Below are positions 1 to 32,775 of a DNA stretch of 32,775 nt, piece after piece. Source of the stretch: Candidatus Woesebacteria bacterium GW2011_GWB1_39_10 (GTDB lineage Bacteria > Patescibacteriota > Microgenomatia > UBA8517); assembly GCA_000993205.1 (NCBI GenBank), contig LBVU01000004.1, positions 91,338-124,112 on the forward strand. The letters are read 5' to 3'. The notes under the pieces are model-generated. The model searched no databases. It had not been told where the DNA came from and was given only the letters and a program-made list of their open reading frames with translations. The position numbers and the translations under genes are program-made. Each line of letters starts with the position of its first letter. Within the stretch, counting starts at the first letter, position 1.

Positions 1-390
1 CTTTGTGGGTCTGGCAAAAATCTTGAGTATATCGTCAAGTAAACCCAAAAGTCCGAAACTTAAAAAGGTAAAAAATATTATAAAAAGCTCTCCCCTAAGC
101 GGATATGATGTTTTTATATATACGCCAAGCCTGGAAGACAAGGGGAACAATATTGCAAAAAATAAAGTCACAAGAAAAATAATGAAAACCCCTCCCCCCA
201 CGGGAGTACCGGTTTTTGTATCGTGAAGTTTGTCAAAAAGCGGCACTTTGCCACTTTTTGGGGCTTCTCTGCGTCTTGTTAGCTTCAATTTATATAAAAG
301 CCCAATATAGGGCACTATTAGGACAAAAGAAATCAAAAAAGAGAAGATAATTAGGCCCAAACCAAGCGGCAACAAGTTCGGAGTGGTCAT
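1..390 (-). CDS. mraY: MraY, phospho-MurNAc-pentapeptide transferase (3' part beyond window)
   Basis: This enzyme transfers phospho-MurNAc-pentapeptide from UDP to undecaprenyl phosphate, making lipid I at the inner face of the membrane. The frame is open from an ATG at 390 to the left window edge, giving 130 residues, so the C-terminal two thirds or so lie outside. Visible MraY features are an N-terminal hydrophobic helix (about residues 5-27), the segment KLHDTKTGTPVGGG (about 66-80, equivalent to the family's K-x-GTPTMGG block), a second helix, and the Asp-Asp pair in GLLDDILKIF (about 117-126), which belongs to the Mg/substrate site. It is the last gene seen of the dcw cluster and starts 46 bp after murF. 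No clear Shine-Dalgarno sequence precedes the ATG. The identification is firm because both signature blocks are in the right order. Confidence 0.93.
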   Translation of the reverse strand, partial: MTTPNLLPLGLGLIIFSFLISFVLIVPYIGLLYKLKLTRRREAPKSGKVPLFDKLHDTKTGTPVGGGVFIIFLVTLFFAILFPLSSRLGVYIKTSYPLRGELFIIFFTFLSFGLLGLLDDILKIFARPTK

Positions 391-436
391 AGCGTGACTT
401 AATTATATCAGGATTTACAACCCTGTGAAAAGACAA

Positions 437-1588
437 TCAAGAGAGTTTGGCTATAAGTCTATCAAGGCCGATTGATCTGGAACCTTTAACCAGTACACTC
501 GCATTTTTCTTAATCAATTCTTTTACCGTTTGGGTTGCGCTTTCTGTGTTAGAGAATAAATATGTTTTTGTTTTTTTAGACTTTTTATTAACCTCATCTA
601 TTAAAAATTTAGCAGACTTCCCCACCCCAACCACAACTTCAAAATTTGATTTAGCAATTTCTCTTCCAAGTTCACGGTGTGCCTGTTCGTCATACTTTCC
701 CAACTCCAGCATATCTCCTAAAACTGCAATCTTTTTTTCATTAGTTATTTTATTAAAGTACCGAAGAGTTGATAATGCCGATTTCGGATTGCTGCTATAT
801 GTATCGTCCAAAATCACAGTCCCATTTTTTAATTTTAAAATATCTAATCTGTGTGGGGGTTTTTTATAATTTTCAATTCCTCTTCTTACCGACACTCTAC
901 TAATTCCAAGATAAGTTGCTACCGATTCCGCTGCGAGTGAATTCTGAATAATGGGGTCGGGGTTGGGATGAAACCACACAATTTTTTTATTTATTTTTTT
1001 GGCAAATTTTACTAAATTTTGATCTCCGGAGTTCAGGAACGCAACTCCGGATTCCGAAAGGTTCAAAATTAATTTCCCTTTTTCTTTTAGGACACCTTCT
1101 ATGTTTCCCAAAAACTGCAAATGTGTCGGATAAATATTTATGATTACTCCGATATCAGGCTTTGCTAACCAAAGATAATAATCCATCTCACCGGGGTATT
1201 CGACAGACATTTCAAGAATTATGAATTTTGTTCCCCATGGAGTTCTCAAAATTGTATTTGGAATATTAAAGACCGAGTCTAAACCCGGAAGTGTTGAGAT
1301 GGTTCTACCCGCATTTTCCAAAATGCTAAAGATCATCTGCGAAGTTGTACTTTTCCCGGCACTTCCAGTCACCGCGATTATTTTAATATCAGTAAATTTT
1401 TTCAATAATTTTAAATACCATCTTGCCAATCTTCGCTTTATGGGATGGATAAGCCATTGCGAAAACAAGAATGTATACTTTGCAGACAAGCTTTTATTTT
1501 GCAAAAGAGGTAACTCGAACACATCGTGAATTGGAAGTTTTGGTGTCACCCAACATCTGATAATTGGATTAATTTTTTTCTGTTGCAT
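437..1588 (-). CDS. murF: MurF-type UDP-MurNAc-tripeptide:D-Ala-D-Ala ligase lacking the usual N-terminal domain
   Basis: MurF ligates D-Ala-D-Ala to the UDP-MurNAc tripeptide, using ATP, in the cytoplasm. The protein has 383 residues where MurF usually has about 450. The ATP-binding loop TGSAGKST is already at about residue 74, so the canonical N-terminal uracil-binding domain is missing. In its place is a stretch with aromatic, hydrophobic and basic residues (about 38-67), possibly a membrane-associating helix. The central Mur ligase domain (EMSVEYPGEMDYY, NIYPTHLQFLG) and the C-terminal domain (PHRLDI, then DDTYSSNPKSA, the MurF-like counterpart of DAYNANPxSM) are intact. The start overlaps the ddl stop by 20 bp, so the two are probably translationally coupled. 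Ddl upstream supplies its dipeptide substrate, which supports MurF rather than another Mur ligase. Confidence 0.9.
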   Translation of the reverse strand: MQQKKINPIIRCWVTPKLPIHDVFELPLLQNKSLSAKYTFLFSQWLIHPIKRRLARWYLKLLKKFTDIKIIAVTGSAGKSTTSQMIFSILENAGRTISTLPGLDSVFNIPNTILRTPWGTKFIILEMSVEYPGEMDYYLWLAKPDIGVIINIYPTHLQFLGNIEGVLKEKGKLILNLSESGVAFLNSGDQNLVKFAKKINKKIVWFHPNPDPIIQNSLAAESVATYLGISRVSVRRGIENYKKPPHRLDILKLKNGTVILDDTYSSNPKSALSTLRYFNKITNEKKIAVLGDMLELGKYDEQAHRELGREIAKSNFEVVVGVGKSAKFLIDEVNKKSKKTKTYLFSNTESATQTVKELIKKNASVLVKGSRSIGLDRLIAKLS

Positions 1589-2504
1589 ACCCTATTATTC
1601 TATCAAGTAATTGCGAATAACTCATTCCAGCTACTTTTGCGGCCTTTGGCAGTAATGACGTAGGTGTCAGTCCCGGACTTGTATTTATTTCTAGAACAAC
1701 GGGCAGTCTATTATCTTTTAAAATAAAATCCACCCTCGATACACCCCTACAACCAACTGCTTTATAAACTTTAACAGCAATGTCTTGGACTTTTTTTGTT
1801 AACTCAGAAGAAATTCTAGCGGGAACAATCTCTTGGGCGCCATTATCTGAATATTTTGATTTATAGTCAAAAAAATTACCTTTTAAGGCTTTTATTTCAA
1901 TAATCGGAAGTGGAATCGGGTTTTCATTCCCCAAAACAGCGCACGTTAATTCGAGTCCATCGACGAATTCGTCAACCAGGGCAATTTGGCTATATTTAAG
2001 AGCAAATCTTAGAGATTTTTCAAAATCTTTCTTATCTTTAACCACTGATGCTCCGACCGATGAACCCTGATCGAATGGTTTTACAAAATAAGGTGGTTTA
2101 CCGAGTTTAGAAAAAATATTTGGAATACTGCCTCCATCCTTATAAATTATATATTTAGGAATTGAAATATTTTCCGCCGCCATAACCTTTCTAAACATAA
2201 CTTTATCCATTCCAATAGCTGACGCCAAAACTCCAGGGCCGGTGTATTTAATTCCCAAAATATCCAACATACCTTGAAGTGTCCCATCTTCACCAAACGG
2301 GCCGTGCATCGCGATATAAACAACATCGGGTTTTGTTTTTAAAATTGATTCAACTCCTCTCCCAGATTTGGGAACTTTAAACGGAATGACATTGTATTTA
2401 TTTTTATCCAATTGTTTAACCACCTCGTTACCGGACGTAATGGATACATCATATTCCGGAGATTTTCCTCCCATTAAAACAGCAACCCTGATTTTATTAT
2501 TCAT
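1569..2504 (-). CDS. ddl: D-alanine--D-alanine ligase
   Basis: This ATP-grasp enzyme joins two D-alanines to make the dipeptide that MurF uses. At 311 residues it has the normal DdlB length. Motifs in order are GGKSPEYDVSITSG at the N-terminus, the MHGPFGEDGTLQG block with the catalytic loop, GPGVLASAIGMDK, the ATP-grasp strand VKPFDQGSSVGAS, and near the C-terminus RVDF and LEINTSPGLTPTSL, which carries the Mg-binding Glu and Asn and the Ser/Leu substrate loop. The ATG shares a 4-bp ATGA overlap with the murI stop, so the start is well fixed. No alanine racemase is visible in the window, so the D-Ala source must lie elsewhere. Confidence 0.96.
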   Translation of the reverse strand: MNNKIRVAVLMGGKSPEYDVSITSGNEVVKQLDKNKYNVIPFKVPKSGRGVESILKTKPDVVYIAMHGPFGEDGTLQGMLDILGIKYTGPGVLASAIGMDKVMFRKVMAAENISIPKYIIYKDGGSIPNIFSKLGKPPYFVKPFDQGSSVGASVVKDKKDFEKSLRFALKYSQIALVDEFVDGLELTCAVLGNENPIPLPIIEIKALKGNFFDYKSKYSDNGAQEIVPARISSELTKKVQDIAVKVYKAVGCRGVSRVDFILKDNRLPVVLEINTSPGLTPTSLLPKAAKVAGMSYSQLLDRIIGYATEKN

Positions 2505-3301
2505 AATATAATCTTCTTCAAATTCTCTTCTATTTTGTGTCCTAAAAATATTTCTGCAACTTTTGTGAACCTTTTGGTCAAATCAGTTACAAAGAAATTC
2601 TTTTTTCCATGAGAGTTCTGTTCATTTAACATTTTATTCTTTGATAAGAAATCAAAAACTTCTTTGGCGACTGATTTTCCAGGGTCGACAATTCTAACGT
2701 GATTGTCGACTTCTCTGGCAATAAGTTTTTCAATAATCGGATAATGAGTACAGCCCATTACCAGAGTATCTATCTTTTTTATTTTTAACTTTGAAAGATA
2801 CTCCCGCGCGGTTTCTTTTAAACCATTACTTTTAATTTCACCTTCTTCAACGAACGGAACAAACAAAGGACATGCCAAGGAGATTACTTTCGCGGATTTT
2901 AAATATTTTTTAATATCTTTCTCGTAGGCTTTACTCTCAATAGTCGCTCGCGTTCCGATTACACCTATTTTCTCTCCCACTCTTGCCGCTTCTTTGGCTG
3001 CTGGATTGATCACTTCAAAAATTGGAATATTCTTAAACTTCTTTTTTAAATAATCTGCAGCGACAGCTGAGGAAGTATTGCAGGCTATTACAATGCATTT
3101 AACTTTTTTAGAAAGAAGAAACTGTGTATTTTCTTCAGAAAACTTTTTTATTGTCTCCGGACTTCTCGGGCCATATGGAACTCTGGCGGTGTCTCCAAGA
3201 TAGATAATATCTTCGTGGGGAAGAAGCTTGATAATCTGCTTGGCAACAGTTAACCCGCCAAGCCCTGAATCGAAAATGCCAATGGGGCTATTTTTGCTCA
3301 T
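2501..3301 (-). CDS. murI: Glutamate racemase
   Basis: MurI interconverts L- and D-glutamate without cofactor and supplies D-Glu to MurD, the gene just upstream. From the ATG at 3301 it has 266 residues, normal for the family. The N-terminus GIFDSGLGGLTV carries the catalytic-site Asp-Ser. GDTARVPYG follows, then the first catalytic Cys in IACNTSSA (Cys74) and the second in VMGCTHYP. The frame stays open upstream to 3394, but those 31 extra residues are unlike the family and lie inside murD, so 3301 is chosen. This leaves a 14-bp overlap with the murD 3' end. The stop overlaps the ddl start as ATGA. Confidence 0.95.
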   Translation of the reverse strand: MSKNSPIGIFDSGLGGLTVAKQIIKLLPHEDIIYLGDTARVPYGPRSPETIKKFSEENTQFLLSKKVKCIVIACNTSSAVAADYLKKKFKNIPIFEVINPAAKEAARVGEKIGVIGTRATIESKAYEKDIKKYLKSAKVISLACPLFVPFVEEGEIKSNGLKETAREYLSKLKIKKIDTLVMGCTHYPIIEKLIAREVDNHVRIVDPGKSVAKEVFDFLSKNKMLNEQNSHGKKNFFVTDLTKRFTKVAEIFLGHKIEENLKKIIL

Positions 3302-4544
3302 TGAGAAGTGATTGTACAGCTTTTTTGAATTGATTTCCTCTGTCTTTATAGTTTTTGAACATATCGAATGATGCCGATGCCGGAGACAGTACAATTACGC
3401 CGCCCTTGGGGGTAATATCGAAGGTTTTTTTAACTATCTCCTCCATGTTTGTTTTTTGTAAATTGTAAATTGTAAATTGTAAATTACTATCAAGATATTT
3501 ATTAATTATTGGACCAGTTACACCAATCAGAACTACGTTTTTAATATTTTTTGTTTTATTAACTACGTCTCCCAATTCTTGATAGTTTAAACCCTTATCA
3601 CTTCCCCCCAATATTAAAGTCTCCGGTTCTGTAAACGAATTAACTGCTGCAATTGTAGGTTGCGGACCTGTGGCAAAAGAGTCGTTATAAAATTTAATTC
3701 CAACCACTTCGTTGACGAATTCAAGTCTGTGTTCAAGTCCTTTAAACCCTATAACTACTTTTTCTATTTTTTCTTCGTTTATATTTAATATTCTTGCAAC
3801 CTCAACTGCCATTACAATATTTTCTTGGTTATGTTCTCCTCTCAAAGTAGTTCCATTTTTAAACTTCTTATCCAACGTTTTTTTCGAAACATATATTATG
3901 TTTGCTTTAGTCTCATCTGCAAAATCTATTGAACTTTTATATTCAGAATTGACTATTAGATAATCTTTCTGTTTTTGGTACCTAACTATATTTTTCTTCG
4001 CATTAATATATTCTTCCTGGTTTTTGTGCCAATCCATGTGGTCTGAGGTAATATTAAGAACAACTGCGATATTTGGACTTCTATCTAAATCTATCAACTG
4101 AAACGATGACATCTCCATTACCACAAAACTGTCTTTTGTTAATTTTGGCAGGAGCTCAAGGTAGGGTTTGCCGATATTTCCTGAAAGATAAACGTCGCGT
4201 CCATCCACTTTCAGTATCTCGTAAATTAAGGTTGAGGTTGTTCCTTTCCCTTTTGTTCCGGTAACCCCGATAATTTTTGCTTTACAATTTTCAAAGAAAA
4301 TTTTTATTGGACTTGTAATAATTATTCCGGATTTTTCAGCGTCTACAATTTCTTTCTTATATCTATACACACCGGGAGACCTGACAATTACGTCAAAATC
4401 CTTTAATCTGGATAGATAATTCAAATCATTTTTTTGGTCCAAAATACTTGGCTTGATGCCAATACTCAGAAAGTATTTCTCAACATCCTGACCTTCTAGT
4501 CCGTACCCCAAAATTGCTACCTTTTTGTTTTGAAATTTATTCAT
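3288..4544 (-). CDS. murD: UDP-N-acetylmuramoyl-L-alanine:D-glutamate ligase
   Basis: MurD adds D-Glu to UDP-MurNAc-L-Ala. The 418 residues show the three Mur ligase domains: an N-terminal Rossmann-like domain (KVAILGYGLEGQD, then RSPGV), the ATPase domain with P-loop GTKGKGTT (about 96-103), MEMSSFQL and TSDHMDWH, and a C-terminal domain (HRLEFV, then YNDSFATGPQ, the MurD-type DSKATN region, and LILGGSDKG). An unusual segment, NLQFTIYNLQ (about residues 354-363), is encoded by a tandem heptanucleotide repeat and looks like a low-complexity insertion in a C-terminal loop. The gene begins 43 bp after murC-murB, with a perfect 32-bp palindrome in that gap. Its 3' end overlaps murI, which makes its substrate. 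Confidence 0.95.
   Translation of the reverse strand: MNKFQNKKVAILGYGLEGQDVEKYFLSIGIKPSILDQKNDLNYLSRLKDFDVIVRSPGVYRYKKEIVDAEKSGIIITSPIKIFFENCKAKIIGVTGTKGKGTTSTLIYEILKVDGRDVYLSGNIGKPYLELLPKLTKDSFVVMEMSSFQLIDLDRSPNIAVVLNITSDHMDWHKNQEEYINAKKNIVRYQKQKDYLIVNSEYKSSIDFADETKANIIYVSKKTLDKKFKNGTTLRGEHNQENIVMAVEVARILNINEEKIEKVVIGFKGLEHRLEFVNEVVGIKFYNDSFATGPQPTIAAVNSFTEPETLILGGSDKGLNYQELGDVVNKTKNIKNVVLIGVTGPIINKYLDSNLQFTIYNLQKTNMEEIVKKTFDITPKGGVIVLSPASASFDMFKNYKDRGNQFKKAVQSLLNEQK
3455..3484. repeat. Tandem heptanucleotide repeat inside murD
   Basis: Four consecutive perfect copies of TGTAAAT run from 3457 to 3484 (ATTGTAA in another register). Three 7-bp units make 21 bp, so the array stays in frame and encodes a seven-residue period, the segment NLQFTIYNLQ of MurD. 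A degenerate array of the same register lies in murC-murB at 5668-5702. The repeat is seen directly. That it is an acquired insertion is inferred from its absence in MurD homologues as I know them. Confidence 0.85.
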
Positions 4545-4550
4545 ATTTCT

Positions 4551-4582
4551 AATACTTCAATACTATATAGTATTGAAGTATT
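4551..4582. repeat. Perfect 32-bp palindrome between murC-murB and murD
   Basis: The half-site is AATACTTCAATACTAT, followed directly by its reverse complement with no spacer. It fills most of the 43-bp gap between the murC-murB stop and the murD start. No T-run follows it on either strand, so it does not look like an intrinsic terminator. A 26-bp perfect palindrome with the same core lies inside a glycosyltransferase gene at 31654-31679. The two differ by one symmetric base-pair swap that keeps both palindromic. It could form a hairpin or cruciform, or be a protein-binding or mobile palindromic unit. Confidence 0.9.
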
Positions 4583-4587
4583 TGAGC

Positions 4588-6804
4588 CTAGAAATTAACT
4601 AATTGGACTTCTCTTTCCAGTTTTATTCCGAATTTATTGTAAACGTCATCAATTATTTTTTGAGATAAATCATACACCTCTTTTGCACTGGCCTTACCTG
4701 TTTTATTTATCAAAATCAAAGCATGTTTGGAAGAAACTGCTACATTTTTATATTCTTTACCCTTCCAGCCGGCTTTTTCAAGAATCCATCCCGCGGGAAC
4801 TTTAAAATTTTTATCAGATTCATAAAATTTAATATCCGGAAATTTTTTCCTGAGGCTGTCAAATACTTCTTCATTAACTACTGGGCTTTTGAAAAATGAC
4901 CCGGCATTCCCAACTACTTTTGAATTTTCTAATTTTTCAGATCTAACTTTAAGTACTGCTTCACGGATTTCTTGAATTGTGGGTTTTTTTGATTTTATAT
5001 ATTTACTTAATGATTCATAATTTGCCGTTCCGTATTTATTTTGTTTTAATTTTAAGGTAACACTAGTAATTATATATTTTTGCCAATAACTGTTTTTTTT
5101 GAAAACGCTTTCGCGATAACCAAATGCGCAATCAGCTTTAGAAAAAGTTACGATTTTACCTTTGACTAAATCAAAAGCTTCTAGACTTACAAATGTATCG
5201 CTTAATTCAGTTCCATAGGCTCCTATATTTTGAATAGGGGAAGCTCCAACAGTTCCGGGAATCCCAGACAAATTTTCAATACCTTGAAAACCTCCGGCGA
5301 CAACTTCTTCAACTAATTTGTCCCAGTTTGCCCCGGCATCCGCGACTACGCTTCCATTGTCCTCAATTGAAATATTGTCATCTACATATTTAACAACAAC
5401 TCCGTCAAAGTTTTTATCGGACGCTAGAATATCTGTCCCGTCCCCGATAACAAAAATCGGAAGATTATACTGGTTTGCGAATTTTACCACTTCGCCAATC
5501 TCCCTCTCGCTCTTTACTTCAAAATATCTTTTTATCTCGCCTCCGATTCTAAACGAGGTTATATCTGAGAATTTAATCGTAGCGATTTTTCCGGCTTGCC
5601 CTGAAATTGCTTTAGCAATTTTACGGGCCCACAAATAACTTTTACCAGCGCCCATAACAACAACTATATTGTAAATTTCAAAGTCCAAATTATAAATTTC
5701 AAGTATTTTGTTTGGACTATCCGCAGGAATTATGTTTTTGTGGAAAGATGCCTTAGCTACAAGCTCTGGAGTAATCGATTCATCGATTTCGTCTCTTGCC
5801 TTAAAGATGGGTCCAATTATGACTTTATCGGCGCTATCAAAAACACCTTTGTAATTATCAAGAAAAGCTTTTGTTCTTTTGTAACCATGTGGCTCATTTA
5901 TTACCAATATTTTTGCCTTGGGATACTCTTCCCGCAATCCGTCAATCGTTGTCTTGATTGCAGTTGGATGATGCGCATAATCATCGTAAACCTTGATCCC
6001 GCTCCGATCTGCGATCAACTCGAGTCTCCTTCCAATCCCCCTGAAGTTTTCGATCGATCTGACTATATTCTCATCGCTAATTCCTAATTTCCTCCCCAAT
6101 ACAAAAACCATATTTGCATTTTTTTGGTTATGTTCACCCAATATTTTTAAATTGAATTTTTTATTTAAACTATCTTTTTCTGTAATTAATATTTTTTGGC
6201 CTTTCAAATTATTAACAAACTTTTTGAAACTCTCTTTCACTGCTTCTTCATTTTTAAAAAAATCGGGATGATCAAATTCAATATTATTTATCACTATCAC
6301 ATCGGGGTAATAGTGTAAGAAGTTATTATTAAACTCATCCGCTTCTATAACTGCATATTCTCCGTTTCCGAATCTTGAATTACCATTCCACTCAGGAACA
6401 AATGCACCAACCATCACAATCGGATCAAAGCCATTATCAATTAAAAGTTTTCCTGCCATTGCAGTAGTCGTAGACTTTCCGTGAGTTCCCGCAACACAAA
6501 TTACCTTTTTATCTTTGAGTAGTATCTTTCCTAAAAACTCCTGCCATGTCATTAGTTTGCCGTCTTTTCGGGCCATTTCAATCTCTTCGATTTTTATTTT
6601 ACTGAAGAATAATGCAGGAGACGAAACAACAAGGTCGGCATTTTTAATATGTCCGGGGTCGTGTCCTTGATATATGTTTTTGGAATATGCAGTATTTTCT
6701 TCAAGATCACATCCGGTTACTTCATAACCCATTTCTCTTGCTAAATTGGCAACACCCGAAATTCCACTCCCTCCGATTCCCACAAAATGAATTTTCTTTG
6801 TCAT
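4588..6804 (-). CDS. murC-murB: MurC-MurB fusion: UDP-MurNAc:L-Ala ligase plus UDP-enolpyruvyl-GlcNAc reductase
   Basis: This single 738-residue chain carries two consecutive steps. Residues 1 to about 400 are MurC: FVGIGGSGISGVA at the N-terminus, P-loop GTHGKSTT (106-113), EADEFNN, NNIEFDHPDFF, GEHNQKN, YDDYAHHP (273-280) and VVMGAGKS (382-389). Residues from about 407 are MurB: an FAD-binding domain starting TSFRIGGE, the motif GIPGTVGASPIQNIGAYG (514-531), catalytic Arg564 in YRESVF, Ser636 in GNAGSFFKSP and Glu732 near the end. The extra loop with Tyr and the PIQNIGAYG form point to an E. coli-like type I MurB. The linker before the last MurC strand holds a 7-residue repeat, EIYNLDFEIYN. 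MurB makes the substrate of MurC, so the fusion may help hand over product. The stop precedes murD by 43 bp, and the start overlaps the upstream gene by 4 bp. Confidence 0.95.
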   Translation of the reverse strand: MTKKIHFVGIGGSGISGVANLAREMGYEVTGCDLEENTAYSKNIYQGHDPGHIKNADLVVSSPALFFSKIKIEEIEMARKDGKLMTWQEFLGKILLKDKKVICVAGTHGKSTTTAMAGKLLIDNGFDPIVMVGAFVPEWNGNSRFGNGEYAVIEADEFNNNFLHYYPDVIVINNIEFDHPDFFKNEEAVKESFKKFVNNLKGQKILITEKDSLNKKFNLKILGEHNQKNANMVFVLGRKLGISDENIVRSIENFRGIGRRLELIADRSGIKVYDDYAHHPTAIKTTIDGLREEYPKAKILVINEPHGYKRTKAFLDNYKGVFDSADKVIIGPIFKARDEIDESITPELVAKASFHKNIIPADSPNKILEIYNLDFEIYNIVVVMGAGKSYLWARKIAKAISGQAGKIATIKFSDITSFRIGGEIKRYFEVKSEREIGEVVKFANQYNLPIFVIGDGTDILASDKNFDGVVVKYVDDNISIEDNGSVVADAGANWDKLVEEVVAGGFQGIENLSGIPGTVGASPIQNIGAYGTELSDTFVSLEAFDLVKGKIVTFSKADCAFGYRESVFKKNSYWQKYIITSVTLKLKQNKYGTANYESLSKYIKSKKPTIQEIREAVLKVRSEKLENSKVVGNAGSFFKSPVVNEEVFDSLRKKFPDIKFYESDKNFKVPAGWILEKAGWKGKEYKNVAVSSKHALILINKTGKASAKEVYDLSQKIIDDVYNKFGIKLEREVQLVNF
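5668..5702. repeat. Degenerate heptanucleotide repeat in the murC part of murC-murB
   Basis: Read in 7-bp steps on the plus strand from 5668, the units are ATTGTAA, ATTTCAA, AGTCCAA, ATTATAA and ATTTCAA. The first and fourth units plus five flanking bases form 12-mers at 5668-5679 and 5689-5700 that differ at one base, 21 bp apart. The encoded segment is EIYNLDFEIYN (about residues 369-379). It has the same register and similar residues as the perfect array in murD, so both probably belong to one repeat family, this copy being older. Confidence 0.6.
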
Positions 6805-8819
6805 TGGTTATTGTTTAACTTTGCAATCATCTTCCTATTTGCCTCTGCTAGTTGTTCCGGAGTATTAATTCCCTGCCATTCGTCGTCGTTCGGCAAAGTA
6901 TAAGTAGCCATCCTGTCTCCTTGGTCTATAGCAAGTTTAATTAAATCTACCAGATAATATTCTCCATGAGCACTTTTATTAACTTTTTCGATGTTATGGG
7001 AAAACCATTTTTTATCAAAAACATAAAGTCCATCGTTAACTTCATTTATTTTTCTTTCTTCATCGGTTGCATCTTTTTCCTCAACAATTTTTGCAATCAA
7101 TCCGTCGGGTCTACGTATAACACGTCCCAATCCAGTTGGGTTTTCTTTCATTAATGACACAAATGTAAGTTTTCGCTTCCTTTCTGTGTGGATTTCCAAA
7201 ATCTTCTTTATTGTTTCCGGAGTATAAAAAGCGCTATCGTCTCCATTTATTATTAGTAGGGTCTTAGATACTTCAGAAACTATTTTAAACCCGGTTTTAG
7301 CGGCATCAGCCGTTCCACCTTTAGGATTTTTTTGATACGCAATTTTTACGGCGCCCTTAATTCTATTAATTACCAAATTTTTTCTAAACGAAACAACAAC
7401 AGTAATATCTCTTACCCCAGCCTTTCTCAAATTCTCAAGAGTATACGAAACCATTGGACGTCCACAAATTTCATGAATCACCTTTGGATACTGAGATCTC
7501 ATTCTGGTTCCCTTTCCTGCCGCTAGAATCACCGCCGAAACATCGTTTGTTCCATTCAGATAATTTTCAATTTCGACTCTATCACTCCAAGAATGTTCAA
7601 ATCCTTTATATGCCATGCTGGTTTCGTGTCCCTTTCCAAAAAATCCCACCATATCACCTTTTTTTGCAAAAGAAAGCGCATATGCAATCGCTTCACCGCG
7701 AAGTGGAATCCTGACAAAATTTTTACGATCGATTGCCCCGACAGATTTTGCCCCCCTAACCATTTTTAACAAAATATCATTTACGTCTTCGCTCCTCGAG
7801 TCCTCCGCGGTAAATATCGAAAAATCGGCTAATTTAGCTGAAATTTTTCCCATTTTAAATCTTTTTTTTGTATCTCTTTCCCCCGCACAACCAAACACAG
7901 AAATCAACCTTCCTTTATTTTTGCATACTGATCTCAAATAGGTAAGTACTGCCTCCAATGAGTCGGGTGTGTGAGCAAAATCGATAACTATACGAAAATC
8001 TAAATCATTTTTAATTTCTTCTAATCTTCCTTTTGGTAATTCGAAAGATTCTAAAGTTTCCAACGCTTTTTTTCCATCAAAACCAAGTTTTGTTACGGTT
8101 TCAATAGCCGCATCGACATTTAAATTATTAAACTTCCCGGGAAGAGTGTTTGTAGTGGTTTCTATTGGAGCAATTACTTTAGATTTAGCCGAATTAATGA
8201 ATGACATTTTTACTCTCCTATATTCTCTGAAGGTTTTGTGATAATCCAAGTGTTCAGGAGCAATATTGGTCAAAACCCCAATTTCAAAATCAACTCCTGC
8301 AATTCTTTTTTGATCAATTCCGTGTGAACTAACCTCAATAACTGCATACTCACACCAGGCGCCTACCATTTCTTTAAGATATTTATGAAGTGAAATTACA
8401 TCGGGGCTTGTAACATGAAAGCCCGTATCTAATTCACGATCTTCTATTTTTGCCATATTTGAGGAAATCATCCCAACTTTCTTTCCTAAACATGTCAACA
8501 TATGATAAATAAGGTGAACCGTGGTCGTTTTACCTTTAGTTCCTGTAACTCCTATTACTTTTAGCTTCTTTGACGGATTTCCATAAAACTCCGAGGCAAG
8601 TTCTCCCAATTTCTCACGAGAATCCGGAACCTGGACATAGCGAGTACTTAAGCGAGCAAAACGAGTCGAAGGATTTTCTCCAAAAATTTGCGTGGCTCCC
8701 TTTTTTAAAGCTTCTTCAATATGGTCGTGTCCATCGGTAGTCAAACCCTTAATTGCTACAAAAACCATGCCTGGTTTAACCTTCCGAGAATCATCTGTGA
8801 TACCAATTATTTTCCCCAT
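6801..8819 (-). CDS. murE-glmU(N): MurE ligase fused to a GlmU-like N-acetylglucosamine-1-phosphate uridyltransferase domain
   Basis: Residues 1-425 are MurE, which adds the third stem-peptide residue to UDP-MurNAc-L-Ala-D-Glu. Evidence is DDSRKVKPG (9-17), P-loop GTKGKTTT (93-100), SSHGIDQKR, NIAPEHLDYH, Lys204 at the carbamylated-Lys position, FAHTPDS and GKGHET. MurE is usually near 490 residues; part of the central domain after residue 205 is missing. The DNPR substrate motif reads EDSR (339-342), keeping only the Arg. Residues from 427 are a GlmU N-terminal domain: VILAAGKGTRM (430-440), PKVIHEICGRPM, GGTADA, INGDD, NDGLYVF. It forms UDP-GlcNAc from UTP and GlcNAc-1-P. The left-handed beta-helix acetyltransferase half of GlmU is absent. 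A segment NPSTRFARLSTRY (49-61) looks repeat-derived. The stop overlaps murC-murB by 4 bp. A TATAAT box lies 9 nt before the ATG. Confidence 0.93.
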   Translation of the reverse strand: MGKIIGITDDSRKVKPGMVFVAIKGLTTDGHDHIEEALKKGATQIFGENPSTRFARLSTRYVQVPDSREKLGELASEFYGNPSKKLKVIGVTGTKGKTTTVHLIYHMLTCLGKKVGMISSNMAKIEDRELDTGFHVTSPDVISLHKYLKEMVGAWCEYAVIEVSSHGIDQKRIAGVDFEIGVLTNIAPEHLDYHKTFREYRRVKMSFINSAKSKVIAPIETTTNTLPGKFNNLNVDAAIETVTKLGFDGKKALETLESFELPKGRLEEIKNDLDFRIVIDFAHTPDSLEAVLTYLRSVCKNKGRLISVFGCAGERDTKKRFKMGKISAKLADFSIFTAEDSRSEDVNDILLKMVRGAKSVGAIDRKNFVRIPLRGEAIAYALSFAKKGDMVGFFGKGHETSMAYKGFEHSWSDRVEIENYLNGTNDVSAVILAAGKGTRMRSQYPKVIHEICGRPMVSYTLENLRKAGVRDITVVVSFRKNLVINRIKGAVKIAYQKNPKGGTADAAKTGFKIVSEVSKTLLIINGDDSAFYTPETIKKILEIHTERKRKLTFVSLMKENPTGLGRVIRRPDGLIAKIVEEKDATDEERKINEVNDGLYVFDKKWFSHNIEKVNKSAHGEYYLVDLIKLAIDQGDRMATYTLPNDDEWQGINTPEQLAEANRKMIAKLNNNQ
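8636..8675. repeat. Probable repeat insertion encoding NPSTRFARLSTRY in MurE
   Basis: The minus strand begins TCCTTCGACTCG and continues with several GCTCG/CTCG steps. The encoded residues 49-61 sit between two normal MurE segments (GATQIFGE and QVPDSREKLG) and are more basic and less conserved than expected. The opening TCCTTCG resembles the start of the element at 16453-16475 on the same strand. I recall PSTRFAR-type peptides as translations of common small repeats in Patescibacteria genomes. That link rests on memory, not on a search. Confidence 0.45.
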
Positions 8820-8828
8820 TCGTGGTAT

Positions 8829-8834
8829 ATTATA
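8829..8834 (-). promoter_or_regulatory. Candidate -10 box before murE-glmU(N)
   Basis: TATAAT on the minus strand ends 9 nt before the ATG at 8819, so a transcript would begin at or within about 3 nt of the start codon. It lies inside a 15-base imperfect palindrome (TGGTATA, T, TATACCA). There is no convincing -35 hexamer. It would allow murE-glmU(N) and the genes after it to be expressed apart from glmS. Confidence 0.45.
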
Positions 8835-8869
8835 CCAAATACGAGGCCAGAGAGTTTGGTCCCTGAAGA

Positions 8870-10642
8870 TTACTTAACTGTCACACTCTTTGCCAAATTG
8901 CGGGGCTTGTCTACATCTAGTCTTTTTTTTATCGTCAAAAAATAGGCCAAAAGTTGACCCGCTACAATGTTTGGAATAATTGTAGCAACTCCTGCATCTT
9001 TAACCGGAATATAATAATCAAAAACTTCGTGGGGCTTAAACGAAATACCTATTACAAATCCACCGCGCGCTTTCATTTCCATTGCCCCCGCGAGATTTGC
9101 GCCATATGTTTCATCGTTTGGCAAAAAGGCAATACAAGGCGTCCCTTTTGCAACCAATGCCAACGGTCCATGTTTAAGCTCCCCCGCAGCTAACCCCTCT
9201 GCATGAATGTAAGATATTTCCTTAATTTTCATTGCTGTTTCAAGAGCTGTTGGGTAAGAAAGACCGCGTCCGATTACATAGATGTTTTTACTATCAATAA
9301 TAATACCAGCCAATTTTTTAATGTTTTTGATGCTTTTATCTGAAAGAGTTTTTTTGACCGAATCGACCGCATCCATTAAAACTTTTTTACCTTTCCTAAC
9401 TCCACCGTCCAGTGAAAAGGAAAGTAAAACTAGATGAGCTATCATGCCGGTGAGCGCTTTTGTCGAAGCAACTGATTTTTCGGGACCGGCACTTATTAGC
9501 ATTTTTTCATCAGACATCCTGTAAAGGGATGACCCTAAAACGTTAACAAGAGAAACAATCTTAGCTCCTTGTTCCCTGGCTTTTTTCATTGATTCAAGAA
9601 TGTCTATAGTCTCTCCTGACTGAGAGATGGGTATAACCAAACTATCTATATTTAAAAAGTCCAAGTGATATCCAAATTCACTTCCAATTGCAAAATTTAT
9701 GTGGCGTTTTGCAACTTTAGAAAATAAATACGTTCCGGCCATCGCGGCATACGAAGCCGAACCACATCCAACTAAATATGAGCCACGAGACTTTTTGATT
9801 AATTTTGCAACTTTTTCCATTAAACCCGAACCGGTCGAAGCAATTTCCGACAATATTCTTGGTTGTTCATATATTTCTTTAAGCATAAAATTTGGAAATT
9901 TACCTTTTTCTCCTTGGTCTACATTCCAATTAAGCTTTTGTTTTCTAAATTTTACAATTTTGCCGGTTTTTACATTTGAAACTCTTACCTTATTTTTTTC
10001 CAAAATCGCCATTTCATTGTCTTCCAAGAAATAAACATCTTTTGTGAAAGGTCGTAATGCTGAAGCGTCACTTGCCAAAAAATTCTCACCCCTTCCAAAA
10101 CCTACAACAAGAGGAGAACCGTTTCGTATCGCAACAATTTGCTTTTCATTTTGTTTAATAGCAATTATTGCATTAAGCCCGGTCATTAAATTGAATGCTT
10201 TTTTGACTGATTCGGAAAAGATCAATTTTTTATTGAAGTCTTCGACCAAGTGTGAGATAACTTCCGTGTCCGTTTCCGATATAAACTTATGGTCTTTTTG
10301 GATTAATTTCTTTTTAAAATCTTCATAATTTTCAAAAATCCCATTATGAATTACTGAAATATTTCCCGTGCAGTCCGAGTGGGGATGTGAATTTGTATCT
10401 GTTACGCCGCCATGTGTCGCCCATCTTGTGTGCCCGATTGCAATATTCCCATCGGGCAGATCGTCAACATTATTGTTTCCTATTTTCCCCGCAGCCTTTT
10501 TTATAAAAATTTTTAATTTGGTCTCCGAGACAACTGCAACACCCCATGAGTCATAACCGCGGTACTCCAGATTTTTTAACCCATCGAAAACCAACTTTGC
10601 AGAAGCGGTCCGCGATCCAATATAACCAAAAATTCCGCACAT
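8870..10642 (-). CDS. glmS: Glutamine--fructose-6-phosphate aminotransferase (isomerizing)
   Basis: GlmS converts fructose-6-phosphate and glutamine to glucosamine-6-phosphate, the entry to UDP-GlcNAc. The 590-residue protein starts MCGIFGYIG, so removal of Met exposes the catalytic Cys of the N-terminal glutaminase domain; HTRWATHG, HNGIFENY and SETDTEV follow. Two SIS isomerase domains come next (GCGSASYAA, SQSGETIDIL, STKALTG, then GRGLSYPTALE, EGLAAGELKHGPLAL). It ends with the family's C-terminal tail DKPRNLAKSVTVK, whose Lys is the fructose-6-P Schiff-base residue. The ATG lies 1 bp after the yvcK stop. Position next to yvcK and upstream of a GlmU-type domain ties it to wall precursor supply. 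No glmS ribozyme could sit in so short a gap. Confidence 0.97.
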   Translation of the reverse strand: MCGIFGYIGSRTASAKLVFDGLKNLEYRGYDSWGVAVVSETKLKIFIKKAAGKIGNNNVDDLPDGNIAIGHTRWATHGGVTDTNSHPHSDCTGNISVIHNGIFENYEDFKKKLIQKDHKFISETDTEVISHLVEDFNKKLIFSESVKKAFNLMTGLNAIIAIKQNEKQIVAIRNGSPLVVGFGRGENFLASDASALRPFTKDVYFLEDNEMAILEKNKVRVSNVKTGKIVKFRKQKLNWNVDQGEKGKFPNFMLKEIYEQPRILSEIASTGSGLMEKVAKLIKKSRGSYLVGCGSASYAAMAGTYLFSKVAKRHINFAIGSEFGYHLDFLNIDSLVIPISQSGETIDILESMKKAREQGAKIVSLVNVLGSSLYRMSDEKMLISAGPEKSVASTKALTGMIAHLVLLSFSLDGGVRKGKKVLMDAVDSVKKTLSDKSIKNIKKLAGIIIDSKNIYVIGRGLSYPTALETAMKIKEISYIHAEGLAAGELKHGPLALVAKGTPCIAFLPNDETYGANLAGAMEMKARGGFVIGISFKPHEVFDYYIPVKDAGVATIIPNIVAGQLLAYFLTIKKRLDVDKPRNLAKSVTVK

Positions 10643-10643
10643 T

Positions 10644-11663
10644 TTATCGTTTCTCTAAAATACTGATAGCAAGTTTTTCTGAATCATGGCGAAGAAGATG
10701 TGCGGTCTTGAGGTATTCCCACAATTTTGTTTTGATTATTTTTACATTTGGAGCGATCTTTTTACATGCTGGCTCATCAAGTTTAACAGCCTTTTTCTTT
10801 TCACCTTCATAAACTTTTACAATTTCTCTGCCAAAACTACCGCCATTGGCAACTAAATAATCCAAACGCTTTGGGTTACCAAGGTAAAAAATAAACGCCT
10901 TTACAAAATCTGAAGCTTTAAAATAATCTGTTTCTCCCTCTTTTTCAATTAAATTTAAAACAAAATAAACTTTTGCACGGCTTTTCCGGATTGCCTCGGG
11001 AACTCCGGCTATAAGTAAATGAGGCAAAACACTTGTGTATAAATCCCCAGGCGCAAAAATTATTTTGTCTGCGTGCTGAATTGCCTCAATTACCCGGGGA
11101 TTACTGTCTGCATGTGTACCAAAATATATGCGCATAATCCGATCCTTCGGATCAAATCCGTCTTGTTCCCGACGGGTATCAATATTTGTTTCTCCGTCAA
11201 TTTCCTTTCCCTTTTTGGTAACTGCAACTAAATTTAGATCTGTTAATGTAGCGGGAAGTACTTGCCCACGTATCCTGAAAAGAGCCCGCTCCGCATCAGT
11301 ACCCCTATCCTGACCATGAAATATGTGATCGAGTCTAACTCCAATCAAATTACCGAGTGAGTGCCCTTTTAAAGGGCCCACAACCTCTTTTAACCTATCA
11401 TCAAACAATCTTTGAGCAACCCTTTGCTGTTCGTCATCTTCCATTAGAGCCAATAGACAAGCTCTAATATCGCCAGGGGGCAAAACTCCAAGTTCACTTC
11501 TCAATACTCCGCTGCTCCCTCCGCTGTCCCAGGTCCCGACAACGGCTGTGATTAATGATGTGTCATTAAATTTTTTAAGACCGTTGAGTAGTTGAAAATG
11601 TCCGGTCTTTCCGCCAAAGGTAACTATTTTTTGATAAAATTTGAGAGTCTTACCTAACATCAT
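10644..11663 (-). CDS. yvcK: YvcK/CofD-like protein (divergent gluconeogenesis factor family)
   Basis: YvcK family proteins are Rossmann-like UDP-sugar-binding proteins needed for wall synthesis on gluconeogenic carbon; in Bacillus and Listeria they act on wall precursor supply, and a GlmS link is described there. The 339 residues keep the core LRSELGVLPPGDIRACLLAL (about 54-73), GHSLGNL and FAPGDLYTSVLPHLL. Two glycine motifs differ from the common form: VTFGGKTGHFQLL (14-26) instead of a GGGTG loop, and GTWDSGGSSG (43-52) instead of VADDGGSSG. This suggests a separate subfamily. The enzymes of the related CofD family transfer phospholactate, but there is no sign here of F420 synthesis. Two Met codons, at 11663 and 11660, are possible starts. 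The start overlaps the murA end by 14 bp and the stop is 1 bp before glmS, which fits a precursor-control role. Confidence 0.87.
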   Translation of the reverse strand: MMLGKTLKFYQKIVTFGGKTGHFQLLNGLKKFNDTSLITAVVGTWDSGGSSGVLRSELGVLPPGDIRACLLALMEDDEQQRVAQRLFDDRLKEVVGPLKGHSLGNLIGVRLDHIFHGQDRGTDAERALFRIRGQVLPATLTDLNLVAVTKKGKEIDGETNIDTRREQDGFDPKDRIMRIYFGTHADSNPRVIEAIQHADKIIFAPGDLYTSVLPHLLIAGVPEAIRKSRAKVYFVLNLIEKEGETDYFKASDFVKAFIFYLGNPKRLDYLVANGGSFGREIVKVYEGEKKKAVKLDEPACKKIAPNVKIIKTKLWEYLKTAHLLRHDSEKLAISILEKR

Positions 11664-12912
11664 ATTTTGTAACGATCTCTGCCCCCAAACTTTTCAGTCT
11701 TTCGTCAATTTTTTCGTACCCTCTCTGGACCACTTCTATATTTTCTATTTCACTTCTTCCGTCTGCTACAAGAGCTGCAAGTATTACAGAAATTCCCGCC
11801 CTAATATCTTTACAAAAAAGTCTATCACTCATAAGACGCGTCGGACCACTAACAATAACTCTATGCGGGTCCGCAATAAAAATATTCGCCCCCATTGAAA
11901 TAAGGTCATCCACAAAAAACATCCTCCACTCATACATGAAGTCGTGGCAAAGAACTGTTCCTTGAGTCTGAGTTGCCAAAACAATGAACGGACTCATTAA
12001 GTCTGTAGGAAACCCTGGCCAAGGTTGAGCTTTAAATTTCTTTCTGTTGGCTATTAATTTTGAAGGGAAAACTTCGATGCTGTTTTTTGAAAGTTCATAT
12101 TTAACTCCCATGTTTGAAAGATTAATAAGAGCCATTTTATAGTCTTTATGAATAAAATCGTCAATTTTTATGTGTCCTCCGGTAATTGCTGAGGCAATCA
12201 TAAAAGTTCCCCCTTCTATATGATCCGGCATAACCCTATATTCAGTTCCTTTTAGTTTTCCACCGGAAATTGTAAGTGTACCGAGCCCTAATCCTGTTAT
12301 TTTTGCTCCCATTTTATTGAGGAAGTTGCCTAAATCAGTAACGTGCGGCTCTGTGGCCGAGTTCTCAATCACCGTAATTTCGCTTGAGCAAGTGGCCATC
12401 ATCAAAGCCATTTCGGTAGCCGTAACCGACGCCTCTTCCAAAAATATTGTGCCTGATTTTTTCTTGTCCCAAGTTAAAAAGAACCTGCCGTCTCGCCGGA
12501 CCATCTCCACCCCCATTTTTTGCATCATCGAAAAATGGGTATCTAGGAACCTGTCGCCTATCTGGTCTCCACCCGGCGGAGTGACCACGGCTTTGCCGAA
12601 TTTGACCAAGAGTGGTGCGGCAAGTACTACTGAAGCTCTAAATTTTGCGGAAAGATCGGGATCAAGATCGAAAGAACTTAAACCTCTGGGGTCAATTGTA
12701 ACTGCGTGACTTTCTTGCGTAACCTTAGCACCGAGGCTCTCGATCAATTTTAACATAACGGCTACGTCAGAAATATCAGGCACATTTGTAAGGGTAGATG
12801 GAGAATCTGCAAGAAGTGTTGCCGGAATCAGTTTTAAGGCCGAGTTTTTATTGCCCGAAAGATTGATTCTACCCTCAAGCTTCCTGCCTCCGGTGACCAA
12901 AAGTTTCGACAT
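11650..12912 (-). CDS. murA: UDP-N-acetylglucosamine 1-carboxyvinyltransferase with Asp at the fosfomycin-target position
   Basis: MurA transfers enolpyruvate from PEP to UDP-GlcNAc, the committed step to UDP-MurNAc. The 420 residues have the EPSP-synthase fold motifs: LSGNKNSALKLIPATLL near the N-terminus (Lys22-Asn23 equivalents), FRASVVLAAPLL, the active-site loop TPPGGDQIGDR, HIEGGTFMIASA, PWPGFPTDL and KIDERLKSLGA. In the active loop the usual Cys (Cys115 in E. coli) is Asp116, codon 12565-12567. Asp variants occur in Mycobacterium, Chlamydia and Borrelia; they stay active and are not alkylated by fosfomycin. The gene has a TATACT box 8 nt before its ATG and follows ftsI by 32 bp, so an internal promoter is likely. 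Confidence 0.96.
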   Translation of the reverse strand: MSKLLVTGGRKLEGRINLSGNKNSALKLIPATLLADSPSTLTNVPDISDVAVMLKLIESLGAKVTQESHAVTIDPRGLSSFDLDPDLSAKFRASVVLAAPLLVKFGKAVVTPPGGDQIGDRFLDTHFSMMQKMGVEMVRRDGRFFLTWDKKKSGTIFLEEASVTATEMALMMATCSSEITVIENSATEPHVTDLGNFLNKMGAKITGLGLGTLTISGGKLKGTEYRVMPDHIEGGTFMIASAITGGHIKIDDFIHKDYKMALINLSNMGVKYELSKNSIEVFPSKLIANRKKFKAQPWPGFPTDLMSPFIVLATQTQGTVLCHDFMYEWRMFFVDDLISMGANIFIADPHRVIVSGPTRLMSDRLFCKDIRAGISVILAALVADGRSEIENIEVVQRGYEKIDERLKSLGAEIVTKYDVR

Positions 12913-12920
12913 TCGTTGTA

Positions 12921-12926
12921 AGTATA
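12921..12926 (-). promoter_or_regulatory. Candidate -10 box before murA
   Basis: TATACT on the minus strand, 8 nt before the murA ATG and inside the 32-bp ftsI-murA gap. The spacing predicts a leaderless or nearly leaderless mRNA. No clear -35 or Shine-Dalgarno sequence is visible. Confidence 0.4.
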
Positions 12927-12944
12927 CTACAAATGATCAAAAAA

Positions 12945-14648
12945 TCAGATGTTGGGCTCGATTCCTAAATACGGAAAAAGGTCCTTTGCAACCGAGTACC
13001 ACAATGGGGCTGCGGTTTCAGCAGCCCATGGCGAACTTTGAGGTGATTTTAACGTCACAAGCATTACAAATTTGGGCTTGTCTGCCGGAGCAAAACCGAT
13101 GAATGAATGATTTGTGTTTGTGGAATCGTAATGACCTTCAACTGGAATTTGAGCTGTACCCGTTTTACCAGCGACTTTAAAACCTGGTATTTTTGCCCAT
13201 TTTGCTTCCCCTTTATCTGCCGCCGCAACCATCATCTGAGTAACTTCGGTGGCTGCTGCCGAACTTACAACCCTCTTTGAAGGCTCAGATTTAATCTTTT
13301 CCTCCCACCCTTCTCCTCTTACACTTTTAACAACCCTGGGTCTCTCTAAATATCCGCCATTTGCTATTGCTGAAACAGCGCGAATCATCTGAATCCCGGT
13401 CACCGCAATTCCCTGACCAAAGCTGGCCGTTGCCAAATCTACCATACTCCATTCCCCCTTTTTTCTAATTGATGGTGCGCTCTCACCCTGTAAATCTACC
13501 CCCGTAAGTTGTCCTATACCAAAACTGTCCAGATAATTATACAGTCGGTCCGCTCCAAGCTTCTGACCTACAAAAACCATTCCAACATTATCGGAATCAA
13601 CTATCACATCCGTCATCGTAATATTTGGATGGTATACATTGTTCCATGTTTTTATAAAATACTTATCGAGCTTCAACGGCTCCGAACAAATATCGCATTC
13701 TGTATTGGGTTTAATCACTCCCGCGTCAAGACCTGAGGCCATAACGAGAACCTTCATAATAGAACCTGGTTCAAAGGAGTCTGAAATTACGGGATTTTTA
13801 AAAAAAGAGTTTCCGTACTCACTATAGTTGCCGGGGTCATAAGATGGATAACTGGCCATAGCTAATATTTCACCCGTTCTCGGATCTTCAATTGTAATAG
13901 AACCTCCCAACGCTCCATATTTTTCTATTCCGTCTTTTAATTTCGTTTCCGCTAAAATTTGTACTCTTTTGTCTATACTCGTAATCAAATCGATTCCACC
14001 GATTGCTGAAACACTTTTACCGGGATTAAGAAGAATGGGTGATCCTTGAGCGTCTTTTTCCCGACCTAAAAAACCAGGTTTGCCACTTAGCGGTAAATTG
14101 TAATATCCTTCTAAGCCAAAATAGCCAATATCTAGACCCTTTTCGTCTTTACCGACAAATCCCAAAAGTTGAGCGGCCGATGAAGCCTCAGGATAATATC
14201 TTGCCTCCTGGTTATCAAAATTAATTCCTTTTATTCCCAATGCCTCAATATTTTTTTTAGTTTCGTTGTCTACTTTTTGTTTTAAAGGAACATATGCCTC
14301 TTTTTTGCTTAGAAGGTTTGACAAGCGAGACTCATCATCATTTAAAAGGGTTGCAAGCCTGACCGAAACTTCGGAAACCTTTGCCTTTAACTCATTGGTG
14401 TTTGCATAGACAAGCCAAGCATCAGTGCGCAATGCCCAATAGCTGCCGTCACTGGCTAATATATTTCCTCTTGTTGCATTCATAATTTGGGAGGAATTAT
14501 ATTGACCTTTTGCCTTTTCAGACAAATCAACCCTTCTTATTATTTGCCAGTAGATTAACCTAAGAATTAGACCTATAAAAAGAAGTAAATAAATTAAAGA
14601 AAACGCTTTAAGTCTCCATTCCGGTTTAATATTTTTTCTGCCACGCAT
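12945..14648 (-). CDS. ftsI: FtsI-type class B penicillin-binding protein (septal transpeptidase)
   Basis: This D,D-transpeptidase crosslinks septal peptidoglycan on the outer face of the membrane. The 567 residues start with a short basic cytoplasmic tail, one transmembrane helix (about 14-37), a class B dimerisation domain (ATRGNILASDG, then YYPEASSAAQLLGFVG) and a transpeptidase domain. All three catalytic motifs are present: SIMK (296-299), SDN (352-354) and KTG (495-497). It belongs to the FtsI/SpoVD/PBP2 group; the dcw position after an FtsL-like gene favours FtsI. A Shine-Dalgarno GGAGG lies 10 nt upstream of the ATG, one of the few strong ones here. Confidence 0.94.
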   Translation of the reverse strand: MRGRKNIKPEWRLKAFSLIYLLLFIGLILRLIYWQIIRRVDLSEKAKGQYNSSQIMNATRGNILASDGSYWALRTDAWLVYANTNELKAKVSEVSVRLATLLNDDESRLSNLLSKKEAYVPLKQKVDNETKKNIEALGIKGINFDNQEARYYPEASSAAQLLGFVGKDEKGLDIGYFGLEGYYNLPLSGKPGFLGREKDAQGSPILLNPGKSVSAIGGIDLITSIDKRVQILAETKLKDGIEKYGALGGSITIEDPRTGEILAMASYPSYDPGNYSEYGNSFFKNPVISDSFEPGSIMKVLVMASGLDAGVIKPNTECDICSEPLKLDKYFIKTWNNVYHPNITMTDVIVDSDNVGMVFVGQKLGADRLYNYLDSFGIGQLTGVDLQGESAPSIRKKGEWSMVDLATASFGQGIAVTGIQMIRAVSAIANGGYLERPRVVKSVRGEGWEEKIKSEPSKRVVSSAAATEVTQMMVAAADKGEAKWAKIPGFKVAGKTGTAQIPVEGHYDSTNTNHSFIGFAPADKPKFVMLVTLKSPQSSPWAAETAAPLWYSVAKDLFPYLGIEPNI

Positions 14649-14658
14649 TCTTTTTTAT

Positions 14659-14663
14659 CCTCC
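14659..14663 (-). promoter_or_regulatory. Shine-Dalgarno sequence of ftsI
   Basis: GGAGG on the minus strand, 10 nt before the ATG at 14648. It fixes the ftsI start and shows that the organism still uses Shine-Dalgarno initiation inside operons, in contrast to the -10-next-to-ATG pattern at several other genes. Confidence 0.65.
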
Positions 14664-14667
14664 AATT

Positions 14668-14991
14668 TCAGGGAAGTTTGGCAACCGGTAAAATTTGAGA
14701 TATATAAACCAAGTTTTCAGGTTTTGTAAAACCCAGCTCTTTGCTCTTTTGTTGAAGCTCACGACTCGACAAGGTTTTTACTAACATTTCTTCAATATCC
14801 CGCCTATCCTCCACAAGTTTGTTCTCGATTTTTTCAAGCGAGGCGATTTCCATCCCGCTTGTGGCTGTTTCTATTGTCATTGCAATCGAACCAATAGCTA
14901 AAACACCGCAAAAACCGGCAAGAAAATAATTTTTAAAAGGTACTCCTTTTTTGACTTGTTTCTTATGTATCTTCCCAATCATACCAATCAT
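14668..14991 (-). CDS. FtsL-like small division protein
   Basis: This 107-residue protein has a basic N-terminus (KIHKKQVKKGVPFK), one transmembrane helix (about 24-43) and a charged segment that could form a short coiled coil (about 50-82). That layout and the place between rsmH and ftsI match FtsL/DivIC-type proteins, which recruit FtsI and FtsW to the septum through their extracellular coiled coil. Sequence conservation in this family is low, so the call rests on topology and gene order. The start overlaps the rsmH stop by 4 bp and the stop is 19 bp before ftsI. I leave the gene symbol empty because no diagnostic residue can be named. Confidence 0.7.
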   Translation of the reverse strand: MIGMIGKIHKKQVKKGVPFKNYFLAGFCGVLAIGSIAMTIETATSGMEIASLEKIENKLVEDRRDIEEMLVKTLSSRELQQKSKELGFTKPENLVYISQILPVAKLP

Positions 14992-15893
14992 AATTTTTGA
15001 ACAATCCTCATCTTTGCGCTCCTGGCGCGTCTATTTAAATCAACTTCAGTTATCCCCGCCCTAATTGGTGCAAAGGTAATCATTCTACCTTCACCTATAC
15101 CTGCTTTTTCTTTATAAAAATCTTTTACTATCTTATCTTCTCCTGAATGAAAACTAATAATCACCAGGCGACCGTCTTTTTTCAAAAGATCAAAGGCTTT
15201 CGGCAGAACCTCTTTCAAATTTATTAGTTCACTGTTTACAGCAATCCTTAATGCTAAAAACGGAAGAGTCGCAACGCTCATTCCGGGCTTTCCCGTACGA
15301 AGTCCTTCGCAAATTTCAAGCATGTCTCCGACCGTTTCAATGGGTTTTTCCATTCTTGAGTGCAATACTCTACCCGTGATCCACTTTGCGGCGCCGGGAT
15401 CAAGTGATATGGAAAACAAATCTTCGAGTTGATCCTCACGCAAAATATTTAATAAATCGGATCCTTTCACATTCTGGGTATCGGGATTAAGACGCATGTC
15501 AAGTAATGCCTCGGGATTTTCAAAAGAAAATCCTCTTTCAAGATCCTTTAAATGGATATTGCTTACACCCAGATCAAATAGGATTCCGTTTACTGGAAAC
15601 CAATTGTTATTCCTTGCTATTCTGTCTATGTTCACAAAATTGCCTTGAACGAGTTTAAAACCTTTAAATTTTTCTAAACGTTTTTGTGAAATTGCAAGCA
15701 TGGCCGGATCTAAATCAATTCCCAGAACTTGTCCACCCATTTTTAAGATTGCCTCCATGTGTCCGCCATTACCTGCCGTACAATCTATGTACCTTAAGCC
15801 TTTTTCAACGTGCAAACTTTTTATAACCTCATCTACCATTACCGACTCGTGATATTTACCAGGGCTTTGACTGGCCAAGATTTTCTTATTCAT
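14988..15893 (-). CDS. rsmH: 16S rRNA (cytosine-1402-N4)-methyltransferase
   Basis: RsmH (MraW) methylates N4 of C1402 in the ribosomal P site using S-adenosylmethionine. From the ATG at 15893 it has 301 residues, normal for the family. Visible motifs are YHESVMVDEVIKSL, the SAM-binding IDCTAGNGGH followed by GIDLDP, ILFDLGVSNIHLKDLERGFSF, LDMRLNP, LPFLALRIAVNSEL and IISFHSGEDKIVKDFY. The frame continues upstream to an ATG at 15914, which would overlap mraZ by 29 bp; the 15893 start overlaps by only 8 bp and leaves MNKKILASQSPGKYHESV, closer to homologues. mraZ-rsmH-ftsL-ftsI is the classic head of the dcw cluster. Confidence 0.95.
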   Translation of the reverse strand: MNKKILASQSPGKYHESVMVDEVIKSLHVEKGLRYIDCTAGNGGHMEAILKMGGQVLGIDLDPAMLAISQKRLEKFKGFKLVQGNFVNIDRIARNNNWFPVNGILFDLGVSNIHLKDLERGFSFENPEALLDMRLNPDTQNVKGSDLLNILREDQLEDLFSISLDPGAAKWITGRVLHSRMEKPIETVGDMLEICEGLRTGKPGMSVATLPFLALRIAVNSELINLKEVLPKAFDLLKKDGRLVIISFHSGEDKIVKDFYKEKAGIGEGRMITFAPIRAGITEVDLNRRARSAKMRIVQKL

Positions 15894-16320
15894 TTTTTTT
15901 AGCCAATTCTTCAATGTAACCTGCTGCGTCTTTTACAACTTCCTTTTCTTTAGCTTCCCAAGTAATCTTGTCCCAAATTTCGGCTTTTTCACCTAGTCCA
16001 ATAAAATACAAATCCTGCGTAATACCAGAATATACCGCAAGTCTTTCTGGAATTACGATCCTTCCTTGTTCATCTGGAATAACTTCGTATGCAGAAGCTA
16101 AGATAAATCGTTCAGTATCACGAACTGGATTTACTATTAGCGACCGCTCTCCTGTTAGCCGTTTATAAAGTGCATTCCAATAATCTTCGCCAACTAAAAC
16201 CAAACATCCCTCATACCATCGGGCAAGGATACAACTCACACCTAATTCTTTCCGAAATTGCGATGGAATCGAGACTCTGTGTCCTGAAGCAAATTTTGCT
16301 GGATAAGTTCCTAGTAACAT
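15886..16320 (-). CDS. mraZ: MraZ, transcriptional regulator of the dcw cluster
   Basis: MraZ is an AbrB-like DNA-binding protein with two copies of a SpoVT/AbrB-type fold. It represses its own dcw promoter in E. coli and activates it in Mycoplasma. The 144 residues show both halves: MLLGTYPAKF and RVSIPSQFRKEL at the N-terminus, then ASAYEVIPDEQGRIVIPERL and AEIWDKITWE. Length is normal. It is the first gene of the cluster and is preceded by the best promoter in the window (TTGACA with a 17-bp spacer to CAAAAT) and by a perfect 8-bp-stem hairpin in the predicted leader. No Shine-Dalgarno sequence is obvious before the ATG. Repeated MraZ-box elements of the known kinds were not recognised upstream. 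Confidence 0.95.
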   Translation of the reverse strand: MLLGTYPAKFASGHRVSIPSQFRKELGVSCILARWYEGCLVLVGEDYWNALYKRLTGERSLIVNPVRDTERFILASAYEVIPDEQGRIVIPERLAVYSGITQDLYFIGLGEKAEIWDKITWEAKEKEVVKDAAGYIEELAKKNE

Positions 16321-16366
16321 ACAAACAACAATCTGAGCCGGGCAGGTTCATATTTTATTCTGGTTT

Positions 16367-16386
16367 GGAATGGTCTTCACCATTCC
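16367..16386. promoter_or_regulatory. Perfect hairpin in the predicted mraZ leader
   Basis: GGAATGGT and ACCATTCC form an 8-bp perfect stem around a 4-nt loop (GAAG on the mraZ mRNA). It lies between the predicted transcription start and the mraZ ATG. No T-run follows, so it is not a standard terminator. It may be a protein operator (MraZ being the obvious candidate) or an RNA structure in the leader. The structure is seen; the function is open. Confidence 0.6.
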
Positions 16387-16401
16387 GTGCCATTAACAAC
16401 C

Positions 16402-16430
16402 ATTTTGAGCTATTTTCACAGTGATGTCAA
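16402..16430 (-). promoter_or_regulatory. Sigma-70-like promoter of the dcw cluster
   Basis: The minus strand carries TTGACA (16425-16430, a full -35 match), a 17-bp spacer, and CAAAAT (16402-16407, four of six for -10). Transcription would begin near 16395, giving a leader of about 75 nt before mraZ. It is the only site in the window with a perfect -35. Confidence 0.6.
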
Positions 16431-16449
16431 GGGTTTGTTTCACAAACCC
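16431..16449. repeat. Inverted repeat next to the mraZ promoter
   Basis: GGGTTTGT and ACAAACCC form an 8-bp stem around TTC. It abuts the -35 hexamer. It also lies 40 bp beyond the stop of the 16490-17149 gene, but no T-run follows on the minus strand, so terminator function is doubtful. It could be an operator or part of the neighbouring repeat element. Confidence 0.55.
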
Positions 16450-16452
16450 GAA

Positions 16453-16475
16453 GATCCTGAGCGAAACCGAAGGAG
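16453..16475. repeat. Copy of a small dispersed repeat (ATCCTGAGCGAAACCGAAGG)
   Basis: The sequence lies between the 16490-17149 gene and the mraZ promoter. It has the form CCTGAGCGAA-N-CGAAGG, which I recognise as a widespread short repeat type in many bacterial genomes. Part of it resembles the segments inserted in murE (8636-8675) and in the nuclease gene (21200-21263). The assignment rests on recall and local similarity only. Confidence 0.4.
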
Positions 16476-16489
16476 CAAAATCTTACTAT

Positions 16490-17149
16490 CTACTTTCCAC
16501 TATGGGGCTTTCCGTCTGAAGCGAACACACCATAACCGTTAGACCAGGTTGTGTACATTGAAGAATCAGGCTGAACAAAAGTGGGCATTGTTACAAAAAA
16601 CACTCCTTTTGTAATTTTATCCAAAGTGTAAGTAAATTTTCCGTCGACTGAGGTCAGAGCGGTCGTTTCTGATTGCAAATGAAAATCTGTAGAGAGTTTA
16701 CCTACAGATTTTCCGTTTCCATTCCGAAAAGTAATGGTCATTGTTCCATTTTCCACTCCAGCGTCATACCTAAATTTTCCCGAAGACTCTGATCCAAGCA
16801 GTAATTTTCTCTCAACGTCTCTACCGGTTAATTTAATTGTTCCCGGCACGCCCTGCTGACCACCGTCGCTTGTGGAATAAACTAAAAGATAGTCCATACT
16901 CACTGCTTTCGGGACATTGATCTTCTGAACTTTGAAATCAAGCCAGTGTCCATCTGACCCATTCACACTGGGGTTATTGGTGGGTATAAGAAAAACCGCC
17001 GGCCACTGAGACTGGGGAAGCTCGGGAATGATTTCTTCTTCCTGGGCCGGTGAAACGTTCCCCTTCATTGCCTTAAAAATAATAATTCCAACAATGGTCA
17101 ACACCAAAACTCCACAACCTACTAAAATTAATGGCAGATATTTTTTCAT
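16490..17149 (-). CDS. Membrane-anchored protein of unknown function
   Basis: I do not recognise this 219-residue protein. It has one N-terminal hydrophobic helix (about 5-27), a short acidic, Pro-rich linker (EEEIIPELPQSQWP) and a polar, Gly/Ser/Thr-rich remainder of about 170 residues that looks mostly beta-stranded and extracytoplasmic. The sequence LVGC near the start resembles a lipobox, but hydrophobicity continues well past the Cys, so a plain membrane anchor is more likely. It ends 169 bp before mraZ on the same strand and starts 51 bp from the left hairpin of the transposase unit. Its neighbours do not suggest a function. Confidence 0.75.
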   Translation of the reverse strand: MKKYLPLILVGCGVLVLTIVGIIIFKAMKGNVSPAQEEEIIPELPQSQWPAVFLIPTNNPSVNGSDGHWLDFKVQKINVPKAVSMDYLLVYSTSDGGQQGVPGTIKLTGRDVERKLLLGSESSGKFRYDAGVENGTMTITFRNGNGKSVGKLSTDFHLQSETTALTSVDGKFTYTLDKITKGVFFVTMPTFVQPDSSMYTTWSNGYGVFASDGKPHSGK

Positions 17150-17200
17150 ATTACTTATTACTAATAATCATTTTTTCATTCTTTCCACCATTCTGTCAAA

Positions 17201-17217
17201 TACACCTCGGGGGTGTA
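17201..17217. repeat. Left REP-like hairpin of the transposase unit
   Basis: TACACC-TCGGG-GGTGTA, a 6-bp stem with a 5-nt loop. An identical 17-bp copy lies at 17946-17962, on the other side of the transposase gene. Matching hairpins on both sides of a REP-associated tyrosine transposase are the expected arrangement for its target element. Confidence 0.8.
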
Positions 17218-17225
17218 CTTCCCTT

Positions 17226-17240
17226 GACACCTCGGGGTAT
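17226..17240. repeat. Partial, diverged copy of the REP-like hairpin
   Basis: ACACCTCGGGG at 17227-17237 repeats the 5' half of the hairpin at 17201-17217; the 3' arm has diverged. It lies 9 bp after the full copy, so the left side has a tandem pair, like REP doublets. Confidence 0.55.
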
Positions 17241-17264
17241 TTATCCTAAATTTAGATTACACCC

Positions 17265-17936
17265 ATGCCAAGACGATTACTACCTCTCATTGAAGGTAAT
17301 TATTATCACATTTATAACAGAGGCGTGAACAAACTCCCGATCTTTTCTGATCGAATTGATTACATTCGAATGATCAACTTAGCCAGGTATTATAAGATCG
17401 TAAATCCAGTCATAAGATTCTCTAAATTTCTCATTTTATCTTCTAATCAAAGAAAAGAGAGTTGGAACAACATGGCCAAAGAGAAATCTTTGGTAGACAT
17501 CGTTTCGTATTGCCTTATGCCTAACCATTTTCACTTCTTGCTTCTTCAAAATAAAGAAAACGGAATATCAAAATTTATGGGAGACTTTCAAAACAGTTAT
17601 GTAAGATATTACAACACAAGGCATGATAGAGTGGGACCTTTCTTTCAGGGTCAATTTAAAGCAGTTCGAGTGCAAACAGAGGAACAACTACTCCACCTTT
17701 CTAGGTATATTCATTTAAATCCTTATTCTTCTTCGATAATTAAATCAAGCGACAATCTTGAGAACTACGAATGGTCCTCATATCCCGAGTATCTAGATCG
17801 GGCAAAATTTGAGTTCTGCAAAAAAGACTCTATTTTAGTAAATTTTAAAAACATTGAAGGTTATAGCAAATTCGTTTTAGATAACGCCGAATATCAAAAA
17901 AAATTGAGTAAAATTAAACACTTAACATTAGACTGA
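17265..17936 (+). CDS. REP-associated tyrosine transposase (RAYT, IS200/Y1 family)
   Basis: This 223-residue HUH nuclease belongs to the Y1 transposase superfamily. The N-terminus RLLPLIEGNYYHIYNRGVNK is typical of RAYTs. The HUH metal site is MPNHFHFLL (His88 and His90). The catalytic Tyr is probably Tyr112 in FQNSYVRYYN, with Tyr115 as the alternative. VGPFFQGQFKA, YIHLNP and YEWSSYPEYL follow, all common in this family. Such enzymes cut and rejoin single-stranded DNA at REP hairpins and are usually single-copy genes. Here identical 17-bp hairpins flank the gene, 47 bp before the start and 9 bp after the stop. It is the only plus-strand gene between the dcw cluster and the LytR-type gene. 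The protein looks complete. Confidence 0.93.
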   Translation: MPRRLLPLIEGNYYHIYNRGVNKLPIFSDRIDYIRMINLARYYKIVNPVIRFSKFLILSSNQRKESWNNMAKEKSLVDIVSYCLMPNHFHFLLLQNKENGISKFMGDFQNSYVRYYNTRHDRVGPFFQGQFKAVRVQTEEQLLHLSRYIHLNPYSSSIIKSSDNLENYEWSSYPEYLDRAKFEFCKKDSILVNFKNIEGYSKFVLDNAEYQKKLSKIKHLTLD

Positions 17937-17945
17937 TGAATAAAG

Positions 17946-17962
17946 TACACCTCGGGGGTGTA
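17946..17962. repeat. Right REP-like hairpin of the transposase unit, possible terminator
   Basis: Identical to 17201-17217. On the plus strand it is followed by TTTTTATTT, so it could also terminate transposase transcription. It ends 3 bp from the glyS stop codon on the opposite strand, where it might act as a 3' hairpin for the glyS mRNA. Confidence 0.8.
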
Positions 17963-17965
17963 TTT

Positions 17966-19267
17966 TTATTTAAGTCTGTCTGAAAAATAACTTTGAAGCC
18001 TGTCAATATCTACCCTCTCTTGTTTGGCGGTATCACGATCGCGCACAGTCACTGTGTCGTCTTCAAGTGATTCAAAATCCACCGTAACACACCACGGAGT
18101 CCCAATTTCATCCTGAGCAAAATAACGCTTACCGATATTCCCCCGGTCATCCCATACCACGTTAAACTCTTTTTTGAGATTTTTATAGATATTTCGAGCT
18201 TTTTCGACAAGTTCCGGTTTATTTTTTAGAAGAGGAAACACGGCAGCCTTATAAGGAGCTAGACTGGGGTGCAGTTTTAGAAAAACTCTTTCTCCCTCTT
18301 CCCTATATGAATCAATCAAAAAAAATAAAGTTGCGCGGTCAACGCCGCCAGAAGTTTCAATAACCCAAGGTATATATTCTTCATTGGTCATTTCGTCGCG
18401 ATACTTCAAACCATGATTCTTTAAATCAAAATCTCCTCTATGGTGAATGCCTTCCATCTCACTCCACCCAAAAGGTGCCTTGTATTCAATGTCTGTGGCA
18501 TATTTGGCATAATGGGCTCTCTTTTCCGGTTCGTGATCATGGAAATGAAGTTTTTCAGGATCTATCCCCAAATTTTTATACCAATTAATTCTAACTTCCT
18601 TAAATTCGTCGAAGGTTTTTGCACTGGCGTCATCGTCAGGTTTTACAAAATATTCAAGCTCCATTTGTTCAAATTCCCTTGAACGGAAAGTAAGGTTTCC
18701 CGGAGTTATTTCGTTTCTAAACGCTTTACCAATTTGCCCTATCCCGAATGGTACTTTAATGCGAGTCGAATTAATGACATTTTCAAAATTAACGAATGCT
18801 CCTTGAGTTATCTCTCCTCTAAGATACGATTTTTCTTTGGGTTCCGTCGTCCCAAGTAGAACCTCTGTCATCAAATTGAAAGTCTTTGCATCCGTCCATA
18901 TGTCTTTTTCATCCGGATGAGAATTTTCGTGGTCTTTAATCGCCTCGTCGTTATCGGCGCGAACTCTCCTGTGACAAACCTTACATTCTACAAGCGGGTC
19001 TGAAAAAGCTTTAAGATGTCCCGACTTTTCCCAAACCACCGGATTCATGATTATGGCTGCGTCGATCCCCACTACGTCCTCGCGTCCGTAAACCATAGTC
19101 TTCCACCATTCTTTTTTAACGTTATTTTTTAGTTCGACCCCAAGAGGGCCATAATCCCAGAACCCCTGGTAACCGCCATAAATTTCGCTGCCTTGGAAAA
19201 TAAATCCACGACGCTTTGCGAGTGAAGTTACTTTTTCCATCACGCTAGTGTGAACATTCAAGTCCAT
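17966..19267 (-). CDS. glyS: Glycyl-tRNA synthetase (single-chain, class II)
   Basis: This enzyme charges tRNA-Gly using ATP. It is the alpha2 type found in Gram-positive bacteria, archaea and eukaryotes, not the alpha2beta2 type. The 433 residues show RRGFIFQGSEIYGGYQGFWDYGPLGVELKNN (about 19-49; Gly-recognition and class II motif 1 region), GIDAAIIMNPVVWEKSGH, the CKVCHRR zinc-like site, RGEITQGAFVNF and IGKAFRNEITP (motif 2), FDLKNH, and VIETSGGVDRATLFFL (motif 3), followed by an anticodon-binding domain with FPLLKN and DEIGTPWCVTVD. The gene lies 21 bp after tspO on the same strand, and a TATAAT box sits 6 nt before the ATG, predicting a leaderless mRNA. Confidence 0.96.
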   Translation of the reverse strand: MDLNVHTSVMEKVTSLAKRRGFIFQGSEIYGGYQGFWDYGPLGVELKNNVKKEWWKTMVYGREDVVGIDAAIIMNPVVWEKSGHLKAFSDPLVECKVCHRRVRADNDEAIKDHENSHPDEKDIWTDAKTFNLMTEVLLGTTEPKEKSYLRGEITQGAFVNFENVINSTRIKVPFGIGQIGKAFRNEITPGNLTFRSREFEQMELEYFVKPDDDASAKTFDEFKEVRINWYKNLGIDPEKLHFHDHEPEKRAHYAKYATDIEYKAPFGWSEMEGIHHRGDFDLKNHGLKYRDEMTNEEYIPWVIETSGGVDRATLFFLIDSYREEGERVFLKLHPSLAPYKAAVFPLLKNKPELVEKARNIYKNLKKEFNVVWDDRGNIGKRYFAQDEIGTPWCVTVDFESLEDDTVTVRDRDTAKQERVDIDRLQSYFSDRLK

Positions 19268-19273
19268 AGAATG

Positions 19274-19279
19274 ATTATA
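19274..19279 (-). promoter_or_regulatory. Candidate -10 box before glyS
   Basis: TATAAT on the minus strand, 6 nt before the glyS ATG and within the 21-bp tspO-glyS gap. With standard geometry the first transcribed base would be the A of the ATG. Confidence 0.5.
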
Positions 19280-19288
19280 TCCGAAATC

Positions 19289-19690
19289 TCATTTATTTAG
19301 AAGCCAAACGGAGAAGTTGAGAATAGTTGCAAAACTTACCCATAATATATATGGATAAAGAAGATACGAAGCGGTTTTGTCAATCTTTGCAAAAACTTTG
19401 ATTGTTTTGAATATAATAATCCACATGATAATTATTACAATAAGCGCAAGAAAAATCTGTTTAGCTCCAAAAAATATTGGGGACCACGAAAGATTTAAAA
19501 CGAACTGAATTGCAAAAATTTTTAGAGCTTCTTTTATCTGTTTCTTTTTAAATCCCTTTTTCCAAACAAGATATGCCGACACCCCCATTAAAATGTAGAG
19601 AACTGTCCAAGCGGGGCCAAACAGCCAGCTGGGTGGAGTAAAAAACGGTTTGTTGAGAGTGTTGTACCAGGACAGATCCATCATTCTCAT
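19289..19690 (-). CDS. tspO: TspO/MBR family membrane protein
   Basis: TspO proteins are five-helix membrane proteins that bind porphyrins and sterols and act in stress and tetrapyrrole-related regulation; their exact reaction is debated. The 133 residues match the family in length and motifs: WYNTLNKPFFTPPSWLFGPAWTVLYILMG in the first third, NLSWSPIFFG in the middle, and LLYPYILWVSFATILN near the end. Five hydrophobic helices fit the sequence. The frame has Met at positions 1, 3 and 4, so the exact start is uncertain by up to three codons. It is divergent from the LytR-type gene with only 29 bp between them, and precedes glyS. Function in this organism cannot be told from context. Confidence 0.92.
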   Translation of the reverse strand: MRMMDLSWYNTLNKPFFTPPSWLFGPAWTVLYILMGVSAYLVWKKGFKKKQIKEALKIFAIQFVLNLSWSPIFFGAKQIFLALIVIIIMWIIIFKTIKVFAKIDKTASYLLYPYILWVSFATILNFSVWLLNK

Positions 19691-19703
19691 CTTAAACCTA
19701 ATG

Positions 19704-19709
19704 TATAAT
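19704..19709 (+). promoter_or_regulatory. Candidate -10 box before the LytR-CpsA-Psr gene
   Basis: TATAAT on the plus strand, 10 nt before the ATG at 19720, in the 29-bp divergent gap with tspO. No convincing -35 is seen; it would fall inside tspO. The leader would be about 4 nt or less. Confidence 0.45.
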
Positions 19710-19719
19710 TAATTTCAAG

Positions 19720-20781
19720 ATGCTTACACAGATCAAGTCAAATTGGCAAAATATTTTGATTGGGATATTGCTTACGGGAATTTTTGCTTTAGGATTTTTT
19801 ATATCTTACCTTAGTCTTAAATTATCAAAGATCTTTACTCCAACTCCTCTTCCTCAAAAGGCCTTAATTTCTTCAACGAACTCCCCGAACCCGATTGTTT
19901 TTGCCGCAGCACCGGAAATCACACCGGAAAAAGGTGTTTATAACACGGTTTTGTTGGGATATGGCGGAGTGGGACACGCAGGATCTCTGCTAACAGACAG
20001 TATTATTGTCGTACATGTTAATACCAACAAAAAAACCGCAGCTATAATCTCCATTCCACGAGACTTGTGGGTTTCCGGAAATCACAAGATAAACGCTGAA
20101 GCTTCAATCAATGGTTTTCAAAACGAGGGCGGAGTTATTAAAGATGTTACGGGACTGCCTACCGACTACTTTGTCTCAATTGACTTTGGTGGATTAATAA
20201 AATTAATAGACAATCTTGGTGGCATTACCCTTACGGTTCCAAAAACTTTTGACGATCCGTTCTACCCTATCGCGGGACTTGAAAACGAGACTTGCGGCAA
20301 AACAGAAGCTGAAATACTTCAGCTCAAGGCCAAGTATTCAGATTATCAACTTGAAATCCAGTTTGCCTGCCGTTACGAACATTTACATTTTGACGCGGGG
20401 CCGGCAAATTTAGACGGCACAACTGCTCTAAAATTTGTCCGTTCGCGGCATGGGGATAGCGATTTTGGCCGAAGTGAGCGGCAATTCGCGGTCCTCAAGG
20501 GAATTTTGGCAAAACTTATTTCCCTCCGTGCTTTAGATAAAACAGACCAAACAATCGATACGTTATCTAAAATTGTCAGAACAAATTTGAATATCGCCGC
20601 AATTAGAAATTTAATAGAAGTAATAGGCCCAACAAGCGACTATAAAACTACAGACATTCATTTAAATTTAGACAATGTCTTAAGCGAAGGAAAATCAAGT
20701 CAAGGTGCGTATATTCTTTATCCCAAGGCTGGAATGTTTGATTTCTCACAAATTAAAGGCTTCATTGCTAATCAGTTGTAG
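19720..20781 (+). CDS. LytR-CpsA-Psr (LCP) family glycopolymer transferase
   Basis: LCP proteins attach polyprenyl-linked glycopolymers (teichoic acid, capsule, arabinogalactan) to peptidoglycan outside the membrane. The 353 residues have an N-terminal transmembrane helix (about 11-35), a short Pro-rich spacer, and an LCP domain with TDSIIVVHVNTNKKTAAIIS, IPRDLWV, a GGI turn (IDNLGGITL), and RSRHGDSDFGRSERQ, which supplies the Asp and Arg residues that bind the pyrophosphate. Length is normal and all core motifs are present. The polysaccharide genes at 29405-32775 may supply a substrate, which is an inference. Its end overlaps by 10 bp the convergent small gene at 20772-20987. Confidence 0.94.
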   Translation: MLTQIKSNWQNILIGILLTGIFALGFFISYLSLKLSKIFTPTPLPQKALISSTNSPNPIVFAAAPEITPEKGVYNTVLLGYGGVGHAGSLLTDSIIVVHVNTNKKTAAIISIPRDLWVSGNHKINAEASINGFQNEGGVIKDVTGLPTDYFVSIDFGGLIKLIDNLGGITLTVPKTFDDPFYPIAGLENETCGKTEAEILQLKAKYSDYQLEIQFACRYEHLHFDAGPANLDGTTALKFVRSRHGDSDFGRSERQFAVLKGILAKLISLRALDKTDQTIDTLSKIVRTNLNIAAIRNLIEVIGPTSDYKTTDIHLNLDNVLSEGKSSQGAYILYPKAGMFDFSQIKGFIANQL

Positions 20782-20987
20782 AAACTCTTAAAAAAGGCTT
20801 CGGAGACCTCCTTAAATAATTTAACTTTTTTAACAACTTTCAAATGATTGGGTTGGTGACTCAGAGATCTTTCGAAATGATCTTTTTTATTGAATGAAGG
20901 TCTTGAATCGTCTGTTTCATACTCCTCACGGAATTCAATATCGCTTCCACCCAATTTTTTCTCTTCCGTCAGTTTTCTTTCTATCAT
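20772..20987 (-). CDS. Small charged protein of unknown function next to a nuclease gene
   Basis: I do not recognise this 71-residue protein. It is rich in Lys and Glu, has no membrane helix and no Cys, and its second half (KVVKKVKLFKEVSEAFFKSF) could form an amphipathic helix. It is accepted as a gene because its ATG overlaps the stop of the nuclease gene as ATGA, the usual sign of coupled translation. Its 3' end overlaps the convergent LCP gene by 10 bp. It might assist or inhibit the nuclease, but nothing in the sequence shows this. Confidence 0.55.
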   Translation of the reverse strand: MIERKLTEEKKLGGSDIEFREEYETDDSRPSFNKKDHFERSLSHQPNHLKVVKKVKLFKEVSEAFFKSFYN

Positions 20988-21883
20988 TGAGGCAGGATAT
21001 ACACATCCTGTTTTGTCTCACTTCCTCCAACCAGCTCGCCTTCACCACGCAAAACCCTCTCAAGCGGTCTGCAATTATGACAACCTCCTGTTGGACAAAC
21101 GAATTCATTTTTCAAACGCGCCAGCTTAATTTTTTTGGCAATTTCCAAAACTTTTTTATACGACTCTTTTATTTCAGGTAGTTTCTTTTCCACAAGTCCA
21201 CCTTGCCCTTCCGACTTGTCCAACGTAGCTTTAGCGAAGTTGGAAGCTTCATGCGAAGGAGGGTCGCGGTCTAAATACCAATAAGAGGTCCCCGAAACTT
21301 TTTTCGTTTGCGTGTTTGTTGCCAACAAGAGGTAAATCGGGAGTTGTAAGGAATCTTCACGCTCCTCGTACTTCCCTGTTTTGAAGTCGATTATATGAAC
21401 AGAATCATCCGCATCTACATATTTGAGCCAGTCAATCTTGCCACAAAGAATTATATTTTCTTCGATTGATAAAAAATAATTGGGCAAATTCAATGTTCCG
21501 GTCTTTATTTTTACAGCCTTCTCTAATATTGGCCCGGGATCTTCCTGTAAATTCATTAGCATTTTGATTGCCCGATCTCTGTAGCCAATTTCTTCCGTAT
21601 AATTTCTAAAACCACCTTTTTTACCGCTAAATTTAAGCCACACAGGATCCAATTTTTTAACTAGTGATATTTTTAGTCTTTCTTCCACGGGAAGTACTGC
21701 CAACGACTCAATTACTTCATGAACTGCTGTGCCAAGCGAAAGCGGTGGGGTAACGACAGTAATTTTGTGACCGGTTGCAGGATCCTTATAGACATTACGC
21801 AAAAAGTAGGCCCTGGGACACTTCAGGAAATCCGAAATTGAAGAGTGGGAAACCCAAACAGCGGAATATTTGTCCCGTACCAT
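20984..21883 (-). CDS. PD-(D/E)XK nuclease of the RecB/Cas4 type with a probable iron-sulphur cluster
   Basis: The 299 residues show a RecB-family nuclease: SHSSISDFLKCPRAYFLRNVY at the N-terminus with the first cluster Cys, a GTAVHEVIE helix with the active-site His, CGKIDWLKYVD (motif Asp), IIDFKTGK (the D-x-K catalytic core), QLPIYLL (the following Gln), and CPTGGCHNC near the end, giving four Cys as in AddB and Cas4. It probably acts in DNA repair; no cas genes are near, so a CRISPR role is unlikely. Residues between YLDRDPP and VEKKLPE (encoded by about 21200-21263) look like a repeat-derived insertion. An upstream ATG at 21919 would overlap the previous gene; the ATG at 21883 lies 8 bp after that gene's stop and 7 nt after a TATAAT. 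Confidence 0.9.
   Translation of the reverse strand: MVRDKYSAVWVSHSSISDFLKCPRAYFLRNVYKDPATGHKITVVTPPLSLGTAVHEVIESLAVLPVEERLKISLVKKLDPVWLKFSGKKGGFRNYTEEIGYRDRAIKMLMNLQEDPGPILEKAVKIKTGTLNLPNYFLSIEENIILCGKIDWLKYVDADDSVHIIDFKTGKYEEREDSLQLPIYLLLATNTQTKKVSGTSYWYLDRDPPSHEASNFAKATLDKSEGQGGLVEKKLPEIKESYKKVLEIAKKIKLARLKNEFVCPTGGCHNCRPLERVLRGEGELVGGSETKQDVYILPQ
21200..21263. repeat. Probable repeat insertion in the nuclease gene
   Basis: The segment encodes about 21 residues including EASNFAKATLDKSEGQGG, placed between two normal nuclease stretches. On the minus strand it contains imperfect hairpins (TCCAAC paired with GTTGGA around a GCTAAAGC core) and starts TCCTTCG, like the element in murE. Peptides of this kind are, as I recall, translations of repeats common in Patescibacteria. 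Not verified by search. Confidence 0.45.
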
Positions 21884-21890
21884 AATCACG

Positions 21891-21896
21891 ATTATA
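21891..21896 (-). promoter_or_regulatory. Candidate -10 box before the nuclease gene
   Basis: TATAAT on the minus strand, 7 nt before the ATG at 21883. It overlaps the TAA stop codon of the upstream membrane protein gene. Supports the downstream start choice and a leaderless mRNA. Confidence 0.45.
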
Positions 21897-22710
21897 CACC
21901 AGATTTTTTGGCACTCCACTCCGGTTTTTTAATGAAAAATAAGGCTATCCCAAAAATTGTGAACGCAATACCGACAAGCAGCCAAGTTTTTGCAATTTCT
22001 GTCAACACAGGTTGAGCAACGATAGCAACTATTTGTTTTTCTAAAGCCGCTGGGCTTTTCAAGTTTGTTGTCAAACTACCCACAAAACTACCTGTTAGCT
22101 TCCAAACTAAAAAAGACAAAATCCCGGTCAAAAGAAGTGTGACACCGGCAAATGTAAACCTGTTGCCAACATCTGTAAGGATAACAAAAAGTAACATACA
22201 AATTACAAGCATCACTATGGACCCAATCGACAATAGGGATGAAGTTCTTCCAATTACCGAAATCCATTGAATTTGATTTCGGTTAATAGGCATGTTAAAT
22301 TTCGAAAGCAATGTGGTGAGTGATGTTTGTTCATTTATTCCCAAATCTTTGGGAATAAATCCTTTCGGGAGCTTGCTGATGGGAATATATACAATTATTT
22401 CCCTGGCATGGCCATTTGCAAAACTCAAAATATTAATTAGATTCCTATCTATAAGATCTTTTACGTTAGTTGGATTAATTAAATCGGTCAAAATCTTGAC
22501 GTCAGATATCCTTCCCCCCTCTTTAACAATCTGCTTTTCTGTATAAGTTTTGAGTGTTTGAGAAAGGTTGTTGTAAACATTCCCCTGATCGAAATTTTTT
22601 TGCCAAAAAACCGGAATAAGGAGTTGATACTTTATTGTCGCGGCCACTGTGCCGATCAAAAATAGAGGAACAAAAATAATAAACAGGATCGATTTTGCAA
22701 AAAACTTCAT
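21892..22710 (-). CDS. Integral membrane protein of unknown function
   Basis: I do not recognise this 272-residue protein. It has an N-terminal helix (about 6-27), a polar extracytoplasmic region of about 120 residues, and three C-terminal helices (about 160-180, 188-208, 241-261). The soluble region includes LIDRNLINILSFANGHAREI and PISKLPKGFIPKDLG. The layout resembles small membrane proteins seen in other bacteria, but no motif points to an activity. It is followed 8 bp later by the nuclease gene. A TATAAT box lies 7 nt before the ATG. It is divergent from the small plus-strand gene at 22768 with 57 bp between them. Confidence 0.78.
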   Translation of the reverse strand: MKFFAKSILFIIFVPLFLIGTVAATIKYQLLIPVFWQKNFDQGNVYNNLSQTLKTYTEKQIVKEGGRISDVKILTDLINPTNVKDLIDRNLINILSFANGHAREIIVYIPISKLPKGFIPKDLGINEQTSLTTLLSKFNMPINRNQIQWISVIGRTSSLLSIGSIVMLVICMLLFVILTDVGNRFTFAGVTLLLTGILSFLVWKLTGSFVGSLTTNLKSPAALEKQIVAIVAQPVLTEIAKTWLLVGIAFTIFGIALFFIKKPEWSAKKSGV

Positions 22711-22717
22711 TCGACTT

Positions 22718-22723
22718 ATTATA
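22718..22723 (-). promoter_or_regulatory. Candidate -10 box before the 21892-22710 membrane protein gene
   Basis: TATAAT on the minus strand, 7 nt before the ATG at 22710, in the 57-bp divergent gap. No clear -35. Confidence 0.45.
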
Positions 22724-22729
22724 CTAGAT

Positions 22730-22757
22730 TTGCCATTTATGAGTTTTTTAGTACAAT
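22730..22757 (+). promoter_or_regulatory. Sigma-70-like promoter of the 76-residue protein gene
   Basis: TTGCCA (22730-22735) and TACAAT (22752-22757) with a 16-bp spacer, each five of six to consensus. The -10 box ends 10 nt before the ATG, so the leader would be about 4 nt or less. Confidence 0.55.
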
Positions 22758-22767
22758 AACGGCTAAT

Positions 22768-22998
22768 ATGTCATGCGAATTATACGACTATCTAAAAACA
22801 ATGAACTTTTCGAAAAAGCGTCGCTGCGTTTACGAGATAGATTGCCCGCTTGCTAAAGGGCGGGAAGTCAATCTGACGGAGATTGCCGAATCGTGCCGGG
22901 CAATTGCCGACGAGGGAGAGAATTACTCTGTCACGGAAGAAGACTTGCTACAAGAAGATAAGATTAAAACGCTAATCAGTATTGCCAGGGTGAACTAA
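22768..22998 (+). CDS. Small Cys-containing protein of unknown function
   Basis: I do not recognise this 76-residue protein. It is soluble, with four Cys (3, 20, 26, 43) in no familiar metal-binding spacing, a basic patch FSKKRRCVYEIDCPLAKG (residues 14-31) and an acidic C-terminal half that looks helical. It is accepted because it has the best-matched promoter outside mraZ, starts right after it, and fills the space between divergent and convergent genes. It is convergent with the exonuclease gene, 2 bp apart, with a shared hairpin. Confidence 0.65.
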   Translation: MSCELYDYLKTMNFSKKRRCVYEIDCPLAKGREVNLTEIAESCRAIADEGENYSVTEEDLLQEDKIKTLISIARVN

Positions 22999-22999
22999 T

Positions 23000-23020
23000 T
23001 TCAAAATAAACTATTTTGAA
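23000..23020. terminator. Possible bidirectional terminator between convergent genes
   Basis: TTCAAAATA and TATTTTGAA form a perfect 9-bp stem around a 3-nt loop. It begins 2 bp after the plus-strand gene stop and covers the last codons of the minus-strand exonuclease gene. The stem is AT-rich and the following T-runs are weak, so terminator function is tentative. Confidence 0.4.
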
Positions 23021-23615
23021 TTGTTGTAGTATCAATTTTTGGATAGGAAAAATCCAATTTTACTTCATGAGTTTCATTCCAAAAATCAATATATTTTAAA
23101 AATCCGTTTTGGAGGGCGTGGTCGTAAATTTTAGTTGTGATTTCTACATCCATCTCACAATATTTCCTTAATTTTGCCAGGCTTTCAGTGTCGCCCGCTT
23201 TCCAATATTTAACTGCGTTCTCCCCCGAATCGTTTTTTCTACTCCCCAACGTTGCCTTTGCTAACGAATCAAGCGATACTCTTTTGCCTTCAATTTTTTT
23301 AATTGAGTCGAGAATATCAAAATGTTTAAGTTTGGACCAATGCCCCGGAAAATAAGGAGAAAGTGCGGGAACATCAAAACCAATAGAATTAAACCCTATT
23401 ATTCTGTCCGCCCTTTCGAACAGTTTGAACATTTCATTAAAATCTTTCTCCCAAAATGATTGCATTTTACCATCAATCACTTTGAAATCCCCATCCAGCG
23501 TTCGAGAATAGACTGAGGCGATGGAAACACCAAGTTTGCTGGCATCATACCCATCTATCTCATCAAAAAACTTTTTTGTTTCTGTATCAAATATTACTTC
23601 AAACATTTTTGCCAT
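23001..23615 (-). CDS. DEDDy-type 3'-5' exonuclease-like protein (ribonuclease H fold)
   Basis: The 204 residues carry the exonuclease motifs in order: ExoI FDTET (about 9-13, Asp and Glu), ExoII GFNSIGFDVPAL (about 93-104, Asp), and ExoIII YCEMDVEITTKIY (Tyr and Asp, the Y-x3-D form). This places it among RNase H-like single-domain exonucleases related to the proofreading domain of family B polymerases and to YprB. Its substrate is not known. Met4 is an alternative start directly before FEVIFDTET. It follows the Bro-N protein gene by 16 bp on the same strand, so the pair may be co-transcribed and act on DNA together; this is an inference. Confidence 0.83.
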   Translation of the reverse strand: MAKMFEVIFDTETKKFFDEIDGYDASKLGVSIASVYSRTLDGDFKVIDGKMQSFWEKDFNEMFKLFERADRIIGFNSIGFDVPALSPYFPGHWSKLKHFDILDSIKKIEGKRVSLDSLAKATLGSRKNDSGENAVKYWKAGDTESLAKLRKYCEMDVEITTKIYDHALQNGFLKYIDFWNETHEVKLDFSYPKIDTTTIQNSLF

Positions 23616-23631
23616 ATTTATTTAAAAGAAC

Positions 23632-24468
23632 CTATTTAAGTTTGTTTGAAGATTTTACATTACCTATGAAGTTTTCTCCAGTAACGACACTCTTTCCGGT
23701 TTTGCTTTCAAGTTCCATGCGTGCATTTTTCGCAATTCTACCACCTTTATTGGCAGGCATTATATTTTCTTTAACACCTTTTGCTTCTTCTGTTTCCGCT
23801 ATTTGCCGTGTCGAAAGCTCGGCCAAAGCAGTAAAAACTAATTCAGCATCGCTCATGTGATCGCGCAAGTTTTGAGTTTTTAAATTCTTCAACTTTTTAT
23901 GCTCCTTCACTGTTAAATCGCTCCATTCTTGATGAATTATATTTGTTAGAAGTGCATATTCTTCTTGTTTTGATATTTCGTGAGTTGCCCAATAATCTGT
24001 TAATTTATTTCTGATCTCTTGCCCCATCATTCTTTGTTGAATCCACTTTTCACTTCTTCCCATTTTCTGCCAATAACTCCTCCCTCGATTTATTGATCTT
24101 TCAGGGTCTGAAATATCTTGTACTCTTTCGTAACCAACTTTTGCCAACCACAACTTAACAGGCTCAGCGTTAGGCGATGGAACAGATTGAATAATTCTAA
24201 AAAGCGTTTCTGTATCTGCTGAATCAGTTAGCCTCAGCTTTCCGTCTGCGGCCATCATTTTCAACCGGTTACATTTTGTAACCGTTTCACTTCCTTCTTT
24301 GACCAGTCTGTTTTTTAGCACTTTCCAATAATTTCTAGCTAGTTGAAAATCTGATTGGTTTATAAGGACTCCAACTACATCCACAACCGAAAAATACCAT
24401 TTCTCTTTTTTCTCATCCCAAGCTCTACGAATTTTGGAGCCATTAAATATCGCAAGTTTAGAATCCAT
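23632..24468 (-). CDS. Bro-N/DinD-like protein
   Basis: The 278 residues begin LAIFNGSKIRRAWDEKKEKWYFSVVDVVGVL, the typical opening of a Bro-N domain, a DNA-binding module found in phage antirepressors and in DNA-damage-inducible protein D (DinD). WKVLKNRLVKE and RLKMMAADGKLRLTD belong to the same domain. The C-terminal part (INRGRSYWQKMGRSEKWIQQR, EWSDLTVKEHKKLK, LRDHMSDAELVFTALAE) matches the chromosomal DinD-like arrangement, not a phage protein. E. coli DinD is SOS-induced and inhibits RecA; a similar role here is plausible but unproved. No LexA-type operator was seen. A TATAAT box sits 8 nt before the ATG. It may belong to the same accessory patch as the exonuclease after it. Confidence 0.87.
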   Translation of the reverse strand: MDSKLAIFNGSKIRRAWDEKKEKWYFSVVDVVGVLINQSDFQLARNYWKVLKNRLVKEGSETVTKCNRLKMMAADGKLRLTDSADTETLFRIIQSVPSPNAEPVKLWLAKVGYERVQDISDPERSINRGRSYWQKMGRSEKWIQQRMMGQEIRNKLTDYWATHEISKQEEYALLTNIIHQEWSDLTVKEHKKLKNLKTQNLRDHMSDAELVFTALAELSTRQIAETEEAKGVKENIMPANKGGRIAKNARMELESKTGKSVVTGENFIGNVKSSNKLK

Positions 24469-24476
24469 ATAATCTA

Positions 24477-24482
24477 ATTATA
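24477..24482 (-). promoter_or_regulatory. Candidate -10 box before the Bro-N/DinD-like gene
   Basis: TATAAT on the minus strand, 8 nt before the ATG at 24468. The gap to the pseudogene is only 32 bp and no -35 match is visible. Confidence 0.45.
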
Positions 24483-24500
24483 CTTCTATTTACAAATTAC

Positions 24501-25121
24501 TCACGTCCGCGGAGTTTTTAGAAAGTCAGAAAAATTACTTATCCAAATTTCATAGAGGTTTTCTAAAGCCTCTTTTGTATACCAAGCAAACCCTTTAAAT
24601 CCAATTGCATTTTCCAAGTTCTGCAACACGGCCTCCGATATTCCCAAGGCCAACCACACCCAAGGTTTTCCCTTTTAATTCAAATCCTTGAGTCAGAACG
24701 TATTTATTTTTTGCAGTTCTACGATCAGAGAGAAAGATTCTTTTTGAGGCGTCCAATAAAAATGCAATAGCCTGTTCCGCAACTGATTCTTTTGAATACC
24801 CTGGGACATTGCTTACTGGTAAGTCTCTCTCTCTCTGCAGAGTTCAAGATCTACCCAGCCAAAAGAAGTTGTAGAAAGACAAATCCCTTTCAAATTTGGT
24901 AAGGATTTTATTATTTGAGTTAGTTTATCTTTTGCTTTTTCAAAACCACCTAGCGGGTCGGGGTCACAGCCAACGATATCAGCATCTTTTGCCATTTCCA
25001 AAAGTTTTTCTATCGGAAGAGTGCCCCGTGTTTTTGTATATAAAACCTCGCCAAAATTGGAAAGCTGTTTTTGCTGGTCAGAAGTAAAACTGTCTTGAGG
25101 GTTAAAAATGACAATCTTCAT
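24501..25121 (-). pseudogene. Decayed D-isomer specific 2-hydroxyacid dehydrogenase
   Basis: The ATG at 25121 opens a normal catalytic-domain N-terminus (MKIVIFNPQDSFTSDQQKQL, then PNLKGICLSTTSFGWVDLELC) that stops at 24813. One extra GA in a dinucleotide tract (24824-24836) causes the shift; removing one unit continues as LPVSNVPGYSKESVAEQAIA and reaches the NAD-binding loop GVVGLGNIGGRVAEL. There a second break joins the sequence to a third frame, NAIGFKGFAWYTKEALENLY to KTPRT, stop at 24501. That is a family C-terminus, so roughly 100 residues of the NAD domain are gone. The gene can no longer make a working dehydrogenase. The frame is open upstream to 25178, but those residues are not family-like. 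The original substrate cannot be told. Confidence 0.85.
24824..24836. repeat. (CT)6.5 dinucleotide tract at the pseudogene frameshift
   Basis: TCTCTCTCTCTCT on the plus strand (AGAGAGAGAGAGA on the coding strand). Loss of exactly one 2-bp unit would restore the dehydrogenase frame across this point. Such tracts mutate by replication slippage. Confidence 0.85.
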
Positions 25122-25190
25122 TAATTGAAATATATCACCATTTCTCGGAAAAATAAATCCTTGAAAAACCTGGAACAAATCCGTATCACT

Positions 25191-25208
25191 GTACTAGTAC
25201 GATAGTAC
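25191..25208. repeat. Short inverted repeat downstream of znuB
   Basis: GTACTA and TAGTAC arms (6 bp) around GTACGA; the left part is also the 10-bp palindrome GTACTAGTAC. It lies in the 167-bp gap between the znuB stop and the pseudogene start. No T-run follows. Function unknown. Confidence 0.45.
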
Positions 25209-25228
25209 AAAGATGACGTATTGGCTTT

Positions 25229-25256
25229 CACTATATTAATACATACCAATATAGTG
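25229..25256. repeat. Inverted repeat downstream of znuB
   Basis: CACTATATT and AATATAGTG form a perfect 9-bp stem around a 10-nt loop, 33 bp after the znuB stop on the minus strand. It could be a weak mRNA 3' hairpin. The arms share CTATAT with the palindromes at 4551 and 31654, which may be chance in AT-rich DNA. Confidence 0.5.
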
Positions 25257-25288
25257 AGTTGAATAAGGTGTTGCAAGCTGATTTAATG

Positions 25289-26056
25289 TTATTTATTTTT
25301 GAAAATATAACTAAGGAGGAAAATTGAAATACTTGTAAGTACCACCGCGGGACCGGAAGAAATACCAATATATTTTGCAAGAAAAATTCCCAAAAAAGAT
25401 GAAACAACCCCGAGAATAATCGAATACAGTTGGAATTGTTTGATGCTTTTTGATAGATTTTTTGCCGTCACAGCAGGAATAATTACCATCGCCCCTGTTA
25501 ATAAAGTCCCCAAAAATTTAACCCCTAGAGCTACCACAAGAGCCACCAACAGAAGGTAGACAAGATTTACTTTTGCGACATTAATTCCCTGAGATTTGGC
25601 CAAATCTTCAGAAACTATACCAAGGAGAAGTTTTTTAGAAAATATAAACGTAACAATAAATATGATAATCGCTCCAATAATTGTTAAAACACTATCCATT
25701 ATCCCTATTTTGTCTATATTCCCAAAAAGTGCCTCAAGTAATTCCGGTTCCGGAGTAAGTAAAAGTCCCAACGAAAGGCTCGCAGTAAAAAATACTCCAA
25801 CTAATGCCTCGGGATAAACTTCGGAATGTTCACCCAAATACCAAATACCAAAAGTTGCAATGACAAGGGCAACCAAAGCCCCTAAAAGCGGGTTAATTCC
25901 GAGAGTTATAGCAATTGCAATTCCGGGGAGAGCTACGTGACTTAGAGCGTCCCCGACCAGCGACATCCGTTTAAGAACCATAAAACTTCCCAAGTATCCG
26001 GAGGTTGCTCCTATAAGTGCTCCCACCAATAAAATTAAACCGAGATTAGTGTTCAT
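25289..26056 (-). CDS. znuB: ZnuB-like metal ABC transporter permease
   Basis: This is a membrane permease of the ABC-3 family, which imports zinc or manganese. The 255 residues are almost wholly hydrophobic, with about eight helices. Family features include the N-terminal GATSGYLGSFMVLKRMSLVGDALSHVALPGIA (about 16-47), with the conserved SHVALPG, then GVFFTASLSLGLLL, and GTLLTGAMVIIPAVTAKNLSKS near 185-206. The start overlaps the ATPase gene by 11 bp. Metal choice cannot be told from this sequence, and no substrate-binding protein or Zur/MntR regulator gene is in the window. The 3' side has a 167-bp gap with two inverted repeats. Confidence 0.93.
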   Translation of the reverse strand: MNTNLGLILLVGALIGATSGYLGSFMVLKRMSLVGDALSHVALPGIAIAITLGINPLLGALVALVIATFGIWYLGEHSEVYPEALVGVFFTASLSLGLLLTPEPELLEALFGNIDKIGIMDSVLTIIGAIIIFIVTFIFSKKLLLGIVSEDLAKSQGINVAKVNLVYLLLVALVVALGVKFLGTLLTGAMVIIPAVTAKNLSKSIKQFQLYSIILGVVSSFLGIFLAKYIGISSGPAVVLTSISIFLLSYIFKNK

Positions 26057-26765
26057 GATGACGATATAAATTTACCTCTTCTCCGTACATTTTTGTCAGC
26101 GTTTCTTTATCTATAACTTTCAAAGGCGGCCCAAAACATATTTTTTCTTTGTTAAGGCAAAGCACATTTGAGGCATAATGATTAACTACCTGAAGTTCAT
26201 GTGAGATAAATATTATAGTCAGATCTGCTTTTTCCTGAAGTTTATGAATTAAAGAATAAATTGTTTCCTCTCCGGTTATATCGACCCCGGCGGTTGGTTC
26301 GTCAAATAAAAGTACCTGTGGGTCCCCTAAAAGGGCGTAAGCAATTAAAACTCTCTGAAGTTCTCCGCCCGAAAGCGCACCGATCCTGGTTCTTAAAACT
26401 CGTTTGTCATTATGTAAATGCTCAGCTTCTTTTTGAAAACCAACTTCTAAAAGAACTTCGTGGATTTTATCTATCTTTTTTTCTTTAAATTGTAAAAACT
26501 CTGCAACAGTTAAGGGAAGGTCCTTGCCGATAAAAAGCTTTTGGGGAACATAACCAACATTAATATTTTGCGCCCATTCAACTTTGCCCTCAAACGGAAT
26601 AAGTCCCAAGATCGCCCTGAAAAGAACTGATTTACCGGCGCCATTTGGGCCGATTATGGCCAATGTATCATCTCTTTTAATTTCAAAGCTAATGTCATCT
26701 AAAATTACATGATTATCAAATTTAACTTTTAGCCCGTGAACAGATAGGATGTTGTCTTTTTCCAT
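26046..26765 (-). CDS. znuC: ZnuC-like metal ABC transporter ATP-binding protein
   Basis: This is the cytoplasmic ATPase of the metal importer encoded with the following permease. The 239 residues have Walker A GPNGAGKS (about 38-45), a Q-loop region in NVGYVPQKL, the signature LSGGELQRVLIAYAL (about 131-145), Walker B VLLFDEPTAGVD, and the switch His in IIFISHEL. It ends in a His-containing tail (YRHHEH), which may help bind metal. It starts 6 bp after the recO stop, so recO, znuC and znuB are probably one transcript, although recO has no functional link to metal uptake. Metal specificity is not determined by the sequence. Confidence 0.93.
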   Translation of the reverse strand: MEKDNILSVHGLKVKFDNHVILDDISFEIKRDDTLAIIGPNGAGKSVLFRAILGLIPFEGKVEWAQNINVGYVPQKLFIGKDLPLTVAEFLQFKEKKIDKIHEVLLEVGFQKEAEHLHNDKRVLRTRIGALSGGELQRVLIAYALLGDPQVLLFDEPTAGVDITGEETIYSLIHKLQEKADLTIIFISHELQVVNHYASNVLCLNKEKICFGPPLKVIDKETLTKMYGEEVNLYRHHEH

Positions 26766-26771
26766 ACAATA

Positions 26772-27317
26772 TTATGATACCATTCTTTTCCCCACTCTTT
26801 GAGAGAAAATTTTTCGCTCAATTACCTCCTCCAGTTTTTGATCGGCATCTGTAAGAGTCTTACCTTCCGGCCAAAAACCTAAGGTAGTTAAAAGATTCAA
26901 AATAAAGTCCATACGAAGGTCTTTGAGTTTCTTAGTTTTTTTGAGTTTGTTTAAATATCTGAGAATTAAATTAAACAAATCAACATTAGTTTCTCCGTCA
27001 TGAGTAATACGTCCGATAATTTCGGCAAAATAATAGGCCAATGACACCTTGTTCAAACTGGTTCGAATCTCCTTGAAGTCATCAATCATTTCAACTTCAG
27101 TCATATAATCTAAGCCGTGCCCGGTCGAGGCTTGAAAATTGATCAGGCTAAAAACTTCCAGGTGCCCCCTTTTGTGGCTTTTTGGTTTTCTGATCCCTTT
27201 TGCAAGTAAACTCAATCTGCCAAGGTTCTTGCTGAATATTATAAGGATTCTGTCTGCTTCACCAAAATTACGTCTAGCGAGAACAATTCCTTCTGAAGTA
27301 TAACTATGAGGTTTCAT
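26772..27317 (-). CDS. recO: DNA repair protein RecO (short form)
   Basis: RecO helps load RecA on SSB-coated single-stranded DNA in the RecFOR route. The N-terminal OB-fold is clear: SYTSEGIVLARRNFGEADRI, LSLLAKGIRKPKSHKRGHLE (about 36-55) and FSLINFQAS. A helical domain follows with YYFAEIIGRI and LDYM. The protein ends at 181 residues, while typical RecO has 230-250; the C-terminal part with the Cys zinc site is missing. The ending looks natural, as the next gene starts 6 bp later, so this is probably a short lineage form and not a recent truncation. A TATAGT box lies 8 nt before the ATG. Confidence 0.9.
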   Translation of the reverse strand: MKPHSYTSEGIVLARRNFGEADRILIIFSKNLGRLSLLAKGIRKPKSHKRGHLEVFSLINFQASTGHGLDYMTEVEMIDDFKEIRTSLNKVSLAYYFAEIIGRITHDGETNVDLFNLILRYLNKLKKTKKLKDLRMDFILNLLTTLGFWPEGKTLTDADQKLEEVIERKIFSQRVGKRMVS

Positions 27318-27325
27318 TGAAGATT

Positions 27326-27331
27326 ACTATA
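27326..27331 (-). promoter_or_regulatory. Candidate -10 box before recO
   Basis: TATAGT on the minus strand, 8 nt before the recO ATG, in the 23-bp gap after the DUF4012 gene. The same TATAGT occurs again 7 bp upstream, so two overlapping boxes are possible. Confidence 0.4.
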
Positions 27332-27340
27332 TACTATATA

Positions 27341-29368
27341 CTACAACCCTATTTTCAGCTCCTTGTCTGTTTTTAAATAAAATTCTTCTGAATGTTTACC
27401 AAGCTTAATTAAATACAAAAATCCGTCAGTACCGGGTTGTTTTTGAATCAAAAGTTTATAATTTTTGGAGACCTTAAACGGCAACTTATATTCAAATGTA
27501 ATCTTAGATACCCCTTCAGGTCTAAGTTGGAAAAATCCGGCAAAAACAGTCTTACCCAGATCATCGTAGGGATCGGTCTTCGCATCTAATCCTTCGGATG
27601 TAATAAGTGTACTCCCCTGAGGCACATATACTCTTACCCAGGTAGGTAGGACAGAATTAAGCCATCCGTCCTGTTTCATGGGATTTTTATAAGTAATTGT
27701 TAAAGTTTTTGTCACGGTCCCATCCGAACCTATTTTAATATCTTGATTCACATCTTCTGTCGCATAAAGATTTGATTTACGCCCCCCCAAATTGGCGTCA
27801 TTAACATGAAGATAATCTCCATCATAATTTCTAATCGTCCCTCCAAGCCCAAAATCCGAGACGGCTGTTTCCACTTTAGGATCAAAAATGTAGAAAAGAA
27901 CATGTTTCTCGATAAGAGATTTAAAACCGGCTTCAAAAAGCGCGGGAAGTTTTTCTTTTGGTTGTCCAAAAGCATTGGCCAAAATTGAGTTCATTAGAGG
28001 GCCTATTATCCTTTTTCTATTGTCTGAATTTGGTGGACGTAAAATTATTTTTCCGGTCAAAGGATCCCATATTATCGGCCCTTCAATATCCGCAAAACTT
28101 TCCAGTTCGTGAATAACTTGCGGACAACTACACTCCGGGTCGATCTTCGTACTGAAATTTCCAAAACCAGGTACACCGATCGGACCAATCGCATCAAGCA
28201 AATTCGTAAGAAGCTGTGTATCTACCGCAATAATTCCATCAATGTTGCCCAATCCTAATTTGCTGATAGCAGAGCTAAAAGTTTGCATACTTACACCAAA
28301 ATCCGGAGACCAATTCATGTCCCGCAAACGCAAGTTCTGAGAAAGAATATAAGGACCCTTAATATATTTAATAATCGGTTCCGGAGCACGAATGGATGGC
28401 TTGTATTGAGCGTCCAAATTATAAATATCATTTGATGATACCGGTTCGAATTTGGCTTTATCTACTTTCATCATTGCATACGCAGTCATAAAACCTCCGG
28501 TTGGCCTAATCTCTTTATCGTTCTGAAAAAGTATCATATATGTCCGCGGGGAATCCATTCCAAGAATATAGGGGGCATTTTCAAGCATGGGTTTACCATT
28601 GACAATAAACCCCGAAACCTCTTCCACCAGACCCTGGATAGTTTTAATTTGAGATCGGATTTTTTTACCTTTGTAAACTTCCGGATATCTATTAGGGACA
28701 ATTTGCGAAATTTCATCATTTATGGTTTTTGCTTTTGCAGAAATACTATCAATCTTTGGCAAAAGGTCCGGAATCGTTTTGATAATAAAATCGATTCTGT
28801 CTTGGGTGGTCTGTTCGCCTGTTTTTGCCCCCAGAATGGGAGAAACCCCGCCCTGCAAGCCCAACAAATCAGAATACGGCTCGATCGTTGTAACGACAAT
28901 CTGCCCAGCTTCGATCCCAGCCTTCGCAGCAGTAGCTGCATGGTCCCCATCCTTTACATATGGACCGACAAACGGCAAAATCTTAGCCCAAAAGATAAAT
29001 TTATAGGCCGTCCGAAAATTGCCCAAATTAATGTTTGTTTGATCAAGTCCAACTTTTATTTTAGCCAAATCTTTACTTTGGGCAGCTACTGAAAGTTGAT
29101 TTAACGAAGTGGCGAGTTTAACCCCTTTCTGATAGATCAAAAAGCAGACGACAAGATTGTATATGAGAAAAACCGAGAAAAATATCAGGACCATTAACCA
29201 AACTTTTTTGGTCTTACCGGATTTAACCTGCGGCTGAGGCGAAACGTTTTCTTGTAAAACTTCTATTTTAGGAACCAATATGGAAGATTCTCCCGTTTGT
29301 ATAGGCAATTTTTCATCTAAATTTATTTTGGGCAAACCTCCGCCATCGTTTTGCATAATATTAATCAT
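27341..29368 (-). CDS. DUF4012 family membrane-anchored protein
   Basis: DUF4012 proteins are surface-exposed proteins of unknown function, often encoded with polysaccharide genes in Actinobacteria and Patescibacteria. The 675 residues have a Pro-rich cytoplasmic part, one transmembrane helix (about 54-77), a helical region, and the DUF4012 core with YMILFQNDKEIRPTGGFMTA (about 292-311), LRLRDMNWSPDF and IDGIIAVDTQLLTNLLDAIG. The ILFQN-E-RPTGGF block is diagnostic. The C-terminal part looks beta-rich. An ATG at 29356 (Met5) is an alternative start, with TATGAT 7 nt before it. It follows the sugar transferase by 36 bp, so it is probably part of the export or attachment stage of the same glycan; that role is inferred. 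Confidence 0.92.
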   Translation of the reverse strand: MINIMQNDGGGLPKINLDEKLPIQTGESSILVPKIEVLQENVSPQPQVKSGKTKKVWLMVLIFFSVFLIYNLVVCFLIYQKGVKLATSLNQLSVAAQSKDLAKIKVGLDQTNINLGNFRTAYKFIFWAKILPFVGPYVKDGDHAATAAKAGIEAGQIVVTTIEPYSDLLGLQGGVSPILGAKTGEQTTQDRIDFIIKTIPDLLPKIDSISAKAKTINDEISQIVPNRYPEVYKGKKIRSQIKTIQGLVEEVSGFIVNGKPMLENAPYILGMDSPRTYMILFQNDKEIRPTGGFMTAYAMMKVDKAKFEPVSSNDIYNLDAQYKPSIRAPEPIIKYIKGPYILSQNLRLRDMNWSPDFGVSMQTFSSAISKLGLGNIDGIIAVDTQLLTNLLDAIGPIGVPGFGNFSTKIDPECSCPQVIHELESFADIEGPIIWDPLTGKIILRPPNSDNRKRIIGPLMNSILANAFGQPKEKLPALFEAGFKSLIEKHVLFYIFDPKVETAVSDFGLGGTIRNYDGDYLHVNDANLGGRKSNLYATEDVNQDIKIGSDGTVTKTLTITYKNPMKQDGWLNSVLPTWVRVYVPQGSTLITSEGLDAKTDPYDDLGKTVFAGFFQLRPEGVSKITFEYKLPFKVSKNYKLLIQKQPGTDGFLYLIKLGKHSEEFYLKTDKELKIGL

Positions 29369-29404
29369 ATAACAAAGATTGTAATTCGAGAAGCACTATA
29401 AATA

Positions 29405-30055
29405 TCACACTGCGCCAACTCCGGTTATCATTGCAAAAGGGGTTCTAAAAATAATAAATAAATCCGTTAGCAACGATTTTCTACAGGCGTAGTCTGCATC
29501 CATCCTTATTCTTTTATCAAAATTAATATTGCTTCGCCCTGTAACTTGCCAGTATCCGGTAATCCCAGGCTTCACAGTTTGGGTTTCCTTTACATACTTT
29601 TCGGTCCCTTTGTACCTTTTTTGCTGTTCAAATATCTCGTCCGCGTGATATGGCCTTGGTCCTACGATACTCATTTCTCCTCTTAAAACATTAAAAAGCT
29701 GTGGCATTTCGTCTATTGAATACTTTCTTATAAATTTCCCGAATTTGCTGACTCTTGGGTCATTGTGCAGTTTAAAGTTCGATCTTTTCCATTCTATATA
29801 GAGTTTCTTGAACCTGGGGTCTTTAGTAATAAGATAGTCAGAATTGACCGGCATTGAACGGAATTTATATAAACGAAAAATCTTACCATTCTTACCTATC
29901 CTCTTCATATGTTTATTTGCTTTTTCAACAAGAGCGGGCCCTGGGGAAGATATCCAAATGACCATTGCAGTAAAAAACATTATCGGTGAAAAAAGAGTAA
30001 TCAAAAAAATGGACATTGATATGTCCATTAATCTTTTTACAGAATTGTAATACAT
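29405..30055 (-). CDS. Polyprenyl-phosphate sugar-1-phosphate transferase (WcaJ/PssY type)
   Basis: This membrane enzyme starts glycan assembly by moving a sugar-1-phosphate from a UDP-sugar to undecaprenyl phosphate. The 216 residues have an N-terminal membrane segment (about 12-34), SPGPALVEK, the KIFRLYKFRSM motif, RKYSIDEMPQLFNVLRGEM (about 115-133) with the catalytic Asp-Glu, SIVGPRPYH, KPGITGYWQVTGRSNI and RMDADYA. Length fits the monotopic (small) PGT class. It sits between the mannose-1-P guanylyltransferase (12 bp away) and the DUF4012 gene (36 bp). The sugar it transfers cannot be predicted with confidence. Confidence 0.94.
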   Translation of the reverse strand: MYYNSVKRLMDISMSIFLITLFSPIMFFTAMVIWISSPGPALVEKANKHMKRIGKNGKIFRLYKFRSMPVNSDYLITKDPRFKKLYIEWKRSNFKLHNDPRVSKFGKFIRKYSIDEMPQLFNVLRGEMSIVGPRPYHADEIFEQQKRYKGTEKYVKETQTVKPGITGYWQVTGRSNINFDKRIRMDADYACRKSLLTDLFIIFRTPFAMITGVGAV

Positions 30056-30067
30056 AACAGGATTATA

Positions 30068-31159
30068 TTAGAGCAGCTCCGTTCTATTTTCCGCCTTCAA
30101 TTTCTCAACCACCTTTTTTACATCTTGGGCATGGCTTTTGGACATAACCAAAAGAGCCTCTTTGGTATCAACTATTACAACATTGTCTACATCTATTACT
30201 GCTATAAGACGACCGTCCGTCTGAATTAAGGCGTCAGTCGTATCAATATTTATAACTTCTCCTCCTTTTTCATCTCCGGAAATAATCACATTGCCACCAT
30301 TGTCTTTTGGAAGATTTTTCCAAACTTCATTCCAATCTCCAATGTCTGTCCAATTATAGTCAGCAAGTATCATAAAAAAGTTAGCTGTTTTCTCGGAAAT
30401 TGCATAGTCTACAGATATTTTCTCAAACTTGGAGTATTCTTTTGCCAACACATCTTTTTCATCAGGTTTTTCAAAATGCTCTTTTATGGTCATCATTCCA
30501 CTAAATAACCCTGGAGCGTGAATCTCGACCTCTTTCAAAAATGTGTCGGCACGCCAAACATAATGATTGGCATTCCAAAAATATTCACCAGAGTCAGTAT
30601 ATTTTTTGGCTAGTTCTAAAGGTGGTTTTTCAACATGTTCGTCCCTTTTAAAAACATACCGATCCTCTGAAACGGCCACTTTTTCACCCTTTTTAAGATG
30701 TCCAAGGCCGGTGTGTGGATAAAGTGGCTTGATACCAATGGCCATTAGACAATTATTTTCGTATGAATATTTACTCGCAGCGAACATCGTATTTTCATAA
30801 TTTAACTGCGGCGTAACAAAGTGATCTGAGGCTGCGTTAATGATGACAGCGTTAGGATCCTTATTCAAAATGTAAATAGCACCTAACGCGTGCGCTGCGG
30901 CACTGTCTTTTCGTTCAGGCTCAACGATTATATTTTCAATTAGAACTTTTGGTAAAAGCTTTTTTATCTCGTCTCCATACGCTTTGGTGGTGGTAACAAC
31001 ATATATTTTTTCCCAAGGAAGCATTTTACTTAATCTTTCACCGGTAATCTCCACCAATGTTTTTCCGCCAAATAGCTTCAGAAACTGTTTGGGGGATTTT
31101 TCTAGCGATCTCGGCCAAAGACGTGTTCCTCCACCTCCTGCGAGAATCAAGGCATACAA
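30068..31159 (-). CDS. manC: Mannose-1-phosphate guanylyltransferase
   Basis: ManC makes GDP-mannose from GTP and mannose-1-phosphate, a donor for mannose- and fucose-containing glycans. Motifs are YALILAGGGGTRLWPRS at the N-terminus, KSPKQFLKLFGG, IIVEPERKDSAAAHALGAIY, INAASDHFV, GIKPLYPHTGLGHLKKG, VEKPP, YFWNANHYVWRADTFL, SVDYAISEK and DYNWTDIGDWNEVW. The C-terminal PMI domain of bifunctional forms is absent. The start is uncertain. ATGs at 31240 and 31222 overlap the upstream GT4 gene by 74 or 56 bp and add residues unlike the family. A TTG at 31159, 4 nt after AAGGA and directly before YALILAGG, fits better and is used here. Confidence 0.93.
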   Translation of the reverse strand: MYALILAGGGGTRLWPRSLEKSPKQFLKLFGGKTLVEITGERLSKMLPWEKIYVVTTTKAYGDEIKKLLPKVLIENIIVEPERKDSAAAHALGAIYILNKDPNAVIINAASDHFVTPQLNYENTMFAASKYSYENNCLMAIGIKPLYPHTGLGHLKKGEKVAVSEDRYVFKRDEHVEKPPLELAKKYTDSGEYFWNANHYVWRADTFLKEVEIHAPGLFSGMMTIKEHFEKPDEKDVLAKEYSKFEKISVDYAISEKTANFFMILADYNWTDIGDWNEVWKNLPKDNGGNVIISGDEKGGEVINIDTTDALIQTDGRLIAVIDVDNVVIVDTKEALLVMSKSHAQDVKKVVEKLKAENRTELL

Positions 31160-31166
31160 ATGATCC

Positions 31167-32270
31167 TTATATGAGCCTGAGGAATCTTTCTTGGAAGTTC
31201 CGTTTAGAGAATCTTTTTGCATTCGTATGTAGATTATCAACTAAAAACTCCATTTTTTCAAATCTCTTTACTGCCTTCGTCAAACTTTCAGAGTTTTGTT
31301 CATCAAAGAATATACCTGTTTTATCGGGAATGACAGTATCAATTGCTCCCCCTTTTTTATAAGCAATTACAGGAACACCCATCGACTGTGCTTCAATTGC
31401 CACAATTCCAAAGTCTTCTTCTTGCGGCATTATAAAGGCTTTTGCGCCGGAATAGTACTGGACCAATTCTTTTTCCGATACCTCCCCGACAAATTTGATA
31501 TTGTTTTTAGCTTTTCTCTTTAGTTGTCTTTCATCTCTTCCCGTACCAACGATTATCAGAGGATATCCTAGTTTGTTAAACGCCTCGATAGCCAAATCAA
31601 CCCTCTTATATCCGACAAGTCTTGAAACAATCAAGAAATATTTTCGTTCGACCACTTCATTACTATATAGTAATGAAGTATTTACAGGAGGAAATATTAT
31701 TTCAGAATCTCTACGGTAATACTTTTTAATTCTTTTTTGAACTTCACCGGAAATGGCAATTAAAACATCCGGTCGCTTTGATGCAACTAGATCCCACTTT
31801 CTGAGGAAAAACACAAACGGTCTTGAAATAGTCCAAAAAAAAGGAAAAAATTTAAATACGGGCGGAGGATTCTTGAAGTAACTATCATGCGAACTCCAAA
31901 GATAGCGTGTTGGTGTCAGACAATAACATAGATGAAGTGTTTTTGGTCCTGTCTTAATTCCTTTTGCGGCCTCAGAAGTTACACTCATAACCACGTCGTA
32001 TTCGTCAAAATTAAACGATTCAAAAGCCAGAGGCATTAACCAACCAAAAAGTTCGTGCGTTAATTTAATAAAAGGAACTTTTTGCAAAAACGAGGTTACG
32101 ACCTTTGGAAAGACTTTTGCCCACTTGGCTTTCTTTTTATCATAAACCGAAGTATAGAGAGGTGCGTCCGGGAAAATTTCGTGAAGGGCAAGAAGAACGC
32201 GTTCAGCGCCCCCCCATTTATTTACTCTGTCGTATATTATCACTACTCTCTTTTTTGATTGCTTCTTCAT
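31167..32270 (-). CDS. GT4-family glycosyltransferase
   Basis: This enzyme transfers a sugar from a nucleotide-sugar donor, probably GDP-mannose given its manC neighbour, to a growing lipid-linked glycan. The 367 residues show a GT-B fold: VVIIYDRVNKWGGAERVLL at the N-terminus, HLCYCLTPTRYLWSSHDSYF in the middle, then the C-terminal domain FLIVSRLVGYKRVDLAIEAF, IIVGTGRDERQLK and the donor motif EEDFGIVAIEAQSMGVPVIA with its two Glu. Residues TSLLYSNEV, between the two domains, are encoded by a 26-bp palindrome (31654-31679). The frame extends upstream to 32378 but those residues are not family-like; the ATG at 32270 is chosen, overlapping the previous gene by 53 bp. A GTG at 32243 is also possible. 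Confidence 0.92.
   Translation of the reverse strand: MKKQSKKRVVIIYDRVNKWGGAERVLLALHEIFPDAPLYTSVYDKKKAKWAKVFPKVVTSFLQKVPFIKLTHELFGWLMPLAFESFNFDEYDVVMSVTSEAAKGIKTGPKTLHLCYCLTPTRYLWSSHDSYFKNPPPVFKFFPFFWTISRPFVFFLRKWDLVASKRPDVLIAISGEVQKRIKKYYRRDSEIIFPPVNTSLLYSNEVVERKYFLIVSRLVGYKRVDLAIEAFNKLGYPLIIVGTGRDERQLKRKAKNNIKFVGEVSEKELVQYYSGAKAFIMPQEEDFGIVAIEAQSMGVPVIAYKKGGAIDTVIPDKTGIFFDEQNSESLTKAVKRFEKMEFLVDNLHTNAKRFSKRNFQERFLRLI
31654..31679. repeat. Perfect 26-bp palindrome inside a glycosyltransferase gene
   Basis: The half-site is ACTTCATTACTAT, followed directly by its reverse complement. It shares 24 of 26 bases with the core of the intergenic palindrome at 4551-4582; the two differing positions are symmetric (A:T swapped to T:A), so both stay perfect. 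It is in frame and encodes TSLLYSNEV in the interdomain region. Confidence 0.88.
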
Positions 32271-32775
32271 AAATTTCCAGGGCTTCTTTGGCCATTTTAA
32301 CCCAAGAATAGCGTTTTGAAAACTTTTGGCCCTCCTCAATACGCCTTCTGCGTTCCTGAGTGTCCATCTCCAATGCATTCTTCATCGCCTTTTCAATTGA
32401 AGAAATGTCCAGTGGATTAAAATAAATTGCATTTTTACCATAAATTTCTCTGAAGACCGGAATTTGAGAGGCCAAAAGAAGTGTCCCTGAACTAATTGCC
32501 TCAAGCCCGGGAAGACCGAACCCCTCCGAAAGTGACGGAAAAACAAACGCAATTGAATTTTTGAATAAGCCTCCTAGTTTCTCATCAGAAACAAAACCCA
32601 GAAGTTTTACAAACTGGCTGGCACCAAATTTATCTATCACTTCTTCCAATCTGCTGATAAAAACGTCCCTGGCCGAAGCAATTAACAACATCATTTTCTT
32701 GTCTGAATTTTTGTTAAGTAATACTGTCGTTTCTACTAAACGATCAAGGTTTTTATGCGGATAAGCATTTCCAAC
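32218..32775 (-). CDS. GT4-family glycosyltransferase (5' part beyond window)
   Basis: The frame is open from the right window edge to a stop at 32218, giving 185 residues, the C-terminal GT-B domain. It opens with VGNAYPHKNLDRLVE, the start of the donor-binding domain in GT4 enzymes, then VKLLGFVSDEKLGGLFKNS, FVFPSLSEGFGLPGLEAISSG (the E-x7-E donor motif) and PVFREIYGKNAIYFNPLD. The C-terminal helix SKRYSWVKMAKEALEIYEEA is typical. It overlaps the next GT4 gene by 53 bp and is the first visible gene of the glycan set. The acceptor-binding half and the start lie outside the window. Confidence 0.93.
   Translation of the reverse strand, partial: VGNAYPHKNLDRLVETTVLLNKNSDKKMMLLIASARDVFISRLEEVIDKFGASQFVKLLGFVSDEKLGGLFKNSIAFVFPSLSEGFGLPGLEAISSGTLLLASQIPVFREIYGKNAIYFNPLDISSIEKAMKNALEMDTQERRRRIEEGQKFSKRYSWVKMAKEALEIYEEAIKKESSDNIRQSK

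Follow-up and report, generated by a model that had tools for sequence, protein, structure and literature searches.

A putative RAYT-like transposase gene flanked by its own hairpins in a Woesebacteria genome, and a hairpin-plus-half-site pattern among its relatives

Background

In canonical RAYT/REPtron systems, described for E. coli and Stenotrophomonas, the GTAG tetranucleotide is used by the REP enzymes for binding or for the choice of cleavage site, as outlined in PMC8266576. Two further descriptions come close to the locus considered here. TIRYT enzymes and their TIRtrons are treated by Di Nocera 2013 (PMC3733652), and TnpA-Y1 subclass 2.1 corresponds to RAYT group 1 in the classification of Quentin 2018 (PMC6006769), where the groups of Bertels 2017 are also given. 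As far as the description of subclass 2.1 by Quentin et al. goes, its genes have no REP-like sequences beside them (PMC6006769).

We analyzed a window of 32,775 nt (the whole stretch of DNA under study) from Candidatus Woesebacteria bacterium GW2011_GWB1_39_10. A preliminary description of this window had pointed to an intact RAYT transposase gene bounded by identical hairpins, which it took to represent a REP family.

Results

A transposase gene between identical hairpins

The gene (17265..17936, + strand) encodes a Y1/HUH transposase of 223 aa with the HUH residues H88 and H90, the catalytic Y148, a YIHLNP motif, and a Pfam Y1_Tnp match at 40 bits (cut-off 23), which confirms that the transposase is intact, with its HUH and Tyr residues. 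By exact-match search, TACACCTCGGGGGTGTA occurs twice in the window on the same strand (+), as a left cognate hairpin at 17201..17217 and an identical right one at 17946..17962, just as had been described; at up to three mismatches, the window holds these two places and no others, compared with a shuffle mean of 0.02. The right hairpin begins 9 bp past the transposase stop codon and ends 3 bp short of the stop codon of the right neighbor, a class II tRNA synthetase gene (17966..19267, - strand) called glyS in the preliminary description, with which these coordinates agree. The left neighbor is a conserved gene of 219 aa (16490..17149, - strand) with no Pfam match. An Rfam search of the window gave nothing at gathering score, and a PHROGs search gave no match. 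The earlier observation that GTAG is missing beside the hairpins also held, the tetranucleotide being absent from the 12 nt that lie 5' of each hairpin, on both strands; since GTGG was likewise not found in the hairpin flanks inspected, we do not file the locus as a canonical GTAG REPtron.

Between the left hairpin and the start codon, consensus matching picks out a -35-like TTGACA (17224..17229, + strand) and, 17 nt after it, a -10-like TAAATT (17247..17252, + strand). The former is overlapped by an element near 17226 (17224-17237), TTGACACCTCGGGG, in which the hairpin arm recurs after 25 nt and which contains the half-site CACCTCGGGG (17228..17237, + strand), 25 nt from the start of the hairpin arm at 17203. 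This element had been regarded as a decayed third copy of the hairpin, but with an upstream offset of 25, a register that is conserved in relatives (see below), it reads better as a half-site. No half-site is present at the downstream end of this locus. The right hairpin folds more stably than its own shuffles (z -4.7), and the isolated upstream region barely outdoes shuffled sequence (z -1.0 and -1.6). The terminator scan reports a terminator-like site at the right hairpin on the glyS strand only, and it is plausible, judging from sequence, that this hairpin is a putative terminator of both genes.

Relationships of the enzyme

Two NCBIfam models scored below their cut-offs against the 223-aa protein (P0001), namely NF047646 REP_Tyr_transpos (47.4 bits, below the curated cut-off of 80) and NF033573 for IS200/IS605 (13.3 bits, below 55), and a PDB sequence search returned one meaningless match (E 0.65). 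A structure model made from P0001 and seven relatives (mean pLDDT 66, with values under 50 at residues 1-10, 45-56, and 179-223) gave as its top Foldseek match 4er8, the E. coli RAYT-REP complex (E 4.6e-7), followed by the ISDra2 and IS608 transposases; this modeled fold supports the assignment as a RAYT-like enzyme. Aligning P0001 and its close relatives (100 sequences in all) with 10 others showed the residues H88, H90, and Y148 to be identical in 100/100 of these family members. No C-terminal HTH was detected in the transposase by Pfam at E 0.001. The closest named relative found, from a Microgenomates MAG, is 57% identical in the best segment. The protein carries the motifs NHFH, FFQ, YIHLNP, and WSSY; the Y---NP motif that PMC6006769 lists for class 2 Y1 enzymes is thus present as YIHLNP, and in its motifs the enzyme resembles subclass 2.1, or RAYT group 1.

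One alternative is an autonomous insertion sequence of the IS200/IS605 type, whose ends would be the same-strand hairpins and which would move as a whole 0.76-kb unit. Such an element would have its gene bracketed by same-strand hairpins, as seen here, and the likeness of the fold to ISDra2 and IS608 transposases also speaks for it. However, the tyrosine motif YIHLNP belongs to class 2 (Y---NP), whereas the classification of PMC6006769 gives Y---Q for IS200 enzymes. The window's genome has six Y1 genes (five besides this one), and a comparison of 106 pairs of Y1 proteins, each pair from one genome, gave a top identity of 58%; these are divergent paralogues in low copy number, as in class 2 Y1 enzymes of the RAYT type, with no close copies of the kind that the insertion sequence calls for.

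The hairpin within the host genome

Allowing up to three mismatches, TACACCTCGGGGGTGTA has four further places genome-wide, all within ORFs (two in an SNase gene, Pfam PF00565, one in a 580-aa ORF, and one in a 540-aa ORF). These are probably coding coincidences, and the hairpin is therefore confined to this gene. The preliminary description had itself named occurrence at this locus only as counting against its REP family; with the four other near-matches all in coding ORFs, a REP family in this genome is ruled out. The hairpin-plus-half-site pattern also has no match in the window's genome, where the right arm of the locus itself reads GGGTG. Each of the other five Y1 genes has a distinct palindrome-like segment of its own, common to both flanks. 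Searches with the bare 15-mer (at most one mismatch) found it in 15 of 56 relatives' genomes (control matches, 2), and because 17 of the 21 hairpin places with context checked, in this genome and in relatives, fall inside ORFs of at least 100 aa, we do not take bare 15-mer matches as proof of intergenic REPs.

A hairpin and half-site that covary across the family

Relatives of the transposase at E 1e-30 or better are found in 129 of the 233 genomes of the class, which is probably Microgenomatia. We compared flanks across a family of 101 members with scores of at least 180, a set that favors high-scoring relatives of P0001; 96 members entered the comparison of end pairs and 97 the TTGACA and register survey, the others having short or N-rich flanks, and 100 entered the alignment and tree, one member shorter than 200 aa being omitted.

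Most of the relatives examined have, for each transposase gene, a hairpin sequence particular to that gene on both sides, usually accompanied, 24-25 nt closer to the gene, by a half copy of the hairpin arm that covaries with the hairpin. Upstream, the 5' arm of the hairpin is repeated at 24 or 25 nt in 69/96 family loci, including 36/58 of those with an arm other than CACCT, and the mirror register on the reverse strand downstream is found in 55/95 loci (20/57 with arms other than CACCT); any other pair of adjacent offsets reaches 4 at most. TTGACA, with at most one mismatch, starts between -50 and -26 of the start codon in 80/97 loci. Upstream and downstream segments of the same locus match at a score of at least 12 in 87 of 96 cases, against 45 of 576 cross-locus pairs, and the matching end pairs are inverted in 46 loci, direct in 39, and ambiguous in 2. 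Elsewhere in the phylum, hairpins recur in other classes, and the register is mostly absent, appearing in 3/20 loci upstream (a count that omits one locus that is an N run) and in 4/22 downstream. Spacers show a TAG[CG]TTGA or CTATTGA-like consensus, and pairing of bases beyond the half-sites is only suggestive, lying weakly above shuffles (3.25, compared with a shuffle maximum of 3.12 in 500, over 16 distinct combinations). No literature on such a signal in Patescibacteria was found among openly licensed PMC papers, and within that search the covarying hairpin-plus-half-site signal seems to be new.

Short palindromes often occur near gene ends, and given the terminator-like match at the right hairpin, the pair might be put down to chance, or to generic terminators near convergent genes. 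We consider this extremely improbable: the pair is exact where shuffles average 0.02, the 24/25-nt register extends across loci, and the control pattern is nearly empty. Register and covariation together largely refute it.

Residence at the glyS junction

In 24/24 family junctions read, glyS and the 219-aa gene are adjacent. A Y1 gene lies between them in three (G000, G027, and G263), in the same orientation and in three genera; four of the remaining junctions hold other sequence (387-573 nt), and 17 have gaps of 2-99 nt. A search for genomes lacking the unit, proposed in the preliminary description, was productive, yielding one per genus (G001, with 41 nt; G264, with another insert; and G011, with 7 nt). 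The Y1 genes of the three junctions form one clade (support 0.958), and their protein identities (60/57/76%) lie slightly above those of the neighbor gene (52/48/71%). Taken together, the shared site, the clade, and the neighbor-like divergence suggest either that the gene took up residence once, long ago, and was then lost repeatedly, or that the locus was transferred; separate insertions at the junction are less likely, and mostly vertical inheritance of the gene is the best reading of these comparisons. The ends of the G027 locus are identical over 39 nt yet unlike those of its orthologues, as expected if ends are homogenized or jointly selected, and those of G263 match less well (score 12).

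The short gaps at the site in the congener G001 and in most other junctions read again favor an autonomous insertion sequence. A site and orientation common to three genera, genes that form one clade, divergence about equal to that of the neighbor gene, and inverted end pairs in 46 of 87 loci all argue against it, and we regard it as unlikely. The transposon end pair that the preliminary description held in reserve fits less well, given the best same-genome pair of 58% and the shared site in three genera.

The junction is variable in other ways. Differing inserts occupy it in several genomes, and in G007 (L125, C5:20002-20664) the 219-aa gene has a Y1 gene on its far side, one gene away from where it stands in the window. 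What appears to be a relic of the glyS 3' end precedes the neighbor gene in G003 (L133) and G029 (L124). Between G000 and G001, glyS is strongly different (59%) and the neighbor gene little different (82%).

Dispersed units in related genomes

Two sister genomes, G054 and G188, whose enzymes are 51-53% identical to that of the window, contain CACCTCCGAGGTG in 12 and 30 exact copies, respectively; at contig ends, a few of these may have been counted twice. Many copies are whole units of half-site, hairpin, and half-site. The loci examined yielded 31 distinct full units with the exact pattern, 26 of them from these two genomes of one genus; every one has equal spacers, 12/12 or 11/11, and each of five exact whole units that were folded formed a single long hairpin (z -4.3 to -7.6). 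Copies in G054 and G188 lie outside ORFs of at least 120 aa in 31 of 35 cases, compared with 1443 of 4000 random positions. The spacers are largely genome-specific, being the same beside the transposase and elsewhere, including an orthologous site (L298:6497 / L311:1625); L300:2588 is mixed, and there is also a second unit family. Given these dispersed copies, REP-like behavior is real for the clade, although this host does not show it.

The search across the class for hairpin plus half-site was positive in 62/233 genomes, with 380 strand-wise matches (each full unit being counted twice) against 2 for the control. The enzyme was found in 54/62 unit-bearing genomes and in 75/171 without units (odds ratio 8.6, p 1e-9, by a Fisher test that ignores kinship of genomes). 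Based on these genome counts, the apparent tie between enzyme and units is correlative; eight of the 62 unit-bearing genomes have no detected transposase, and 75 transposase-bearing genomes have no such units.

These units also bear on the possibility that the transposase has been domesticated, with the hairpins serving just as operator and terminator for autoregulation and with no DNA mobility. The half-site that overlaps the -35-like box here and in many relatives, the stable fold of the right hairpin between two gene ends, and the lack of dispersed copies in this genome are all in keeping with domestication. Yet units of this architecture are numerous between genes in sister genomes, and upstream and downstream ends match each other but vary between loci, leading us to judge it improbable.

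At the orthologous place mentioned above, G188 (L311:1625-2911) has two units around ~1.2 kb of extra DNA, in which an HD-domain-like frame was recognized by eye, and G054 (L298:6497) has one unit. A 29.4-kb contig of G188 (C60; L313/L314) has a 125-nt overlap between its ends, covering part of a repeat unit among other sequence, and is either a circle or a repeat-bounded assembly end.

Doublets in coding genes and palindromes in distant relatives

A 39-nt doublet (hairpin, 11 nt, hairpin) occupies in-frame positions in variable loops of topA (identified by Pfam; L034, L021, L347, L348, L349). G009 has it at two sites (L034 and L021, identical over the 39 nt), G012 (L347) and G032 (L348) at one each, and G021 (L349) in decayed form. 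Of 30 aligned topA loci, the remaining 27 do not show it; among these, G031, G017, and G259 have other inserts. Its exact palindrome is absent from the eight Y1 loci of G009 that were examined, out of nine. Similar doublets were noted in other coding genes (L037 in G012, MgsA/RarA-like by Pfam; L013 in G045; L036 in G032; L038 in G021). In Gelidibacter (Bacteroidota), the relatives L170, L171, and L173 are flanked by palindromes like CCTCACAGGTTT-n3-AAACCTGTGAGG, the core of which occurs seven and eight times in the two genomes searched.

Discussion

In our assessment, this gene quite probably encodes a RAYT-like single-strand-DNA nuclease with its own recognition palindromes. The enzyme would bind the hairpin in single-stranded DNA, with the half-site or spacer serving as a guide in place of GTAG, and would copy or move small units rather than itself. 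Its binding could also control transcription of its own gene, given that half-site and -35 box overlap, and transcripts could stop at the right hairpin. The palindromes of this host would either never have spread or have been lost.

Beyond this locus, we tentatively propose, at somewhat less than even chances, a RAYT-like branch in Patescibacteria (probably in Microgenomatia) in which hairpin plus GTAG is replaced by a two-part signal, a hairpin with half-sites at a distance of about one helical turn. Enzyme and signal would co-diversify gene by gene (six pairs in a 1.08-Mb genome), the signal would double as promoter and seed REP families in some hosts, and a related 39-nt doublet would have been inserted in frame in topA and other housekeeping genes. 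With about a hundred enzyme-signal pairs whose sites covary, one could test how Y1 substrates are chosen without GTAG and why repeats become dispersed in some hosts but not in others. Small palindromic repeat families, moreover, occur in reduced genomes of ~1 Mb.

Among known systems, IS200/IS605 elements (IS608, ISDra2) share with this locus the HUH-Y1 fold and hairpins near both ends, but the protein here is longer and has the class-2 YxxxNP motif, no near-identical copies were seen, and one gene only lies between the hairpins. Canonical RAYT/REPtron systems, as portrayed in PMC8266576, have the same fold and a gene flanked by cognate palindromes; their dispersed repeats have a counterpart in the related genomes G054 and G188 only, the window's host being without dispersed palindromes, and in place of GTAG there are covarying half-sites 11-12 nt from the hairpin. 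Subclass 2.1 and TIRYT enzymes are similar in that the protein is a class-2 Y1 enzyme with the NH[YF]H, FQ, Y[IV]HLNP, and SS motifs and, at 223 aa, is near the subclass 2.1 median of 238 aa, going by the motifs and lengths given in PMC6006769. As in the TIRYT description (PMC3733652), terminal repeats are gene-specific, paralogues are divergent, and some terminal repeats are dispersed in moderate number and some self-complementary. The mixture of inverted and direct end pairs in the family (46 and 39 of 87, with 2 ambiguous) is a point of difference. What sets this locus apart from both TIRYT and subclass 2.1 is a hairpin combined with a half-site in fixed register that overlaps a promoter-like box.
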